DNA of 64,000 bases. It comes from Polyangium fumosum (lineage in GTDB: Bacteria; Myxococcota_A; Polyangia; Polyangiales; Polyangiaceae). The notes under the pieces are model-generated. The model ran no database searches and was not told where the DNA came from. It saw nothing but the letters and a program-made list of their open reading frames with translations. The translations under genes were made by a program, and so were the position numbers. Below, piece after piece: positions 1-64,000 of the stretch. Positions within the stretch are counted from its first letter, which is position 1. Each line of letters opens with the position of its first letter. The stretch covers positions 1-64,000 of the forward strand of contig NZ_SSMQ01000067.1 of NCBI RefSeq assembly GCF_005144585.1, read 5' to 3'.

Positions 1-2
1 AG

Positions 3-1070
3 AAAGGCGGCGGCAGGAGCGGCAAGGGCGGCGGCGGCGGGAGCGAAAACGGGAGCGGCGGCAAAGGCGGGAGCGACCCGGACAGCGTCGAGGAGCGGGT
101 GGAGAAGCATCGTATTCGTCGCGAGGATCCGCCGCGGAAGGAGGCTGCGCCGCACGATCCGCGCTCGAAGGACATGGTCTTGCCGTCGGAGTCGGGGGCC
201 CTGAGCAAGGAGCGGGTGTTGCCCTCACGTGACGAGGTGCATCCGCCGGAATGCGTGGACGACGCGTGCACGCTGGTAGATCGGGGAGGCGCGCTGCCGG
301 AGCTCCAGCACGGGCAAGGGCGCCCGCTCGTGAGCGCGGTTCGCTGCCAGGACACGAAGCAAGGGTGCAACGGAAAGGGGGACGGGACCGGCAAAGGCAA
401 AGCCCTGACGCCGATGGAGCGGATGGTCCGTGAGCTGGCGATCGCCTCGGCGATGCTGAACGGCGAGTTCAACCACGACCTCGCGCGGAAAGACGGCAAG
501 CGGTTCGGCATCATCGGCGGCGACGACGAGGACGGCGTCGACAACGCCATCGTCCAGGCAGCGGCGGCGATCACGCAGATCGCCTCCGGTGTGCTCATCG
601 GGCAGGCGGAGACGTTCGCGAAGAAGCTGGAGGAGGCTTGCGCGAAGAAGACGCCGATCATCCTCCAGGGGGCCGAGGAGGTATCGAAGGAGACGGCGGA
701 GCTCCTGGCGCAGAAGTATGGGCGGGCGATCGCGGAGGCCCTGGAGCAAAACGGTGCAATCGGCCCCTACAAAACGATGCGCGAGTTCACGCGGGGCCTT
801 GAGGGGGACTTCCAGGCGCATCACATCCTGGAAAAGGCGATGGGGCGTGACCTCAAGCTCACGAAAAAGCAGCTTGACGAGATACCGTCGGTGATCTTGA
901 CGGAGGCGAAACACAAGCGGATCACGGGCCTCCTGGGCGATGCGCGGAAGGCGTTGCAGGAGGAGGGAAGGAACCTGAACCCACGTGAGCTGTGGAGGAT
1001 ATATGAGAAAGTGTATGCGGATAACCCGCGCTGGTTGGCAGCGATCAAGCCGTACTTCGGCGGCAAATAG
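3..1070 (+). CDS. C-terminal part of a polymorphic toxin with an HH nuclease-like tip (5'-truncated by window edge)
   Basis: The reading frame is already open at the left edge, where it encodes a Gly/Ser/Lys-rich linker, so the protein starts outside the window; the first internal ATG is at 99. A charged, proline-containing linker with a VLPSES segment leads to a helical domain of about 200 residues. Near nt 813-824 there is a QAHHILE motif followed by charged helices rich in Lys and Glu. Paired histidines of this kind occur in AHH/LHH-type His-Me nuclease toxin tips, so nuclease activity is an inference. The gene ends 28 bp before an immunity-like gene, the normal order for a toxin-immunity pair. 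Without the N-terminus I cannot tell whether it is a lipoprotein (Sit-like) or a larger secreted toxin. Confidence 0.6.
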   Translation, partial: KGGGRSGKGGGGGSENGSGGKGGSDPDSVEERVEKHRIRREDPPRKEAAPHDPRSKDMVLPSESGALSKERVLPSRDEVHPPECVDDACTLVDRGGALPELQHGQGRPLVSAVRCQDTKQGCNGKGDGTGKGKALTPMERMVRELAIASAMLNGEFNHDLARKDGKRFGIIGGDDEDGVDNAIVQAAAAITQIASGVLIGQAETFAKKLEEACAKKTPIILQGAEEVSKETAELLAQKYGRAIAEALEQNGAIGPYKTMREFTRGLEGDFQAHHILEKAMGRDLKLTKKQLDEIPSVILTEAKHKRITGLLGDARKALQEEGRNLNPRELWRIYEKVYADNPRWLAAIKPYFGGK

Positions 1071-1098
1071 GGTGTCGTTGCGGCAGGGAGCGAAAGCG

Positions 1099-1992
1099 AT
1101 GAGAACCGTAGCGAAGATCTGGTTTGATGGGTTGGACCTGCTCGGCGATCCACAAGCTGTCCTCGAATCCATCGGCTGCGGGGCGGACGTCGCAAAGATA
1201 GATGACGCCCCGGTCCTGAATGTGTTGCACGTGTGGGTCACCCTCGACGTAACGGACGAGCGACTTTCCAAGCTTCTGGCGCTCCTCCAAGAGCACGGCG
1301 CTCAATGGCGGGATCTTCGCGGCGACCGCTTCACCGAAGAGGAGATCGAAGCGGCGCCGCTGCTTAATATGTGGTTCAACGTCACCGACACGGTCTTCGG
1401 TGGGCCGCGGATGGGCACGACCTACGACATGTCCAAAGCCTGCGAGCGCTGCGGCGTCGGGGCCCGGCAGACGTCCGCGATGATCATCGACGGCGAAGAC
1501 CTCCACAAACTCGAAGGCCAGCGCGTCGCCGCGACCCCCTACAACGACATACTCGTCGACGAGAAGCTGGCCGCCGTGCTCGTGGAGAGCAGCGTCACCG
1601 GGATCTCGTTCCGGGGCGTCTTCGCCGCGTTCGAGAAGAGGGGCCACATCCAACTCCCGTGGCGGCAGCTCTGCGCCACGCACACGATGCCGCCCATGTC
1701 TCCACGTTCGACCGCGATTCTACCTGGCGACCTCTGCTCTTGCAGAAGGAGCGGCTTCGATACGCCCTGGGAGGTCCCTATCCGCCTCGTCTACCGCACC
1801 TCGGACCTCACAGGGATTCGCGATGTCAACGTGACCTGGGAATGGTTCGGCGATACTCACTACGAAGGCGACGTGGGCGATGCCCTGTTCGCATATCCCA
1901 GGTTCCTCGTCACACCCAAGGTCCGCCGCATCTTCCTCGACGCAGGCGTCACCGGCTTCCACTGGCTCCCGATCCACGTCGTCGACGAATAG
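1099..1992 (+). CDS. CXXCG-motif immunity-like protein
   Basis: A soluble acidic protein of 297 residues. ATG 1099 is preceded by GGAG at 1086-1089, and the in-frame sequence before it reads as translated toxin-gene tail, so this start is preferred over 985. It contains a CERCG motif (CXXCG) followed by GVGARQ, a second Cys pair (LCSCRRSG) replacing a full CXXCG, and a C-terminus with an FLVTPKV strand and a Trp-Pro ending. This layout recalls the double-CXXCG immunity proteins of myxobacteria (SitI6-like), where the cysteines bind metal. The position 28 bp after the toxin supports immunity to it. The family assignment is from memory of motifs only; the degenerate second motif is notable. Confidence 0.6.
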   Translation: MRTVAKIWFDGLDLLGDPQAVLESIGCGADVAKIDDAPVLNVLHVWVTLDVTDERLSKLLALLQEHGAQWRDLRGDRFTEEEIEAAPLLNMWFNVTDTVFGGPRMGTTYDMSKACERCGVGARQTSAMIIDGEDLHKLEGQRVAATPYNDILVDEKLAAVLVESSVTGISFRGVFAAFEKRGHIQLPWRQLCATHTMPPMSPRSTAILPGDLCSCRRSGFDTPWEVPIRLVYRTSDLTGIRDVNVTWEWFGDTHYEGDVGDALFAYPRFLVTPKVRRIFLDAGVTGFHWLPIHVVDE

Positions 1993-2049
1993 GCCCGGAG
2001 CGCTGCGGGCCCGTCCCGCCCGCACCCTTACGACCCACCTCCCTCCATC

Positions 2050-2401
2050 AATCTGCAAATGCCACTGCGGAGGCGCCGATTCTTCGAGCAGCGCCACGCC
2101 CGGCGAAGGGCGCGCGCCGTCCGTATTCGGGCGTTTCGCCTTGGAACTGCGCGCGGCTCTTGGCTGTCTCGGCGCTCCGCCGAAGCCAAAGCCTGCGCCA
2201 CCGCCGCCGCCCGCGAAGAAGGAGGCCCCAGTCTTGCCGTCGGAGTCGGTGGCGCCCCCGTCCGATCGACGCGACGAGGGACGAGCGGGCCCGCACGGAG
2301 GAAAGGGCGGCGGAAAGGGCACCACGCTCGCGGCGAGGGACGCCCGCGTCCGTGGAAGTCCAGCCAAGATCCGCGGGGTTGGCGCCCCCGGGTCAGGTTG
2401 A
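2050..2401 (+). pseudogene. Displaced toxin linker fragment
   Basis: Between the immunity gene and the thioesterase gene (448 bp) lies a stretch with a coding look but no start of its own. The frame closing at 2401 has a proline run, then a KEAPVLPSES segment, then Gly/Lys-rich sequence. The segment around 2231 shares 18 identical bases with the linker of the upstream toxin (around 178), at the same VLPSES codons, and both are followed by Gly/Lys-rich linkers. This looks like the remnant of a second toxin copy whose tip and start have been lost. There is no recognisable domain. Confidence 0.4.
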
Positions 2402-2426
2402 TCCGAACGGTTCGCGCGCTAGCTGC

Positions 2427-2432
2427 TACGCT
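2427..2432 (+). promoter_or_regulatory. -10-like TACGCT, leaderless arrangement
   Basis: TACGCT lies 8 nt before ATG 2441 and there is no Shine-Dalgarno sequence. Transcription starting about 7 nt after the hexamer would begin at the start codon. No clear -35 element is visible. Confidence 0.4.
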
Positions 2433-2440
2433 CCGCCACC

Positions 2441-2872
2441 ATGACCCGCTTTCACGAGACGCTCATGGGCGTCTACTTCGACGACCTCGACGCCTTCCAG
2501 ATCCTGCACAACGCGCGGTATCTCCTCCTCTTCGAGCGCACGATCGGCTCCTTCTGGAAGCACCTCGGGTGGGGCGGCGTCCTCGACGCCCAGAAGAACC
2601 CCGACCAGTTCCACTTCGTCCGGGCGAACAACATCGAATACCTCCGCCCCGTCGTCGGCGTCCGCGACGTGCGCGTCCGGGTCTGGGTCGAGAAGCTCGG
2701 ACGATCGAGCCTCACCTTCGGCTTTCGCGTCCTGCCCACCGACCAGGACGAGGACTTCGCCCGCGGCACCCGCACCGTCGTGCGCGTCGATCCCACGACG
2801 CACCGGCCCGTCCCCTGGACCGACACCTTCCGCGCGACCCTCGAACCTTACCGCGCCGACCTCAACCCCTGA
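2441..2872 (+). CDS. Acyl-CoA thioesterase, 4HBT hotdog family (YbgC/FadM-like)
   Basis: A protein of 143 residues, the usual length for single-hotdog thioesterases. Near the N-terminus it has the YFDDLDAFQILHNARYL block, matching the D-x-D-x-x-x-x-x-H-N-x-x-Y-L signature in which the Asp near the helix start is catalytic; then come the long central helix and an antiparallel sheet with VRVWVEKLGRSSLTFGFRV. Such enzymes hydrolyse acyl-CoA (or acyl-ACP) thioesters in the cytoplasm; the chain length cannot be read from sequence. It is monocistronic: the next gene is convergent. Confidence 0.85.
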   Translation: MTRFHETLMGVYFDDLDAFQILHNARYLLLFERTIGSFWKHLGWGGVLDAQKNPDQFHFVRANNIEYLRPVVGVRDVRVRVWVEKLGRSSLTFGFRVLPTDQDEDFARGTRTVVRVDPTTHRPVPWTDTFRATLEPYRADLNP

Positions 2873-2966
2873 GCGCCCAGGCGATCCCCGCCCGCAATGG
2901 GAAGGAGCGGCCGAGGGCCTCCTCCCGCGAATACCCGAACATCCGCGCGGCGTCGTCGCTTCCTCG

Positions 2967-4499
2967 TCATCGCGACGTGTCCCCGATGCGCCGGCTCTTC
3001 ATCCCGCTCGCATGCGCGCCTTCGAGCAGTTGCTCCAGCACCTCGTGCCAGCCGAGCTGATCCCTCGCCACGAGATCGACCATCACGCCCACCGCGCTCC
3101 GCGTCGTCACGCGCCGCCGCGGCGCCTGCATGAACACCAGCGTGTGGAGCCGCTCGAGCACCTCCTCGTCCACCGGCCGCAGCCGCCCCGCCGCCGGCAA
3201 ACGCCCTCCACGCTCGCGCGCGAGCACCCACTTCGCGATCTCGACATCGTCGAGCCCCGTGTCGTCCCGCAGAATGTACACGTCCCCCAGCATTGCGCGG
3301 TACGTCGCTGCCCAATCGACGCACACCACCCGGGTCGTCGGCAGCGCGGCCGTGAGCGCCTCGACCTCATCCGACCGGCCGAACGGCGTGTCCGTCAGGT
3401 CGAGCTCTTCGAGGTGCTTCATCGACCGCAGCGCGGCCGGGACGCTCGTGAGCGGGATGCCTTGCAGCCACAAGAACTTCAGGCGCGAGAGCCAGCCGAG
3501 CGCCTCGGGCAGCGCCGTGATCCCCGTCAGCGACAGATCGAGCTCTTCGAGCCCCTCCAGCGTGAAGAGCACGTCCGGCGGCTTGCCGTCCCGCAGGCCC
3601 ACGGGCGACCCGGCGAGCAGCAACGTCCGGAGCCCGGTCAGCCGCGCGAGCACGTCGGGCAGGCTTTCGAGCCACGTGCTTCGCAGGTCGAGCCGCCGGA
3701 GCGCGGCGAACGCAGCGACCTCCTCGGGCAACACGACGAGCGGGTTGTCGCCGAGCTCCAGCGCTTCCATCTCGTCCCACGCGTGCCCCGCGAGCGGCAG
3801 CGCGCCGATGCGATTGCCCGCCACGTCGAGCGCGCGCAACCGGAGCCCGGGGAGCATGGGCGGCAGCTCCGTCAGCCGGTTTCCGCGTAGCACGAGCGCC
3901 CGGAGCGCGCCGAGCTTGCCGATCGACGCGGGCAGCCCCGAGAGCCGGTTTTCCCCGAGGTCGAGCTTCTGGAGCGCCACGAGCGCGCCGAGATCACCGG
4001 GCAGCGCCTCGAACCCGAGCCCCGCGAGCCCGAGCTCCGTGAGGCCCGAGAGCGCGAGCACCGGCTCCGGGAACGCGTCGAGCGGGTTCTTCCCGAGCAC
4101 GAGCGCCCGCAACGCCGACCGGTCCGCGAGCCACCGCGGCACGGACTCGACGCGGTTCTGGCCGAGGTCGAGTGATACGAGCGCTGGCAGATCGGCCACG
4201 AACGAGGGCACGGCCTGGAGCTTGTTGTGGCTCAGCTCGAGGACACGCAGCTTGTCGAGCCGCCCGAGCTTGCGGGGCAGGTCTTCGAGGGCGTTGCGTT
4301 CGAGCCGCAGGACCTCCAGCGACGTCAGCTCCCCGAGCCATGCGGGCACCTCGGTGAGGGCATTGCTCCCGAGGTCGAGCTCGACGAGGTTCCGGAGCGC
4401 GCGGATCACGGGGGGGACCTGGCCGAGCACGAGGCCACGCAGATCGAGCTTGCCCGTTTTTTCGGCGGTCCCGAGGCGTTCGGCCAGCATTACGCGCAT
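2967..4499 (-). CDS. Leucine-rich-repeat protein
   Basis: A protein of 510 residues with no signal peptide. Residues about 20-390 are a run of roughly 16 LRRs with the LxxLxLxxNxLxxLPxxL pattern typical of the bacterial/plant-like class, so a curved protein-binding scaffold is expected. The final 120 residues lack repeats and are helical (VDWAATYRAML, DDVEIAKWVLARE), with a basic stretch QAPRRRVTTR. ATG 4499 is the first start after an upstream stop; there is only a weak AAGG about 12 nt before it. It is transcribed away from the FHA-VIT-VWA gene, with 77 bp between starts, so the two may share regulation. The partner is unknown. Confidence 0.8.
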   Translation of the reverse strand: MRVMLAERLGTAEKTGKLDLRGLVLGQVPPVIRALRNLVELDLGSNALTEVPAWLGELTSLEVLRLERNALEDLPRKLGRLDKLRVLELSHNKLQAVPSFVADLPALVSLDLGQNRVESVPRWLADRSALRALVLGKNPLDAFPEPVLALSGLTELGLAGLGFEALPGDLGALVALQKLDLGENRLSGLPASIGKLGALRALVLRGNRLTELPPMLPGLRLRALDVAGNRIGALPLAGHAWDEMEALELGDNPLVVLPEEVAAFAALRRLDLRSTWLESLPDVLARLTGLRTLLLAGSPVGLRDGKPPDVLFTLEGLEELDLSLTGITALPEALGWLSRLKFLWLQGIPLTSVPAALRSMKHLEELDLTDTPFGRSDEVEALTAALPTTRVVCVDWAATYRAMLGDVYILRDDTGLDDVEIAKWVLARERGGRLPAAGRLRPVDEEVLERLHTLVFMQAPRRRVTTRSAVGVMVDLVARDQLGWHEVLEQLLEGAHASGMKSRRIGDTSR

Positions 4500-4576
4500 G
4501 CTAGGAAGCCCTTGCTCTGCGCGTCAACCCTTGACGCCGGGGACCGATCCTGAAATGCGTGTGTGAGGAGGCGGGC

Positions 4577-7474
4577 ATGATCACGCTGGTCGTCGAGGAC
4601 GCGAGGGGGCGCGAGACGCGCGAGGTGTTCGACACGCCGATCCTCTACGTCGGCCGAGCGAGCACCTGCGACGTCGTCATCGCCTCGAACGGCACCTCGC
4701 GGTGCCATGCCCAGATCGAATGGCGAGACGGCCGGGTCTGCATCGAGGATCTCGGCTCGGTGAATGGCACGATCGTCAATGGCAAGCAGATCCAGGGCAA
4801 GATGGATCTGGCCCCCGACGACGTGATCGAGATCGGCGGGAGGCGCCTGCGCATCGAGGCCGACCCCGCCGTCTGGCGCGAGCCGCGCAAGCAGCCGTGG
4901 GGCCTGCCGCAAAAACGCAGGCGGCCGAGACAACCCGCTCCGAACCACAACGGCGTGCTCCTCTCGGACGCGAACGAAGGCGATTTCCTCGCGGTCCGAG
5001 GCGTCACCGCCGACATCCACGTCGACGGGCTCCTCTCGCGGGCCCGCCTCGTCGTCACGTTCCACAATGACCTCGGCTGCACGCTGGAGGGCGACCTCGT
5101 CTTTCCGCTCCCGCCCATGGCCGCGCTGCGTGAGCTCGTCGTGAAGCTCGGCGGCCGCACGATCGAGGGCAACATCCGCGGGCGGGCCCGCGCCCGCGCC
5201 GACTACCAGCGCGCCGTCGAGGCGGGGCAATCGGCCGCGCTCGCCGAATCCGAGGGCGAAGACCTCGCGCGGCTGCGCATCGCACCGATCGAGCCTGGCG
5301 AGGACGTCGAGGTCACGCTCACGGTCGATCAAAGGCTCCTGCCGATCGCCGACGGCCACCGGCTCATCGTCCCGCTCACGTACATGCCGCGGTACGTGGA
5401 GGACGCGACGAACGTCACGGAGACCGAGGCCGCGGCGCTCGATCGCCCGAGACCGACGACGCTCGCCGCGCGGGCCCGGGTGGACATCACGATCGACGAT
5501 GGTCCGGACGAACGGGCGACCCTTCGTTGCACCTCCCATTCCACGACCATGATGCAGGCCGGCGCGCGCAAGCGGCGCATCGAGGTGCGCGACGCCCCGC
5601 TCGATCGCGATTTGCAGATCGAGATCGCCAATCGACCCCGGGGCGACCAACCCGCCTTGTGGATCCGCCACGACACGACCGCGGGCCCCGATCAGAATGG
5701 CCCATCGACGGCGATCGGCATCGTCCCGCCGGCGTTCGCGGACGAGGGACCCGTCCTTCCCCGCACCGTCACCTTCCTCGTCGATCGCTCCGGCTCGATG
5801 GGCGGCGCGCCCATGCAATCGGCCATCCGCGCCGTGCGCGGCGCCTTGCGCTCGCTCGGGCCCGACGATCGCTTCAACGTGATCGCGTTCGACGACCGAC
5901 TCGAAGCCCTCGCGGTCGCGCCCGTCCCCTTCGACGACGAGCACCTCCAGGCCGCGGACGATTTCATCGGCCGCATCACCGCGCGCGGCGGCACGGAAGC
6001 ATCCAGAGCCCTCCGCGCGGCGCTCTCGTCGCGGCTCGGCACCGAGGTCCCCGTCGCCACGACGAACCTCCCGCCCCCCGATCAGATCTACCGGCTCCGC
6101 ATCGTCGTCTTCATGACCGACGGCGACGTCGCGAACGCAGCGAACGTCCTCCGGGCCGCGAAGGACCAGCTCCTCGACACGCGCCTGCACGTGCTCGGCA
6201 TCGGCGAGTCCGTCCAGCATTCGATGCTCGCCGAGCTCGCGCAGCTCGGCGGCGGCACGTACACGCCCGTCACGACGAACGAGGACCTCGAGCGCGCGCT
6301 CGTGCGGCTCAAAAATGCGATCACCGCGCCGCTGTGGACAGGCATTCGGGTGTTCGTCGAGCGCGAGGGCGAACGGAAAAGCCCGAAGATGCTCGAACCC
6401 CCCGGCCCGATCGACCTCTTCGCCGCCGAGCCCGTCCTTCTCGCATTTCGCGGCCCCGTCGAGCCGGGCGATCGCCTCGTGCTCCTCGGCCAGCGCGCGG
6501 ATGGCGAGGAGAAGCGCGTCGCCCTTTCGCTCGCCGTGCCCGCGGACGCGCGCGCGGAGGGCGCGGCCACGTTATGGGCGCTGCTCCGCAACAAGCGCCT
6601 CACGTATCGGTTCGATCCGGACGACGACCCCACCCTCGAAGGCCTCGGGACCACCTTTGGCCTGGTCAACCGCACGGTCGCGCTCATCGGCGTGAATCCG
6701 GACCATCGCAACGTGACGATCGAAGGAAAGGTCCCGGTCACCCTGCCCTTGCCGGCGAACGTGGCCGAGGAAGCGTTCTTTGCGAATGCGCTCCCCGGGT
6801 CGCCTGCCCCGCCCGGCGCCAAACCGGCCGCCGCCGCATTCCGTTCGGCCGCGCCCGCGCCGCCCGGCGGGTTCGGCCCGCCGCCGCCCCCCGCCATGGG
6901 CGCGCCGCCGCCTTCCCCTGCAAGGCCGGCCCCACCGCCGCCGCCAAGACTAGCCGTCCCCGGCGCGCCGCCCCCGCCGCCCCCGGGCCGTGCCGCTGCC
7001 CCGGCCCCTGCTGTCGAAATGGCCCGATCCGCGCCGCCCGCGGCCCCGCGCCTCACGAACGACGACGCCGGCCTCCGCGCGCTCCTCCTCCATCAAAAGG
7101 CCGACGGCCTCTTCGACGCCGATCTCGGCGCCACGCTCGCCGCCGTCGCCGCCCTCGTCGCGCGGGGCCACACCGCCCGCGAGGGCCTCTTCCGCGCCGA
7201 GCTCCGCCGCACCACGGTCACCTTGCGCGGCAAGCTCGGTGGAATGTCCGCCGAGGACAAACACCTCGCCCTGCTCGCCCTCGCGCTCCTCACGATGCCC
7301 CACGGCGACCCTGCGCCCGAAGGCCTCCCGGCCCCGATCGCCGCGTCCCTCACGGGCCTCTCGCTCACCGATCGCCCCGGCGCCGCCGCCAAGATCGGCG
7401 CCGCCCTCGGCCACCTGCCTTCCGGCTGGGCAGACAAGCCCCTCGCCGCCGAGGTGAAGCGGGTCTTCCTGTAA
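4577..7474 (+). CDS. FHA-VIT-VWA protein with proline-rich linker
   Basis: A protein of 965 residues. ATG 4577 follows a GAGGAG site at 4564-4569 and gives an N-terminus that begins the FHA fold at once. FHA (about 10-100) has GRAS and SVNGT motifs, so phosphothreonine binding is likely. A VIT domain (about 135-275) precedes a VWA domain whose MIDAS motif is DRSGSM (near residue 400), the layout of inter-alpha-trypsin-inhibitor heavy chains and bacterial VIT-VWA proteins. Then comes a Pro/Ala linker (about 725-825) with polyproline runs and a helical C-terminal domain. No signal peptide is visible. It probably works as a phospho-dependent protein-assembly factor; the Ser/Thr kinase at 16740 is a possible but unproven partner. 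Confidence 0.8.
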   Translation: MITLVVEDARGRETREVFDTPILYVGRASTCDVVIASNGTSRCHAQIEWRDGRVCIEDLGSVNGTIVNGKQIQGKMDLAPDDVIEIGGRRLRIEADPAVWREPRKQPWGLPQKRRRPRQPAPNHNGVLLSDANEGDFLAVRGVTADIHVDGLLSRARLVVTFHNDLGCTLEGDLVFPLPPMAALRELVVKLGGRTIEGNIRGRARARADYQRAVEAGQSAALAESEGEDLARLRIAPIEPGEDVEVTLTVDQRLLPIADGHRLIVPLTYMPRYVEDATNVTETEAAALDRPRPTTLAARARVDITIDDGPDERATLRCTSHSTTMMQAGARKRRIEVRDAPLDRDLQIEIANRPRGDQPALWIRHDTTAGPDQNGPSTAIGIVPPAFADEGPVLPRTVTFLVDRSGSMGGAPMQSAIRAVRGALRSLGPDDRFNVIAFDDRLEALAVAPVPFDDEHLQAADDFIGRITARGGTEASRALRAALSSRLGTEVPVATTNLPPPDQIYRLRIVVFMTDGDVANAANVLRAAKDQLLDTRLHVLGIGESVQHSMLAELAQLGGGTYTPVTTNEDLERALVRLKNAITAPLWTGIRVFVEREGERKSPKMLEPPGPIDLFAAEPVLLAFRGPVEPGDRLVLLGQRADGEEKRVALSLAVPADARAEGAATLWALLRNKRLTYRFDPDDDPTLEGLGTTFGLVNRTVALIGVNPDHRNVTIEGKVPVTLPLPANVAEEAFFANALPGSPAPPGAKPAAAAFRSAAPAPPGGFGPPPPPAMGAPPPSPARPAPPPPPRLAVPGAPPPPPPGRAAAPAPAVEMARSAPPAAPRLTNDDAGLRALLLHQKADGLFDADLGATLAAVAALVARGHTAREGLFRAELRRTTVTLRGKLGGMSAEDKHLALLALALLTMPHGDPAPEGLPAPIAASLTGLSLTDRPGAAAKIGAALGHLPSGWADKPLAAEVKRVFL

Positions 7475-7531
7475 AACCGTTTGCCATGTTTCCCGGGCGT
7501 CCGGACGACGTGAACCGCCCCGAAAACATGG

Positions 7532-7537
7532 TAGGCT
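7532..7537 (+). promoter_or_regulatory. -10-like TAGGCT, leaderless arrangement
   Basis: TAGGCT lies 7 nt before ATG 7545. There is no Shine-Dalgarno. GTGAAC at 7510-7515 is a weak -35 candidate with a 16-nt spacer. Confidence 0.4.
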
Positions 7538-7544
7538 CGGACCC

Positions 7545-9065
7545 ATGCAAGCGGAGACCATCGTGGTGGGCGCCGGCTCGTCCGGCGCGGTGATCGCGGC
7601 CCGCGCGACCGAACGCGCGGATCGCGAGGTGCTGCTCGTCGAGGCGGGGCCCGATTATCCCCCGCGCGTGACGCTCCCCTCGGACCTCGTGGACGGCACC
7701 CGCAACTCGATCAACGCCCACGACTGGGGGTTTTCCTATTTTCCCATGCCGGGGCACAAGCCCTTCGTGTACCCCCGCGGCAAGGTCGTCGGCGGCTCCT
7801 CCGCGGTCAATACCTGCATCGCGCTCCGCGGCCAGCCCTACGATTACGACGAATGGGCGGCGCTCGGCCTGCCCGAGTGGAGCTTCGAGAAGTGCCTGCC
7901 CGCCTTGAAGCGCCTCGAAGACGATCAGGACGTCCAGAATCGCTGGCACGGCCGCGGCGGCCCCCTCCCCATCCGGCGCCACCCGCCCGAGGAGCTCGCG
8001 CCTTTCCAGGTCGCCTTCATGGAAGCCTGCCGCGCCCTCGGGTTTCCGGCCTGCCCCGATCAAAACGACCCGGACCCGTTCGGCGTCGGCCCGCAGCCCA
8101 TGAACAAGCTCGGCGGCGTCCGCATGAGCGCCGCGCGTTGTTACCTCGGCGAAGACGTCCGCCGCCGGGACAACCTCACGATCCGGCCGCACACCTCCGT
8201 GCGCCGCGTCCTCTTCCACAATGGCAAGGTCACGGGCCTCGAAGTCGAGACCTCGGGCAAGATCGAGGTCCTCGCGACGAACCACGTCGTCCTCGCGGCC
8301 GGCGCGATCGCCACGCCGGGGATCCTGATTCGTTCGGGGATCGGGCCGCGCGACTTGCTCGAACGGCTCGGCGTGGACGTCGTCTCCGACATCCCGGCCA
8401 TCGGCGCGCGCCTCCTCGATCACCCGGGCTCCCTCGCGCTCTTCGTCCCGCGAAGCTACGAATTCGCGAGCATCCGGCACCCGCTCATTCAAACGGTGCT
8501 GCGATACACCTCGGAGGGCAGCCCCTTCCCGAGCGACATGCAGCTCCAGCCGTTCTCGTTTTTCGCCTGGCCGGGCAATTACATGCCGCTCGTCGGCATC
8601 TCCTGCTGCGTCGGCAAACCCCGCGGCCACGGCCGCATCACCTGGACCAGCGCCGACCCTTCCGCCAAACCCCGCATCGAGCTCGACATCATCCTCCACC
8701 CCGACGACCGCGCTTGCGCCGTCGAGGCCATGGAACTCGCCGGCCACGTCGCGCGCACGAAGCCCATGCGCGACCTCGTCGTCCCTTTCTGGCCGAACGA
8801 CCGCGTCCTCCGCAATCGAGCCGAAATCTCGCGCTGGATCGAATGGAGCTCCGGCTCCGGGTATCACCCCTCCGGCACCGTCCCCATGGGGCCGGAGGGA
8901 GATCCCGAGGCGGCCGTCGACGGCCGCGGCCACGTGCGCGGCGTCTCGGGCCTCGTCGTGGCGGACGCGAGCATCATGCCGACGATCGTCAGTACGAACA
9001 CGAACGTCACGGCTTTGATGATCGGCGAGCGATTCGGGGAATGGCTGCGGGACGGGGGGCTGTAG
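7545..9065 (+). CDS. GMC-family FAD-dependent oxidoreductase (choline dehydrogenase-like)
   Basis: A protein of 506 residues, normal for the family. Residues 9-14 GAGSSG form the ADP-binding loop, with the acidic VEAG strand end after it. GKVVGGSSAVN is the first GMC signature; the AAGAIATPGILIRSGIG block matches the second. His441 in GYHPSGTVPMG is the expected catalytic base, and the C-terminal STNTNV closes the FAD site. Such enzymes oxidise alcohols in the cytoplasm; the substrate cannot be assigned. It has no signal peptide. It seems monocistronic and is followed at once by the minisatellite at 9090. Confidence 0.88.
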   Translation: MQAETIVVGAGSSGAVIAARATERADREVLLVEAGPDYPPRVTLPSDLVDGTRNSINAHDWGFSYFPMPGHKPFVYPRGKVVGGSSAVNTCIALRGQPYDYDEWAALGLPEWSFEKCLPALKRLEDDQDVQNRWHGRGGPLPIRRHPPEELAPFQVAFMEACRALGFPACPDQNDPDPFGVGPQPMNKLGGVRMSAARCYLGEDVRRRDNLTIRPHTSVRRVLFHNGKVTGLEVETSGKIEVLATNHVVLAAGAIATPGILIRSGIGPRDLLERLGVDVVSDIPAIGARLLDHPGSLALFVPRSYEFASIRHPLIQTVLRYTSEGSPFPSDMQLQPFSFFAWPGNYMPLVGISCCVGKPRGHGRITWTSADPSAKPRIELDIILHPDDRACAVEAMELAGHVARTKPMRDLVVPFWPNDRVLRNRAEISRWIEWSSGSGYHPSGTVPMGPEGDPEAAVDGRGHVRGVSGLVVADASIMPTIVSTNTNVTALMIGERFGEWLRDGGL

Positions 9066-9089
9066 CGCGACTCCTCCAGGAGCCCGCTC

Positions 9090-9480
9090 GACATCGGCGT
9101 CGGCGAGCCCGTGATCGGGGTGCACCCTCTTCGACATCGGAGTCGCCGAGCCCGTGATCGGGGTGCACCCTCTTCGACATCGGAGTCGGCGTGCCCGTGA
9201 TCGGAGTCGGCGTGCCCGTGATCGGAGTCGGCGTGCCCGTGATCGGAGTGCTCCCTCTTCGACATCGGGGTCGGCGTGCCCGTGATCGGAGTGCTCCCTC
9301 TTCGACATCAGAGTCCGCGTGCCCGTGATCGGAGTGCTCCCTCTCCGACATCGGAGTCGGCGTGCCCGTGATCGGAGTGCTCCCTCTCCGACATCGGAGT
9401 CGGCGTGCCCGTGATCGGGGTCGGCGAGCCCGTGATCGGAGTCCTCGCCCTTCGACCACGAAGTCAGCGAGCGTGTGGCG
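9090..9480. repeat. 43-bp minisatellite with internal 21-bp subunits
   Basis: The motif GACATCGGAGTCGGCGTGCC recurs with starts at 9090, 9133, 9176, 9261, 9304, 9347, 9390 and a partial copy at 9454. Successive spacings are 43, 43, 85, 43, 43, 43 and 64 bp; the longer ones equal 43 plus two, or one, extra 21-bp subunits (GTCGGCGTGCCCGTGATCGG plus one base). Copies are contiguous, with only scattered substitutions (T/A and G/C swaps). The length is not a multiple of three, so each copy shifts the frame, and the reverse strand stays open in all three frames. It looks like replication-slippage expansion. Confidence 0.85.
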
Positions 9481-9557
9481 CGGGACGCGCCAGGGTGAGG
9501 TGGGGGATGTTTCCGGACCTCACCCACCCCAACCCTCCCTCTCCACATGGTCTGAGC

Positions 9558-9574
9558 ACTGCGCGATGCGCAGT
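9558..9574. terminator. Small perfect hairpin
   Basis: ACTGCGC-GAT-GCGCAGT forms a 7-bp stem with a 3-nt loop. There is no T tract. It lies between two convergent genes, so a weak or Rho-assisted terminator is possible. Confidence 0.3.
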
Positions 9575-9676
9575 CCTTCCAAGGCGCCGGTGGCAAGATG
9601 AAGGAGGAGCGTTTCAAGCTGGCGACGGGGACGTTGCCCGTTGAACCGTCAGCGCCGCCGTCTCGGCTGAGGGGTC

Positions 9677-10408
9677 TCAGCCTCCGCCTCTCGGCCGAAT
9701 TCCAAGGAGCGCGAGCGCGTCGGCCCAGAGGGGCCAAAGCACCGCCTCGCAGAGATCGAGCGCCGGCCCCGCATACGGCACGAATCCGATCGCAATGCGC
9801 GACGACGCATGCACCAGCGTCTGCATCACCTCCGCATACGCCGCGGCCCCTTCCCCGACGAATGACATCGCCCCGGCAAATGCACGTACCGTCTCCACGA
9901 AGGAGCCCTGCTCCGGCCCGAGCACGATCGCCTCCCAACCATTGAGGCTCTCCTTCATCTGCTCCGCCATCTCGGCGAAAGCATTCTTCAGAACCCCATC
10001 CACCTGCGCCCGGACATCCGGCGGGATCGGCGAATCCAGGAACCAATCCGACGCATCCATGAACTGCCGCACGTACTCCGTGACGCGGATCTGCGCGGCC
10101 AGAAACGCTCTCGTCTCCGCCTGGGAAACACTCACCCGCGTGGCCAGCGCCTTCTCGATCGCCGCCGTGTTCGACCGCCACGCCTTTATATTCGTCACGA
10201 AGTCCCCGCGCAGGACCACCTTGCCGCCCTCGACGTCCTGCGAAAGCGCCTCGATCACCGCATCCGCATACGCCGCATAAGGATCCTTCCCCGGCTCGAA
10301 CGCCCCCGCAGTGCCCGAGACGTCGGGCACCTCCACCCACGGCACCTCGGACGACGTCAGCGAATCCTCGAACGGATCGTCCGGCGAAAACCCGGCCGCC
10401 CGCGCCAC
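9677..10408 (-). CDS. Pre-toxin domain fragment (polymorphic toxin lacking its tip)
   Basis: A protein of 243 residues from a GTG at 10408; the frame is open upstream to about 10565, so the start is uncertain and no good ribosome site is seen. It is helical and acidic with no signal peptide. The ending has IAIGFVPYAGPALDLCEAV, which resembles the pre-toxin segment that normally precedes the toxin tip in myxobacterial polymorphic toxins (form G-x-x-P-x-x-G-x-x-L-D-x-x-E-A). Here the protein stops about 20 residues later with a Gly tail, so no toxin tip remains. It is the third reading frame after the toxin and immunity genes on this strand, fitting a displaced, decayed cassette. A functional accessory role cannot be excluded. 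Confidence 0.5.
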   Translation of the reverse strand: MARAAGFSPDDPFEDSLTSSEVPWVEVPDVSGTAGAFEPGKDPYAAYADAVIEALSQDVEGGKVVLRGDFVTNIKAWRSNTAAIEKALATRVSVSQAETRAFLAAQIRVTEYVRQFMDASDWFLDSPIPPDVRAQVDGVLKNAFAEMAEQMKESLNGWEAIVLGPEQGSFVETVRAFAGAMSFVGEGAAAYAEVMQTLVHASSRIAIGFVPYAGPALDLCEAVLWPLWADALALLGIRPRGGG

Positions 10409-10556
10409 CCGCGAGCGGGAAGCGCGGTTCCTGCGAGCATTGCCGCTGCGACGGCGGTCGTGGAGGGTTTTCGGCGTCGTTGCGATTTGCGCAGCGGACG
10501 ACCGGCGCGCTGCTCGGGCCCGAGGATGCGCTGGGTTCAGGTCTACAGGCCGTCCG

Positions 10557-11090
10557 CTACCAGGTCACAGGCTGCCCGCTGGAGGTCTCGAGTTGTCCTC
10601 CTCCGGCATCGAGCCACGCCTGGGCATCCTCGCCGATGTACTCGACATACCGCGAATCACGCCGCTTCAACGATTTCTTGAGGGTGGTATGCACCATCCT
10701 GGCCCACTTCCGGAACGCCTCGCTCTTTTCCTCCCACCCGCTGTCTGGCTTCCAGAACTTGTCGACGTAGTACACGCGTCCCTCCCGCAGTCGGTTCCCT
10801 TTCAAGGAGCAACAACTGAACTCGACCACGGGCGAAGGATCGCTCTCCAGCGTCCAGTACCCCTGTGTCTCTACGTGGTCCATCACAATCGCGTCCAGGT
10901 CCTCGGGCCGCGCGAGGTAGAGGCCGTACCACTGCTCCCCGTTCTCGTAGAAGTTCAACGAGTCCACGACGCGCGGCGACGCGGAAGGCGACTTCCAGAG
11001 GAGGATGATGAAGTCCGTCCGTTCCCGGAGCCGCTGCTCGAGAGCTGCCGTGTCTTTGGGCGTGATGTAGAAACATGATTGATGTCCCAT
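10557..11090 (-). CDS. Putative immunity protein of the upstream lipoprotein toxin
   Basis: A soluble protein of 177 residues. ATG 11090 follows GAGGAG with 4 nt spacing; a GTG at 11102 overlapping the toxin stop is the alternative. It has an alpha/beta layout with WYGLYLARPEDLDAIV, a C-x-L-KGNRLREGRVYYVDKFW stretch and a helical W-A-R-M segment near the end. I do not recognise a named family. The position, directly after a toxin gene with 8 nt between stop and start, is the main reason for calling it an immunity protein. It would act in the cytoplasm or at the membrane by binding the toxin tip. Confidence 0.6.
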   Translation of the reverse strand: MGHQSCFYITPKDTAALEQRLRERTDFIILLWKSPSASPRVVDSLNFYENGEQWYGLYLARPEDLDAIVMDHVETQGYWTLESDPSPVVEFSCCSLKGNRLREGRVYYVDKFWKPDSGWEEKSEAFRKWARMVHTTLKKSLKRRDSRYVEYIGEDAQAWLDAGGGQLETSSGQPVTW

Positions 11091-11098
11091 GGCTCTCC

Positions 11099-12520
11099 TC
11101 ACTTCTCCTTGTTGTACGGATGAAACGTCGGCCGTTCACCCGTCGCGCGCTCCACGTCGTCGAGCGCCTGCCGTTCACGCGCCACCGGCTGTCCGTCCTT
11201 GGTTTGTTTTCCGACCTGGTGCCGCTCCACGACCTCGTTCCCACGCTTTCCGGCAACGTCCACATAGCGGTTTTCCTTGTGGCCGCCCGGGGTTTTGACG
11301 CGATCCTCCTTCGCCGGTTCGAGGCCGCGCTTCTTGACGTTCTCCGTGACCTCTCTCACCTTCGCCTGGTGCGCATCCCCGCCGTTCCTCCCATTCGGAT
11401 TCGGCACGCGCCTCTCATTCGCCGCCGCGCCCGTATTCGCCGGTGACGCCTCTCCCGCCGCCGCGCCGTTTGGCTTCGCGCCGTTTGGCTTCCCGAAGGT
11501 CCGCGTCTTGGTCCGGACCTTCGTCTTCGGCGGGGGCTGCGGCGGGCTCGCTCCCCCACCGCTCCCCGTGGACAACGATTGCCCATTGTGCGTCCCAGCG
11601 GGCTTGTTCTTTCCCTCCTGAAAGTTTTTGTGCCTTGCATGGCAAACTCCCTGGAGGCACTCGTAGGCTCGTTCGAGCTGAGCCATCTCCTCCGGGGGCA
11701 AGCTCCCGTCGTCATACCGCCAGACTTCACCTGGGGGCACCTGACTCGGCGCGGGCACGGGCGCCTCGACCGGGCGCGGCTGGTTCTCCGCGACGATGGG
11801 CTCCGTGTCGCCCCGGCCCCGGTGGAGGAGGATCCTCGTGCAGGTCCGCCCGCCCGTTTTGCTACGCCTTCGCGTCTGGCCCGGCTCTACGTACGCCGTG
11901 CAGCGATGCACCTCGACGCGCCTCTCCACCGCGGACGCGCCGCGCGGATTCGGTCGCGGCAGCGGCTTCGGCGGCTCGTCCTTCCGGGCCTCGTCCTTCT
12001 TTGGTTCGCCCTCCTTCTCCTTTGCCGCGAGCTTCTCCGGCGCGGGTGGCGGCGGCGGTGGTTTGTCGCAGGGCAGATCCTGGAATGCAATTCCCAAAAG
12101 CTTTCGGCTCTCGGGTGGCGCGCTGGCATCAAGAATGAAGATGGCCTTGGCCTCGCGGCTCTCCAGAAGCGCGTCGAGCGGCAGGGACGTCGTTCGAGGT
12201 GTTCCGTCCCCGCGATCGTACCAATAACGCGCATTCGAATCGACCTGGGGATGGCGCCGGCATATACGGAACAAGCGCTTTCCGTTCGGCGTCGCCTGCG
12301 CCCACGTCTGCGTATACGCGGGTGTCGCGCCGCACCCGAGAAGCCATGCCGAGACGCAAATCGCGCCGAGGAACAAAAGCCCAAGCCGAAAGAACCGCAG
12401 CAGCGCCGCGCAAATGCGGCCCTGCCCTTCGTCCTCCCCGAACGACCACAAACACCCAGGCAACACGACGCCCGGCGCCGCGACGACGAGCGCCGCGACG
12501 AGAAGATCCCCTCGTCTCAT
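11099..12520 (-). CDS. Lipoprotein polymorphic toxin (Sit-like) with endonuclease-like C-terminal domain
   Basis: A protein of 473 residues. ATG 12520 has a strong AGGAGGGG site 6 nt upstream. The N-terminus carries two hydrophobic segments, each ending in a cysteine (LPGC at about residue 23, LLGC at about 62), so it is a lipoprotein or is inserted twice. A long Pro/Lys linker (about 150-210 and 310-380) leads to a basic C-terminal domain with RYVDVAGKRG, VVERHQVGKQTKDGQPVARE and RPTFHPYN. That tip is typical of polymorphic-toxin nucleases; nuclease action is inferred. The lipoprotein, linker and tip order is that of SitA toxins, which move between cells by outer-membrane exchange. The next gene is its presumed immunity partner. 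Confidence 0.7.
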   Translation of the reverse strand: MRRGDLLVAALVVAAPGVVLPGCLWSFGEDEGQGRICAALLRFFRLGLLFLGAICVSAWLLGCGATPAYTQTWAQATPNGKRLFRICRRHPQVDSNARYWYDRGDGTPRTTSLPLDALLESREAKAIFILDASAPPESRKLLGIAFQDLPCDKPPPPPPAPEKLAAKEKEGEPKKDEARKDEPPKPLPRPNPRGASAVERRVEVHRCTAYVEPGQTRRRSKTGGRTCTRILLHRGRGDTEPIVAENQPRPVEAPVPAPSQVPPGEVWRYDDGSLPPEEMAQLERAYECLQGVCHARHKNFQEGKNKPAGTHNGQSLSTGSGGGASPPQPPPKTKVRTKTRTFGKPNGAKPNGAAAGEASPANTGAAANERRVPNPNGRNGGDAHQAKVREVTENVKKRGLEPAKEDRVKTPGGHKENRYVDVAGKRGNEVVERHQVGKQTKDGQPVARERQALDDVERATGERPTFHPYNKEK

Positions 12521-12757
12521 CTGGAACCCCTCCTGCGATGAGCTGTGGCCTATCTATCAGGAAGACGAACGGGTCGGGCAAGACAAAACACGAGGTGGGC
12601 AGACGTTGTCTGTCCGGGGTCGGCCCCTTTTGCCGACCCTCACCGCGCCGGAGCGTTGCCCGGCGAGGCGCCTTCGAGAGGAGACCAATGCTCAGGCCGC
12701 GCGGAGAGGGGGAAGGGGGGTGAGGTTCGTGGAACCCCCTCTTCGGCGAGGATGGGA

Positions 12758-13831
12758 TCAGGGCCCGGGGCCGGGATCGGGAGCGGGAGCGGGCCCGGGA
12801 TCGGGCGCGGGGGCCTGGTCGTAGATGCTCGGGCTGCATGTACCCCAGTTGGCATTGCAGCCCGTGAACCCGAGCGACTTGCAGTCGACCTTGTCGATCC
12901 GGCCGGCGTTGCAGACGACGATCGAATCGCCCTCGCACTTCGAGTTGTCCCCGTTGAAGGGCTCACACTCGTTCCCAAATCCGCAGAAGTACGACGCTCC
13001 CGCGCTGTTGCAGACAGACCCCTTCACGAGCTTGTCGCAGTCGACCACCTGCTCGCCTCCGTTGACGCAGGCGCGCAGCTCCGGACCGTCGCACGTGAGA
13101 CCTGAGCTGTAGTCGATCGTGAGACCACCGCCCGTGTCCGACTGGCACGTCGCGCCCGTTCCCACGCACCCGACACCGCCGAATTGCAGGTCCTTGCACG
13201 CGAGCCCGTCATCAGCGCAGACAGGGCCGCTCGTCTCCACCTCGCCCGAGCACACCCGGGGCGCGCCGTCCTGGCAAACCTCCTTGAACGTATCGTAGCT
13301 GCACGCCGGCCCAGCTTGAACGCTCGTGTCGACGCAGTCCCTCGCCTCCTCGGAGCACGCGCGGCCGATCACGCTGCAATCGACCGTGAAGGCGAGCTGG
13401 TCGTCGCACACCTTGAGCACGTTGCCCGTGCAGGTAGGCATGCAAGGACCGGAGAGATCGACCTTCAGCCCGAGGCACTCCTCAATGGCCTTGCAGCCGT
13501 TGTTCTTGCTCGCGAGGCACTTCGTGTAGTTCCGGACGTCGAGCTCGTCGCTGTGGACCCCGCGCTCCGCATAAAAATTGCGGAGCCAACTGTCCACACG
13601 GTCGTCGGGAACGCAGCTCGCCATGAGGATCGCCGCTTTCAGGACGTCGTCCGGATCCTTGGCCCCGGGCGGATCGACCGGGGTGCCGCCGCCGGAGCCG
13701 CCAGAGCCGCCCGCGCCGCCGGAGCCGCCCGCGCCGCTGCCATTGCCGACCTCGGGTCCACACGCCAGGACGAACCCGGCGAGGACCGAGGCCCAAAGAA
13801 CTGTCTTTCGATGGAGCATGGTCCTTTTCAT
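12758..13831 (-). CDS. Cys-rich lipoprotein with Gly/Ser linker
   Basis: A protein of 357 residues from ATG 13831 (a second ATG at 13819 has AAAAGG just before it and is possible). The signal peptide ends in FVLAC, a lipobox. A Gly/Ser linker follows, then about 270 residues with roughly 30 cysteines in spaced pairs such as CKAIEECLGL, CTGNVLKVCDDQ, CSGEV and CNAGRIDKVDC, repeating a C-x-G-x-V-x-x-C-x-x-x-x-x-x-x-D-C-x-x-x-G scheme, which suggests disulfide-stabilised repeats outside the cytoplasm. The tail is PDPGPAPAPDPGPGP. It starts 4 bp after the VWA lipoprotein gene, so they form an operon. Function unknown. Confidence 0.8.
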   Translation of the reverse strand: MKRTMLHRKTVLWASVLAGFVLACGPEVGNGSGAGGSGGAGGSGGSGGGTPVDPPGAKDPDDVLKAAILMASCVPDDRVDSWLRNFYAERGVHSDELDVRNYTKCLASKNNGCKAIEECLGLKVDLSGPCMPTCTGNVLKVCDDQLAFTVDCSVIGRACSEEARDCVDTSVQAGPACSYDTFKEVCQDGAPRVCSGEVETSGPVCADDGLACKDLQFGGVGCVGTGATCQSDTGGGLTIDYSSGLTCDGPELRACVNGGEQVVDCDKLVKGSVCNSAGASYFCGFGNECEPFNGDNSKCEGDSIVVCNAGRIDKVDCKSLGFTGCNANWGTCSPSIYDQAPAPDPGPAPAPDPGPGP

Positions 13832-13835
13832 CCGC

Positions 13836-15170
13836 TCAGTTCGCGCCGCCCGGGTCGCAGGCGAAGAGCACGGCGACCTTGGCCGCAGCGTCGTTCTTGA
13901 GCACGCCGCAGGTATCCGGGCAGAGGATGATCTGGTTCGCGGCCTTGTCGATGTAGAACGAATCCGCCGCGCACGCCGCCGCGTCCGCGACCTGCTTGAA
14001 CTGCTTGTTCGGGGACATGTCGCCGGGCGTGTAATCGACGACCACGCTGGCCAGATCGACGGTCGTGCCCTCGGGCGGATCGGGGATCCCGAATTCGCAG
14101 GCGACCTGCGCGCCGGCGACGACACCTTCCGCGATCGCCTTGAACACGGCGTCGTACGAGGTCGTGTCGCAGAGCGGGAACTTGAGCCCGCCCGTGAGGT
14201 TGCTCAGGCCCTGATAGCCAGTGCCGGGATCGGCGGCCGTCGGGCACTTGCCCGTGATGACCGGGTCGGTGGGCTCGTACGGCTTGTCCGCCGGGTCGTT
14301 GTAGGCCATCGCGACGATGCTGTAGAAGCGATAGTTGCGATTCTCGGCGGTGCCGAAATTCTCCGGCGAGAGCGCGAGCAGCGCCGTGTCCCAGTTCGTC
14401 GCGGCCGTGTTCCCGCCGTTGACCGAGTTGCTGTCGTTGTAGGTCTTGCCGCCGTAGCTGCAGTTGACGCCGTCGTCCGTGAGCTCGATGAACGTCTTGA
14501 ACGCGTCGGGCCGCAGCCACTCCTTCCAGCCCGTCGGCGCGAAGCCGTACTCGTCCTGCACGCCGTACGTCGAGAGGACCTTGCAGAGCGAGTCGTGGCT
14601 CGCGACCTCGACGCTGTAGTGGTAGAATTTGCCGGGGTTGTTCACGGGCGACACCGGCGGGGGCGTGCAGCCGCCCGCGGGAATGCCGGAGAGCGGCGCC
14701 TCGATGCACACGCTCTGCGCGCTCGACGCGTTGCCGTGCCTCGCAATGAGGATGACCCGGTAATCGAGCCCGCTCGCCTCGAGGATCTGCGCGAAGTTCT
14801 GGTTGATGTTGTTCTGAACGCCGATGATCTCGGCCGACATGCTGCCGGAGTTGTCGATCAGGACAATGACGTCGACCGGCTTCTTGACGAGCGTCGCCTC
14901 CGAGCTCTGGCTCACGCACGCGCTGTCCTCGGTCAGCCCGCCGTCCCCCGGCCCTGCGTCGAAGAAGTTGATGTCGCCGCCCTCACCGCCATTGCCGCTG
15001 CCCCCCTGCCCATTGCCGCCGCCGCCCTGCGACGAGCCGGACGAGTTGCCGCCCGTGTTGGCCGAGCCCGAGGCCGTGTTGTCCCCGCCCGAGCAGCCCA
15101 CGCCGAGCGCCGCGCCGCCGAGAGAGAAAGCAGCGAACGCGCAAAGGAAGATGGTTTGTTTCGTGCGCAT
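13836..15170 (-). CDS. VWA-domain lipoprotein
   Basis: A protein of 444 residues from ATG 15170, with GGAGG 6 nt upstream. The signal peptide ends at LGVGC; a long Ser/Gly/Asn linker follows. A von Willebrand A domain begins with VDVIVLIDNSGSMS (MIDAS DxSGS) near residue 100 and contains the ELTDDG strand. Its interior has conserved Cys residues (CIEAP, CTPPP, CKVL, CSYGG) and the C-terminus holds CEFGIP, CPDTC and CDPGG. Such proteins are anchored at the outer membrane or cell surface of myxobacteria and bind metal-dependent ligands. The next gene starts 4 bp downstream. Confidence 0.85.
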   Translation of the reverse strand: MRTKQTIFLCAFAAFSLGGAALGVGCSGGDNTASGSANTGGNSSGSSQGGGGNGQGGSGNGGEGGDINFFDAGPGDGGLTEDSACVSQSSEATLVKKPVDVIVLIDNSGSMSAEIIGVQNNINQNFAQILEASGLDYRVILIARHGNASSAQSVCIEAPLSGIPAGGCTPPPVSPVNNPGKFYHYSVEVASHDSLCKVLSTYGVQDEYGFAPTGWKEWLRPDAFKTFIELTDDGVNCSYGGKTYNDSNSVNGGNTAATNWDTALLALSPENFGTAENRNYRFYSIVAMAYNDPADKPYEPTDPVITGKCPTAADPGTGYQGLSNLTGGLKFPLCDTTSYDAVFKAIAEGVVAGAQVACEFGIPDPPEGTTVDLASVVVDYTPGDMSPNKQFKQVADAAACAADSFYIDKAANQIILCPDTCGVLKNDAAAKVAVLFACDPGGAN

Positions 15171-15343
15171 GTTATTCCTCCGAGGTCCAAGCATCGGGCA
15201 GCACGCTTCTGGATGCAAGGACTCGAAGCTCCTGTTCGTCCCCAGGCCCCGAGAGGGGTACGTCGAGCGAGGCCGACCGACGCATCGAGCCGCGCAGCAG
15301 CCTGGGGAACACCCTCTGACGTGCACGCGCACGAGCCCGTGGT

Positions 15344-15349
15344 TAGGCT
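15344..15349 (+). promoter_or_regulatory. -10-like TAGGCT, leaderless arrangement
   Basis: TAGGCT ends 7 nt before ATG 15357. No Shine-Dalgarno is present. It lies in the 186-bp gap to the divergent VWA lipoprotein gene. Confidence 0.4.
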
Positions 15350-15356
15350 CCGCCGC

Positions 15357-15803
15357 ATGGCCAACGCCGAACCGAAGGGTCGCATCGTCACGGACAGCCG
15401 GCGCATCGCGGAGATCGCCCGCGGCGCCAAGCGGGTCGCCGTCCTCGGCATCAAGACCGAACAGCAGTCCGAGCAGCCCGCCTTCTACGTGCCCGCGTAT
15501 CTCCAGGGCGCGGGCGTCGAGGTCGTCCCGGTCCCCGTGTATTACCCCGACGTCACGCGTATCCTCGGCCAGCCCGTGGTTCGGCGCCTCGCGGACGTGC
15601 CGGGCGAGATCGACATCGTCGACGTCTTCCGGCGCCCGAGCGACCTCCCGCCGCACGTGGACGACATCCTCGCCAAACGCCCGAAGGTCGTCTGGTTCCA
15701 GTCGGGCATCCGCAACGACGAGGTGGCCACGCGCCTCGCCGCTGCGGGGATCGAGGTCGTGCAGGACCGTTGCTTGATGGTCGAGCACCGGCACGCGCGC
15801 TGA
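15357..15803 (+). CDS. CoA-binding protein (YccU-like)
   Basis: A protein of 148 residues, the usual length of stand-alone CoA_binding domain proteins. It has the Rossmann-like opening RVAVLGIKTEQQSEQPAFYVP, then VEVVPVPVYY, DIVDVFRRPSDLPPHVDDIL and KVVWFQSGIRNDEVATRLAAAGIEVVQDRCLMVEH, which match the family block by block. The family binds CoA or a related nucleotide, with no enzyme reaction established for the single-domain members. Start chosen because it is the first ATG after the -10-like hexamer and begins the domain directly. Confidence 0.85.
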   Translation: MANAEPKGRIVTDSRRIAEIARGAKRVAVLGIKTEQQSEQPAFYVPAYLQGAGVEVVPVPVYYPDVTRILGQPVVRRLADVPGEIDIVDVFRRPSDLPPHVDDILAKRPKVVWFQSGIRNDEVATRLAAAGIEVVQDRCLMVEHRHAR

Positions 15804-15813
15804 AGCGATTCGA

Positions 15814-16629
15814 CTATTTGGCGAGCTCGGCCTGGATGGCCTGGACGATGGGGTTCGTGTCGAAGCTGTCGTTCGGGTTCTGCGGATCGTCACCGGGATA
15901 GGTCGACGAGGTCCACTGCGCCACGAGCTTTCCGTCCTTCGAGATCAGGTACTTGTGGAAGTTCCACAAGGGCTCGATCGTGGACGCGGGGCCGGGGTTT
16001 TGCTGCGCGAGGATCCATTGCCACACGGGCTGCGGCACCTCGGGCCCGGCGCCGTCCGGATCCTTCACGTGGTCGATCGCGAATTGCTTGAAGCTCAAAT
16101 GGTAGCTGTCGATGCACCCGCCGATCTGCTCGTCCGAACCTCCTTGGTTGCCGAAATCGTTGCTCAAGAAGCCGAGCACGTGGAACGCCTGACCGCTGAA
16201 GCTCTCCGCCAAGGCCTGGAGGCCCGCATATTGTGGCGTGTAGCCACAAGCGGCCGCGGTGTTGACGATGAGCAGGACCTCCCCGCGGTACTTGCAGAGC
16301 GGCACCGGTTCGAGGTCGTTCACGTCGTAGGACTCGACCGAATGCTCGTAGAGGCTGCCCGGCGCGGCGGGCGGGTCGCAGACGAAGCCCATCGCCCCGC
16401 CGGCGCCGCCGGATCCCACGCTCGCCGAAGAACTCGCTACCGCGCCCACGCTCGACGAGGACGAGGCGACCGTCGTCGTCCCCGCATTCCCGCCTGATCC
16501 CGGGCCTGCCACGCCTCCCGTGCCGCCCTCGCCGCCCGCGCTCTCTCCGCCGCCCGAAGAGCACGCGAATGCGCCGAGCGTGAGGGCCAGGGCGACGCAC
16601 CACCGCTTCCCATCCTCCAAGATAACCAT
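15814..16629 (-). CDS. Glutathione-peroxidase-like lipoprotein
   Basis: A protein of 271 residues from ATG 16629, with a GAGAGG site about 9 nt upstream. A lipoprotein signal (ALTLGAFAC) is followed by a Gly/Ser/Thr linker of about 70 residues. The C-terminal domain is a glutathione-peroxidase fold: VLLIVNTAAACGYTPQYAGL has the peroxidatic Cys in place of the more usual NVAS-C/U-G context; later come a W-x-x-x-x block and LWNFHKYLISKDGKL, the family's WNF-x-K-F-L motif. It should reduce peroxides outside the cytoplasm, probably with thioredoxin-like partners. Export of a GPx on a long linker is unusual. Divergent from the kinase gene. Confidence 0.82.
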   Translation of the reverse strand: MVILEDGKRWCVALALTLGAFACSSGGGESAGGEGGTGGVAGPGSGGNAGTTTVASSSSSVGAVASSSASVGSGGAGGAMGFVCDPPAAPGSLYEHSVESYDVNDLEPVPLCKYRGEVLLIVNTAAACGYTPQYAGLQALAESFSGQAFHVLGFLSNDFGNQGGSDEQIGGCIDSYHLSFKQFAIDHVKDPDGAGPEVPQPVWQWILAQQNPGPASTIEPLWNFHKYLISKDGKLVAQWTSSTYPGDDPQNPNDSFDTNPIVQAIQAELAK

Positions 16630-16739
16630 CTTGAACGCCTCTCCGCGGCCCGAGGCCGCTGGCAAAAGATTCGGCGAGTCTACCAAAAAGATACCTCGGA
16701 CCGGAGACCTTGTGCAGAATGCGGGGTCGTCGAGTCGCG

Positions 16740-19460
16740 ATGCTCCCCGAGAACACGGTCTTCGCCGGGCGTTACCGGATCGTACGTCGAATCGCAGCGG
16801 GCGGCATGGGCGAGGTCTACGAGGCGCGGCACCTCGAAACCGAGCGGCCCTCCGCGCTCAAGGTGATGCTGCCGCACGTCGCCGAGAGCGCGGCGCTGCG
16901 CGAGAGGTTCCGGCTCGAAGCGCGCGCCGCCGCGCTCGTCGAGAGCACGCACGTCGTCGAGGTGCTCGACGCGGGCGTCGACGAGGCGACCGAGAGCCCG
17001 TTCCTCGTGATGGAGCTGCTGCGCGGCGAGGACCTCGGCCGCAGGAAAGCGCGGCTCGGGCCGCTGCCGCCCGAGGAGGTCGCGACGTGGATCACGCAGA
17101 CCGCGCGTGGGCTCGACGCGCTGCACGCCGCGGAGATCGTGCATCGGGACCTGAAGCCTTCGAACCTCTTCGTCGCGGAGCGCGCGGGCGAGGCGCCGCG
17201 CATCAAGCTGCTCGATCTCGGCGTCGTGAAGCGCGTGGCCGAGACGGCGGGCTCGACCGCGGCCGTCGGGACGCCGTTCTACATGGCGCCCGAGCAGCTC
17301 CGAAACGGCAAGGTCGGTCCCCCGACGGACGTGTATGCGCTCGGCATGGTCGCGTATTCGCTCCTCGTCGGGCGCGAGTACTGGGCCGACGAGGCGAAGG
17401 CCTCGGAGAGCACGCTCTCGTTCGCGTTGACGACGCTCGACGGGCCGAAGGAGCCCGCGTCCGCCCGCGCGGCGCAGGCCGGGATCTCGCTCCCCGCCGC
17501 GTTCGACGCGTGGTTCGCGCAAGCGACGGCGAAGGAGGCCGAGGATCGTTTCCCGAGCGCGGGCGCGGCCGCCGAGGCGCTCGCGCGCGCGCTCGACGTG
17601 AAGGCCGAGGGCCCGACACGCGCGGCCCCGGAGGCGCCTCGGCGCGAGGTGTCATCGGAGGCGGAGACGATGCCCGCGCTCGCACCGGCGGAGCCTGCGA
17701 CGCGGACGCTTTCCCTCGGGGGCGAAGAGAAGATGGGCCCGTCAAACCTGAGGGTCGTCCCCGCGAAGGAGGCCGCGGCGATCTCGCAGGCGCCCGCGGA
17801 CGCCCCTCCCACGAAGAGGCGCTCGTTCGAGCGAACGATCGAGGTGGCCCTCGTGATCGCGGCGATGGCGGCAGGCGCTTGGCTCGCGCTCCGGCAGAAC
17901 ACCGAGGCCCCCACGCCGCCGCCGAAGCCTGCGCCGCCCGTGATCGTCGAGGCTGTCGAATGCACGGCCGCCACCATCACCGGGCCAGGCGCGACGGCCG
18001 CGCTCGGCGACGCGCTCGGCAAAGGGGCCTGCGCGCGCCTCGCGGTCGAGCTCGGCGTGGTTTGGAAAAAGGAGCCCGCCACGCGGCTCGACGTGAACGC
18101 CGAGATCGGCGAGGGCACCACGAAGGTCACGCTCGGGATCGCCGGCAAGAAGGCCGAAGGCAAGGGCGAGACGCCGATCGCCGCGACGAACGCCGCGATC
18201 CAGGCGCTCCTGCCTGCGCTGACGAGGCCGGCGCCGTCGAAGGAGCTCCTCGTGCTGTGGGGTGTCTCGGACGCGGCGAGCGCGTTCCGGATCGAGCGCC
18301 TGGTGCGGCGGCGCGCCTTTGGCTTCGCGGCGCGGGACGGCGTCGAGACGGAGGCGCTCGTGCAAACGAACCCGACGTCGGTCGTGGCGCACACGCTGCT
18401 CGCGTGTGATCTGCGGAGCCACGCCGATCCGGCCCGCGCCACGGCGGCGAAGGAGAAAGCGCTCAGCCGCCTCGCGGACGTGCCCAAGGGTCGCGCGAGC
18501 GTGCTCGAAGGCCTGCTCCGTACGTACGTGCAGCCCGCGAACGACGACGAGGTCGGGCGGGGCGTGTCGCTCTTGATCCAATCGTACGGCGAGCTCGCGG
18601 AGGACCCGGATTTCGCGGCGCTCTACACGTCGTGCGGGTGCATCTTGACGGATCAGACGTTGCCGATGACGGATTGGCTGGCCAAACGATGGCCCACGCT
18701 GGCGCTGCCGATCCTGCGCTGCGCGTTCCCTTGGGCGGACGAGGACGCCGCGCGGCTCTCGCGTTTCCTCGGCTGGACGAGCGCGACGCTGCCGGAGCTG
18801 CGGGGCCTGTGGGTCGAGACGTTGCTCCGCGCCGGCCGGATCGAGGAGGCGCGCGAAGCGGAGGAAATCCGGCGGACCCTCGGCGTGGAGTCGGCGACGC
18901 GCGCGGCGCTCGCGCGGGATCGAGCGCTCATCGCGTTCGCCTCGCTCGATGGGGCGGCGGCGATCGCGGCCGCGGAGGAGATGCTCGGCGAGCCCGATCC
19001 CGAGGCGAACCATGAAGGCGCCGCGCTGCGCATCGACGCGATGCTCCTGTCCGGCCGCGTGGACGATGCCCTCGCGGCGTCGAAGCTCGAAGCGGGTCGT
19101 CAGAAGGCGCTGGGACGCGAAAAACAAGCCAAGGTGCTCGCCGAGGACGAACGCCGGATCCGTCGCTTGCTCGGGCGCGAGAAAGGCGAACCACGCGCGG
19201 AAGGCGAGCGTGGCTCCTTGGAAGCGGCCCTCGCCCTGGAGGCGCGTGGCTCGAAACAAAAAGCGGAGGGCGCTTACCGGGATTGCCTCGTGGAGCCGTG
19301 GAGCGCGCCCTTCGACGCGATCGCGGCGCGCGTCCGGCTCGCGGAGATGTTCCGCGCGGCGGGCAAGGCGGACGAGGCCCGCTCGCTCGATGCCGTCGTG
19401 GACAAGGCCTGGGCCGGGGCGGATCCGGGCCTACGCGACTTCGTTCGCCGCATGAAGTAA
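16740..19460 (+). CDS. Membrane Ser/Thr protein kinase with helical C-terminal domain
   Basis: A protein of 906 residues (ATG 16719 is an alternative start). The kinase domain spans about 12-275: AAGGMGEVY glycine loop, Lys41, HRDLKPSN with catalytic Asp137, DLG in place of DFG, and the APEQ block. A low-complexity Ala/Glu stretch leads to one membrane segment near residues 365-385 (ALVIAAMAAGAWLAL). The outer C-terminal half is helical and TPR-like, with CTAATI and ALVQTNPTSVVAHTLLACDL. It may sense envelope signals and phosphorylate cytoplasmic targets. The FHA-AAA+ gene starts 12 bp after its stop, so the kinase is the likely input of that regulator. Confidence 0.88.
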   Translation: MLPENTVFAGRYRIVRRIAAGGMGEVYEARHLETERPSALKVMLPHVAESAALRERFRLEARAAALVESTHVVEVLDAGVDEATESPFLVMELLRGEDLGRRKARLGPLPPEEVATWITQTARGLDALHAAEIVHRDLKPSNLFVAERAGEAPRIKLLDLGVVKRVAETAGSTAAVGTPFYMAPEQLRNGKVGPPTDVYALGMVAYSLLVGREYWADEAKASESTLSFALTTLDGPKEPASARAAQAGISLPAAFDAWFAQATAKEAEDRFPSAGAAAEALARALDVKAEGPTRAAPEAPRREVSSEAETMPALAPAEPATRTLSLGGEEKMGPSNLRVVPAKEAAAISQAPADAPPTKRRSFERTIEVALVIAAMAAGAWLALRQNTEAPTPPPKPAPPVIVEAVECTAATITGPGATAALGDALGKGACARLAVELGVVWKKEPATRLDVNAEIGEGTTKVTLGIAGKKAEGKGETPIAATNAAIQALLPALTRPAPSKELLVLWGVSDAASAFRIERLVRRRAFGFAARDGVETEALVQTNPTSVVAHTLLACDLRSHADPARATAAKEKALSRLADVPKGRASVLEGLLRTYVQPANDDEVGRGVSLLIQSYGELAEDPDFAALYTSCGCILTDQTLPMTDWLAKRWPTLALPILRCAFPWADEDAARLSRFLGWTSATLPELRGLWVETLLRAGRIEEAREAEEIRRTLGVESATRAALARDRALIAFASLDGAAAIAAAEEMLGEPDPEANHEGAALRIDAMLLSGRVDDALAASKLEAGRQKALGREKQAKVLAEDERRIRRLLGREKGEPRAEGERGSLEAALALEARGSKQKAEGAYRDCLVEPWSAPFDAIAARVRLAEMFRAAGKADEARSLDAVVDKAWAGADPGLRDFVRRMK

Positions 19461-19472
19461 AACGGCTCTGCG

Positions 19473-20870
19473 ATGACGAGCAGCGACACGAAGACGCTCT
19501 CGCCGACGAGGGACGCCGGCAGTGATCGCGCGGCGATCCGCGCGCCGATCCTTCTCCTCTGCCTCGAGAGTCACCGCCCGTTCGCCCCCGCCGCGCGCCT
19601 CTCGCTCGTGGGCCTCGACGAGATCACCTTCGGCCGCGGCGCCGCGCGATCGTTCGAACGCGTACCACCGCGGCGGCTCGCCGTGCGCGTGGACGACGCC
19701 TGGATGTCCACGAACCACGCGCGCCTCGGGAAGGTCCTCGGCCGGTTCACGATCGAGGACAGCGGCTCGAAGAACGGCACGCGCGTGAACGGCGAGCCCG
19801 TCACGCGCGCGGCGCTCGCGGATGGAGATCTGATCGAGCTCGGCCGCACGTTCTTCGTGTTCCGCGAGGGGCTCGAGGTCGCGCCCGACGATCCGCCCGT
19901 CGTCGAGGTCTCCTCGGACGGGGCCAAGGCGCCCGGCCTCGCGACGCTCTTGCCCTCGCTCGCCCGCGCGTACGAGACGCTCGGGGTGATCGCGCGGGCG
20001 ACGCTGCCGATCCTCGTGACGGGCGAGACGGGCACGGGCAAGGAGGTGACGGCGCGCGCGATCCACGCGCTCTCGGGGCGGCCGGGGGCGTACGTCGCGG
20101 TGAACTGCGGCGCGCTGCCGGAGTCGCTCGTCGAGGCGGAGCTCTTTGGCCATCGGCGCGGCGCGTTCTCGGATGCGAAGGAGGATCGGCCGGGCCTCGT
20201 GCGCGCGGCGGATCGCGGCACGTTGTTCCTCGACGAGATCGGCGAGCTTCGGCCACCCGCGCAGGCGGCGCTGCTCCGCGTGCTCGAAGAGCGCGAGGTG
20301 CGGCCGATCGGGGCGACGTCGCCGGTGAAGGTCGACGTGCGCTTCGTCTCGGCCACGAACCGCGGCCTCGAACGCATGGTGGAGGCGGGCACGTTCCGCG
20401 CGGACCTCTTCCACCGGCTCGCGGGCCATCGCATCGAGCTCTTGCCGCTGCGGGAGCGTCGCGAGGATCTGTGGCTCGTCGCGGCCTCGCTGATCGAGCG
20501 CCACGCGGGGGCCGACGCGGCGCGCGTGCGGCTGCATCCGTCGGCGGCGCGCGCGATGTTCGAGCATGTGTTCCCGGGCAACGCGCGCGAGCTGGAGAAG
20601 GTGCTCGGCGCGGCGCTCGCGCTCGCGGCCGGAGGTGAGGTCACGCTCGACCACCTGCCGCCCTGGGCGCGGGGCGAGGCGCCCGCGGAGGAGCCCGCAA
20701 CGGCGGCGAACGACGGCGCGGGCGAACCCTTGCGCGAGGAGCTCGTGCGGCTCTTCCGCGAGCACAAGGGCAACGTGTCGGCCGTGGCGCGCGTGATGGG
20801 CAAGGCGCGGATGCAGGTGCAGCGCTGGATGAAGCGGTACGGGATCGAGCCGGAGGCGTTCAAGAAGTAG
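19473..20870 (+). CDS. FHA-AAA+ regulator with degenerate GAFTGA loop
   Basis: A protein of 465 residues. An FHA domain (about 45-130; FGRG at 53-56, STNH at 79-82, SKNGT) replaces the receiver of an NtrC-type activator. The AAA+ domain has Walker A GETGTGKE (184-191), Walker B LFLDEIGE (251-258), a VRFVSATNR sensor and a PGNARELEK motif. A Fis-type helix-turn-helix ends the protein (NVSAVARVMGKARMQVQRWMK). The sigma54-contact loop reads GAFSDA (230-235) instead of GAFTGA, so sigma54 activation is doubtful; it might instead act as a sigma54-independent or repressing DNA-binding ATPase. Coupled to the kinase gene 12 bp upstream, whose phosphorylated targets the FHA domain could read. Confidence 0.88.
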   Translation: MTSSDTKTLSPTRDAGSDRAAIRAPILLLCLESHRPFAPAARLSLVGLDEITFGRGAARSFERVPPRRLAVRVDDAWMSTNHARLGKVLGRFTIEDSGSKNGTRVNGEPVTRAALADGDLIELGRTFFVFREGLEVAPDDPPVVEVSSDGAKAPGLATLLPSLARAYETLGVIARATLPILVTGETGTGKEVTARAIHALSGRPGAYVAVNCGALPESLVEAELFGHRRGAFSDAKEDRPGLVRAADRGTLFLDEIGELRPPAQAALLRVLEEREVRPIGATSPVKVDVRFVSATNRGLERMVEAGTFRADLFHRLAGHRIELLPLRERREDLWLVAASLIERHAGADAARVRLHPSAARAMFEHVFPGNARELEKVLGAALALAAGGEVTLDHLPPWARGEAPAEEPATAANDGAGEPLREELVRLFREHKGNVSAVARVMGKARMQVQRWMKRYGIEPEAFKK

Positions 20871-20919
20871 GGGTGCAACGGGTGCAACGGGTGCAACAGG
20901 GGGGTGCAACGGGTGCAAC
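20871..20919. repeat. Five copies of GGGTGCAAC
   Basis: Three contiguous 9-bp copies (20871-20897), a 4-bp interruption, then two more (20902-20919). They begin directly after the regulator's stop codon. They could be a slippage tract or repeated binding sites; there is no hairpin. Confidence 0.75.
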
Positions 20920-21066
20920 CGCCACGCAGCACCCGGATGCAGCCGTGTTTCAGGGCGCCAGCCCACGAATCTCTGCGCTGCGGCGCCCTTTTGAGCTTGG
21001 CACGCTCGCTGCAATGCCTCCTCGACGAAGCCAACGATAACCCCGGCTGAAATGATGGAGGTTCCC

Positions 21067-21609
21067 ATGACGACGCTCAAGCACTCGATCCTCTCGCTCA
21101 CGATTGGCCTCTTCTCGGCGCTGTGCATCGGCGGCTGCGCGGCCGATGCGGCGGGCATCGACGAGAAAACGACGGCGGAGGCAGCCTCCGAGTCCGGCAA
21201 TGCGAAGAGCGATTATGGTTATGAAATGAAAGACCTCCGCCTCGTCGCGGGCGAGGCCGTGCCTGCGGCGGACGCGGTGACGCCGGATGGGCGCGTCGCG
21301 CCGGAAGAGGTCCTGCGCCAGGCGAACGCGAAGATCCCGGCGCTCCGGGCTTGTTATGCGGAGGCGCTGAAGAAGGAGCCCGGCCTCAGCGGCAAGGTCA
21401 TCGTCCGGATGCACGTGGAGGCGAGCGGCGCAGTGAGCTCCTCGCGCGTGAGCGGCGGCTCGATCGGCGACGCGGCGCTCGGCACCTGCCTCGCGAAGGA
21501 GCTCGGCTCGATGACGCTGCCGGCCGCGACGAAGGGCGTGCTCGAGGTGATCTTTCCGATCGAGCTCGACCCCGCGGATCTCACGAAGGGCGCGCCCGCC
21601 GGCGCCTGA
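21067..21609 (+). CDS. AgmX/PglI-like C-terminal domain lipoprotein
   Basis: A protein of 180 residues from ATG 21067, preceded by GGAGG 5 nt upstream. The signal peptide ends in CIGGC (lipobox). The C-terminal 110 residues match the AgmX/PglI pattern: an I-x-x-L-R-x-C-Y helix, GLSGKVIVRMHVEASGAVSSS, a second Cys in GTCLAKELGSMTLP and a final beta strand LEVIFPIEL. In Myxococcus, related domains occur in proteins of gliding motility and of energy-transduction machinery, and resemble TonB C-terminal folds. Periplasmic or outer-membrane location is expected. The exact partner cannot be told. Confidence 0.8.
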   Translation: MTTLKHSILSLTIGLFSALCIGGCAADAAGIDEKTTAEAASESGNAKSDYGYEMKDLRLVAGEAVPAADAVTPDGRVAPEEVLRQANAKIPALRACYAEALKKEPGLSGKVIVRMHVEASGAVSSSRVSGGSIGDAALGTCLAKELGSMTLPAATKGVLEVIFPIELDPADLTKGAPAGA

Positions 21610-21620
21610 TACCCGAGCGC

Positions 21621-21650
21621 TCGACATCGGGGCGCATGCTGGCCTACCCT
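21621..21650 (+). promoter_or_regulatory. Candidate sigma70-type promoter, leaderless
   Basis: TCGACA (21621-21626), an 18-nt spacer and TACCCT (21645-21650) precede ATG 21658 by 7 nt. Confidence 0.45.
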
Positions 21651-21657
21651 GCGCCGC

Positions 21658-23505
21658 ATGCGCCCTCGATTCTCAGCTTGTCTCGCTCTTCTTACCCTCA
21701 CCGTCCTCCCGAGCGCCGCGGCCGCTGCGCCGTATTTCGTCGAAAAGACGGGAAACCTCGGCTCTCCGCAGCCCTGCGCCGACACGAAGGAAGGTTGCTA
21801 CTCCCATTATGTGCTGCTCGTCGACCTCGACGGCGACGGCGACCTCGACGCGGTGTTCGCGAACGGCGGAGGGTATTACACGCCGTCCACGACCGCTCCA
21901 CTCGCGGCCTACCTCAATGACGGTACGGGCAAGTTCACGGAGGTCGGCGCCACCTCGTTCGGGGGTTTTTCCGGGCGCGTGAGGCAAATCGCGGCGGCCG
22001 ACGTGGACGGCGACGGCGACGTCGATCTGTATGTGCCGGACTCCTACGGCATGCAGCCCGACGCGCTCTTCGTGAACAACGGCCAGACCCCGCCCGTGTT
22101 CGCGGACGAAGGGGCGGCGCGGATGGGCACGTCGTCGCGCTCGGCCGGCGCGCGGTTCGGCGACCTCGACGGCGACGGGGATCTCGATCTCGTCTCCACG
22201 GATTGGGGCGCCGACCCGCCCGGCTCGGCCGGCACCGCGCGGATCTACCTCAACGACGGCGACGGGTTTTTCCAGGAAAAGGCCGCGGCCGTCCCGCAGG
22301 ACACGCAGGCCATCGGCACGGGGCCCATCGACGTGGACCTCGTCGACGTGGACGGCGATTTTGATCTCGATTTGCTCCTCGCGAGCCGCCAGGGCGAGTC
22401 GCTCTTGTTCCGCAACGACGGCACGGGCACGTTCGTCGACGCGAACGGGGACCTGCCGGATCAGCCGGGCCCGTACGTGTACGGCCCGGACGCGTGTGAC
22501 ATCGACGGCGACGGCGACCTGGATTTGTGGCTCGACAATGGCGCGGCGAACTTGCACGAGCAGCTCCTCGTGAACGACGGGAAAGGCGTCTTCACGGACG
22601 AGACGGCGGCGCGCGTCGTGGGAAACGTCGGCGCCGACGACAACGAGGTGCAATGCGTGGACATCGACGGGGACGGTGATTTCGACGCGGTGATCGCGTC
22701 GCTCTCCGGCAACGAGCGGGTCCTCTTGAACGACGGTACGGGCCATTTCACGCTCCTCGCCAACACCTTCCCCACGGTGCAGGATCCCACGCTCGGGCTC
22801 GACCTCGGCGACGTGAACGGCGACGGGATCCTCGACGCGATCACGGCCCAGGGCGAGGGCTCGGAGTATCTCGATCGGCTGTATTTCGGCGTAGCGCCGC
22901 AGCCGGTCGACACGCTGCCGCCGGTGATCCGGTCCGTCGAGGCGCTCCCGAGCGGAATGCCAGGCGGCGAGCGGGTCGTGCGTTTCGCGGTGAGCGATGC
23001 GTCGACGACGGACACGGGTCCGCGGCTCAAGAAGGCCTTCGTCGAGCTGGAAGACGCGGGCGGCGCGGCGCTCGCGCACTTCATCGGCGGAGACCTGTTC
23101 CGGGCGACGTTCGTGGCCCCCGCGGACGCGACGGTCGTGTATCGCGCGTGCGCCGAGGATCGACAAGGAAACAAGGCGTGCAGCGCGCCGCTGAGCTTCA
23201 CGACCGGAAGCGGAAGCAGCAGCAGCAGCGGCAGCGGCGGCGCGGGTGGAAACGGCGGCGCGGGCGGCAGCGGGGGCAGCGGCGGCGCGGGCGGCAGCGG
23301 CGGCGGCGCGGGTGGAATGGGCGGCGTCGGCGGCGGCGACAACCCCGGCCCCGTCATCGACGACGACGGCGGCTGCGGCTGTGGGATCCCCGGGACGCAA
23401 GGATCCGATGGACGCGCGCTCGGCCTCGTCGCGCTCGTCTTCGGCTGGCTCCTCCGGCGTGGAATCCCGAGTGACCACCGAAAAGGTTCACACCCCAAAC
23501 GTTGA
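21658..23505 (+). CDS. Secreted FG-GAP/VCBS repeat protein with MYXO-CTERM-like tail
   Basis: A protein of 615 residues. A cleavable signal peptide (LALLTLTVLPSAAAAAP) precedes about seven FG-GAP/VCBS repeats with calcium-binding DxDGDGDxD motifs (LVDLDGDGDLD, DVDGDGDVDLY, DLDGDGDLDL and so on) up to about residue 410, giving a beta-propeller. An Ig-like region and a Ser/Gly linker follow. The C-terminus has GGCGCGIPG, then a hydrophobic ALGLVALVFGWLL and Arg-Arg, the layout of MYXO-CTERM sorting tails, although a 13-residue polar tail follows the arginines. It is probably exported and anchored at the cell surface. Confidence 0.85.
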   Translation: MRPRFSACLALLTLTVLPSAAAAAPYFVEKTGNLGSPQPCADTKEGCYSHYVLLVDLDGDGDLDAVFANGGGYYTPSTTAPLAAYLNDGTGKFTEVGATSFGGFSGRVRQIAAADVDGDGDVDLYVPDSYGMQPDALFVNNGQTPPVFADEGAARMGTSSRSAGARFGDLDGDGDLDLVSTDWGADPPGSAGTARIYLNDGDGFFQEKAAAVPQDTQAIGTGPIDVDLVDVDGDFDLDLLLASRQGESLLFRNDGTGTFVDANGDLPDQPGPYVYGPDACDIDGDGDLDLWLDNGAANLHEQLLVNDGKGVFTDETAARVVGNVGADDNEVQCVDIDGDGDFDAVIASLSGNERVLLNDGTGHFTLLANTFPTVQDPTLGLDLGDVNGDGILDAITAQGEGSEYLDRLYFGVAPQPVDTLPPVIRSVEALPSGMPGGERVVRFAVSDASTTDTGPRLKKAFVELEDAGGAALAHFIGGDLFRATFVAPADATVVYRACAEDRQGNKACSAPLSFTTGSGSSSSSGSGGAGGNGGAGGSGGSGGAGGSGGGAGGMGGVGGGDNPGPVIDDDGGCGCGIPGTQGSDGRALGLVALVFGWLLRRGIPSDHRKGSHPKR

Positions 23506-23542
23506 AATCGAGCAGCGGGTCGCGCGCGCGGCGGTCTTCTGG

Positions 23543-23548
23543 TACGCT
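23543..23548 (+). promoter_or_regulatory. -10-like TACGCT, leaderless arrangement
   Basis: TACGCT ends 6 nt before ATG 23555. There is no Shine-Dalgarno. Confidence 0.35.
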
Positions 23549-23554
23549 CGGACC

Positions 23555-23869
23555 ATGAAGAACTTGCTCCTTTCCGCGATCCGTCCGCTCTTTCTGCTCA
23601 CCCTCCTCGCCGCGGCGTTGCCCGCGTGCCGCACCGACGCCGAGGCCGTCTGCGACTACAAGTGCGAATGCGAGGGCTGTAGCGCCATGCAGCTCGACGA
23701 TTGTTATCGCCACACCGACAACGAAGCCTTCGAGTCCGACCGCCGCGGCTGCCTCGATTACTGGGACGAGCTCCAGGCGTGCGAATACGACACCGGGCGC
23801 TGCGGCGGCGCGGATTGGTCGACGAGCTGCAAGAACGAAAGGGAGCGCTGGGACAACTGCAGGAAGTGA
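23555..23869 (+). CDS. Small Cys-rich lipoprotein
   Basis: A protein of 104 residues with signal peptide MKNLLLSAIRPLFLLTLLAA and lipobox LPAC. The mature part of about 75 residues holds ten cysteines (CDYKCECEGC, DDCYRH, RGCLDYW, QACEY, GRCGG, TSCKN and DNCRK), so it is likely disulfide-rich outside the cytoplasm. I know no family for it; similar tiny Cys-rich lipoproteins are common in Polyangiales. Start chosen as the first ATG after the -10-like hexamer and a stop-free short leader. Confidence 0.75.
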   Translation: MKNLLLSAIRPLFLLTLLAAALPACRTDAEAVCDYKCECEGCSAMQLDDCYRHTDNEAFESDRRGCLDYWDELQACEYDTGRCGGADWSTSCKNERERWDNCRK

Positions 23870-23977
23870 CGCGCGCTCGTCCGCTTCCCCGGAGGGCCCT
23901 GGCCGCTCCCTGTCCAAGGAAAGCATGGGCGCAAGCGGGTTGCCGGGACACCACGCCGTCTCCATGCCCCCCTCGGA

Positions 23978-25879
23978 ATGCCCGAGGTCAACCCAAAACA
24001 ACGCACGTGGAGCTGGCTTTTCTATGCGTTCCTGATCGTCGCGGCGCTCGCGTTTTCGGGCGTCTTCGGGCCCACGGGCGCGCGCACGGTGCCCTACGAC
24101 GAGGCCGTGCGCCTCGTCCAGCAAGGGCGCGTCGAATCCGCCTCGATCACGGCCGAGGACGTCGTCCTCCGGCTGAAGCCAGAAGGCGCGCCGCCCACGG
24201 AGCCCACGAAAAAACCGCCGAACCTCCTGCCCACGCCCTCCGCCAAAGGCGAGGAGGTGCGCACCGGCCGCATCCCCGGCGTCGAGCAAGAGCCGCTCGT
24301 CGACGCCCTGCTCACGCGCAACATCGCCGTCGACGCGCGGCCCTCGCGCACGCCGTTCTGGGTCATGGCGCTCTGGTGGATCGTCCCGCTCATCGCCATC
24401 AACCTCCTGTTTTTCGCGGCGTTCCGACGATCGGCCGGGGGCGGCGTGGGCGGGCCGCTCGGGCTCACCCGCGCGAAGACGCGGCTCTACGACCGCGCGG
24501 GGCGCGAGCCGGTCCGCTTCTCCGACGTCGCCGGCGTGGACGAGGCCAAGGACGAGCTCGTCGAGGTCGTCGACTTCCTCAAGCACCCCGCGCGCTACCG
24601 GGCGCTCGGCGGGCGCATCCCGCGCGGGATCCTGCTCGTCGGGCCGCCGGGGACCGGAAAAACCCTGCTCGCGCGGGCCGTGGCCGGCGAGGCCGAGGTG
24701 CCGTTTTTCTCGCTCAACGCGAGCGAGTTCGTGGAGATGTTCGTCGGCCTCGGCGCCGCCCGCGTCCGCGACCTCTTCAACGAGGCCCGGAAAAGCGCGC
24801 CGTGTATCGTGTTCATCGACGAGGTCGACGCCGTCGGCCGCAGCCGCGGCGGCCTCGGCGCGCTCGCCACCCACGACGAACGCGAGCAGACCCTCCAGCA
24901 GCTCCTCGCCGAGCTCGACGGCTTCGATCCACGCGCCACCGTCATCCTGATGGCCGCGACGAACCGGCCCGAGGTCCTCGACCCCGCGCTGCTCCGGCCC
25001 GGTCGTTTCGATCGGCAGGTGATCGTCGATCGGCCCGATCTCGCCGGGCGAGAGGCGATCCTCGCCGTGCACGCGCGGAGGCTGCCGCTCGGGGGCGACG
25101 TGGACCTCGGCGCGGTCGCGCGGCGCACGCCCGGCATGGCCGGCGCGGATCTCGCGAACATCGTGAACGAGGCCGCGCTCGCCGCGGCGCGCAGGAGCGG
25201 CACGGAGATCACGCAAGCCGACTTCGAGGACGCGCTCGACCGCGTGCAGCTCGGCCTGCGCCGCCGCGGCCTCATGATGACGCCCGGCGAGCGGCGCCGC
25301 GTCGCCGTGCACGAGGCGGGACACGCGCTCGTCGCGCTCGCCTTGCCCGAGGCCGATCCCGTGGAGCGGGTGTCGATCGTCGCGCGCGCGGTCTCGCTCG
25401 GCGTGACCATCCAGGTCCCGCGCGACGAGCGGCACGTGCTCACCGAGTCCGAGCTCGAAACGCGCGTGATGGTGCTGCTCGGCGGCCGGGCGGCCGAGGA
25501 ACTCTGCCATGGATCGCCGTCGACGGGCGCGCACGACGACCTCGGGCGGGCGACCGCGCTCATGCGGGAGATGATCACGCGCTTCGGCATGAGCCGTCGG
25601 CTCGGGCTCCCCGCGCTCACGCGGAACGTGGGCGCGCCGCTGCTCGGCGTGATGCAGGAGGAGCGGATGTGCAGCGACGAGACGGCGCGCGAGATCGACG
25701 AGGAGGTGCGCGACCGGCTCGCCGAGCTCTTCGGTCGCGCGAGGAGCTTGCTCGAAGGCCGGCGCGCGGGCCTTCAGGCGGCGGCGGACGCGCTCGTCGC
25801 CCGCGAGACCTTGACGGGGTCCGAGCTCGCGCGCATCGCGGACGAGGCGAACGCGCGCGAGCGACCGGGCGCGGCCTGA
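23978..25879 (+). CDS. FtsH-like membrane AAA+ zinc metalloprotease
   Basis: A protein of 633 residues. Two membrane helices (about 13-30 and 127-148) flank a periplasmic segment with an unusual Pro/Lys stretch at about 70-90. The AAA+ domain has Walker A GPPGTGKT (222-229), Walker [13 protein letters not shown], the FVG pore loop EMFVGLGA and an SRH with [18 protein letters not shown]. The protease domain has HEAGH at 445-449 and a later acidic [12 protein letters not shown] segment with the third zinc ligand. Such enzymes degrade damaged or regulatory membrane proteins. The C-terminus overlaps, on the other strand, the 3' end of a small membrane gene. Confidence 0.93.
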
Positions 25880-26232
25880 GCGCGGAGGGCCTGGAGCAGC
25901 CCGACGACGCCGAGGGCGAGGAGCGGGTATCCGGCCAGGAAAAAGGCCGAATCGCCGACGAGGAACCCGACGAGCAGCATCATCAGCACGATGCACACGC
26001 CCGCTTGCGCTTGGTCGCGGTAGGACAGGCGCGGATCGACGGCCGCGAGGCCGACGGCGACGACGCTCGCCGCGACGGAGCCGATGGAGCCGGCGATCAT
26101 GACGCCGAGCCCGCCGCGGCCGATGATCACGGCGCCGAGGCCGACCGCCGTGAAGACGCCCGCGAGGACGAGATCCTTTCGGGGCGAACCCTGCGTGGCC
26201 TGCCCTTCCCGCGCCGATTCCATGCGCTCCAT
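25774..26232 (-). CDS. Small multi-pass membrane protein
   Basis: A protein of 152 residues from ATG 26232 (GTG 26244 is possible). It has about four hydrophobic segments ([52 protein letters not shown] and [13 protein letters not shown]). I recognise no family. Its last 35 codons overlap the 3' end of the FtsH-like gene in antisense by 106 bp, and that tail is low-complexity Ala/Ser, so the gene may be real but its natural C-terminus could be shorter in evolution. Confidence 0.5.
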
Positions 26233-26436
26233 GAACGTCCCCACGGTGCACCTCGCGTGCCCGCCCGGACCCAGCGAGAAAACATGGGGCCATGACCTCG
26301 CGCGCCGCGCGAGAATCGCGAAAAACTCACGCTAGGAAGGCGCGCGGATTGCGCGTCATGCGCACCGTTTGCGTTTCGAATACGGCGCGAGGGCATGATA
26401 TCGTTACGCAACGAAAGCACGTTCGAGGAGCTTGCA

Positions 26437-27201
26437 ATGTCGATGTCCGACCATGTCGCGAAGAACAAGGCGTACTGGAACCGTATCGCCGCGGAATACC
26501 AGCAGCAGCACGCCGATCAGCTCGGCATCGTGGAGCCGACGTGGGGCGTGTGGGGCATCCCGGAGCGCGAGCTCGGGCTCCTGGGCGACGTCGCGGGCAA
26601 GGACGTGCTCGAATTCGGCTGCGGCGCCGCGCAGTGGTCGGTGGCGCTCGCGCGGCGCGGGGCGCGCATGACGGGGCTCGACCTGTCCGACGAGCAGCTC
26701 CGCCACGCGCGCGCGCTCGTCGAGCGGGAGGGCGTCTCCGTGACGCTCGTGCAGGGCAGCGCCGAGGCGGTGCCCCTGCCGGACGCGAGCTTCGACCTCG
26801 TGTTCTGCGATCACGGGGCGATGACGTTCGCCGACCCGCACAAAACCGTCCCGGAAGCGGCGCGGCTCCTGCGTCCGGGCGGGATGTTCATCTTCAACAT
26901 GGCGACGCCGCTGCTCTACCTCGCCATCGACAAGGCCACGGATCTGGTGGGGCCCGCGCTCGTGAACGATTACTTCGGCATGAAGGCGTGGGAGGAGGAC
27001 GACGGCTCGACATCGTTCCAGCTCCCGTACGGCGAGTGGATCCGGCTCTTTCGGCGCGCGGGGTTCGTGGTCGAGGACCTCGTCGAGATCCGTCCGCCGG
27101 CGGACGCCAAGACGACCTACGAAGGGTATGTCCCGCTCGAATGGGCGCGGAAGTATCCGGCAGAGCACGTCTGGAAGGTGCGACGCGAGCCTGGGCGTTG
27201 A
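26437..27201 (+). CDS. Class I SAM-dependent methyltransferase
   Basis: A protein of 254 residues from ATG 26437, which has GAGGAG 6 nt upstream. Motif I is DVLEFGCGAAQWSVALARRGA, followed by TGLDLSDEQLRHAR (motif post-I) and the AVPLPDASFDLVFCDHGAMTF and RLLRPGGMFIFN motifs of the Methyltransf_11 type. The N-terminus begins KNKAYWNRIAAEYQ, as in small-molecule methyltransferases. The substrate is unknown and there are no pathway neighbours. The 204-bp gap to the divergent membrane gene may hold its promoter. Confidence 0.85.
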   Translation: MSMSDHVAKNKAYWNRIAAEYQQQHADQLGIVEPTWGVWGIPERELGLLGDVAGKDVLEFGCGAAQWSVALARRGARMTGLDLSDEQLRHARALVEREGVSVTLVQGSAEAVPLPDASFDLVFCDHGAMTFADPHKTVPEAARLLRPGGMFIFNMATPLLYLAIDKATDLVGPALVNDYFGMKAWEEDDGSTSFQLPYGEWIRLFRRAGFVVEDLVEIRPPADAKTTYEGYVPLEWARKYPAEHVWKVRREPGR

Positions 27202-27265
27202 AACGCCATCGCGCCGACACTTCACCAGCCATTCGCCGTTTCACCAGATAGGGCTCGTCGACGCG

Positions 27266-27293
27266 TTGACGCCGGGAAAACGCCCGATATCCG
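27266..27293 (+). promoter_or_regulatory. Weak sigma70-like promoter candidate for the chemosensory operon
   Basis: TTGACG (27266-27271), a 16-nt spacer and TATCCG (27288-27293) lie about 42 bp before the first CheW gene. Confidence 0.3.
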
Positions 27294-27335
27294 CTTTACA
27301 AGCGATGTCGGCGCGTGCGATGGAGGAAGATGACC

Positions 27336-27830
27336 ATGGAGAATCCCACGGGTCGACGCAGCTTTTTGCTCGTCCGGGCGCGCTCCTGGATTTGCGCGTT
27401 GCCCGCGTCGTCGGTCATCGAGACGATGCGCCCGCTGGCGATCGACCCCCTCGCGCACGCGCCGCGCTTCGTCGCGGGCCTCTCCGTGGTCCGCGGCGAG
27501 ATCGTGCCCGTCGTATCGCTCTCGGCCGTCCTCGGGGAAGGCGGCGAGCGGGCAGAGGCACGGCGGCTCGTGCTGGTGCGCGCGGGGGAGCGGCGAATGG
27601 CGCTGCTCGTGGAAGACGTGGTGGGCATCGAGGAGCTCGACGAGGCGCGCCTCGATACGCTGCCGCCTCTGCTCGGCGAGGCGCTGCCCGCGGAGGTCGA
27701 GCGCCTGGGCGTGCTGGATGGGCGGGCGCTCGCGGTGCTCGACGCCGCCCGCCTGCTCCCGGAGGCCGTGTTCGCCTCGCTCCCGAGCGCCGATTCCCTT
27801 GCCACCGCCTTGCCACCGCCGCCGCGATGA
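27336..27830 (+). CDS. CheW-like coupling protein 1
   Basis: A protein of 164 residues from ATG 27336; GGAGG at 27322-27326 suits this start better than ATG 27330. It has the CheW fold pattern: a strand with LLVRARSWICALPASSV, FVAGLSVVRGEIVPVVSLSAVLG (family G-x-x-x-x-R-G-x-x-x-P-V-x-x-L) and a late VLVRAGERRMALLVEDVVGIEEL. CheW links the receptor to the CheA kinase. It is the first gene of a seven-gene cluster and overlaps the CheR gene by an ATGA, so the two are translationally coupled. Confidence 0.85.
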   Translation: MENPTGRRSFLLVRARSWICALPASSVIETMRPLAIDPLAHAPRFVAGLSVVRGEIVPVVSLSAVLGEGGERAEARRLVLVRAGERRMALLVEDVVGIEELDEARLDTLPPLLGEALPAEVERLGVLDGRALAVLDAARLLPEAVFASLPSADSLATALPPPPR

Positions 27831-29329
27831 ACGCCCCGCGTGACGCCAAGGGGATCGAGGACCTCATCGAGGCCCGCTTCGGCCTCGCGCCCTCGGGCTT
27901 TCAGCGCGACCGCATCGAGATGATCCTCGGCGAAAAACCGGCGCGCAGCGGCGGGCCGATCCCGCTCGAACGCCTGGTCGAGGCGGTGACGGTCGGCGAG
28001 ACCTATTTCTTTCGCGAGCCGATGCAAATCGACGCGCTCGTGCGGCGGGTGCTGCCCGAGCGCGCGCTCGCGGGGGCGCGCGGGCGCAAGCTCCGGATTC
28101 TCTCGGCGGGCTGCTCCTCCGGCGAGGAGCCTTATACGATGGCCATCGCGACCGACCTGGCCACGCCGGAGCTCTCGTCGCTCCTGTCGATCACGGGGCT
28201 CGACGTGAACGGGGCCGCAATAGAAAAGGCCCGGCGGGCGCGGTATTCGTCCTGGGCCTTGCGCGGGGCCTCGCAGCCGATCCGCGATCGGTTTTTCAAG
28301 AAAGACGGCGAGGCGTTCGTGCTCGATCCGCGCATCCAGAGCCGCGTCGTCTTCGAGGAGGGCAACCTGCTCGAAGTGCTCGCGCGCTTGCCGGAGGCCA
28401 CGTACGACGTCGTCTTTTGCCGCAACGTGCTCATCTATTTCTCGGAGCGCGCGCTCCGCCGGGCGCTCGCGGGGTTTGCCCGGGCGCTCCTCCCGGGCGG
28501 CTATCTCTTCCTCGGTCACAGCGAGTCGCTGCGCGGGATCTCCGACGAATTCGAGCTCGTCCACGAGAACGACGCGTTTTATTACCGCGCGAAGAGCCCG
28601 AACGTATCCCCGGCTGCGACGACGATCGCGCCGCCCGCGCCCCGGCTGCTGCCCGAGCCCCCGATCCGCGCGCCCTTGCCCACGCCCGCGGAAGGGGCGT
28701 TCTCGTGGGCGGAGGAAATCCAGCGCGCGTCAACGCGGATCGCCCGGATCGCAGAGACGCGGGAGGTCGGGGGCGCGGCGGCGGGCGCGCCAAAGGCGAG
28801 GGCGGCGGAGGGGCCTTCGGCGCTCGCGCGCGTGCTCGATCTGCTCGAAGCGGAGCGGCATGACGATGCGCTCGTCGTGGTGACGGCCGCGGGCCCGGAC
28901 GCGCCGCCGGAGCTCGAGCTCTGCCGGGCGGCCATTTACGGGGAAAAAGGGCGATTGCGGGACGCGGAGCGCACGCTCGGCGCCCTGCTCGCGCGGGGGC
29001 AATGCGAGACGGGCGCGCATTACCTGCTCGGGCTCCTGCGCGAGAACGAGCGCGACATCGAGCGGGCGGCGTGGCATTACCGCGAGGCAAAGCGGCGGGA
29101 TCCTCATTTCTCGCTGCCGCGCCTGCGGCTCGGCATGGTGCTCCGGCGCGAGGGGCACGGCGCGAGCGCGCGCGTCGAGCTCGAACAAGCGCTCGTGTTG
29201 CTCGAACGCGAGGATCGCGCGAGGATCGTGATGTTCGGTGGGGGGTTTCGAAGGGAAGTGTTGCTGGAGCTGTGCAAGGCCCAGCTCGACGCGCTGGGCG
29301 TCCCGAAACGGGATTCGACGCGCGCGTGA
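27827..29329 (+). CDS. CheR methyltransferase with C-terminal TPR (WspC/FrzF-like)
   Basis: A protein of 500 residues. Residues about 10-265 are CheR: VTVGETYFFREP, LRILSAGCSSGEEPYTMAI (SAM motif I), GLDVNGAAIEKARRARYS, FCRNVLIYF, PGGYLFLGHSES. A Pro/Ala linker and a TPR-like region follow (about 330-490; LLEAERHDDALVVVTAAG, AIYGEKGRLRDAERTLGALL, GLLRENERDIERAAWHYREAKRRDP). It methylates glutamates of the adjacent receptor with SAM. CheR fused to TPRs is the hallmark of WspC and FrzF, so this belongs to an alternative-function system and not simple flagellar chemotaxis. Confidence 0.9.
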   Translation: MNAPRDAKGIEDLIEARFGLAPSGFQRDRIEMILGEKPARSGGPIPLERLVEAVTVGETYFFREPMQIDALVRRVLPERALAGARGRKLRILSAGCSSGEEPYTMAIATDLATPELSSLLSITGLDVNGAAIEKARRARYSSWALRGASQPIRDRFFKKDGEAFVLDPRIQSRVVFEEGNLLEVLARLPEATYDVVFCRNVLIYFSERALRRALAGFARALLPGGYLFLGHSESLRGISDEFELVHENDAFYYRAKSPNVSPAATTIAPPAPRLLPEPPIRAPLPTPAEGAFSWAEEIQRASTRIARIAETREVGGAAAGAPKARAAEGPSALARVLDLLEAERHDDALVVVTAAGPDAPPELELCRAAIYGEKGRLRDAERTLGALLARGQCETGAHYLLGLLRENERDIERAAWHYREAKRRDPHFSLPRLRLGMVLRREGHGASARVELEQALVLLEREDRARIVMFGGGFRREVLLELCKAQLDALGVPKRDSTRA

Positions 29330-29356
29330 TCAGCATCGAGGAAGGAGGCGGGGCTC

Positions 29357-30838
29357 GTGGGTAAGTCATGGACGGTCGGACAGCAAATCGCAGCGGGGTT
29401 TTTGCTCCCGCTCCTCATCCTGATCACGCTCGGCACGTTTTCGTACCGGAGCACGCAGCGGCTCCTCGCGACGACCGAGGCCGTCACGCACGCGCACGAA
29501 GAATTGACCGGTTTGTCGGGTTTCCTCTCGGCGCTCGACGAGACCGAGACGGGCAAACGAGGCTTCGTGATCACGGGCCGCGAGGATTTCTTGCAGCCCT
29601 ATTACACGGGAAAAAAAGGCGTCGGCACCGAGCTCCGGCAGCTCGAAGAGCTCTTCCGTGACGACGCGGACCAAAATGAGCGCGTCAAACACCTCCGGCC
29701 CCTCGTGGAGGAGCGCCTGCGCGAGATCGACGAGACGATCGACGCGCGGAAGAGCCTCGGGTTCGACGCGGCGCTGAAGCTCGTGCTCGAAGGCAATGGC
29801 CCGAAGGTGATGGAGCAGATCCGGCGGATCGTGGCCGAGATGAAGACCCACGAGCAAAAGCTCCTCACCGAGCGGAGCACCGAGGCGAAGCAGGCCGCCG
29901 CGTGGCTGAGCCAGATCCTGATCTTCGGCACGCTCGCGGCCGTGCTGATCGTGGCGGGCGTGGCGGTGTTCGTGACCCGCGGCCTCGGGGCGCGGATCGG
30001 CGCGGCCGTGCAGCACATCCGGAGCGCGGCGGCGGAGCTCGAAGCGGCCGCGACCCAGCAGGTCCGGGGCGCCAAAGGCCAGGTCTCCGCCGCGACCGAG
30101 GTGAGCACGACCGTGCGCGAGCTCGTCACGACCTCGCGTCAAATCTCGGAGAGCGCGCAGCGGGTCACGCAGGTCGCGAGCGAGACGGCGCTGGCCGCGA
30201 AGGGCGGCAACCAGACCGTCGAGGGCGCGCAGGGCGCGATCGACACGGTGCGGCGGCAGGTCGATCAGATCGTCACGCACATGCTCGATCTGGGGCGCAA
30301 ATCCCAGGAGATCGGCGGGATCCTCGACATCGTCTCGGAGCTCAGCGAACAGACGAACATCCTCGCGATCAACGCGACGATCGAGGCCGTCGGCGCGGGC
30401 GAGTCGGGGCGGCGGTTCGGGGTCGTGGCGGGCGAGATCCGCAAGCTCGCGGATCGCGTGGGCGGTTCGGCGAAGGAGATCCGCCGGCTCATCGAGGAGA
30501 TCCGGGCCGCGGCGAACACGACCGTGATGGCCACCGAGGACGGCGCGAAGGCCGTGGAGGCCGGGACGCGCCGGTTCGGCGAGGTGGCGCAGAGCTTCCG
30601 GCGGATCGTCGAGTACGTGGGGTCGACCGCCGAGGCGTCGCGCGAAATCGAGCTGAGCACGAAACAACAAACGAGCGCGATGGAGCAGGTGGCCTCCGCC
30701 ATTGCGGACGTCGCGCAGACCGCGCGCGAAAGCGAGACCGGTTCGTCGCAGACATTGAACACCGCGTCGCAGCTCTCGGGGTTGTCCGGGGACCTCGTGC
30801 GTCTCATCCGACAACGACAAGAGGAGCAGGCGGCGTGA
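29357..30838 (+). CDS. Methyl-accepting chemoreceptor with CHASE3-like sensor
   Basis: A protein of 493 residues starting at GTG 29357, with GAAGGAGG 8 nt upstream. A membrane helix (about 13-30) precedes a periplasmic helical domain with TETGKRGFVITGREDFLQPYY, the CHASE3 pattern. A second helix (ILIFGTLAAVLIVAGVAVFV, about 195-215) leads to the signalling domain; the hairpin tip reads LSEQTNILAINATIEAVGAGESGRRFGVVAGEIRKLADR with V-G replacing the more usual A-R-A-G. No clear HAMP is visible. It lies between CheR and CheW genes. The ligand is unknown; CHASE3 receptors commonly sense envelope state. Confidence 0.88.
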   Translation: MGKSWTVGQQIAAGFLLPLLILITLGTFSYRSTQRLLATTEAVTHAHEELTGLSGFLSALDETETGKRGFVITGREDFLQPYYTGKKGVGTELRQLEELFRDDADQNERVKHLRPLVEERLREIDETIDARKSLGFDAALKLVLEGNGPKVMEQIRRIVAEMKTHEQKLLTERSTEAKQAAAWLSQILIFGTLAAVLIVAGVAVFVTRGLGARIGAAVQHIRSAAAELEAAATQQVRGAKGQVSAATEVSTTVRELVTTSRQISESAQRVTQVASETALAAKGGNQTVEGAQGAIDTVRRQVDQIVTHMLDLGRKSQEIGGILDIVSELSEQTNILAINATIEAVGAGESGRRFGVVAGEIRKLADRVGGSAKEIRRLIEEIRAAANTTVMATEDGAKAVEAGTRRFGEVAQSFRRIVEYVGSTAEASREIELSTKQQTSAMEQVASAIADVAQTARESETGSSQTLNTASQLSGLSGDLVRLIRQRQEEQAA

Positions 30839-30904
30839 TCCGGGTGCCCGCGGCGAAGGAGAAAAGCAAAAAACGAGCGGGGATGGGCGGAGGCGAGGGA
30901 TTGT

Positions 30905-30930
30905 ACGGGCCCGAGGGCCCGTGGTACCTT
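30905..30930 (+). promoter_or_regulatory. Palindrome and -10-like TACCTT before second half of chemosensory cluster
   Basis: ACGGGCC-CGAG-GGCCCGT (30905-30922) is a 7-bp inverted repeat, and TACCTT follows at 30925-30930. The next gene starts 32 bp later with its own GAGGGGG site. This could be an internal promoter with an operator, or an attenuator hairpin. Confidence 0.35.
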
Positions 30931-30962
30931 CGTGAATCCATTTTACGGGTCGAGGGGGCGCG

Positions 30963-31553
30963 ATGAGCGTTCGGTCGCAAGAACGGGACAAGCCGGGCGA
31001 TGGGGCGCCGCTTCCCGAAAGCGCCATTGCAGCGGTGCGACACGTGGCGGAGCTGCGCCACGCATTCGACGCCTCGTTCGCCGCGCCGCCCCGCCACGCC
31101 GAGCAGTCCGGCGAGCTCGTCCTCGCCATTCGAGCGGGCGGCCAGGGCTACGCGATCCGGCTGTCCGACATCGACGGCGTCCACGAGTGCCGCAGGGTGG
31201 TGCCCCTGCCCGGGAGCCCGCCGGGCCTGCTCGGGATCACGGGGATCCGCGGGCGGCTCTTCGCCGTGCACGCGCTCGGGTCGCTGCTCGGCCTGCCGAT
31301 GTGGACCGAAACGCCGCGCTGGCTCTTGATCGCGGGCGGCGACGAGCCCGTGGCCCTCGGCGTCGCGTCGATCGAAGCCTGCCTCGAAGTGAACCCGGCC
31401 GATCTCCTGCCCGCCCTTTCGACGAAGGACGGCGCGGGGCACATCCGCGAGATCGTCACGCTCGCTGGGCAAACACGCGGCGTCCTCGTCCTCGAATCGC
31501 TCGTCGCGCTCGCAAAGCAGCGGGCCGGAGAGCGCCGCGAGGAGGCGCCATGA
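30963..31553 (+). CDS. CheW-like coupling protein 2
   Basis: A protein of 196 residues from ATG 30963, with GAGGGGG just upstream. A disordered charged N-terminus of about 45 residues precedes the CheW fold: LVLAIRAGGQGYAIRLSDIDGVHECRRVVPLPGSPPGLLGITGIRGRLFAVHAL carries the G-x-x-x-x-R-G motif, and LLIAGGDEPVALGVASIEACLEV follows. The receptor gene lies 125 bp upstream and the CheA gene 22 bp downstream. A second CheW is a feature of Wsp-type clusters (WspB and WspD). Confidence 0.85.
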   Translation: MSVRSQERDKPGDGAPLPESAIAAVRHVAELRHAFDASFAAPPRHAEQSGELVLAIRAGGQGYAIRLSDIDGVHECRRVVPLPGSPPGLLGITGIRGRLFAVHALGSLLGLPMWTETPRWLLIAGGDEPVALGVASIEACLEVNPADLLPALSTKDGAGHIREIVTLAGQTRGVLVLESLVALAKQRAGERREEAP

Positions 31554-31575
31554 GCGCGCCCCGGGAGAATCGGCG

Positions 31576-33651
31576 ATGAATGAGCTCGAGGACTATTTCC
31601 GGGACGAGGCGAACGAAATCGTCGAAGGGCTCACGCGGGACCTGCTCGCGCTGGAGAAAAACCCGACCGATACGTCGATCCTCGCCCGCAGCCTGCGGCT
31701 CGCGCACACGCTGAAAGGCGCGGCGCGGGTGGTCCGGCAGACGCGCATCGGCGAGATGGCGCATACCATCGAGGACGCGCTCGCCCCGTTCCGCGACGGC
31801 GAGGAGACGATCACGAGCGATTACGTGAGCGACCTCCTGCGCATCCTCGAACGGATCCGCGAGGAGACCTCGAAGCTCGGGGCCAAGCCCGCGCACGCCT
31901 CCCCGGCCGAGGGCAAGGGCGGGAGCAAACCCCCGTCCGCGCCGATCGACGATCGCCTGGAGACCGTGCGCGTCGACATCGCCGACATGGACGCGCTGCT
32001 CGAAGGCCTGTCCGAGGCGTCCATCCAGATTGGCCCGCTGAACGGCGGCCTCGTCGCGCTGCAACACGCGCTGCGGCTCGCGAGCCTCTTGCGGGAGGAG
32101 CTCGAGCTCGGACAAGCCGTCGGGGAGCGCGGGCGCGGCACGCGGCTCGGGGCGACGATCGCCGAGATCACGCAGAGCCTCGTCCACGCCGAGCGGGACA
32201 TCGGCGCGGGGCTCGGCCGGATCGAGCGCGAGCTCGGCGAGGTGCAGTCGCGTGCGGCGACGCTGCGGCTCCTGCCGGTGGGCGCGATCCTGGGCACGCT
32301 GGAGCTGACAGCGCGCGACACGGCCGATGCGCTCGGCAAGAGCGTGAACTTTTCGGCGCGCGGCGGCGACGTGCGGCTCGAAGGGCACGTGCTCTCGGCG
32401 GTGCGTGATGCGCTCCTGCACGTGATCCGCAACGCGGTGGATCACGGCATCGAGGCGATCGAGGATCGGATCGCCTGGGGCAAGCCGGAGGCGGGCCGCA
32501 TCCACCTCGACATCGAGCGGCGCGGCCGGCGGGTGGCGTTCCGCTGCAGCGACGACGGGCGCGGGATCGACGTCGCGGCCGTGCGGCAAGCGGCCGTGCG
32601 TCGTGGCTTCGCCTCGGGCAACGAGGAGCTCGACGAGGAGGCCACGCTCGCCCTGGTGTTCCGCGCGGGGCTCACGACGGCCGCGGAGGTGACGGAGATC
32701 TCGGGGCGCGGCGTGGGGCTCGACGTCGTGCGCGAGGTGGCGAGCCGCCTGCGCGGATCGGTGCAGCTCTCGAGCAAGCTCGGCGAGGGCACGACGATCG
32801 AGATCGAGGTGCCGGTGTCGCTCTCGTCGATCCCGGTGCTCTCGGTGATGTTCGGCGGATCGACGGCGCTCGTGCCGCTCGACGCCGTGCGCGGCACGCG
32901 GCGCGTGACCGCGGCGGAGCGGCTGCAAGGGCCCGATGGAGAGCGGATCCTGTTCGGCGATCGGGCCGTCCCGTTCACGCCGCTCGGCGAGGTGCTCGCG
33001 CCCGAGGGCGAGGGGCACGCTCTGCCGCAGGCGTGCTCGGCGGTGATCGTGCAGTCGGGCGAGGCGTGGATCGCGCTCGGCGTGGATCGGCTGCTCGGCA
33101 CGATGGAGGTCGTGTTGCGGCCGCTGCCGCCGGGCGCGGGATCACCGGCCGCCGTGGCGGGCGCGGCGTTCGACGCGCAGGGTGATCCGATGCTCGTGCT
33201 CGACCCGCCTGCACTCGCGCGGACGGGCGCGCGCCAGGGGGGAACGGCGCCTGCGACCTCACGCGCCGCGCCGAAGCGGCTGCCGATCCTGGTCATCGAC
33301 GACTCGCTCACGACGCGCATGCTGGAGCAGAGCATCCTCGAATCGGCCGGCTACGAGGTGGAGCTCAGCGCGTCGGCGGAGGAGGGCCTGCACAAGGCGA
33401 AGGCGCGCAGGTACGGCCTGTTCATCGTGGATGTCGAGATGCCAGGCATGAACGGCTTCGAGTTCACGGCGACGACACGCGCGGATCCGGCGCTCCGCGA
33501 CGTGCCCGTCATCATCGTCACCTCGCTCGCCACCACGAAGGATCGCGAGAAGGGGAGCGCAGCGGGCGCCTCGGCGTACATCGTGAAGGGGGAGTTCGAC
33601 CAGAAGCACTTCGTCCGGAAGGTCGCCGAGCTTCTGGGGGCGGCCTCATGA
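31576..33651 (+). CDS. CheA-REC hybrid histidine kinase (WspE/FrzE-like)
   Basis: A protein of 691 residues. Hpt domain at 1-110 with His44 in AHTLKGAARVV. Dimerisation and HATPase regions follow (about 180-420; VIRNAVDHGIEAIEDR N-box, DDGRGID and GRGVGLDVV G-boxes). A CheW-like domain covers about 425-545 and a REC domain about 568-691 (VIDDS, Asp619 in FIVDVEMPG, Lys near 669). A separate P2 domain is not apparent, as in WspE. The kinase autophosphorylates His44 and should pass phosphate to its own REC, to CheB and to the REC-REC protein downstream. Its stop overlaps the CheB start (ATGA). Confidence 0.92.
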   Translation: MNELEDYFRDEANEIVEGLTRDLLALEKNPTDTSILARSLRLAHTLKGAARVVRQTRIGEMAHTIEDALAPFRDGEETITSDYVSDLLRILERIREETSKLGAKPAHASPAEGKGGSKPPSAPIDDRLETVRVDIADMDALLEGLSEASIQIGPLNGGLVALQHALRLASLLREELELGQAVGERGRGTRLGATIAEITQSLVHAERDIGAGLGRIERELGEVQSRAATLRLLPVGAILGTLELTARDTADALGKSVNFSARGGDVRLEGHVLSAVRDALLHVIRNAVDHGIEAIEDRIAWGKPEAGRIHLDIERRGRRVAFRCSDDGRGIDVAAVRQAAVRRGFASGNEELDEEATLALVFRAGLTTAAEVTEISGRGVGLDVVREVASRLRGSVQLSSKLGEGTTIEIEVPVSLSSIPVLSVMFGGSTALVPLDAVRGTRRVTAAERLQGPDGERILFGDRAVPFTPLGEVLAPEGEGHALPQACSAVIVQSGEAWIALGVDRLLGTMEVVLRPLPPGAGSPAAVAGAAFDAQGDPMLVLDPPALARTGARQGGTAPATSRAAPKRLPILVIDDSLTTRMLEQSILESAGYEVELSASAEEGLHKAKARRYGLFIVDVEMPGMNGFEFTATTRADPALRDVPVIIVTSLATTKDREKGSAAGASAYIVKGEFDQKHFVRKVAELLGAAS

Positions 33652-34832
33652 CCAAGACACGCGTGCTCGTCATCGAAGACTCGCTCACGGTGCGACGCCG
33701 GCTCGTCCAGGCGCTCCGGGCCGATCCCGCCTGCGAGGTGGTCGGCGAGGCCGAGGACGGCGCGCGGGGCATCACGCTCTGCGAGTCGCTCCGTCCCGAC
33801 GTCGTCACGCTGGATCTGATCCTGAAGAACGGCACCGGCGTCGAGGTCACGGAGCACATCATGGCGTTTTGCCCGACGCCGATCGTGATCGTGTCGGCCT
33901 CGTTCAACCGCCGCGACGTGATCAAGACCTACGACGCGCTGCGGGCCGGCGCGCTCGAGGTGATCGAGAAGCCGACGGGCGACGAGCCCGATGAGGACTG
34001 GTCGCGGCGCTTCGTCGAGACGGTGAAGCTCGCCGCGAAGATCCGGGTGATCACGCACCCGCGGGCCAAGCTGAAGTCGAACCCGGCCTTGCCGCCGGCC
34101 CCGCCGCCGAGCCCTTTGCGCGCGCGCACGCCCGAGCGTTCGCCCGAGCGGATCCCCGAACGTTCGCCCGAGCGGATCCCCGAGCGTTCGCCCGCGCGCA
34201 TCCCCGCCGCGCCCTCGCCGACGTCGCTCGCCGAGACGGGCATGTCCCCCTCGATCATCGCGATCGGCGCCTCCACCGGCGGGCCGGGCGCGCTCGTGCA
34301 GATCCTGCGTGAGCTGCCCGAGACCTTCCCGCTCTCGGTGCTGCTCGTGATCCACATCGGTCAGCCCTTTGGTCGAGCGTTCGCCGATTGGCTCGACGGC
34401 ATGGTGCCGCTCCCCGTCCTGGAGGCGAAGCACGGCGAGCCTCTGCCTCCGCCGGGCGCGGGGCGCATCTTGATGGCGCCGCCCGAGCGTCACCTCGTCG
34501 TGCGCGCGGGGCGGCTCTGGCTCGACGACGGCCCCGAGCGGCACTCGTGCAAGCCCTCGGTCGACGCCTTGTTCGAGTCGGTCGCCGCGGAGATCGGTCG
34601 GACGGCGATCGGCTGCCTGCTCACGGGGATGGGCAAGGACGGCGCGCTCGGCCTCCTGGCGATGAAGCGCGCCGGCTCGACGACGCTCGTCCAGGACGAG
34701 TCCACGTCGGTCGTCTTCGGCATGCCGCGGGAGGCGATCCGGCTCGGCGCCGCCAGCCGGATCCTCCCGGTCGGCGACTTCGGGCGCACCCTGCTCGCAC
34801 TCGGTCGCCCGGTTCGAGGTGGAAACGTGTAA
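33648..34832 (+). CDS. CheB methylesterase/response regulator (WspF-like)
   Basis: A protein of 394 residues. REC domain at 1-125 with VIEDS and Asp56 (VVTLDLILKN). A linker (about 150-205) contains an ERSPERIP repeat. The methylesterase domain covers about 205-390, with GASTGGPGAL (catalytic Ser), VIHIGQPFG (His) and LTGMGKDGALGL (Asp). It removes methyl groups from the receptor when phosphorylated. The linker is much longer than in E. coli CheB. Translationally coupled to the CheA gene. Confidence 0.92.
   Translation: MTKTRVLVIEDSLTVRRRLVQALRADPACEVVGEAEDGARGITLCESLRPDVVTLDLILKNGTGVEVTEHIMAFCPTPIVIVSASFNRRDVIKTYDALRAGALEVIEKPTGDEPDEDWSRRFVETVKLAAKIRVITHPRAKLKSNPALPPAPPPSPLRARTPERSPERIPERSPERIPERSPARIPAAPSPTSLAETGMSPSIIAIGASTGGPGALVQILRELPETFPLSVLLVIHIGQPFGRAFADWLDGMVPLPVLEAKHGEPLPPPGAGRILMAPPERHLVVRAGRLWLDDGPERHSCKPSVDALFESVAAEIGRTAIGCLLTGMGKDGALGLLAMKRAGSTTLVQDESTSVVFGMPREAIRLGAASRILPVGDFGRTLLALGRPVRGGNV
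34129..34205 (+). repeat. 24-bp tandem repeat in the CheB linker
   Basis: About three copies of a unit coding for PERSPERI, all in frame with CheB. The unit length is a multiple of three, so copy changes lengthen the linker without breaking the protein. Confidence 0.7.
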
Positions 34833-34861
34833 AAGGTAGTTTGGGGGAAATGGGGGATTCG

Positions 34862-35956
34862 ATGAAACCACATGTCCTCGTGGTCGACGACAGCCTTACC
34901 GTTCGGATGGATCTACGCGGCGCCCTCGCGGCCGCGGGCTTCGCGGTCACCGCCTGCGAGTCCAAACGCGAAGCGGAGAAGGCCCTCCGCGAGCGCGCCT
35001 TCTCCCTCGTCGTGCTCGACGTGATCCTGCCCGACGGGAGCGGCATCGAGCTGCTCGGCGCGATCCGCGCGAGCGCAGAGCTCGCTCGGCTTCCGGTCCT
35101 CCTCCTCTCGACCGAGGCCGAGGTGCGCGACCGCGTGAAAGGGTTGACCACGGGCGCCGACGAGTACGTGGGCAAACCCTACGACATCACCTACCTGGTC
35201 CGCCGCGCGCGCTCGCTCTGCGAGCGGACGAGCGGCGAGGAGACCGGACCCGTCGCCGGTGCGCGCCGCATCCTCGCCGTCGACGACAGCCCCACGTTCC
35301 TCACGCAGCTCGCGTGCAAGCTGCGCGAAGACGGCCACGACGTCGTGCTCGCGCGCTCCGGCGTCGAGGCGCTCGAGCTGCTCGCGGTGCAGTCGGTCGA
35401 CTGCGTGGTGCTCGACCTCGTGATGCCCGACGTCGACGGCATCGAGACGTTGCGCAGGCTCCGGCGTTTGCCCGGCCGCGAGTCCACGCCGACGGTCATG
35501 CTCACGGCGAGCGAGGATCCCGCTGTCGCGCGGCGCGCCACGGACGCGGGCGCCTCCGAGTTCGTCCACAAGAGCGTGGACCTCGATGCGGTGCGCGCGA
35601 AGATCCGGAGCCTCCTGCGCAACCGTCGCGCCGCGCAGACCACGACACCCCCTGCGCGCGCGTCGAGCGTCGAACGATCGCCTCCATCGCGCCCGAACGG
35701 CCCGGTCTCGGAGAGCCCCCTGCTCCTGCGCGTCGTCGCGGCGATGGGGCTCGCGCCCATGCTCGCGCGCAGCGTGCTCACGAAGGCTTGTGCGCGCGCC
35801 GGCGTCGACGCGGGCGTGCTCGGCGTCGAGGGCTTGAAGCGTGCTCTGCCGGCCCTCCGCGACGCGCTTCAGATGTTCTACCCGGCCGAGGAGGCGCAGC
35901 GCCGCGCGCAGATGATCGCGGTGTTGATCACGCCCGCGGATCATCCGGAGGCGTGA
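34862..35956 (+). CDS. Dual-receiver response regulator (REC-REC) with helical C-terminal domain
   Basis: A protein of 364 residues from ATG 34862 (GGGGGA 4 nt upstream; ATG 34850 has almost no spacing and is less likely). REC1 at 1-120: VVDDS, Asp53 in VVLDVILPDG, Lys near 105. REC2 at about 135-255: AVDDS, Asp185 in VVLDLVMPD, Lys near 233. A helical C-terminal domain (about 280-364; VVAAMGLAPMLARSVLTKACARAG) lacks DNA-binding or GGDEF motifs. In Myxococcus FrzZ also has two receivers. It is the presumed output of the cluster, replacing the WspR diguanylate cyclase position; how it acts is unknown. Confidence 0.88.
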   Translation: MKPHVLVVDDSLTVRMDLRGALAAAGFAVTACESKREAEKALRERAFSLVVLDVILPDGSGIELLGAIRASAELARLPVLLLSTEAEVRDRVKGLTTGADEYVGKPYDITYLVRRARSLCERTSGEETGPVAGARRILAVDDSPTFLTQLACKLREDGHDVVLARSGVEALELLAVQSVDCVVLDLVMPDVDGIETLRRLRRLPGRESTPTVMLTASEDPAVARRATDAGASEFVHKSVDLDAVRAKIRSLLRNRRAAQTTTPPARASSVERSPPSRPNGPVSESPLLLRVVAAMGLAPMLARSVLTKACARAGVDAGVLGVEGLKRALPALRDALQMFYPAEEAQRRAQMIAVLITPADHPEA

Positions 35957-36318
35957 GCTACGCCGGGTAGGTTCGTTCAAACCCGAACCCGCAGCTCGAC
36001 GCCTGTGATGTCCTCGCGGAGCATCTCGCGCATCGGATCCTCATCTCGGTGGCTCATCACCAGCGCGACGATGCCCTATCCGGCACGCGCGGGCGGTCGT
36101 CCTCCAGCGTGGGATGGACGATCCTGGCCGAACAGCCGAGGGGCACGAGCGCCGCCGTCGCGCAACCGAGGAGCCCGAACGAAAGAAGGGTTCCTACGCG
36201 CGGGAGGCCATCGCCTCCATGCGATCAGAGCGCTTGCACTCTGTCAACGAGGTGCGTGTCCGCCGCTCACGGGGCGTCGCCCCCGCGAGGTGGGGGAGCA
36301 CGTGCCGCACGGGGAGAG
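35957..36318 (-). other. 362-bp region: end of chemosensory cluster to first R gene
   Basis: From 35957 to about 36075 I see no feature. From 36076 it holds the L0 remnant, and 36212-36318 is the leader shared by the L genes, ending at the stop codon of R1. Confidence 0.6.
36076..36211 (-). pseudogene. L0, truncated copy of the array lipoprotein gene
   Basis: Homologous in DNA to the first ~48 codons of the L genes (the block that encodes LLGCAT-ALVPLGC and DDRPRVP), entering at about 36076 and running to its ATG at 36211. A lost base and a substitution create a TAG codon after about five codons, so it cannot be translated. It is the outermost copy of the array, next to the chemosensory cluster. 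Upstream (36212-36318) it keeps the shared leader. Confidence 0.75.
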
Positions 36319-36795
36319 TCATTCCGTCCGCGGCTTCGCCCGCGCCTTGCGACGCGCCTCTCGACGCTCGTGGCGCTCGCGAATGGGACGGACGAGTTCC
36401 TCGATCTCCGCTTGGATCATTTTTTCCATACGTTGTTCAAACGCGAGGCCAAATCCCGAGGGCATAGTCATCTGAAAACCAGTATCATTTTCCGAATCCT
36501 CAGGAAATCCCTCCCATCGAAGCGGAACGCCGCTCTGCACGAGCTTGCAGCGAATGCCTATCAGAGCATTTTGGAGCGCCGCCATCGAATCGATGCTTTT
36601 GCCAAATTGAATCGAGTCATCACCCAGTCCCAGGATGGCGAAGGGGCATCTCCACACCTCGTCGCCAGGGGGTAATTCAGGAGAACCGATGCGGACCACG
36701 ACGACGCCCCCGACGGCATCACGTCGCTCGAGACGGCGCTCGGCAATCCATCGCGCTTGTTTCGCTTTTGAGGTGTTTTTTACGCTGGCAGGCAT
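36319..36795 (-). CDS. R1, array R-family protein (putative immunity)
   Basis: A soluble protein of 158 residues; ATG 36795 starts 2 nt after the L1 stop (TGAATATG). It opens with a short basic tail, then WIAERRLERRDAVGG, VVVRIGSPELPPGDEVWRCPFAI, LGLGDDSIQFGKSIDSMAALQNALIGIR and a C-terminal helix ending in the basic REARRKARAKPRTE. The shape recalls DUF6968-type proteins, but I only recognise the pattern. R proteins are about 30% Arg/Glu in the last 40 residues. It is intact although its partner L1 is broken, which is what an immunity gene kept for protection would show. Confidence 0.75.
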   Translation of the reverse strand: MPASVKNTSKAKQARWIAERRLERRDAVGGVVVVRIGSPELPPGDEVWRCPFAILGLGDDSIQFGKSIDSMAALQNALIGIRCKLVQSGVPLRWEGFPEDSENDTGFQMTMPSGFGLAFEQRMEKMIQAEIEELVRPIRERHERREARRKARAKPRTE

Positions 36796-36797
36796 AT

Positions 36798-37534
36798 TCA
36801 ATGTTTCTTGAACCGGTTAAAGCACCAGTTGCGCTTCATTTGCTCGCTCCGCAGAGTTTTGTCCCAGCATTCGCCGGCATCCGTGGAATTCGTCATATCA
36901 TTGCACAGATTCTCCCACATCACGCCGCCGGCCGCGGCCGCGTCGAGGCAGCGATTCAAGTTCGGCTTGGGCCGCCGCCTCCGAGCCGCCTCCATGAGGT
37001 CCTCATTCTTGCCAATCTCCACCGACGCGGCGATCACGACGACGATGGGGCCCGCCTCGATCCCGCCTCGATGATGAGGTCCGCAAGCGCGATCGCCACG
37101 GCCACGAGCACCCCGGGGTTGCCCACGAGCCCACGCTCGGCCGTCGGCGGGCCGTCCCCAGGCGCGGACGATTCGGACAGGCGCAACTTGCGCAGCCGGA
37201 GCAGCTCCTCCGGGACGGTCATGCCTCGCAGCGCGATCCGCGTGCACGCCGCGAGGTCCGCGTGGGGCACGCCCTTCGATTCCACATCGACCACGCCGCC
37301 CTCTTCATCGACCTTCACCGCGACGTCGAACGTGTAGTACCCCCGGGGAAGGTCGCCACCGAACTCGTCGACACATTCTCGCAGGCGCTCCGCGATGGCA
37401 TCCGGCACGCGCGGGCGGTCGTCCTCCAGCGTGGGATGGACGATCCTGGCCGAACAGCCGAGCGGCACGAGCGCCACCGTCGCGCAGCCGAGGAGCCCGA
37501 ACGAGAGGAGGGCTCGTACACGCGGAGAGCCCAT
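36798..37534 (-). pseudogene. L1, lipoprotein gene broken by 11-bp tandem duplication
   Basis: An L-family gene (ATG 37534) whose frame is shifted by an exact tandem duplication of CCCGCCTCGAT (37051-37061 and 37062-37072; read on the plus strand). Removing one copy restores the full protein of about 241 residues: signal peptide with VPLGC, AKV-x-VDEEGGVVDV, hydrophobic stretch, and the C-terminal NLNRCLDAAAAGG domain with CW and WC. The related copy at 42240 has a single unit. As it stands, the product ends about 12 residues after IIEAG with an unrelated tail. The downstream R1 is intact. Confidence 0.85.
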
Positions 37535-37960
37535 CGCCTCCATGCGATCAGAGCCCTTGCACTCTGTCAACGAGGTGCGTGTCTGCCCTCACCGGGCGTC
37601 GCATCCCGAACTCCATGTTGCCGGAGTTTTACCGGGACCGCAAGGGAGGTTCGTCCAGGGAGCCGACGCGGAACCACCGCCGCCCGTCTAGGCTCGAACG
37701 ACAGCGGCTCCGCGTCGGCTTCCGAGGACAACCCTTACCGGAGACCAACGAGGCTGTCGAGCTTCGAGGACAAACCGGTGCGCCGTGGGCCATTGCGCGT
37801 CGCGAGGCTGCGCCGCGCGTCGAGAGCACTCCGAGGGCTGCGCCGTCGAGCATGACGCCCGTAAGCGTGGCGGAGCAGGCTCACCAAACTTGCTCTTCGG
37901 TGTTCTAAGCCAGTAGCCTTCTCGGCCAGCGACGGCCGAGCGACGGCCGAGCGAGAGATC
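37535..37960. other. 426-bp divergent region between L1 and L2
   Basis: 37535-37610 is the shared L leader (TGTCAA at 37565-37570, i.e. TTGACA on the minus strand). A 12-bp inverted repeat, AGCCGACGCGGA (37661-37672) and its complement (37709-37720), lies in the middle. Just before L2, CGACGGCCGAG is repeated twice in tandem (about 37930-37952). No gene is supported. Confidence 0.5.
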
Positions 37961-38683
37961 ATGTCGAAGGTCAACGTCTGGATCGAGGGGATGTTTTTCG
38001 CGTGCCTGACGATGGCGGTTGTCGCGTTTGGCTGTGCGAGCAATATCGAATATCCTCCGCTGAAACAGGCGCCGATCGTCGAAGGGCCACACGCGCCGAA
38101 CAAAACCATCGCGCGCCTGCGATGGTGCGTCGAGGAGTACGGCGGAGACCTGGGTGGACGAAGCTTCGAGTTTGACTATGACGTGAAGGTCGACGAAGAG
38201 GGGCGGGCGGTCTCTGTGACGTCGGACGTGTTGAATGCCGATTTCGATGGGTGCACGCGGGCGGCGCTCCGGGCGATGGAGGTGCCGCCGGAGCTTTTGC
38301 TGACGTGGATGTCGCGGCCGCTCGCCCGGGGAGACGGACAGACGAACGCGGCGCGGGGGCTCGCCGGCAATGTCCTCGTCATCGTGGGGGTGGTCGTCAA
38401 GCTGGCCCCCATCATCATCGAAGCGGCCGGGGTGACGATCCTGTTTACGATCACGCTGGCGATCGCCGACGAGGTCATCGAGGCGATTCGGAAGTATCGG
38501 CCCAATCCGAACCTGAACCGCTGCCTGGATGCTGCCGCGGGTGGCGAATCTATGTGGAAGGAGTTTTGTCGAGCAGTAGCGGAAAAATTGCCGGACCCAT
38601 ACGATGCGCAGGAATGCTGGAGCAAGACATCAATGAGCGAACAAGAGAAGCGGAACTGGTGCCGGAATCTATTCGGAAATTGA
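37961..38683 (+). CDS. L2, array lipoprotein (putative toxin), intact
   Basis: A protein of 240 residues. Signal peptide with AVVAFGC, then an N-terminal region with FDYDVKVDEEGRAVSV and a Cys (DGCTRAALRAMEVPPELL) that looks like a TonB/AgmX-type C-terminal fold. Two hydrophobic stretches follow (VLVIVGVVVKLAPIIIEAAG, VTILFTITLAIADEV). The C-terminal domain holds NLNRCLDAAAGG, W-K-E-F-C, ECW and NWC with four conserved cysteines. R2 starts 2 nt after its stop. A GAGAG site precedes ATG 37961. It is the only array unit on the plus strand, and its N-terminal third is the most diverged. A lipoprotein delivered to a neighbour, with R as antidote, is my inference. Confidence 0.8.
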   Translation: MSKVNVWIEGMFFACLTMAVVAFGCASNIEYPPLKQAPIVEGPHAPNKTIARLRWCVEEYGGDLGGRSFEFDYDVKVDEEGRAVSVTSDVLNADFDGCTRAALRAMEVPPELLLTWMSRPLARGDGQTNAARGLAGNVLVIVGVVVKLAPIIIEAAGVTILFTITLAIADEVIEAIRKYRPNPNLNRCLDAAAGGESMWKEFCRAVAEKLPDPYDAQECWSKTSMSEQEKRNWCRNLFGN

Positions 38684-38685
38684 AT

Positions 38686-39153
38686 ATGTCCACTGGTGCA
38701 AAAACCACGCCGAAGGCCAAACGAATACGATGGATTGCCGAGCGCCGTCTTGAGCGACGCGACGCCGCCGGGGGCATCGTCGTGGTCCGTATCGGTTCTC
38801 CCGAATGGCCTCCTGGCGCCGAGGAGTGGAGATGCCCGTATGTCATCGAGGGATTGGGCGATGACTCGATTCGATTTGCTCACAGCAACGAGTCCATGGC
38901 AGCGCTCCAAAACGCCATTCAAGGCATTCACTACGACCTTGAGCGGAGCGGGATTCCGGTTCGATTGGAAGGGGCTAGAAAAGACTACACGGGGTTTTCC
39001 CCGTTCGTAACATGGACGTACGGGCGCGCGTTTCAACAACGGCTCGAAAAAATTCTCTTGGACGAAGAAACGAAGCTCGTCCAGGCCAAGTGCGAGCGCC
39101 GTGAACGTCAAGAGGCTCGCCGCAAGGCGAGGAAAAAGCCGCGCACCGAATGA
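38686..39153 (+). CDS. R2, array R-family protein (putative immunity)
   Basis: A protein of 155 residues. It has WIAERRLERRDAAGG, VVVRIGSPEWPPGAEEWRCPYV, LGDDSIRFAHSNESMAALQNAI and the Arg-rich end REARRKARKKPRTE. It pairs with L2 (TGAATATG junction). Its last 45 codons and the 12 nt after its stop match the inverted copy R4, so R2 and R4 form a pair of inverted repeats flanking a damaged region. Confidence 0.8.
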   Translation: MSTGAKTTPKAKRIRWIAERRLERRDAAGGIVVVRIGSPEWPPGAEEWRCPYVIEGLGDDSIRFAHSNESMAALQNAIQGIHYDLERSGIPVRLEGARKDYTGFSPFVTWTYGRAFQQRLEKILLDEETKLVQAKCERRERQEARRKARKKPRTE

Positions 39154-39223
39154 AGCGATGACCGCGGTATCAAAGGAATCACCTTCCTGGTCTCCTGAGT
39201 CCCGTGCCGTCGAGCACGACCGC

Positions 39224-39418
39224 CCCCCGGGGAAAGTCGCCACCGAACTCCTCGACGCATTCTCGCAGACGCTCCGCGGTGGCGTCGGGGACACGCGGGC
39301 GGTCGTCCTGCTGCGCCAGTTGTCTGACCGTGGCCCCGCAGCCGAGCGGCACGAGCGCCACCGTCGCGCAACCGAGGAGCCCAAACGAGAGGAGGGTTCG
39401 TACGCGCGGAGAGGCCAT
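39224..39418 (-). pseudogene. L3, 5' fragment of an array lipoprotein gene
   Basis: ATG 39418 opens an L gene (VPLGC signal, DDRPRVPDAT, RECVEEFGGDFPRG), but homology ends at about 39224, where CCCCCGGGGAA meets unrelated DNA. About 65 codons remain. The break lies just beyond the end of the plus-strand unit L2-R2. Product without the membrane and cysteine domains. Confidence 0.8.
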
Positions 39419-39525
39419 CGCCTCCATGCGATCAGAGCCCTTGCACTCTGTCAACGAGGTGCGTGCCCGCCCTCACCGGGCGTCGCGCCCGCGAGGTGGG
39501 GGAAGCACTTGCCGCACGGGAAGAG

Positions 39526-39666
39526 TCATTCCGTCCGCGGCTTCGCCCGCGCCTTGCGGCGCGCCTCTCGACGCTCGCGGCGCTCCCGCTCCTCGCGCTC
39601 GCGCGTGGGCGCGGGAAGCTTCGCGACTTCATCGAGGATCATTTGTTCCATGCGTCGTCGAAACGC
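39526..39666 (-). pseudogene. R3, 3' fragment of an R-family gene
   Basis: Only the last ~46 codons of an R gene remain (RRRMEQMILDE, REARRKARAKPRTE, stop at 39526-39528). It breaks at about 39666, where the homologous sequence GAAACGCG meets the post-stop flank of R4. It lies upstream of the leader and of L3, as expected if a unit was lost by deletion. Confidence 0.75.
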
Positions 39667-39683
39667 GGATGGCGGTCATCGCT

Positions 39684-40199
39684 TCATTCGGTTCGCGGCT
39701 TTTTCCTCGCCTTGCGGCGAGCCTCGTAACGTTCCATTTGCTCGTAAAAGGGCCGCAAGCGCTCCGAGATGGCCGCGTCGATCGCGTTGATCACCTCTTC
39801 CATCCGACGATCAAATTCGACCCCGTAGCCCGTGGGCACTTGTACGGGGAGACCAAACGTCTCCTCCTGGGTCCTTTCCCAGCGAAGGGGGGTGCCGTGC
39901 CTCTTGAGGAGCACGTGGATGCTACGAAACGCGTTTTTCAGCGCATCCATCGAGTCGACGCCGTATCCGAAAAGCGGAGCATCCTTATCAAGACGAAGGT
40001 CTTCGATCTGGGTCAGATCAAGCCCCTCGATTTGAAGTGGGCATCTCCAAACTTCGCCATGGGCGCTCTTGATGGGGTCGGGTTCCGGGCACCCAATGCG
40101 AACGACAACCCGGCCCGGTACGTCGAGTCGCGTGTATTCACGCTCGGCGATCCATGAAGGCGGCAGCTTTTTCACAGGGGTCTTCGACTTGGCTTTCAT
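39684..40199 (-). CDS. R4, array R-family protein (putative immunity), most diverged
   Basis: A protein of 171 residues from ATG 40199, 5 nt after the L4 stop; an ATG at 40211 overlaps L4 but sits directly on its AGGAG. It keeps SWIAEREYTRLD, VVVRIGCPE, VWRCPLQIEGL, GVDSMDALKNAF and the end EARRKARKKPRTE, with an insertion before DKDAPLFGYG not seen in R1 and R2. Divergence in the R body together with a different L4 C-terminal domain fits specificity co-evolution. Confidence 0.75.
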   Translation of the reverse strand: MKAKSKTPVKKLPPSWIAEREYTRLDVPGRVVVRIGCPEPDPIKSAHGEVWRCPLQIEGLDLTQIEDLRLDKDAPLFGYGVDSMDALKNAFRSIHVLLKRHGTPLRWERTQEETFGLPVQVPTGYGVEFDRRMEEVINAIDAAISERLRPFYEQMERYEARRKARKKPRTE

Positions 40200-40204
40200 G
40201 CGTT

Positions 40205-40906
40205 TCACCATCTCCTGAACTTGGCATAACACCAGCCTCTTTTGTGTTGTTCGCTCTCAGGGCCCTCTCCCCAGCACGGGCTGCCGGGATGTCCCTCGCC
40301 GATCGAGCGGCAAAACTCCTCCCACATATATTTGCCCCCCGCAGCGGCGTCGAGGCAACGATTCAGGTTCGGCGGGGGCCTCCTCCGCGCCACCTCCGCG
40401 ATCTCCAGCGAAGCGGCCACAACGACGATGACGTAGGGGCCCACTTCGATCGCGAGGTCCGCGAGGGCGACCACCACGAGCACGAGCGCCGCGGCGTTCC
40501 CGACGAGCCCCCGCTCGGCCGTCGTCTGCCCATTCGCTGGCGCGGACGCTTCGGACAGGCGCAGCTTGCGCAACCGGAGCAGCTCCTCCGGCACCGTCAT
40601 CCCTCGCAGTGCGATCCGCATGCAGATCGCGAGATCGGGATGGGGCACGCCTTTGCTCTTGACATCCACCACGCCGCCCTCCTCGTCGACCGTCACCGTC
40701 GCGTCGAACGTGTAGTAGCCGCCCCCGAGCTCGCCACCGAGTTCGTCGACACACGCCCGCAGCCGCTCCGCGGTGGCGGCAGGGACACGCGGGCGGTCGT
40801 CCGCGGGATAGCGGATCGTGGCCCCGCAGCCGAGCGGCACGAGCGCCACCGTCGCGCAGCCGAGGAACCCGAACGAGAGGAGGGTTCGTCCGCGCGGAGA
40901 GCCCAT
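40205..40906 (-). CDS. L4, array lipoprotein (putative toxin), intact
   Basis: A protein of 233 residues. ATG 40906 is chosen because copy L6 has an in-frame TAG at the upstream ATG position. Signal peptide GFLGCATVALVPLGC; ATVTVDEEGGVVDV and ICMRIALRGMTVPEELL form the N-terminal fold; hydrophobic LVLVVVALADLAI and VIVVVAASLEI; C-terminal NLNRCLDAAAGG, WEEFC, PCW, GWC. It overlaps R4's upstream region and has the L leader with TTGACA. One of two intact L genes. Confidence 0.8.
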   Translation of the reverse strand: MGSPRGRTLLSFGFLGCATVALVPLGCGATIRYPADDRPRVPAATAERLRACVDELGGELGGGYYTFDATVTVDEEGGVVDVKSKGVPHPDLAICMRIALRGMTVPEELLRLRKLRLSEASAPANGQTTAERGLVGNAAALVLVVVALADLAIEVGPYVIVVVAASLEIAEVARRRPPPNLNRCLDAAAGGKYMWEEFCRSIGEGHPGSPCWGEGPESEQHKRGWCYAKFRRW

Positions 40907-41012
40907 CGCCTCCATGCGATCAGAGCCCTTGCACTCTGTCAACGAGGTGCGTGCCCGCCCTCACCGGGCGTCGCGCCCGCGAGGTGGGGGAGCACTTCGC
41001 GCACGGGAAGAG
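40907..41012 (-). promoter_or_regulatory. Shared L leader between R5 stop and L4
   Basis: A conserved segment of about 105 bp found before L0, L1, L3, L4 and L6. Read on the minus strand it has TTGACA (40942-40937), then GAGTGCAAGGGCTCTGATCG, then the start codon. The part next to the preceding R stop is shared too. TTGACA could be a -35 element; the -10 is unclear. Confidence 0.5.
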
Positions 41013-41993
41013 TCATTCCGTCCGCGGCTTCGCCCGCGCCTTGCGGCGCGCCTCTCGACGCTCGTGGCGCTCGCGAATGGGACGGACGAGCTCCTCGATC
41101 TCCGCTTGGATCATTTGTTCCATGCGTCGTCGAAACGCGAGGCCATAACCTCGGTCCGTGTCCATGGGAAAACCCGTGTCATTTTCCTCAAGCCCCTGCA
41201 ACGCCCATCGAAGGGGCACCCCGCTCTGCTCGAATGTGCAACGAATGCCCCGCAGGGCGTTCTGGAGCGACGCCATCGAATCGCCACCATGACCAAAATG
41301 AATCGAATCGTCGTCCCCCAGCCCCAGGATCGTGAAGGGGCATCTCCACACATTTTTGCGAGAGGGTAGCTCGGGAGCACCCATACGAACCAGGACGATG
41401 CTCCCGACGGCATCACATCGCGCGAGACGGCGCTCAGCGATCCAGCGTGTTCGTTTGGATTCGGAGGTGGTTCTGGGTGGAGCAGGCATGTTCACGTCCC
41501 GGACCTGGGGATCTTTTCGCGCCTTCGCCGCCCGCGCCTTGCGGCGAGCCTCGCGGCGCTTCTGCTCCTCGCGCTCGCGCGTGGGCTCGGCGAGCTTGGC
41601 TTCTTCATCGAGGATCATTCGTTCGATACGTTGTCGAAACGCGAGGCCATAACCCGCGTCCGTATCCATGGGAAAACCCGTGTCGTTCCCAGCGTCGTCA
41701 TCAAACCCCTCCCATCGTAGCGGAATGCCGGTCTGCTCGAACGTCCAGTAGATGCCCCTCAGGGCATTTTGGATAGCGGCTATCGAGTCGACGCTGTGAG
41801 CAAACTCGATCGAATCGTCACCCAATCCCGAAATCATGTAGGGACATCTCCACTCCTCGGCGGCAGGGGGCCATTCAGGATGACCGACGCGCACCACGAC
41901 GAGGCCCCCGACGGCGTCACGTCGCTCGAGGCGACGCTCGGCCATCCAGGGTATTTGTTCTGCTTCTGCGTTTGTCATTGTAGGCTTGGACAT
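41013..41993 (-). CDS. R6-R5, double R-family protein from in-frame fusion
   Basis: A protein of 326 residues holding two complete R domains (about 5-150 and 175-326). Each has WMAERRLERRD or WIAERRLARCD, VVRVGHPE or VRMGAPE, a GLGDD-SI-F-H block, DS-A-L-QNALRGI and a basic end. Between them lies DVNMPAPPRTTSESKRTR, which is the usual N-terminus of an R protein, so the two were separate genes joined after loss of the first stop. ATG 41993 overlaps the L6 stop. Both domains keep conserved residues, so selection appears to act on the fusion. Confidence 0.8.
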   Translation of the reverse strand: MSKPTMTNAEAEQIPWMAERRLERRDAVGGLVVVRVGHPEWPPAAEEWRCPYMISGLGDDSIEFAHSVDSIAAIQNALRGIYWTFEQTGIPLRWEGFDDDAGNDTGFPMDTDAGYGLAFRQRIERMILDEEAKLAEPTREREEQKRREARRKARAAKARKDPQVRDVNMPAPPRTTSESKRTRWIAERRLARCDAVGSIVLVRMGAPELPSRKNVWRCPFTILGLGDDDSIHFGHGGDSMASLQNALRGIRCTFEQSGVPLRWALQGLEENDTGFPMDTDRGYGLAFRRRMEQMIQAEIEELVRPIRERHERREARRKARAKPRTE

Positions 41994-42712
41994 CACCAGT
42001 ACCCGAATTTTTCGTTGCACCAGCCGCGCCTGTCCTGTTCGCTCAACTTCGTCTTGCTCCAGCATGTCGCACGGTCGATGTCGTTGGGAATCGTGTTGCA
42101 GAAGTTCTCCCAAAGCGCACCACCCGCCGCAGCCGCGTCAAGGCAACGGCTCAAGTTCCGGTTGGGCCGCCGCCTCCGAGCCGCCTCCATGAGGTCCTCA
42201 TTCTTGCCAATCTCCACCGACGCGGCGATCACGACAACGATGGGGGCCGCCTCGATGATGAGGTCGGCGAGGGCGATCGCCACGGCCACGAGCGCGGGGT
42301 GGCCGACGAGCCCCCGCTCGGCCGGCGCCTACCCGTTCGCAGGCGCGGACGTATCGGACAGGCGCAGCTTACGCAGCCGGAGCAGCTCCTCCGGCACGGT
42401 CATCCCTCGCAGCGCGATCCGCATGCAGACCGCGAGCTCCGGAGAGGGTACGCCTTTTCCCTTGACATCCACGACGCCGCCCTCCTCGTCGACCTTCACC
42501 GTCGCGTCGAACGTGTAGTACCCCCCTCCGAGCTCGCCACCGAGCTCGGCGACACACGCCCGCAGCCGCTCCGCGGTGGCGGCAGGGACACGCGGGCGGT
42601 CGTCCGCGGGATAGCGGATCGTGGCCGACGCGCAGCCGAGCGGCACGAGCGCCAGCGTCGCGCAGCCGAGGAGCCCGAACGAGACGAGGGTCCGTACGCG
42701 TGGTGAGGCCAT
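41993..42712 (-). pseudogene. L6, lipoprotein gene interrupted by an amber codon
   Basis: A full-length L frame (ATG 42712 to stop 41993-41995, 239 codons) with one in-frame TAG at 42331-42329. The intact L4 has CAG at the equivalent place, so a single C-to-T change suffices. Before the stop: signal VPLGC, VKVDEEGGVVDV, MRIALRGMTVPEELL. After it: AVAIALADLIIEAAPIVVVIAA, NLSRCLDAAAAGG, ENFC, TCW, GWC. Either a recent nonsense mutation or, less likely, read-through. The upstream ATG seen in other copies is replaced here by TAG, which fixes the start of the family at this ATG. Confidence 0.8.
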
Positions 42713-43355
42713 CGCCTAGAGGCGATCAGAGCCCTTGTACTCTGTCAACGAGGTGCGTGTCCGCCCTCACCGGGCGTCGCACCCCGGTGCGTTCCCCCCG
42801 ACGTCGAGCTTGCAGCCATCGACCCGTGTTTTCCCGGCATTTCCCGCGCCGACATGCCGCAAATCGTCCCGCGACGCGTCGCCCTGCCATTTCGGACGTT
42901 CGAACGGCCCGACACACCGCTTGCCCTCCCGCTTCGCCCGATCACTCCGCATACGCGCTGCTTTGCCGAGTGTCGTTGCGCGTCTGAACCGGCACGTCGA
43001 CATTTCACCGCCTCCTCATGCGCGCCGGGGCCGCTTCGTAACCCGCTTGGAATGTCGCCTCGAACGCCGTGCGCGGCCCCGCGCGCGCTCGCGCCACGAC
43101 TTCCGTCGTCCCGAGCGCCCACGCAAGCGCTCGCGCCGCCATTCCACGCGCCCGCGGCACGCCCGTCGACGTTGCGACCTCACGTCCGGCGCCCGAACCG
43201 CCCCTGCGACGCGTTGCAACGCCGCTTCAGCCGGCTCGAACGCCCCCGCAAACCGTCGCCGAGGCGTTCGAGCCCTCCCACGCAGAGGACGGCGGCGTCG
43301 CCGGGCGGTCTCTGCCCTTGACGCCCAGGATGCGCGATCTCTAGCATCCGCCACC
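42713..43355. other. 643-bp divergent region: L6 leader and promoter of the coiled-coil gene
   Basis: 42713-42785 is the L leader (TGTCAA at 42743-42748). The middle part is GC-rich with no supported gene, although several frames stay open. A promoter lies at 43318-43347. Confidence 0.55.
43318..43347 (+). promoter_or_regulatory. Sigma70-type promoter, leaderless
   Basis: TTGACG (43318-43323), an 18-nt spacer and TAGCAT (43342-43347) precede ATG 43356 by 8 nt. This is the clearest promoter in the window. Confidence 0.55.
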
Positions 43356-44234
43356 ATGGTTGGAATCAAGACCCTCCCCGAAACAGCGACCACGACGACC
43401 GGCGAGACCCATTTCCGCTTCATGGCGTCCCGCGTCCGGCGCAACCCCCACACGCTGGCGTTCGTCGCCGAGGTGGATGCATTCGAGCCGCGCATCGAGG
43501 CCGCCATCGCCGAGGAGAGGAACCTGCTCGCAGCCGAGGCCTCCGCCGCCGCGGCCGTCCAGTTCGCGGATCACGACCTCGATGATTCGGTCGATTTCGT
43601 CTGGGCCAACGTGGAAAAGGGCTCGCTCCTCGCGCAACGGCTCTTCGGGGATCTGCGGCCCAGCGAATTGAAGCGCCCCACGCTCGGCGGGCAGCTCGAT
43701 ATCATGAAGACCTGGCCCGAAGCCCTGGTGGAAGCCGACAAAGCCGTGCTGAAGGACCACGCCCCCGTGGTCGCCGCGCGCGCGCAGGCCGGCGCAATGG
43801 CCGCGGAGGAGAAGAAGAGCGCAACGCAAAAGCTCGTCGATTTCCGCACGATCGGCACCCGCGTGAAACTGAATCAGGATCACAACGGATTGCGGAAGTC
43901 CCTCCACGGGAAGCTCGGCGAGGTCCAGCACGCGCACAAGCTCGGCGCCGGATGGGCAGAGTCGTTCTTCCTGCAAGAGTCCGCCGAAGAGCTGACGTTG
44001 CCCCAGCTCGACAAGAAGATTGGCGCGGCCACGGCGGAGCTCGACGCGCTGACGAAGCAGCGGGAAGCGCTCGTCGCGCAGGAGGCGAGGCTCGCCGCCC
44101 AGCGGGCGCAGGCCGAGAAACGAGAAAAGAAGGCGAAGCTCGACGCGCTCCAGAAGCTCAAGGCCGACCTCGCGGCGCAAGAGGCGGCCCTGCTCGCCGA
44201 GCTCGCCGAAGGCGACGCGTCGACGAAGTCGTAG
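43356..44234 (+). CDS. Coiled-coil protein of unknown function
   Basis: A protein of 292 residues with no signal peptide. The first 190 residues are helical and Ala-rich (HFRFMASRVRRNPHTLAFVAEVDAF, FADHDLDDSVDFVWANVEKG). From about 200 to 285 there is a strong coiled coil (LDALTKQREALVAQEARLAAQRAQAEKREKKAKLD). I do not recognise a family. It stands alone, with the array on the other side of its promoter. Confidence 0.7.
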   Translation: MVGIKTLPETATTTTGETHFRFMASRVRRNPHTLAFVAEVDAFEPRIEAAIAEERNLLAAEASAAAAVQFADHDLDDSVDFVWANVEKGSLLAQRLFGDLRPSELKRPTLGGQLDIMKTWPEALVEADKAVLKDHAPVVAARAQAGAMAAEEKKSATQKLVDFRTIGTRVKLNQDHNGLRKSLHGKLGEVQHAHKLGAGWAESFFLQESAEELTLPQLDKKIGAATAELDALTKQREALVAQEARLAAQRAQAEKREKKAKLDALQKLKADLAAQEAALLAELAEGDASTKS

Positions 44235-44360
44235 CCACGGTAGGGCTTGACAATCGCCTCCGTTTCCGTTTCCGCCTCCGCTCCTTCGCTCGCCGTCGTC
44301 ACGCGCGAACGCGCGCCAGCGTCGACCGCGTCGACCGCCTCGACCGCCCGGGCCTTTTGC

Positions 44361-44366
44361 TACGCT
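44361..44366 (+). promoter_or_regulatory. -10-like TACGCT, leaderless arrangement
   Basis: TACGCT ends 7 nt before ATG 44374. TCGACC repeats lie upstream (44322-44345); the nearest gives a 15-nt spacer. Confidence 0.35.
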
Positions 44367-44373
44367 CCCGCGC

Positions 44374-44706
44374 ATGACGGGTGCTCCCGACACAAGGCAG
44401 CTCTTCGAACGCATCCTCTCCCTCCTCGAGGCGATGGAGGAGAACCAGCGGCAGAAGGTCCTCTCCCTGGCGCGGCGCCTCTTGCCGGGGCTCACGCCGG
44501 AGGACATCCGCAATCCTCATGATTTCCCGGACCTCGACGACCCCGACTGGCACTTCGAGGACGGGCAACTGACGGGAATTCAGTCGGTGCGGTTTGCGCT
44601 GCGGGCGCTCTCGGGTGAAGTTCTGTCTCATGGCGACCAAGGCGCGAGCCGGGCGGACGAGCACCAAGAAGACGCAGAAGAAGCCGAGCAAACAGGCGGC
44701 CGATAG
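44374..44706 (+). CDS. Small acidic helical protein
   Basis: A protein of 110 residues. It begins with a helix (LFERILSLLEAMEENQRQKVLSLARRLLPGL) and has an acidic DLDDPDWHFEDGQLTG turn. The last 25 residues overlap the start of the Smr gene in another frame by 77 bp and are low-complexity, so only the first 85 or so residues may matter. No family is recognised. Coupled to the Smr-domain gene. Confidence 0.55.
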   Translation: MTGAPDTRQLFERILSLLEAMEENQRQKVLSLARRLLPGLTPEDIRNPHDFPDLDDPDWHFEDGQLTGIQSVRFALRALSGEVLSHGDQGASRADEHQEDAEEAEQTGGR

Positions 44707-45451
44707 CCCCTTCTTCCGCCCGTTCGCGAAGCTCGCGTCGAAGGGACGCAAGGGGAAAACAGAGAAGGGCGCGAAGGCCGACAAGGTCGAGAAGCCCGAA
44801 AAAACTGCGTCCTCAAACAAATCCGAAGGCGGGACGAAGAAGCAGCCGTCGCAACGTGTACCTGTACAGTCGACGGCCGAGCCGGCGGAGCCGCAGGGGC
44901 AGCCGAGCGACGCCGAGACGTTCGCGATGTACATGGCGGGCGTGCGCATGCTCGAGGATCGCAAGGCACGCGTCCCTCGCTCCTCGACGCCGATCGAGCC
45001 GAAATCCAGGGCTCCGCGCGAGGTGAAGGACCACGATGCCGACGCGCGTCACATGCTGCACTCCCTCGTCGCCGAGGGCGTCCGCTTCGAGGTCACCGAC
45101 GACGGCGAGCGCATCGAGGGGCGGCGCATCGACGTGGATCCGCGCGAGGTGCGCCGCCTTCGACGCGGTGCGTATACGGTCGATGGTCGGCTCGATTTGC
45201 ATGGCATGAACGCAGGTGAAGCGCGTCGTGAGGTGGAGAAGTTCGTGCGCAAGCGCCGCACGGACGGAGATCGTGTCGTGGCTCTGATCCACGGTCGGGG
45301 GAACCACTCGCCGCGGGGAATCGGCGTGCTGCGGGGCGAGATCGCAGCCTGGTTGAGCCAGGGTCCGGCCGCCCACCATGTGGCCGCGTTCGCGTCGGCG
45401 CCCGAGGAGGAGGGCGGCACCGGAGTCGTACTCGCGCTCTTGGCACGATGA
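44630..45451 (+). CDS. Smr-domain protein
   Basis: A protein of 273 residues from ATG 44630; the sequence before it reads as the upstream gene in another frame. A Lys-rich disordered N-terminus (KKTQKKPSKQ, KGRKGKTEKGAKADK) of about 130 residues precedes the Smr fold (about 180-273): VDGRLDLHGMNAGEARREVEKFV has the L-D-L-H-G motif, and VVALIHGRGNHSPRGIGVLRGEI has the H-G-x-G loop. Smr domains bind or nick branched nucleic acids or act on colliding ribosomes. The basic tail suggests nucleic-acid or ribosome binding. Confidence 0.85.
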   Translation: MATKARAGRTSTKKTQKKPSKQAADSPFFRPFAKLASKGRKGKTEKGAKADKVEKPEKTASSNKSEGGTKKQPSQRVPVQSTAEPAEPQGQPSDAETFAMYMAGVRMLEDRKARVPRSSTPIEPKSRAPREVKDHDADARHMLHSLVAEGVRFEVTDDGERIEGRRIDVDPREVRRLRRGAYTVDGRLDLHGMNAGEARREVEKFVRKRRTDGDRVVALIHGRGNHSPRGIGVLRGEIAAWLSQGPAAHHVAAFASAPEEEGGTGVVLALLAR

Positions 45452-45560
45452 CGGGATCGGGCTACTTCCTCTCTCGCACTCCCCCTCGCTGCGGACGTCG
45501 GACGCGGGGGTTAGGGCAACGAAGGAAGCACGGAACGACGATTCTCCGAAGGAGCGCGTG

Positions 45561-46481
45561 ATGGTCGACAAGCTGAAGAAGATCTGGATGGAAGGCGAGT
45601 TCGTCGACTGGGACGACGCCAAGGTGCACATCCTGACGCACTCCTTGCACTACGGGCTCGGCGCCTTCGAAGGGATCCGCGCCTATCGCAGGGCCGACGG
45701 CGGCACGTACGTGTTCCGGCTGAAGGAGCACATCGATCGCCTCTTCGACACGTGCAGGCTGCTCGCGATCCAGCCGCGGTTCACGCGGCAGCAGGTGGCC
45801 GACGCGACGGTGGAGACGCTGCGCCAGAACGACATGCAGGAGGGCTACATCCGCCCCCTCGTGTACCTCGGCGAGGGGCCGATGGGCGTGTACGCGCACG
45901 ACAACCCCGTGCGCACCACGATCGTCGCGTGGCACTGGGGCGCGTACCTCGGCAAGGGAGCGACCGAGGCCGGCATCCGCGCGAAGATCAGCGCGTTCGC
46001 CCGGCACCACATCAACGTGGGTTTGCCCAAGGCGAAGATGATGGGGCAGTACACGAACAGCTCGCTCGCCAAGCGCGAGGCGCGCATCGCCGGCTACAAC
46101 GAGGCGATCCTGCTCGATCCGAACGGCTACGTCAGCGAGGGCTCGGGCGAGAACATCTTCATCGTGCGTCGCGGCCGGCTCATCACGCCGCCGCTCTCGG
46201 CCTCGATCCTCGAGGGCATCACGCGCGACACGATCCTCACGCTCGCCCGCGAGGAGGGCATCCCCGCGGCGGAGGAGATGATCACGCGTGATCAGCTCTA
46301 CCTCGCCGACGAGGCGTTCTTCACGGGCACCGCCGCCGAGGTCACGCCGATCCGCGAGGTCGACGATCGCGCGATCGGCGAGGGCCAGGTCGGCGCGATC
46401 ACGCGCAGGCTCCAGCAGCGCTTCTTCGGCATCGTGCGGGGCGAGGACAACGCGCACCCCGAGTGGCTCACGCGCGTCTGA
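45561..46481 (+). CDS. ilvE: Branched-chain amino acid aminotransferase
   Basis: A protein of 306 residues, usual length. ATG 45561 follows AAGGAG with 8 nt spacing. Class IV PLP fold: WMEGEFVDWDDAKVHILTHSLHYGLGAFEGIRAY opens it, followed by IRPLVYLGEGPMGV, GQYTNSSLAKREARIAGYNEAILLDPNGYVSEGSGENIFIV (the class signature) and FFTGTAAEVTPIREVDDR. It transfers amino groups between Leu/Ile/Val and 2-oxoglutarate in the cytoplasm. It overlaps slightly with, or is closely followed by, a lipoprotein gene. Confidence 0.93.
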   Translation: MVDKLKKIWMEGEFVDWDDAKVHILTHSLHYGLGAFEGIRAYRRADGGTYVFRLKEHIDRLFDTCRLLAIQPRFTRQQVADATVETLRQNDMQEGYIRPLVYLGEGPMGVYAHDNPVRTTIVAWHWGAYLGKGATEAGIRAKISAFARHHINVGLPKAKMMGQYTNSSLAKREARIAGYNEAILLDPNGYVSEGSGENIFIVRRGRLITPPLSASILEGITRDTILTLAREEGIPAAEEMITRDQLYLADEAFFTGTAAEVTPIREVDDRAIGEGQVGAITRRLQQRFFGIVRGEDNAHPEWLTRV

Positions 46482-46483
46482 CC

Positions 46484-47170
46484 GTGCGCGCGCCCCTCGC
46501 GCTCGCCCTCGCGCTCGCCTGCGGATGCGGCAGCGCGCCTTCGCCCCCCGCGACAAACCCGCCGCGCCCGCTCCCCTCCGCGGGGAGCGCGGCGCCCCGG
46601 GCCACGCCGGATCCCCTCGCCGCGGCCTCGTCCTTCACGCGTTTCACCTCCGCGCGCTTCGACCTCTCGTTGCCGCTGCCCGACGGCGCGGCCTTCCGCG
46701 TCGACGATCGGACCGAGCGGTGGCTCGTGGCGCGGCACGACGCGACGAGCTCGCTCCTGCTCGTGCGCACGTGGCGCGAGGACGAGGTCGGCAACCGCGC
46801 GCGGTGCGAGGCGCGCGCGCGCACCTGGCGGGACCTTCCTTCCCGCGACGGAGCCCGCCTCGTGTCGGCCTCGCGCCTCGCCGTGCCCCCGGATCACGAC
46901 ACCCTCGCCGAGGTCTTCCTCGGCCCCCGCGCCACGAACGGCGGGCCTACGGACGGCTTCGTGCTCGCGTTTGGCGGCTGGGCCAAGCGGTGCTTCGTGT
47001 ACGTCTTCGCCACGCGCGGGGCGAGCGAGCGCGTCGTGATGGAGCGGCTCGCGGTCATGATGGACGGCTCGCTCCGGCGCATGCACTTCCAGAGCGAGCT
47101 CGCGCCCACGCGTCCCAGCCGGGAGAGGGTGTCGCCACGTGGCGACACCCTCGGGAGACCGTCTCCCTAA
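46484..47170 (+). CDS. Lipoprotein of unknown function
   Basis: A protein of 228 residues from GTG 46484 (GTG 46463, inside ilvE, is the other option; neither has a good ribosome site). Short signal RAPLALALALACGCGS, then a Pro/Ala/Ser linker. The mature part (about 45-210) looks like a small alpha/beta domain with RFDLSLPLPDGAAFRVDD, LLLVRTWREDEVGNRARCEARARTWRDL and GWAKRCFVYVF. Two Cys may pair. The last codons run through a perfect palindrome (47125-47152). It is convergent with the lipoprotein at 47167. Confidence 0.65.
   Translation: MRAPLALALALACGCGSAPSPPATNPPRPLPSAGSAAPRATPDPLAAASSFTRFTSARFDLSLPLPDGAAFRVDDRTERWLVARHDATSSLLLVRTWREDEVGNRARCEARARTWRDLPSRDGARLVSASRLAVPPDHDTLAEVFLGPRATNGGPTDGFVLAFGGWAKRCFVYVFATRGASERVVMERLAVMMDGSLRRMHFQSELAPTRPSRERVSPRGDTLGRPSP
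47125..47168. terminator. 28-bp perfect palindrome plus second hairpin, bidirectional terminator candidate
   Basis: 47125-47136 and 47141-47152 form a 12-bp perfect stem with an ACGT loop; GGGAGA-CCG-TCTCCC (47154-47168) forms another. They lie at the meeting point of two convergent genes, within the last codons of the plus-strand gene. There is no U tract. Confidence 0.5.
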
Positions 47171-47790
47171 AGCCCCGCGAACGTCTGGCAAAACTTGCTC
47201 GTCTTGGCCTCGTCCTCCACGAGGATCCACGTCCCCTGCGAGGCCTCTCCGTTCGGCGACGCGCCGAGCATCTCGGGGAGGACCAGACAGACCACCTCGT
47301 AACGACCCTCGATCGTCCCCACCGGGAACGCCTCGTCCGCCGTCTCGAACTGCCCGTTGAGCTTGCCGTACGACGTGCGCAAAAAGAGCGTGCCCGGACC
47401 GATGATGCTCGCGCCGCTCTGCGACAGGTACGCGAGCGTCCCTCCGCTGTACCCCTCGGAGAGCGCCACCGAGAAGCTCCGTTCGAGCAGCGTCTCCGTG
47501 CTGATGTCGAACGCGATGCTGAGCCCGTAGCCGCGGCGATCGGCCGTCGAGAGCGTCACCGACGCCATCGCGGGAGGGCCGTTCGGCAGCGGCGCCCGGA
47601 TCTCGATGCTCCCTGGATCCCCGCGGAAGACGCGCCCGTCGGAGGTCCGGATCGTGAGGTCGTCGTCCACGGACGTCGTCCGGAATGCGAACAGATCACT
47701 CACGTCACCCACCGAGCAGGCCGTGGTGCTCACGGCGGCGGCGGACGCGGCGCATACGCGCAGTAAGAAAAGGTTTTTCTCGTCCTTCAT
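47167..47790 (-). CDS. Lipoprotein, third gene of metalloprotease operon
   Basis: A protein of 207 residues from ATG 47790 with AGAGGA 7 nt upstream. The signal ends in VSTTAC (lipobox). The mature part is beta-rich (LTIRTSDGRVFRGDPGSIEIRAPL, ASVTLSTADRRGYGLSIAFDI, NGQFETADEAFPVGTIEGRYEVVCLV), with Cys in the C-terminal third. Unknown function. It starts 17 bp after the metalloprotease gene, so it is probably co-expressed and may bind or inhibit the protease. Confidence 0.65.
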   Translation of the reverse strand: MKDEKNLFLLRVCAASAAAVSTTACSVGDVSDLFAFRTTSVDDDLTIRTSDGRVFRGDPGSIEIRAPLPNGPPAMASVTLSTADRRGYGLSIAFDISTETLLERSFSVALSEGYSGGTLAYLSQSGASIIGPGTLFLRTSYGKLNGQFETADEAFPVGTIEGRYEVVCLVLPEMLGASPNGEASQGTWILVEDEAKTSKFCQTFAGL

Positions 47791-47807
47791 CGACGTATCC
47801 TCTGGCT

Positions 47808-48896
47808 TCAGCACCCGCAGTCGAGCACCTGGACGGTGAGCGGGTTGTGAATGACGTTGTCGCTCTCCGAGCTCTCCACGACCGCGTTGCCCGCGTCGAC
47901 CTGGTGGTAGAGCCAGTACAAACCCTTCGGCGTGCCGCACGGCACCGTGGTCGTCACGCTCGGATGGACCTGCTTCTCCGCGTTGACCGTCGCGCCGAAC
48001 CACGTCCCGAGCGTGATCCCTGCCCACGCGTGCGCGGTCGGGCTCGTCGCGAGGAAGAAGCGCTGGTCCGATGCCACGCTCTTCGTCCCCGTGTTGGCCG
48101 TGGTGAAGTGAAACGAGAACGTCTCGCCGCGGCAGCGCTGGATCGTCTTCCACGGCGCCGTGCTGCGGATGTTGCCGCTCGTCAGGCGCTGCGCGGAGGC
48201 CATCAGGTTCGTCTCGCCGGTCGTCGACGGGTACAAGAAGCGCCCGCCGGCCGCGTCGTCGGGCATGGGCTGCGCGAACATCGCGCTCGGCCCGCCGCCG
48301 AGCGGCACGGGCGGCGAGGGCCGCATGACCGTGAAGTCGAGCGTGTGGTTGTCGGCTCCGCCCGGGGTCGAGATCGAGAGCCCGTGCGCGTGACCAAGCT
48401 CGTGGAGGAACGTGGATCGGCCTGTCCGCGTCGGGCTGTACGGGCACGCGCCCGAGGCGAACGCTTCGTCGGGGTTGTCGAAGCTCTGCGTCGCCAGGTT
48501 CGCGAGCAGCACGTTCACCTCGTCGATCCGATCGCAGCTCCGCACGACCACCGTCGTCCCGAGCGAGCCGTCGATGCTCGACGCCTCGACGAGCGCCACG
48601 TCGTTCCAGCCGTCGTCGAGGTCGACCCAGCAGTGGTTCGTGGACCAGGATCCGTAGTGGTAGACGGCGTCCTGCATGCCGCCGACGCCGCGCCACTGCC
48701 CAACTGCCGCGGCGTAGGCCTTCGCCTGGCTCGATCCCGAGGGGATGCTGCACAGGTTCTGCACGAGCCCGAACGGCGACTTCCAACGGACGTTTTTGCC
48801 CTCGCACGTGAGGTAACGAAACGCCTCGGCGCGGTGCGTGAGCGTCATGCACGCGACGAGCACGCACATCACGACGATCGAGAGAGGCATGCGCAT
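47808..48896 (-). CDS. Secreted HELGH zinc metalloprotease
   Basis: A protein of 362 residues from ATG 48896 with GGAGG 9 nt upstream. A cleavable signal (IVVMCVLVACMTLTHRAEA) is followed by a catalytic region with STFLHELGHAHGLSIST: HExxH gives two zinc ligands and the Glu. The third histidine of the metzincin motif (HExxHxxGxxH) is absent at the expected place (Ile), so another residue may serve. Downstream is a C-terminal domain of about 120 residues (CRGETFSFHFTTANTGTKSVASDQRFFLA, GLYWLYHQVDAGNAVVESSESDN) like a CARDB-type beta domain. Its ATG overlaps the stop of the preceding gene (ATGA). Confidence 0.8.
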   Translation of the reverse strand: MRMPLSIVVMCVLVACMTLTHRAEAFRYLTCEGKNVRWKSPFGLVQNLCSIPSGSSQAKAYAAAVGQWRGVGGMQDAVYHYGSWSTNHCWVDLDDGWNDVALVEASSIDGSLGTTVVVRSCDRIDEVNVLLANLATQSFDNPDEAFASGACPYSPTRTGRSTFLHELGHAHGLSISTPGGADNHTLDFTVMRPSPPVPLGGGPSAMFAQPMPDDAAGGRFLYPSTTGETNLMASAQRLTSGNIRSTAPWKTIQRCRGETFSFHFTTANTGTKSVASDQRFFLATSPTAHAWAGITLGTWFGATVNAEKQVHPSVTTTVPCGTPKGLYWLYHQVDAGNAVVESSESDNVIHNPLTVQVLDCGC

Positions 48897-49738
48897 CACG
48901 GCGCACCTCCGGCCTCGCACACGGCGAGCTCCTTCGTCGATGTGTCCGCGAGGCCCACGGGCGGGTCGAAGCACGCGAGCAGGCCCTCGGTGCTCGCGGG
49001 GCTCTCCGTGGGCGTGGGCGCGCGCCACGTCGTCACGCGCCGCCACGGCCCGGCCGACATCGGCGCGGGCGAGAACGACCCGTGGGGCCACGCGCCCGTC
49101 GCGCGGGCGAAGACGCGCAGCGCCTCGGCGAGCTCCGCGGCGTCGAGCGCGCGCTCCATGTCGGCCTCCGTGATCCACGTGGAGAGCCGCGGCGACGACG
49201 CACCATCCACGGCGCCGCTCGGCTGCACCCAGAGCTGTGGCCCGGTGAGGATCTCGGTCGCGCCCACGCCCGTGACGAGCCGCCCGTAGGCGTCCACGAG
49301 CGCGCGCGTCTTCCCCAAGGTGTCGAGGCGGAAGACGTGGCCGAACGCGATCGGCGACAACGTCCACTCGGTGTTGCGCAGAAGCAGGACGTACCGCTTG
49401 CCCGCGGCGAGCTCGGGCACGTGGGTCGCGACGATCTCGCGACCGTCGGGCAGGTACCCGCCGAAGGATCGGATCTCGACGGAGTTCGGCGCCGATGCAC
49501 CGAGCGAGCCCAGGTGAACGGACAGGTTCGTCAGGGTCGCGACGGTCCGCGGGCCTTCGACCTCGTCGAAATGGAAGCTCACGTCCTCGACGTCGCCTTC
49601 GATCACGGCGGCGGTTTGTCGCAGCACGGCGGCGAGCGTGTCCGCGGGCGAGGGCAGCGGAGCGGCGTGGGCGCTCTCGGCCCCGAGCGAGGCACAAACG
49701 ATCACGGAAGCGATGAAACTCGGACGGACGGATCGCAT
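48896..49738 (-). CDS. Secreted protein, first gene of metalloprotease operon
   Basis: A protein of 280 residues from ATG 49738; GGAGGAG lies 5 nt upstream. Signal peptide FIASVIVCASLGAESAHA. The mature part has beta strands with ALVDAYGRLVTGVGATEIL, RYVLLLRNTEWTLSPIAFGHVFRLD and EIVATHVPELAAGKRYVLLL, and closes with LLACFDPP and LAVCEAGG. I recognise no family. Its stop overlaps the protease start, so translation is coupled; a chaperone or inhibitor role for the protease is possible. Confidence 0.75.
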   Translation of the reverse strand: MRSVRPSFIASVIVCASLGAESAHAAPLPSPADTLAAVLRQTAAVIEGDVEDVSFHFDEVEGPRTVATLTNLSVHLGSLGASAPNSVEIRSFGGYLPDGREIVATHVPELAAGKRYVLLLRNTEWTLSPIAFGHVFRLDTLGKTRALVDAYGRLVTGVGATEILTGPQLWVQPSGAVDGASSPRLSTWITEADMERALDAAELAEALRVFARATGAWPHGSFSPAPMSAGPWRRVTTWRAPTPTESPASTEGLLACFDPPVGLADTSTKELAVCEAGGAP

Positions 49739-50294
49739 CGGATCTCCTCCGGCGGATGGGTCTTTCTCGACGCGGCGACGCGGCCATCCTCGCGCGCAGC
49801 GTCGTCGCCGCGCCCTTGTTTGCCTGCGCGGCGGCGCGGCCGGGCCGGGACGAACGTGGTCCCGACGAACACGGACGATCTGGCGCATCGGAAAGAAACG
49901 GCCATCGGGCTCTCGGGGCCGTGGGTTCGAGGAACTTCCCGTCTTCGTCAGGGAAACGATGTACACGCCCTCGATCGGCGGGATCCCGCGGGGGATCTCG
50001 GGTCCGCCCGGTTTGTCGTTCTGGAGCCTGGTTTGTCTGTCGCGACGTCGCTGGTTTGTCCTTCGCGTGTGCAGTACGCGGGAAAGATCACGACTCGGGT
50101 GCAAACCGGAAGCGTCGGGCAGGGGGCTCCCCGGCCCGTCGAAGAGAGAATCCCTACATGGAACGCCCAGGCTTCGGCATCCGCCTGGCGACTCCGGGCG
50201 GAATGGACTTTCGCGGGAGGGACGACCTCGCTACGGTGCAAAAACGCTCGTCCCAGGGACGTATTTTCTCCTGGGATGCACCGGGGAGATCGTC
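49739..50294. other. 556-bp divergent region before the OmpA-like gene
   Basis: No gene is supported. GGTTTGTC occurs three times in direct orientation at 50010-50017, 50030-50037 and 50053-50060 (spacing 20 and 23 bp, about two helical turns), which could be binding sites for a regulator of either flanking gene. Confidence 0.45.
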
Positions 50295-51152
50295 ATGAAC
50301 GTGCGCATCCTTGCTGCCTCCACGCTCGCCGCGGCGCTCGCTGTGAGCGGCTGCGGATATTCCGAGGAAGAGTGGCAGGCGCAGCTCGACAAGTACAACA
50401 AGCTCCTGGCCGACAAAAACGCGAACGACCAGGCCGCGGCGGCCGCGCAGAAGAGGCTCGCCGAGGAGCTCGCGGGAGAGCAGGCGAAGGTCGCTGAGCT
50501 GACGAAGAAGCTCTCGGACGCCGGCGTCGACATCAGCAAGCTGAACGAGAGCTTGCAGGCGTCGGCGACGAAGGTGTCGGCGCTGAGCTCGACCTTGGAG
50601 GAGCGCGAGAAGGCGCTCGCCGAGTACAAGGCGCGCGCCAAGCAGCTCGAGCAGATCAAGGCGCGGTTCGAGATGCTGCGCAAGAAGCTCGACGAGCTCA
50701 CGAAGCTCGGCCTCGCGGTGAACATCCGCAAGAACCGCATGGTCATCTCGCTCCCGGGCGACGTGCTCTTCGACTCGGGCCGCGAGACGCTGAAGAAAGA
50801 GGGTCAGGAGATCCTGACGAAGGTGGCGGGCATCATCAAGAACGACGCCTCGCTGCTCGGCCGCGACTACCAGGTCGCTGGGCACACGGACAACAAGCCC
50901 CTCGCGGGCGGCGTCTTCCGCGACAACTGGGGCCTCTCGCTCATGCGCGCGCGCGAGGTGCTGATGTACCTCGTGAGCGACAAGGGCGGCAACATGCCGA
51001 CCGCGAAGTGGAGCGCCGCCGGCTTCGGCGACACGGACCCGATCGCCACGAACGACACGGACGAGGGGCGGCAGAAGAACCGCCGCTGCGACGTCATCGT
51101 GGTGCCGAGCGTCGAGGAGATGCTCGACCTCAAGGCGATCACGACGCAATAA
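50295..51152 (+). CDS. OmpA-family lipoprotein with coiled-coil stalk
   Basis: A protein of 285 residues from ATG 50295 with GGGGAG 7 nt upstream. The signal ends in AVSGC (lipobox). A long coiled coil (about 30-145; KLLADKNANDQAAAAAQKRLAEELAGEQAKVAEL) leads to an OmpA C-terminal peptidoglycan-binding domain (about 160-275): GDVLFDSGRETLKKEGQEIL, VAGHTDNKPLAGG, NWGLSLMRAREVLMYLV, GFGDTDPIATNDTDEGRQKNRR. It should tether the outer membrane to peptidoglycan; the stalk length suggests a bridging or stator-like role. Confidence 0.9.
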   Translation: MNVRILAASTLAAALAVSGCGYSEEEWQAQLDKYNKLLADKNANDQAAAAAQKRLAEELAGEQAKVAELTKKLSDAGVDISKLNESLQASATKVSALSSTLEEREKALAEYKARAKQLEQIKARFEMLRKKLDELTKLGLAVNIRKNRMVISLPGDVLFDSGRETLKKEGQEILTKVAGIIKNDASLLGRDYQVAGHTDNKPLAGGVFRDNWGLSLMRAREVLMYLVSDKGGNMPTAKWSAAGFGDTDPIATNDTDEGRQKNRRCDVIVVPSVEEMLDLKAITTQ

Positions 51153-51187
51153 CCCGCGCCGCGCGCCGCCCCCCCCATTCTCCCGCC

Positions 51188-51955
51188 TCAGCAGCCGCCG
51201 TCGTCGTACCAGGGATTCTGGCTCTGGATCAGGCTGCACTGATCGAAGCACGTCCCCCCGGCGCACCCCTTCGCTTTCGCCCCGTTCACCGAACACGAAA
51301 TGGGCATGCCCCAGCAAACGCCCGTGGCCATGGGCGAACAGGCGTTCGCCGTCTCCACCTTGCGATTGCATTGACGCCCGGCCGGGCAGGGCATCTGCGG
51401 ATCACAGGCCATGGCTTCCGCGGCGGGGCACGTGCCCGCCGATTTCACGCTCGACCCGAACACCTCGGCGATCTCCGCATTCCAGTACGTCACGCCGTCG
51501 CAGCCGCACACGAGGGAGGGCGTCTGCGATTGTAGCCCCGGCGGCGGCTTCGGCGCGCACACCCCCGCCCCGCACCCCGGCGCATTGCAATAAAGACCCG
51601 GATCACACCCGCCGACGCCCCCGTTGCACGGCGCGCCGACCCCATTGCCGCCCCCTGCGCCCCCGCCGCCGCCGCTGCCGCTCGCGCTCCCGCCGCTGCC
51701 GCTGCCGCTGCTGCTCACGCTGCCGCCGCCGCTGCCGCCCCCGATTCCGCCTCCGCCGCCGCTGCCGCTGCCGCCCCCGATTCCGCCGCCGCCTCCGCTG
51801 CCGCCCCCGATTCCGCCCGCGCCCCCGGACGCACCCGTCCCCGCGCCGGACGCCCCGCTCCCCGTGGCCCCCTCGCCCTCGTCGCTGCACCCCGAAACGG
51901 TCGGCGACAGGCCGGCTGCAAACATCACCGAAATCAGGATCGATTGCGCTCGCAT
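51188..51955 (-). CDS. Kazal-like Cys-rich lipoprotein with long Gly/Ser tract
   Basis: A protein of 255 residues. The signal ends at TVSGC (lipobox). About 80 residues of near-pure Gly/Ser/Ala follow. The C-terminal half has CDPGLYCNAPGCGAGVCAP and LVCGCDGVTYWNAEIAEVFGSSVKSAGTC, which matches the Kazal core C-G-C-D-G-x-T-Y-x-N with a following Cys, then more Cys pairs. A serine-protease inhibitor role on the surface is possible. The Gly/Ser tract is encoded by a strongly repetitive DNA segment. A -10-like TAAGAT lies 6 nt before the ATG. Confidence 0.75.
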   Translation of the reverse strand: MRAQSILISVMFAAGLSPTVSGCSDEGEGATGSGASGAGTGASGGAGGIGGGSGGGGGIGGGSGSGGGGGIGGGSGGGSVSSSGSGSGGSASGSGGGGGAGGGNGVGAPCNGGVGGCDPGLYCNAPGCGAGVCAPKPPPGLQSQTPSLVCGCDGVTYWNAEIAEVFGSSVKSAGTCPAAEAMACDPQMPCPAGRQCNRKVETANACSPMATGVCWGMPISCSVNGAKAKGCAGGTCFDQCSLIQSQNPWYDDGGC

Positions 51956-51961
51956 ACCGGC

Positions 51962-51967
51962 ATCTTA
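51962..51967 (-). promoter_or_regulatory. -10-like TAAGAT, leaderless arrangement
   Basis: On the minus strand TAAGAT ends 6 nt before the ATG at 51955. There is no Shine-Dalgarno. Confidence 0.4.
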
Positions 51968-51999
51968 CACCGGATCTCCCCGCGACGTGGCCTCGCTGC

Positions 52000-52005
52000 T
52001 ATGTT
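52000..52005 (+). promoter_or_regulatory. -10-like TATGTT, leaderless arrangement
   Basis: TATGTT ends 6 nt before GTG 52012. It lies in the 56-bp gap to the divergent Kazal-like gene, so two promoters are packed back to back. Confidence 0.4.
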
Positions 52006-52011
52006 CCTCCC

Positions 52012-53409
52012 GTGACCCACGCCTCCGCCCCGCGCTCGCACGCCGCCCCCCTCGCGCCGGGACCTCGCGGCGCGCCGCTCCTCGGCAACCTCCCCGATCT
52101 TCGCCGCGACCGCATCCGCATCTTCCTCGACGCCGCCGATACCTACGGCGACGTCGTCCGTTTTCAATTCGGCCCCGGCCCAAAGCGCACCGGCCACCTC
52201 CTCCGCCACCCCGACCACATCAAGCACGTCTTCATCGACGCCGCGGATCGTTTTACCAAACAAACCCCCGGCGTCCGCGAGGTCCGCGCGCTGCTCGGCG
52301 ACGGCTTGCTCACGAGCGAAGGCGCCCTCTGGCGCCGGCAACGCCGGATTGCCCAGCCGGCCTTTCACAAGCAACGCATCGCCGCCTTCGCCGACGTCAT
52401 GGTCCGCGCCGCCGACGAGCTCGTCGACGGATGGATGCGAAGGCCGCGCCCCGACGCGCCCGTCGACGTCGTCAGCGAGATGATGCGCCTCGCCCTGCGG
52501 ATCGTCACGGAGACCTTGCTCGGGACCGACGTCCCCATCGACGCCGCCGCGACCGCGCACGCGCTCGACCTCATCCTCGCGGACACGCGCAAAGGCGTCA
52601 CGCGGATCCTCAAGATCCCCCGCCACGTGCCCACGCCGGACAACCGGCGGTTTCAGGAGGCGGTCGCCGTCCTCGACCGCGAGGTCCTCCGCATCATCGA
52701 GCACCGCCGCAAGGCGCCCGAGGGCGGGACGGACCTTGTCTCCACGCTCATGGCCGCGCGAGACCCCGAGACGGGCGAAGGAATGACCGACCGCCAGCTC
52801 CGGGACGAGGTCATGACCATGTTCGCCGCCGGCCACGAGACCACGGCGAACGCGCTCACCTGGACGTTTTACCTGCTCTCCACGCATCCCGACGTCCGGC
52901 GCCGCGCCCGCGCCGAGGTCCTCACGGGGACGGGCGGCCGCCTCCCGACGTTCGCGGACCTCGGCGCCCTCGACCTCGTCGGCCGTGTGTTTCAGGAATC
53001 GATGCGCCTTTATCCGCCGGCCTGGATGATCACCCGCCGCGCGGCCGAGGACGACGTCGTCGGGGGATATTTGATCCCCAAGGATTCGCTCGTCTTCCTC
53101 GCCCCCTACGTCACGCACCGCCACCCGGCGTACTGGGAGAACCCCGAGGGCTTCGATCCCGATCGTTTCGCCGGCGGCGCGCTCGCGCGGATGCCTCGTT
53201 TTGCTTATTTTCCGTTCGGCGGCGGCGCGCGCCAGTGCATCGGCTCGAGCTTCGCCATGGTCGAGGGGACGCTCGTGCTCGCCACGATCCTGCGCCGCGT
53301 CCGCCTCGACCTCGTCCCCGGACAGACCATCACGCCCGAGCCGGGAATCACGCTCCGGCCCCGGGGCAGCATCCACATGCGCGTCGTCCCCGAGCCGCCC
53401 CCGACCTGA
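52012..53409 (+). CDS. Cytochrome P450
   Basis: A protein of 465 residues with no membrane anchor, the normal bacterial soluble class. The I-helix has AGHETTANALTW (A-G-x-x-T), the K-helix ESMRLYPPAWM (E-x-x-R), and the heme loop FPFGGGARQCIGSSFAM with Cys409. The Arg-Pro-rich N-terminus (APLAPGPRGAPLLGNLPDL) is like CYP102/CYP4-type proline hinges. It should oxidise a lipid or secondary metabolite with a separate reductase. No redox partner or biosynthetic neighbours are visible, so the substrate is unknown. Confidence 0.92.
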   Translation: MTHASAPRSHAAPLAPGPRGAPLLGNLPDLRRDRIRIFLDAADTYGDVVRFQFGPGPKRTGHLLRHPDHIKHVFIDAADRFTKQTPGVREVRALLGDGLLTSEGALWRRQRRIAQPAFHKQRIAAFADVMVRAADELVDGWMRRPRPDAPVDVVSEMMRLALRIVTETLLGTDVPIDAAATAHALDLILADTRKGVTRILKIPRHVPTPDNRRFQEAVAVLDREVLRIIEHRRKAPEGGTDLVSTLMAARDPETGEGMTDRQLRDEVMTMFAAGHETTANALTWTFYLLSTHPDVRRRARAEVLTGTGGRLPTFADLGALDLVGRVFQESMRLYPPAWMITRRAAEDDVVGGYLIPKDSLVFLAPYVTHRHPAYWENPEGFDPDRFAGGALARMPRFAYFPFGGGARQCIGSSFAMVEGTLVLATILRRVRLDLVPGQTITPEPGITLRPRGSIHMRVVPEPPPT

Positions 53410-53419
53410 ATGACGGCGA

Positions 53420-54088
53420 CTACGCCTTCTCCGCGCCCGCCGCCTTCTTCGAGGCGAGGTGCGTCCGGAGCGCGCCGATGAAGGGCGGGAGCACCGAAAT
53501 CAGGATGATCAGGTAAACGACCCGCTCGATGTCCTTCGCGCCGAGCACCTTGCCGAGGAAGTAGCCGAGGAAGGTCATCGACACGACCCAGCCGATGCCG
53601 CCGAACACGTTGAACATGAGGAAGCGGCGATAACTCATCTTGCCGATGCCGGCGACGACGGGGGCGAACGTGCGGGCGAACGGCATGAAGCGGGCGAGCA
53701 CGATCGTCTTGCCGCCGTGCTTCTCGTAGAACTTCTGCGTGGCCACGAGGTAGTCACGCCGGAAAAACAGGCTTTGCTCCCGGTTGAAGAGCTTCGGACC
53801 CGCTTTGTACCCGATCGAGTAGCCCACCGTATCCCCCACGATCGCCATGACGCAGAGCACGGCGTTCATGAGCAGGAGGTTCGAGAACGTGGAGAGCTGG
53901 AACGGGTTGATCAGATTCGCGTTGACGAGTACGCCCGCCGTCACGAGCAAGGAGTCGCCGGGGAGGAAAAAACCCACGAGCAGCCCGGTCTCGGCGAAGA
54001 TGATGGCCATGAGCACCGGGTAGCCGCCCCAGGTGAGGAGGTCCTCGAGGTGGCGCAGCTTGGAGAAGAACTCGCGTAGAAGGTCCAC
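53420..54088 (-). CDS. DedA-family membrane protein
   Basis: A protein of 222 residues starting at GTG 54088. It has the DedA/SNARE-associated features: FAETGLLVGFFLPGDSLLVTAG, VGDTVGYSIGYKAG, FYEKHGGKTIVLARFMPFARTFAPVVAGIGKMSYRRF, with about five membrane segments. DedA proteins move lipid carriers across the inner membrane and support proton-driven homeostasis; the conserved acidic and Arg residues (E of FAETG, G-D-x-L, R-F-x-P-x-x-R) are kept. Convergent with the P450 gene. Confidence 0.88.
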   Translation of the reverse strand: MDLLREFFSKLRHLEDLLTWGGYPVLMAIIFAETGLLVGFFLPGDSLLVTAGVLVNANLINPFQLSTFSNLLLMNAVLCVMAIVGDTVGYSIGYKAGPKLFNREQSLFFRRDYLVATQKFYEKHGGKTIVLARFMPFARTFAPVVAGIGKMSYRRFLMFNVFGGIGWVVSMTFLGYFLGKVLGAKDIERVVYLIILISVLPPFIGALRTHLASKKAAGAEKA

Positions 54089-54664
54089 GGCCGACCGACT
54101 AGCGCACCTTCGAGTTTTTGTCGACGTTCTGCGCCCCTCCCAGCGCACCTCGCGCCGCACACGCACCACGTCCCTCCCGTGCGCGCGCCCCTCCGGCACC
54201 TGCGAAAGGCAGCGATGCCGCAGCCGCCGACCACGAACGCCAAGAGGGTCGGAATGGACGCCGGCTTTTCGCCGCGCCACGCCGAGTGCAAGTTCTCCGG
54301 CCTGTCCGCGCAGCCTCGACGTCCAGCGCACGCCGAATGGCCTCCGCTGCTTTTCGCGACTGACGAGTTGGCCGTGGTGTGCAGGGTCGGGTGCTGCCTC
54401 CCTGCACGGACGGACGTCAGTCCCCTCCGTATCGGTCGGGCGTGAGGGTCCGTGCCGGTCATGTGCGGGATCACGCTCGCTCCCTGTATCCGTCCGGATC
54501 GGACGCCGCAGAGCCTCCAAAGCGTCGACCCCGCGATTCACGCGGAAATGTGCTTGGAACGGGGGACGGCAGGGGCCTTGCATTGGGGTCTGGCAGCGTG
54601 AACGAAGCCGGCCGAGGCGCGCTCGCCCGGTCTCGGAACGCGGAACGAAGTGGAGGAGGAACCC
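54089..54664. other. 576-bp region between DedA and the next secreted-protein gene
   Basis: I see no supported gene or strong repeat here. The long open frames on both strands are low-complexity and Arg-rich, as expected from GC-rich non-coding DNA. The GGAGGAA site for the next gene lies at its end. Confidence 0.45.
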
Positions 54665-55366
54665 ATGCTCAAGCACATCGCAGCCGCCGCTCTCGTCTCG
54701 ACCTTCGCTCTTGGAGCCACGGCTTTCGCGGAGACGGGGGCTGGTCAGAGCGCGGGGCTCAAGCAGCTCTCGTGGCAGCAACTCCAGTCGGCCTGTCAAA
54801 ACCCGGCGGCATTCCAAAGCCAGCGCCCGCCGAACGCAATCCGGGTGACCTGCGAGGATAACCGGCTCGTCTGGGAGGCGGAGCATAGCGACATGGTGGA
54901 TCAGGAGAACTCGCGGCGAATCACCGCGTCGCTGAGCTCGGACAAGTATTACGTGATCCGGCAGGAGCAATCGGTGAAGATGCCGGATACGTCGACGAGC
55001 TGCCCGCGCCTCCGGGAGTACGAGGTCTCGCACACGCAGAGCTTCTCGCTCTCGTGCCAGGAGATCCAGAGCTTCCAGGGCAACATGAACGAGTTCTGCC
55101 AGGGTCGGCTCGACGCCGCGATCAAGGGCAACCAGCAGCTCGCCACGCGCACCGCGACGGGTCGCGTGTACAACCTGTGCGCGGCGCCCGGGCTCGTGAA
55201 CGAGCCCCCGAAGGCCCCGTCGCCGCCCGCCGCTCCGATCCAGAATGGCGGCAAGGCGGCGCCGGGCAGCGCGCAGCCGAGCCAGAATCCGGCCATCGGC
55301 GTGCGTCCGACCATCGGCGGGCAATTCCCGGCGCTCCCGGGCCTCATCGGCCGCAAGTCGCGCTGA
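54665..55366 (+). CDS. Secreted/periplasmic protein of unknown function
   Basis: A protein of 233 residues from ATG 54665 (GGAGGAA 3-4 nt upstream). Cleavable signal LKHIAAAALVSTFALGATAFAE. The mature part (about 30-180) has KQLSWQQLQSACQNPAAFQSQ, CEDNRLVWEAEHSD, CPRLREYEVSHTQSFSLSCQE and FCQGRLDAAIKGNQQL with five or six Cys, then a Pro/Gly-rich tail ending ALPGLIGRKSR. No family recognised. A strong terminator follows at 55389, so it is monocistronic. Confidence 0.75.
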   Translation: MLKHIAAAALVSTFALGATAFAETGAGQSAGLKQLSWQQLQSACQNPAAFQSQRPPNAIRVTCEDNRLVWEAEHSDMVDQENSRRITASLSSDKYYVIRQEQSVKMPDTSTSCPRLREYEVSHTQSFSLSCQEIQSFQGNMNEFCQGRLDAAIKGNQQLATRTATGRVYNLCAAPGLVNEPPKAPSPPAAPIQNGGKAAPGSAQPSQNPAIGVRPTIGGQFPALPGLIGRKSR

Positions 55367-55388
55367 GGTGACAAGGAGCGCGCTCGTC

Positions 55389-55427
55389 AGGCGGCCGGGC
55401 CGCGTGGCTCGGCCGCCTGGCCTTTTT
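55389..55427 (+). terminator. Rho-independent terminator
   Basis: AGGCGGCCG (55389-55397) pairs with CGGCCGCCT (55410-55418) over a 12-nt loop; one extra C-G pair extends it. GGCC then TTTTT (55423-55427) follows. Confidence 0.75.
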
Positions 55428-55474
55428 CAAAAATCCCCTGAGCATTCCGGGACAAACATCCAAGGAGACGGCTC

Positions 55475-56539
55475 ATGGCGATTCGTATCGTGACGACCTC
55501 CACCCTCCTCGTGATCGGCCTCGTAGGCGCCGGTTGCAGCATCGGCGGCACCACGGCCACCGGCGGCGGACCCGATTGCGAGCAGGCGGAGGATTGCCCG
55601 GACAACACCGGCGGACATGGAGGTGACGGCGGAAGCGGCGGCAGAGGGGGAGCCGGCGGCACCGGCGGCACCGGCGGCGGAAGCTCGGCGACGGGGCAGC
55701 CGCTCTACTGGGTCGAGGAGGGAGAACGCAAGGCGGAAGCGACCAAAAAACCCTGGTCATCCTGGTGGTACCCGCTCTGGGAGGACACGCTGTTCCAGGG
55801 GAAAAACGGCGAGGCTTCGACGCTCGAGAAGTACGACATCTGGGTGGAGAAAGAGGGCAATACGCGCACGTCGGCCGCGGCCTACGAGCGCAAGGAGCTC
55901 TATCAGCCGCGCGCGGCCTCGTGGTCGGGCCTCTGCGACGCGTGGGCCCTGGCGTCGATCCTGGAGCCCGAGCCGACGCGCTCGTTGACGCAAGGCGAGG
56001 TGACGTTCACGGTCGGGGACCTGAAGGCGCTCCTGCTGAAGACGTACGAAAAGGTCCCGCCGCTCACGCTCGTCGGCAGCCGATTCAATGGCGAATGGGA
56101 CGACGTCTACGAGGACGTCCTGCCCCACGAGCTGCATCGGATCCTCGAGACCGAGCTCATCGGCCGGAAGCGCGCCTTCATCATCGACGAGGACGCGGGC
56201 CCCGAGGTGTGGAACGAGCCGGCGTGGAAGACCATCACGCGGGTCGAGAGAGATGCAAACGACAAGGGCGTGGCGCACGTCCGCACGTGGCTCTTCCTCG
56301 TGAGCCCGCACGTCGACGATCGCAATTTCGTGGGCATGCTCGAGGACTCTCGCGAGTACACCTACGACCTCAAGGGCAAGTGGCAGGGCAATCGATTCGG
56401 CGTGTCGTCGAGCGCCTGGACCGATCGGTCGCAATGGGATCACCCCGATTACGCGATCATCGTGCCCGACCGCGTCCCGCGCGGCAGCCACAACCCGCAG
56501 ATCCGGAGCGATTTCGTCGACCGCATCCGCGGCCGGTGA
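55475..56539 (+). CDS. Transglutaminase-elicitor-like lipoprotein
   Basis: A protein of 354 residues; AAGGAG 8 nt before ATG 55475. Signal ending VGAGC, then a Gly/Ser/Thr linker to about residue 75. The mature domain has PWSSWWYPLWEDTLF, SGLCDAWALASILEPEPTRSLT with a Cys in a helix-start context, VGDLKALLLKTYEK, AFIIDEDAGPEVWNEPAWK, HVRTWLFLVS and DHPDYAIIVPD. The G-x-C-x-x-W-A layout with a downstream His and Asp resembles transglutaminase-elicitor (oomycete TGase) proteins; a cross-linking or Cys-hydrolase activity is an inference. Surface location. Confidence 0.6.
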   Translation: MAIRIVTTSTLLVIGLVGAGCSIGGTTATGGGPDCEQAEDCPDNTGGHGGDGGSGGRGGAGGTGGTGGGSSATGQPLYWVEEGERKAEATKKPWSSWWYPLWEDTLFQGKNGEASTLEKYDIWVEKEGNTRTSAAAYERKELYQPRAASWSGLCDAWALASILEPEPTRSLTQGEVTFTVGDLKALLLKTYEKVPPLTLVGSRFNGEWDDVYEDVLPHELHRILETELIGRKRAFIIDEDAGPEVWNEPAWKTITRVERDANDKGVAHVRTWLFLVSPHVDDRNFVGMLEDSREYTYDLKGKWQGNRFGVSSSAWTDRSQWDHPDYAIIVPDRVPRGSHNPQIRSDFVDRIRGR

Positions 56540-56668
56540 ATCGCGGGCGCCGGGGGGCGAGGCCCGAACCTCGCTCCCCCGAAGGCCTCCTCCGTCCACG
56601 ACGCGCCCTCGCGCCCGGGGTCCGAATGCCCTTGCCAGGGCCTCGGGCTTCGGCCGATGATCGGCGCC

Positions 56669-58429
56669 ATGTACGACGTCAAGATCGTGGGTGGCACCCT
56701 CGTCGACGGCACGGGCGCGCCGCGTCAATCCGGCGATATCGGCATCAAGGACGGCAAGATCGTCGACGTCGGCGACTGCCCCGAGAGCGCCGCGCGCACG
56801 ATCTCGGCCCAGGGCGCCCTGGTGATCCCGGGGTTTGTCGACATCCACACGCACTACGACGGGCAGATCTCGTGGGACGAGGAGCTCGCGCCCTCGTCGA
56901 TCCACGGCGTCACGACCTGCGTCATGGGCAATTGCGGCGTCGGATTCGCGCCCGTGCGGCCGAGCGACCACGAAAAGCTCATCGAGCTGATGGAGGGCGT
57001 CGAGGACATCCCGGGCAGCGCGCTCGCCGAGGGCCTCACGTGGGGCTGGGAGAGCTTTCCGGAGTACATGGACGTCCTCGAAAAGAGGCGCCGCACGATC
57101 GATTTCATCTGCCAGGTCCCGCACGACGCCTTGCGCGTGTACGTGATGGGCGAGCGCGCCGTCGCCGAGGAGAGCGCGACCGAATCCGACGTCGAATCCA
57201 TGCGCGCGCTCCTCCGGGAGGCGCTGCTCGCCGGCGCGGCGGGCTTCTCCACGGGCCGCACCGACAACCACAGGAGCGCGCAGGGCAAACCCACGCCCGC
57301 CTCCGAAGCCCGGGGCGACGAGCTCGCGGGAATCGCGCGCGCCTTCACCGGCCTCCCGCACGGCGTCGTCCAGGCCGTCAGCGATTTCGACATGTTCCGC
57401 GGCGAGGATTGCTTCCCGGGCGAATTCGACCTGCTCGAACGGATGGCCGAGGTCTCCGGCCGGCCGCTCAGCGTCTCCACCATGCAACGCGACCACGCCC
57501 CGCGGCAATGGGAGCGCATCTTCGAGCGCGCCGAGCGCGCCGCCCGCGCCGGCATGGACATTCGTTGCCAGGTCGCGGCGCGGCCCATTGGCGTCTTGCT
57601 CGGGCTCACGGCCACGTTCCACCCGTTCATGGGATTCCCGAGCTACCGGGAAATCGCCTCCTTGCCGCTCGACGCGCGCGTCGCGCAGATGCGGGATCCC
57701 AGCTTCCGCGCCCGGCTCCTCTCCGAGAAAAGCGGAAAGGTCGCCGGCGACGGCAGCCCCTTGCCGCCGCTCGCGGACTTTTTCCTGGCAAACCCGCTCC
57801 TCGTGGCGATGCGCCTCTTCCGGCTCGGCGAAGCGCCGAACTACGAGCCGTCCGGGCTCACGAGCCTCGCGGGCGACGCGTCGCGCGGCGGATTGCCGCT
57901 CCTCTCGGTCATCTACGACGCGATGCTCGAACAGGACGGCCGCGCGCTCCTGTATTTCCCGCTCTACAATTACACCGAAATGAACCTCGACGTCGTGCGA
58001 CGCATGCTCCTGCACCCGCTCTCGTTGCCGGGCCTCGGCGACGGCGGCGCGCACGTGGGCACCATTTGCGACGCGAGCTTCCCGACGTTCCTGCTCACGC
58101 ACTGGGGCCGGGATCGGGCCGAGGGCAAGATCCCCGTGGAGCACCTCGTCAAAATGCAGACGCACGACACCGCGCGGTTCCTCGGCCTCGACGACCGCGG
58201 CACCTTGAAGCCGGGGCAACGGGCCGACATCAACATCGTCGATTTCGACAACCTGCGCCTCCGGTCCCCCTTCATGCAGCGCGACCTGCCGGCCGGGGGG
58301 CAGCGCCTCATGCAGCAGGCCGAAGGCTACGTGGCGACGCTCGTGGCCGGCGAGGTCATCGTGGAGAAGGGGCGATTCACGGGGGCGCGGCCGGGGCGGC
58401 TCGTGCGGATGGGAAAAGGCCGCGGCTGA
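56669..58429 (+). CDS. N-acyl-D-amino-acid deacylase / D-aminoacylase-type amidohydrolase
   Basis: A protein of 586 residues from ATG 56669 (ATG 56657 is also in frame; family members start near MYD). Opening MYDVKIVGGTLVDGTGAPRQSGDIGIKDGKIV is typical. PGFVDIHTHYDGQ gives the H-x-H metal site; VMGNCGVGFAPVRP, LPHGVVQAVSDF and GDGGAHVGTICDASFPT are conserved blocks, with the late Asp. Such enzymes hydrolyse N-acyl-D-amino acids or related amides in the cytoplasm. It ends 6 bp from the convergent nucleotidyltransferase gene. Confidence 0.88.
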   Translation: MYDVKIVGGTLVDGTGAPRQSGDIGIKDGKIVDVGDCPESAARTISAQGALVIPGFVDIHTHYDGQISWDEELAPSSIHGVTTCVMGNCGVGFAPVRPSDHEKLIELMEGVEDIPGSALAEGLTWGWESFPEYMDVLEKRRRTIDFICQVPHDALRVYVMGERAVAEESATESDVESMRALLREALLAGAAGFSTGRTDNHRSAQGKPTPASEARGDELAGIARAFTGLPHGVVQAVSDFDMFRGEDCFPGEFDLLERMAEVSGRPLSVSTMQRDHAPRQWERIFERAERAARAGMDIRCQVAARPIGVLLGLTATFHPFMGFPSYREIASLPLDARVAQMRDPSFRARLLSEKSGKVAGDGSPLPPLADFFLANPLLVAMRLFRLGEAPNYEPSGLTSLAGDASRGGLPLLSVIYDAMLEQDGRALLYFPLYNYTEMNLDVVRRMLLHPLSLPGLGDGGAHVGTICDASFPTFLLTHWGRDRAEGKIPVEHLVKMQTHDTARFLGLDDRGTLKPGQRADINIVDFDNLRLRSPFMQRDLPAGGQRLMQQAEGYVATLVAGEVIVEKGRFTGARPGRLVRMGKGRG

Positions 58430-58435
58430 GACGCC

Positions 58436-59260
58436 TCAAAACCGCTGTTTGCGAAGCGCGATGAGCCACTCGGAGAGCGCGCGCGACGCCTCATCCGACG
58501 GCGTCGCCGGCAGGACCGAGCGTTCGCGCGCCTCTTCGAGCAGGCGCATCGCCCGATCGAGGCACGCGCGAAACCGCTTCACGTCCCGCGACGAGAGCTT
58601 CGTCTTCTCGCCGGCCCGCTTCAGGGTCACGAGCTCGCTCGCCTCCTCGAAGCCGTATTCGGGGAACAGCCGGGCCACGTCCGTCACCACCTCGCCCGCG
58701 CGGAGCAAGTGCGTCCCCGTGAGGGCCGTGCGCAGCACGTAGAGCACGCGCTTCGCCGTCGTCCCGCCCTCCTCCTCGGCCGCCTTGCGCTGGTTCTTGG
58801 CAAACCCCGCGTAATGCCGGTACACGCGCCGCGAGAGCGCCCCGCGCACGAGCGGGCGCAGCCCTTCGAGCAGCGGGCTCGCCACGAGCGCGGGCGCGCC
58901 GAGGATCCGCTCCAGGTAATTGCCATTCCCCCCGAGGATCCCAGCGAGCACGGGGCCGACCTCGTTCGAGGTGTAATCGATCTCCACCCCCTCGATCACC
59001 TCCATGCGGTCCCGCGCGCCCGGCGCCGTGTCGAGGCCCACGAGCAGCGACGTCGGCACCACGTGCACCGCCTTCAGATCGAGATCACTGTCGGGCGAGG
59101 CGAACCCATACGCGTGCGCGCCGCTCAAAAGGACGACGATGTGCTCGCGGGCCGCGCCCTCTTCCTCCAGGACGCCGCGGGCCACCTTCGCTTGCGCGTC
59201 GGGCAGCACGTCGAATTGCATCACGAGCTCGATCGCCTCTCGGCCCTTCTCGTTCGTCAT
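58436..59260 (-). CDS. RlaP-like nucleotidyltransferase 2
   Basis: A protein of 274 residues from ATG 59260 (GAGGGAG just upstream; ATG 59275, overlapping the previous stop, is possible). The nucleotidyltransferase motif is VVLLSGAHAYGFASPDSDLDLKAVHV: a G-S/A-x-x-Y-G turn and the D-x-D metal pair. Later: DYTSNEVGPVLAGILGGNGNYLERILG and helices. This is the PF10127 (RlaP) type, a Pol-beta-superfamily fold found near RNA ligases and in stress loci. No ligase is visible. It starts 7 bp after the other nucleotidyltransferase gene. Confidence 0.8.
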   Translation of the reverse strand: MTNEKGREAIELVMQFDVLPDAQAKVARGVLEEEGAAREHIVVLLSGAHAYGFASPDSDLDLKAVHVVPTSLLVGLDTAPGARDRMEVIEGVEIDYTSNEVGPVLAGILGGNGNYLERILGAPALVASPLLEGLRPLVRGALSRRVYRHYAGFAKNQRKAAEEEGGTTAKRVLYVLRTALTGTHLLRAGEVVTDVARLFPEYGFEEASELVTLKRAGEKTKLSSRDVKRFRACLDRAMRLLEEARERSVLPATPSDEASRALSEWLIALRKQRF

Positions 59261-59267
59261 TGCTCCC

Positions 59268-60533
59268 TCATTCATCCCAGCGCGCCTCCGGTGCGGGCGC
59301 CGCATCCTTGCCGAAGGGCCCTTCCCTGCCCTCGAAAAACCTCCGCGCGGCCTCTTCGCGGACCCTCCGCAGCACGGCCTCGGCCCGCCGCACGTCCGCG
59401 CGCCGCGGCAACTTGCTCTCCCGCCGCGCCGCTTCGAGCTCCGGCGTGAGCGACTCCGCCAGCGTGATCACGTCCGCGAGTGGCACGCGCCCTTTCTTGA
59501 TGTCGAGCAGCACGGGCCGAAGCTCGTCGCGCACGCAAAGCTCCGGCGCGCCCGTCCGGAGCCATCGGATCGACAGATCGATGAGGCGCACCAGGTTGTA
59601 GGCATTCTTCGGCCGGAGCTCGCGCGGCGAAGGCAGGAGCGTGCTCTCGCCCGCGCGCGCATACGCGGCGAGCGCCGCCCACTCGCGCCCTTCGAGCAAG
59701 CCCTGATCGGCCATCGATCGGTAAAGCTGCTTCAGGTACTCGCGCGCGCGCAAAAGCGCGTCCTCGGGCGTCGGCGCCACGATCTGCGTTTCTTTCGCGA
59801 GCCGCGCCGCCGTTTCGTCGAGCCCGAGCGTAGGATCCTCGCGCAACCAGCCGAGCACGATCGCGCGATGCTCGGCGAGGCGCGTGTCGTGCGACAAACG
59901 CGAGAGCTGCGAGAGCGCGTATCGACCGAAGCTCGCGTGGATCTCCACCGAGACGAACGCGTCGCGCGCCTCGACGAGCCAGCGGCCCATCGGATCCTTC
60001 TCGCTCGCCGGCTGCGACGCGGCCGCGAACAGCATCTCCAGCGTGTTCGGATCGGCCCGCAGCGCCTGCCGGATCGCCTTTCCCATCTCCCAGTACGTGC
60101 GGCTCCCGTCCTCGGACACGAGGTCCTGGGGCGGCTCGACGAGCCCGGTCGTGAACGGGAACGGCAAGACGAACACGCCGCGCCGATCCTCGTCCGAACT
60201 CTCGTCCGACAACCCCCACGTCCGCGAGCCGACGACCGCGTCGACCACCACGCAAGGCAGCAGCGCCGACCACGCGTCCTCGCGCCGCCGCGCGTACCGC
60301 ACCTGGCCGACCTTGCGCGGCACGAGCTCCTCGCGCGAATACCGCACCGTCCCCACGCCGACGACGAGGACGTCAAAGAATCCCTCTCCAGATCCGACCA
60401 CACGCCCGAGCGCGCCTTGCGGGACCAGGCGCTCGCCGAGCGTCCGATCCACGCGGGTCGTCACCTCCGTCCCATGCGGGAGCGGGACGGCGAGGGGATC
60501 GACGTCCCCCATGCCGGAGAGCCTTCGCGACAT
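59268..60533 (-). CDS. RlaP-like nucleotidyltransferase 1
   Basis: A protein of 421 residues from ATG 60533, which has TAAGCT 7 nt upstream. N-terminal 90 residues (LPHGTEVTTRVDRTLGERLVPQGALGRVVG) look like a small beta domain. Then VVVDAVVGSRTWGLSDESSDEDRRGVFVLP gives the G-S-x-x-x-G and D-E-D metal motif, followed by EPPQDLVSEDGSRTYWEMGKAIRQAL and a helical C-terminus with NAYNLVRLIDLSIRWLRTG. Related to the PF10127 fold of its downstream partner. Two unlike copies in tandem suggest they work together on a nucleic acid or tRNA end. Confidence 0.8.
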   Translation of the reverse strand: MSRRLSGMGDVDPLAVPLPHGTEVTTRVDRTLGERLVPQGALGRVVGSGEGFFDVLVVGVGTVRYSREELVPRKVGQVRYARRREDAWSALLPCVVVDAVVGSRTWGLSDESSDEDRRGVFVLPFPFTTGLVEPPQDLVSEDGSRTYWEMGKAIRQALRADPNTLEMLFAAASQPASEKDPMGRWLVEARDAFVSVEIHASFGRYALSQLSRLSHDTRLAEHRAIVLGWLREDPTLGLDETAARLAKETQIVAPTPEDALLRAREYLKQLYRSMADQGLLEGREWAALAAYARAGESTLLPSPRELRPKNAYNLVRLIDLSIRWLRTGAPELCVRDELRPVLLDIKKGRVPLADVITLAESLTPELEAARRESKLPRRADVRRAEAVLRRVREEAARRFFEGREGPFGKDAAPAPEARWDE

Positions 60534-60896
60534 GGGGCCGAGCTTATCGCTGCCCTCACGCGCGAGCCACACGAATGCGGCGCGCGGCCCGCCGCGCCCG
60601 TCGTGGGGCTGACGTGCTCGCGCGAGCGCGGAGGGGGCCCTGGGGCGCCGCAGGATGGGGGGCGCACGGCGCGTTCGGGGGCCTCGGGCGCCGCAGGATG
60701 GGGGGCGCACGGCGCGTTCGGGGGCCTCGGGTGCCGCAGGACGGGAAACGGGCTCGCGGAGGGGGACTTGCGGCGCCGCAGGGGGGCGTTCCCGGGGTGG
60801 AATCGGCGACCTGCGGCGCCGTCGATCGGGCGCGGGAGAGCGCGGGGGGCCGTCTGGGGCGCCGCAGGGGGCAGGACGCGCCCGGGCATCGGGGGT
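60534..60896. other. 363-bp region with a degenerate 43-bp periodic array
   Basis: Most of this gap is the periodic array (60645-60910). 60541-60546 (TAAGCT on the minus strand) is the promoter candidate of the first nucleotidyltransferase. No gene is supported. Confidence 0.55.
60541..60546 (-). promoter_or_regulatory. -10-like TAAGCT, leaderless arrangement
   Basis: On the minus strand TAAGCT ends 7 nt before ATG 60533. No Shine-Dalgarno and no clear -35. Confidence 0.35.
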
Positions 60897-60910
60897 TCAC
60901 GGCGCCGCAG
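60645..60910. repeat. 43-bp periodic repeat with GCGCCGCAGG core
   Basis: The core GCGCCGCAG (or close variants) begins at 60645, 60688, 60731, 60773, about 60815 (in inverse orientation), 60859 and 60902, so spacings are 43, 43, 42, 42, 44 and 43 bp. The first two units are nearly identical along the whole 43 bp; later ones keep only the core. It extends into the last codons of the CHAT gene. Unrelated in sequence to the array at 9090. Confidence 0.7.
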
Positions 60911-63845
60911 GTCGGGGGACGGGCGGCCGGGAGCCGGGTTGCGGTGGGGCAGGAGGCGAAACGCGGGGAGCGACCCCGATCCGGCGGGGCCGAGCTTCTC
61001 CCTGCCCTCGCGCGCGGGCCCCACGCATGCGGCGCGCGACCGCGAGCGCGACGAGCGCCGCGAACCCGCCCCAGGGCACACGTGTGCCCCCGTTCCTCCC
61101 CGCCACCTCGCATCCGCAGCCCCGCGCCCCGCCGGGCGGAACGGCGCCGCGCACGGCCGACGTCGCCTCGTTCTTCGCAGGCGTGACGCCTTCGAGGGGG
61201 CCCCACGCGCCGGACACGATGAAGCTCGCCCAGTAGTACGGGTGGCTATGGTCCGGCCGCTGAAGCAAGGCGAGCTGCGATTCTCGCATCGCTTCGGCGC
61301 GCCCTTTTCCTTCGCGGAAGAGCTTTTGGTAATACGTCGTCATGAGGTCGCGCGTCGCCTCGTCGTCGACTTGCCACAGGCTCATCACCTGCGTCTCGGA
61401 TCCCGCGAGCACGAGCGCGCGGCGCAGCCCCCGCACGCCTTCGCTCCCGGCCCGCTCGCCGAGGCCCGTCTCGCACGCGCTCAGCACCACGAGCTCCGTG
61501 CCCGTGAGATCGAGCGACGAGGCCTCGTATGCCGTGAGGATCCCGTCGTCCGCCTGCCCTTTGCGCACGTTCGCGCCGGCGAGCGCGATACCCGAGAGAA
61601 ACATCGGGTGCGGCACCGGCAGCTTGCGCCCGTCCACCTCCGACGCGACCTGCGGCAGGCTCTCGGGCGGCACTTCGAGCTCGAGCCCGCGCGCCTTCCC
61701 CTGCCCCGCTTTCCCGTCGCTGCCCAGGAAAAACCCGTGCGTCGCGACGTGCAGGATGCGCGGCGAAGAGGCCTGCTTCAGCGCCGTCTCCGTGGCGACG
61801 CGCTCGAGCCGCACCGACGGATCGGGCAGGAGGCGTCGAAGGGCATCCGCCTCCTCCGCGGTGCCCGGGAGCGGCGAGAATTTCACCCGTGCAATCGTGG
61901 GCAACGAGCCTTTGGGCGCGTCCGGCAGCGCCGTCGCCCCCGCCTCGCCGGGCGCATCGTAATCGGGGTTCGCCACGAGCAGCGGCGCAGAGCGCCGCGC
62001 CCCGCCCCCCGCGCCGAGCCGGAGCAGATCACGCCCGGTCGAGAGGTAGGTGAACGAATACTTGGTGATCAGAAACTTGTTTTCCCGATCGATGAGCGCG
62101 CCGAACGGAACGAGCGCGAGCGCCGCGTCGGGCGAGATCAAGACGTGCTTCACCGGGCCGAGCTCCGCGCCGACCTGCCCGAAGAGGACGTCGTGCAGCA
62201 ACGCGAGCTGCGTCCCGGTCTCGTGGGGCCGCGCGCTCGGATCTTGCAGACCCTTGCGAATGAGATCGACCTTCCGGTCGATCTCGAAGGCATCGACGCT
62301 CATCTGATGGTGCCAGACCCTGCCGTCCGGCCAGAGCACGTAGACCATGTATTTCGGCCGGCCGAGCCTCTCGCTCGCTGCGCTGTAGAAATGCGTGTTG
62401 CGCGGCTGGTACCGGACGAACTCCATCAGCACCGCGTCCTTCGGGATACGGGCGGCGACGGCCTCGATCGTCACCTTCGCCCGGCCGCGACGATAGCCCG
62501 CGCTGCGCTCGGCGATCCGAGCCTCGATCGCGTCCGCCTCCGCGCGGAGCCGATCCGTCTCGGCGTTGTGCTCGGCCACGGTCATTCCGCGTGGCCCCCG
62601 CGTCATGGCGGCCGCATACGCGCCCCGCACCCGGGCGAGCTCGTCGAGCAAGGTGCGGTCCTCGGGGCTCATGCGCTCGCGCAGCGCGCCCACGTGTGCG
62701 GCCGACGCTTCGAGCACGCGCGCCTTGTTGCGCAGCACGGCGCCGAGGGCGATCCGCATGACCTCCGGCCGGCCCCTGCCATCGCCCCCGTATTCGAACG
62801 AGACGACACGATCCATGAGCGTCTCGAGGCGCGTCGCGTAGAGCGTCTTGTCCTCCTCCGTGCCGCCGACGAGCGCGCTCTCGAGCCATTGCTCCTCGAT
62901 ATCGAGCGCCTTCTCGTAGAGCCCCGCGGCCTGCTTCCAGTCGCTCCGCGCCCAGAGGAGCGCCCAGTCGCTGTAGACCGTGGCGAGATCGGGGTGCCGG
63001 GGCCCGAGCGTCCGCGTGAGGATCGCCTCGGCGTTCCGATAATGCTCCGCGGCGAGGTCCTTCTGGTTCGACCCCGTCAGGAACACCGCGATGTTGTGGT
63101 GCAGCCGGCCCACGTCGGGGTGGTTCGTCCCGTGCACACGCGCGGCGAGCGGCAAGGCGCGGTTGAATTGGTCGGCGGCCTTGTCGTAGCGGCCCATGCC
63201 GCGATAGAGCGCGCCGAGGCTGCCGAGGTCATTCAAGAGCGAACGTTCGGGGCCGGCCTTCTCGTGGATCGTGATGGCCCGAAGAAACACCTTCTCGGCC
63301 TGGGGGAGCCTCCCGGTCGCCATGTAAAGCCCGGCGAGATTCGCGAGCACCGTCCCGAGGGCCGATTCGCGCGGCGCGCCGCCCTTCTCTTCGAGGGCGA
63401 CCGCGCGCTCGTAGAGCTTCTCGGCGCCCTTCGAATCGCCCTTTTTCTTGAGCATGGCGCCGAGGTTGCCGAGGGCCGTGGCGAGCAAGTCGTCCGCGCC
63501 CTTCGACGCCTCCAGGATCTCGACCGCGCGGCGCAACAAACTCTCCGCCTTCGGGGCATCACCCGTCGCGAGGTACATTCCGCCGAGATCGGAGAGCGCC
63601 GAGCCCGTCTTCGCGTGCTCCTTTCCGTACTTCTGCTCGCGGAGCGCGACGAGCCTCTGCGCCGCCGCGAGCGCCTCGCCATACTTTCCCGCGGCATAAA
63701 GCGCCTCGACGTCCTTTTCGATCGCCTCGTCGTCGAGCATCGCCGCGGCGGGCTTCGCGGGGGCGTCTGCGCGCGCGGTCGCTCCCGAGAGCGTGCCGAG
63801 GGCGAGGGCGAGAGCGAGAGCGACGTTCGCAAGGCGGCGCATCAT
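60897..63845 (-). CDS. TPR-CHAT protease with MYXO-CTERM-like tail
   Basis: A protein of 982 residues from ATG 63845. A signal peptide (VALALALALGTLSGATARA) is followed by TPRs to about residue 330 (EALYAAGKYGEALAAAQRLV, GGMYLATGDAPKAESLLRRA, and others). The CHAT domain (about 600-890) has ILHVATHGFF (catalytic His) and VVLSACETGLGER (catalytic Cys). After it comes GCGCEVAG, a hydrophobic FAALVALAVA and Arg-rich end, the MYXO-CTERM pattern, although the tail beyond is longer than usual. A caspase-like protease outside the cytoplasm is unusual; TPR-CHAT partners are often part of signalling or defence. Confidence 0.85.
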   Translation of the reverse strand: MMRRLANVALALALALGTLSGATARADAPAKPAAAMLDDEAIEKDVEALYAAGKYGEALAAAQRLVALREQKYGKEHAKTGSALSDLGGMYLATGDAPKAESLLRRAVEILEASKGADDLLATALGNLGAMLKKKGDSKGAEKLYERAVALEEKGGAPRESALGTVLANLAGLYMATGRLPQAEKVFLRAITIHEKAGPERSLLNDLGSLGALYRGMGRYDKAADQFNRALPLAARVHGTNHPDVGRLHHNIAVFLTGSNQKDLAAEHYRNAEAILTRTLGPRHPDLATVYSDWALLWARSDWKQAAGLYEKALDIEEQWLESALVGGTEEDKTLYATRLETLMDRVVSFEYGGDGRGRPEVMRIALGAVLRNKARVLEASAAHVGALRERMSPEDRTLLDELARVRGAYAAAMTRGPRGMTVAEHNAETDRLRAEADAIEARIAERSAGYRRGRAKVTIEAVAARIPKDAVLMEFVRYQPRNTHFYSAASERLGRPKYMVYVLWPDGRVWHHQMSVDAFEIDRKVDLIRKGLQDPSARPHETGTQLALLHDVLFGQVGAELGPVKHVLISPDAALALVPFGALIDRENKFLITKYSFTYLSTGRDLLRLGAGGGARRSAPLLVANPDYDAPGEAGATALPDAPKGSLPTIARVKFSPLPGTAEEADALRRLLPDPSVRLERVATETALKQASSPRILHVATHGFFLGSDGKAGQGKARGLELEVPPESLPQVASEVDGRKLPVPHPMFLSGIALAGANVRKGQADDGILTAYEASSLDLTGTELVVLSACETGLGERAGSEGVRGLRRALVLAGSETQVMSLWQVDDEATRDLMTTYYQKLFREGKGRAEAMRESQLALLQRPDHSHPYYWASFIVSGAWGPLEGVTPAKNEATSAVRGAVPPGGARGCGCEVAGRNGGTRVPWGGFAALVALAVARRMRGARARGQGEARPRRIGVAPRVSPPAPPQPGSRPPVPRPAAP

Positions 63846-63877
63846 GGAGGTTCTACCATCGCTCGCCGGGCGCGTGG

Positions 63878-63883
63878 TAGCCT
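63878..63883 (+). promoter_or_regulatory. -10-like TAGCCT, leaderless arrangement
   Basis: TAGCCT ends 8 nt before ATG 63892. The divergent CHAT gene starts 46 bp away. Confidence 0.35.
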
Positions 63884-63891
63884 CCCGCGCC

Positions 63892-64000
63892 ATGCGTCGG
63901 TTCGAGTTCGTGGAAGGGTCCTCGAAGAAGTTCTGGCAGATCGAGCGAGATGGCTCGCAGCTCTCGATCCAGTGGGGCAAAATCGGCACCGCGGGTCAAA
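63892..64000 (+). CDS. WGR-domain protein (3'-truncated by window edge)
   Basis: Only the first 36 codons are present. They read MRRFEFVEGSSKKFWQIERD, then GSQLSIQWGKIGTAGQ, which is the W-G-R domain opening (KFWxI, then W-G-K/R-I-G-x-x-G-Q). WGR domains occur in PARPs and in bacterial MolR-like or LRR proteins and bind nucleic acid ends. The rest lies outside the window. Confidence 0.75.
   Translation, partial: MRRFEFVEGSSKKFWQIERDGSQLSIQWGKIGTAGQ

Follow-up and report, generated by a model that had tools for sequence, protein, structure and literature searches.

Gene content of the L1 array

The window, by which we mean the whole 64,000-nucleotide stretch of Polyangium fumosum DNA analysed here, carries an array of toxin-like genes accompanied by genes encoding DUF6968 (PF22302). 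L1, the toxin-like gene under study, is read from the minus strand and is split over two frames. The N-terminal frame (37034–37570, the start at 37570 being the first start of the ORF) encodes a signal-like start, a conserved domain and the first hydrophobic segment, and runs to its stop as ...ADLIIEAGSRRAPSSS (ending ...IIEAGSRRAPSSS). The four-Cys C-terminal part (36798–37037, minus strand) lies in another frame, and its stop is found 2 nt before the ATG of an intact DUF6968 gene (36319–36795, minus strand), the predicted immunity gene of L1. The two parts of L1 meet at a GTGA (37034–37037), in which the start codon of the four-Cys frame (GTG) and the stop codon of the N-terminal frame (TGA) overlap.

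The second cassette, also on the minus strand, has a toxin-like gene (42329–42712) cut by an in-frame TAG (42329–42331), past which the remainder continues in the same frame with the four-Cys domain retained (41993–42328). Behind it follows an open frame of 366 codons with two DUF6968 domains (41013–42113, minus strand), which is perhaps a fused immunity gene. Two toxin-like genes with a four-Cys C-terminus are intact, one of 245 aa on the minus strand (40205–40942, with a DUF6968 gene behind it at 39684–40232 on the same strand) and one of 240 aa on the plus strand (37961–38683, followed by a DUF6968 gene at 38686–39153, plus strand). The plus-strand copy is closely preceded by a 2.5-copy period-11 tandem (37928–37954). 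The array additionally holds 5′ remnants of further toxin-like genes at 39203–39454 and 36060–36209, and a 3′ remnant of a DUF6968 gene at 39526–39667 that was recognized from repeat matches only (all minus strand). Of the six toxin-like copies in the window, two are thus intact, two are broken and two persist as 5′ remnants, and five DUF6968 domains are present in open frames. Five DUF6968 matches exceeded the Pfam cut-off of 27 bits, four of the window frames scoring 42.6, 36.5, 75.7 and 45.1 bits. Two of the four long copies count as broken owing to the tandem in L1 and the TAG at 42329–42331, respectively.

The array is located in an island (35957–44358) flanked by a response-regulator-like gene (judged by eye) that ends at 35956 and a small ORF that starts at 44374. 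These flanks adjoin each other in the genomes G001, G002 and G003, which have no cassette at the equivalent chromosomal site. G004 has other sequence in the interval, matching the array only in the ORF from 42823 and in 122 bp resembling 37607–37728, and no family member was detected there by the search. In G005 the site holds one intact cassette of the four-Cys type, 78% identical to 36314–37571 (L163). As the flanks are adjacent in three genomes, no cassette was found in a fourth and a single one is present in a fifth, the array is regarded as accessory. The ORF adjoining the array (42823–44359) appears coiled-coil-like by eye; at least seven further copies with at least 80% identity were found in the genus away from the L1 site, four of these seven with other lipoprotein-family members no more than about 2 kb away, and in G004 the ORF is found at the same site, with no cassette detected.

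The 11-bp tandem and the frame of L1

The frameshift in L1 lies at an exact two-copy 11-bp tandem (37051–37072), consisting of CCCGCCTCGAT twice on the plus strand and ATCGAGGCGGG twice in gene sense. Tandem Repeats Finder (TRF) reported a period of 11, 2.0 copies and a 100% match, and the net shift is 11 bp, in agreement with the exact duplication claimed in a preliminary description of this DNA. Allowing up to two mismatches, the 22-mer was found once in the window and in none of 100 shuffles. In relatives with one unit the frame is uninterrupted across the position of the tandem, and it is conserved on both sides of it, so the further proposal that the conserved frame is regained with one unit holds as well. 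The related copy at about 42250, which had been put forward as the single-unit counterpart, does contain a single unit, which differs at one base (GCCGCCTCGAT, at about 42245), but cannot serve as an intact reference owing to its in-frame TAG. It is the 11-bp gain that places the N-terminal and four-Cys parts of L1 in separate frames.

Four exact two-copy 11-mers are present in the window (27797, 29207, 37051 and 37928), against Markov means of 0.05–0.25 period-11 tandems (20 sequences for each of three orders) and a single exact period-11 tandem in other stretches, partly overlapping, that total about 600 kb. At 29207 four relatives showed no length difference at the repeat, which speaks against a duplication there, and G001 is one substitution short of a perfect tandem; the tandem at 27797 is common to the window and G001. 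A local period-11 bias as a mechanism was dropped on account of these two sites. For the same reasons, an exact two-copy 11-mer on its own is weak evidence of a duplication, and it is the extra length together with the altered frame that identifies a true 11-bp insertion at 37051. Slippage would be the simplest origin of this duplication, which retains that part of the preliminary description in a weaker form. When the phrase “11-bp duplication” was sought in the literature, no paper was found among the matches listed.

Of the 81 copies of the family, 70 (L1 included) have an alignment spanning the site, and none of these except L1 carries the insertion; across the same alignments the only out-of-frame events near it were those of L1 and L117. 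The latter, a close relative of L1 (3591–4089 of a 22,259-bp contig of G003), shows a frameshift at the codon affected in L1, reading IIEA and then TPSSS before a stop; its lesion is a 1-bp difference, unlike the insertion in L1, and leads to the same GTGA overlap. Additional downstream decay, which the preliminary description had named, together with fixation of two units in all strains, as an observation that would speak against its reading, was not visible in the four-Cys part of L1, which has no stop and retains all four cysteines. The dN/dS values of this part compared to nine relatives were 0.36–0.52 (other pairs 0.25–0.72); this comparison has little power if the event is very recent, and the nine include two copies that are broken themselves (L117 and the one at 42250).

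A modular family and its partner genes

At least 27 matches to L1-like genes, pieces included, were found in the same genome, and at least 9 of 108 genomes of the taxonomic family contained such matches. Six of these belong to the genus Polyangium, and the family is present in all six Polyangium genomes. Together with 74 retrieved stretches, the window yielded 87 ORFs or ORF pieces in six genomes, which were resolved into 81 copies; family copy numbers are lower bounds. The members share a signal-like start, a conserved N-terminal domain and a hydrophobic part, about 150–185 aa before the variable part, followed by variable Cys-rich C-termini. The hydrophobic start with VPLGC or AFGC ahead of the mature part (by eye) may point to a lipid anchor, and the hydrophobic segments are predicted to span the membrane.

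By visual inspection, this one N-terminal family carries at least four types of C-terminus, and the downstream partner gene changes with the C-terminal type. A third C-terminal type is seen in L107 and L151 (WSCTASCNVQQ..., with L151 ending in HCQCRC) and has its own partner gene; the L107 partner (140 aa) gave no match in Pfam. Six partner genes belonging to other types were scanned with Pfam. Up to E 0.1, three of them gave no match; TPR matches were obtained for the remaining three, above the cut-offs in one and below them in two. The four-Cys domain had no Pfam match, and a scan of NCBIfam gave none above cut-off. A model of the toxin-like protein built from six window sequences (pLDDT 63.5) retrieved no PDB fold match at E ≤ 0.001, and the corresponding DUF6968 model (four window sequences, pLDDT 48.3) was too poor for a fold search.

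A profile built from ten four-Cys ends identified 28 loci in total, in 11 of 183 genomes of the order and in 10 of 377 genomes drawn from the phylum, these being partly the same genomes. DUF6968 was encoded behind the four-Cys domain at all 15 Polyangium loci, of which four are in the window, at four of five other loci of the order and at one of eight weaker, distant loci. The DUF6968 profile itself included those four order loci as well as the window genes, and the four outside genes were confirmed independently by Pfam (E 8.5e-11 to 3.4e-17). The pairing is not one-to-one, as seven of the eight weak distant loci and one of the five order loci are without DUF6968, and DUF6968 is also found behind other Cys-rich ORFs in the genome of L1 itself. 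At a single locus (L220 in G066), the four-Cys domain was found at the end of an RHS-repeat protein (PF05593, E 3.9e-15), which is where RHS toxins usually carry their toxin domain, and a DUF6968 ORF begins about 10 nt after the stop of that protein. Unlike in RHS polymorphic toxins, the carrier in the window is a short lipoprotein-like part, in which Pfam detected no RHS repeats. No paper with the word DUF6968 was found in a literature search, most subscription papers lying outside its range, and the papers that contained both “Polyangium” and “polymorphic toxin” had neither term in the title or abstract.

The layout of the L1 family is that of polymorphic toxins as outlined in PMC3482391. 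Among myxobacterial systems, it corresponds to that of SitA/SitI of Myxococcus, which in the descriptions available from PMC5562445 and PMC8546572 is likewise myxobacterial and lipoprotein-like, with a family-defining N-terminus, a polymorphic C-terminus, an immunity gene directly downstream and many paralogues per genome. SitA proteins are, however, described there as having an escort domain of about 375 aa belonging to one of six families, and their C-termini are described as nucleases, in contrast to the small Cys-rich domains seen here. Since the stretch ahead of the variable part is much shorter than that escort domain, the L1 family was not assigned to SitA. Delivery of SitA depends on TraAB; traAB has been reported in Sorangium cellulosum, according to PMC6372800. 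The MafB toxins of Neisseria are similar to the L1 array in forming toxin islands with some frameshifted genes, the frameshifted mafB genes being noted in two islands of N. lactamica 020-06, and differ in N-terminal domain and delivery by the description given in the same source (PMC4287609).

Taken as a toxin–immunity system, the four-Cys domain would have the toxin activity and DUF6968 the immunity activity. A different role, in which the lipoprotein and its DUF6968 partner serve for example as an envelope sensor and L1 is a decaying paralogue, would agree with Pfam finding no toxin domain in the tested proteins save for a weak match of L154 to Ntox24 (E 0.042, below cut-off). We consider such a role unlikely, as the variable C-termini are matched by variable partner genes, the four-Cys domain occurs with DUF6968 in an RHS context, and the genes are present in high copy number and in an island.

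Damage in the family and the nature of the L1 lesion

Frameshift-aware alignment showed 17 of the 81 copies to be damaged, 12 by small coding lesions and five as fragments. Apparent lesions in the first 40 residues of the guide sequence (mostly upstream of the start) or beyond its residue 249 were not counted, which leaves out a TGA in the last part of L135 and the end differences of L107 and L157. The damage is uneven, as 10 of the 12 copies with small lesions, including L1, have a full-length downstream partner, the remaining two being L153, with a shortened partner, and L130, with none. Of the fragments, a single one (L122) keeps its partner and four are without.

Three relatives, L111, L143 and L130 (in G000, G004 and G002, respectively), have in common a contraction from G5 to G4 in GTCGGGGGTTGC (GTTGGGG in two of them) that ends at an ATGA overlap. 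Their fetched flanks differ and the cassette alone is common to them; L143 begins at a contig end, and L130 carries further lesions. Either an old broken cassette that has moved or repeated slippage would account for this pattern, and the G5/G4 tract was also considered as the site of a programmed frameshift that is conserved.

We conclude that L1 is probably the toxin gene of a polymorphic toxin–immunity cassette, with DUF6968 as the immunity protein, that has been knocked out by one 11-bp tandem duplication. The preliminary description had instead raised a phase switch, in which the two-unit tract gains or loses a unit by slipped-strand mispairing and turns the toxin on or off. The repeat is exact and without a gap, one-unit relatives read through, the frame downstream of the tandem is undecayed, and the G5-to-G4 contraction in three relatives from three genomes indicates that tract slippage may affect the family elsewhere. 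Slipped-strand contingency loci, in the account of PMC11868660, resemble L1 in having an out-of-frame tandem repeat in the coding region, and differ from it in that the L1 tract has two units only. Two units do not make a hypermutable tract, and L1 is alone in carrying the insertion among the 70 copies spanning the site. Ten other copies are frameshifted, and at the 11 sites inspected in them no tandem of period 7–40 was present. According to the same source, the mga locus is not classed as an evolved switch for want of evidence of spontaneous reversion; by that standard, which requires spontaneous reversion, L1 was not called a phase switch, and we regard switching at this locus as improbable. 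The promoter repeats described for a mycobacterium in PMC12817950 exceed 50 bp and were not taken as a parallel.

A split gene was assigned a slightly lower probability still and is thus also doubtful. Here, the truncated lipoprotein and a 79-residue four-Cys part would both be made, with termination–reinitiation at the GTGA keeping DUF6968 translated. The overlap itself, the 2-nt gap to the DUF6968 ATG, the hit of another lesion at the same codon of L117 with the same overlap, and the open C-terminal parts of L1 and L117 with low dN/dS are all in line with it. The overlap requires no selection, however, as any lesion of the same class within about 175 nt downstream of 37221 gives the same stop, and shifts of this class would often end at NTGA from codon structure alone. 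Moreover, no clear ribosome-binding site was seen by eye, and the C-terminal piece is without a signal. That the frameshift is a tolerated or even favoured gene split, in which case L117 would be a convergent fission of toxin from carrier, is given marginally less credence than the split itself.

An assembly or base-calling artefact is very improbable: the draft assembly does comprise 201 contigs, but 22 bp fall well inside one short read, which counts against such an error, and the array also has an independent TAG and remnants.

For the favoured reading of L1 as a disabled toxin gene, the following course of events may be proposed. The ancestral product would have been a lipoprotein-like carrier made up of a signal, a conserved domain and two hydrophobic segments, with a small four-Cys domain at its end. 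An additional 11-bp unit would have arisen in the gene, through slippage or a similar copying error, between the two hydrophobic segments, severing the four-Cys domain, and, with the DUF6968 immunity gene remaining intact, the cell would have lost the weapon and kept the shield. The surrounding array would then represent an accessory island amid gain and decay, with such losses being common in the family.

The L1 lesion thus gives the impression of everyday erosion within a large family of competition toxins on which little has been written, and not of a built-in on/off switch, and broken toxin genes beside intact immunity genes would provide a direct record of the decay of an arsenal. More useful than the lesion is its setting, a multi-copy family of lipoprotein-like putative toxins in Polyangium with a small four-Cys domain that has no counterpart in Pfam, in which immunity offers a testable role for DUF6968, a domain of unknown function.
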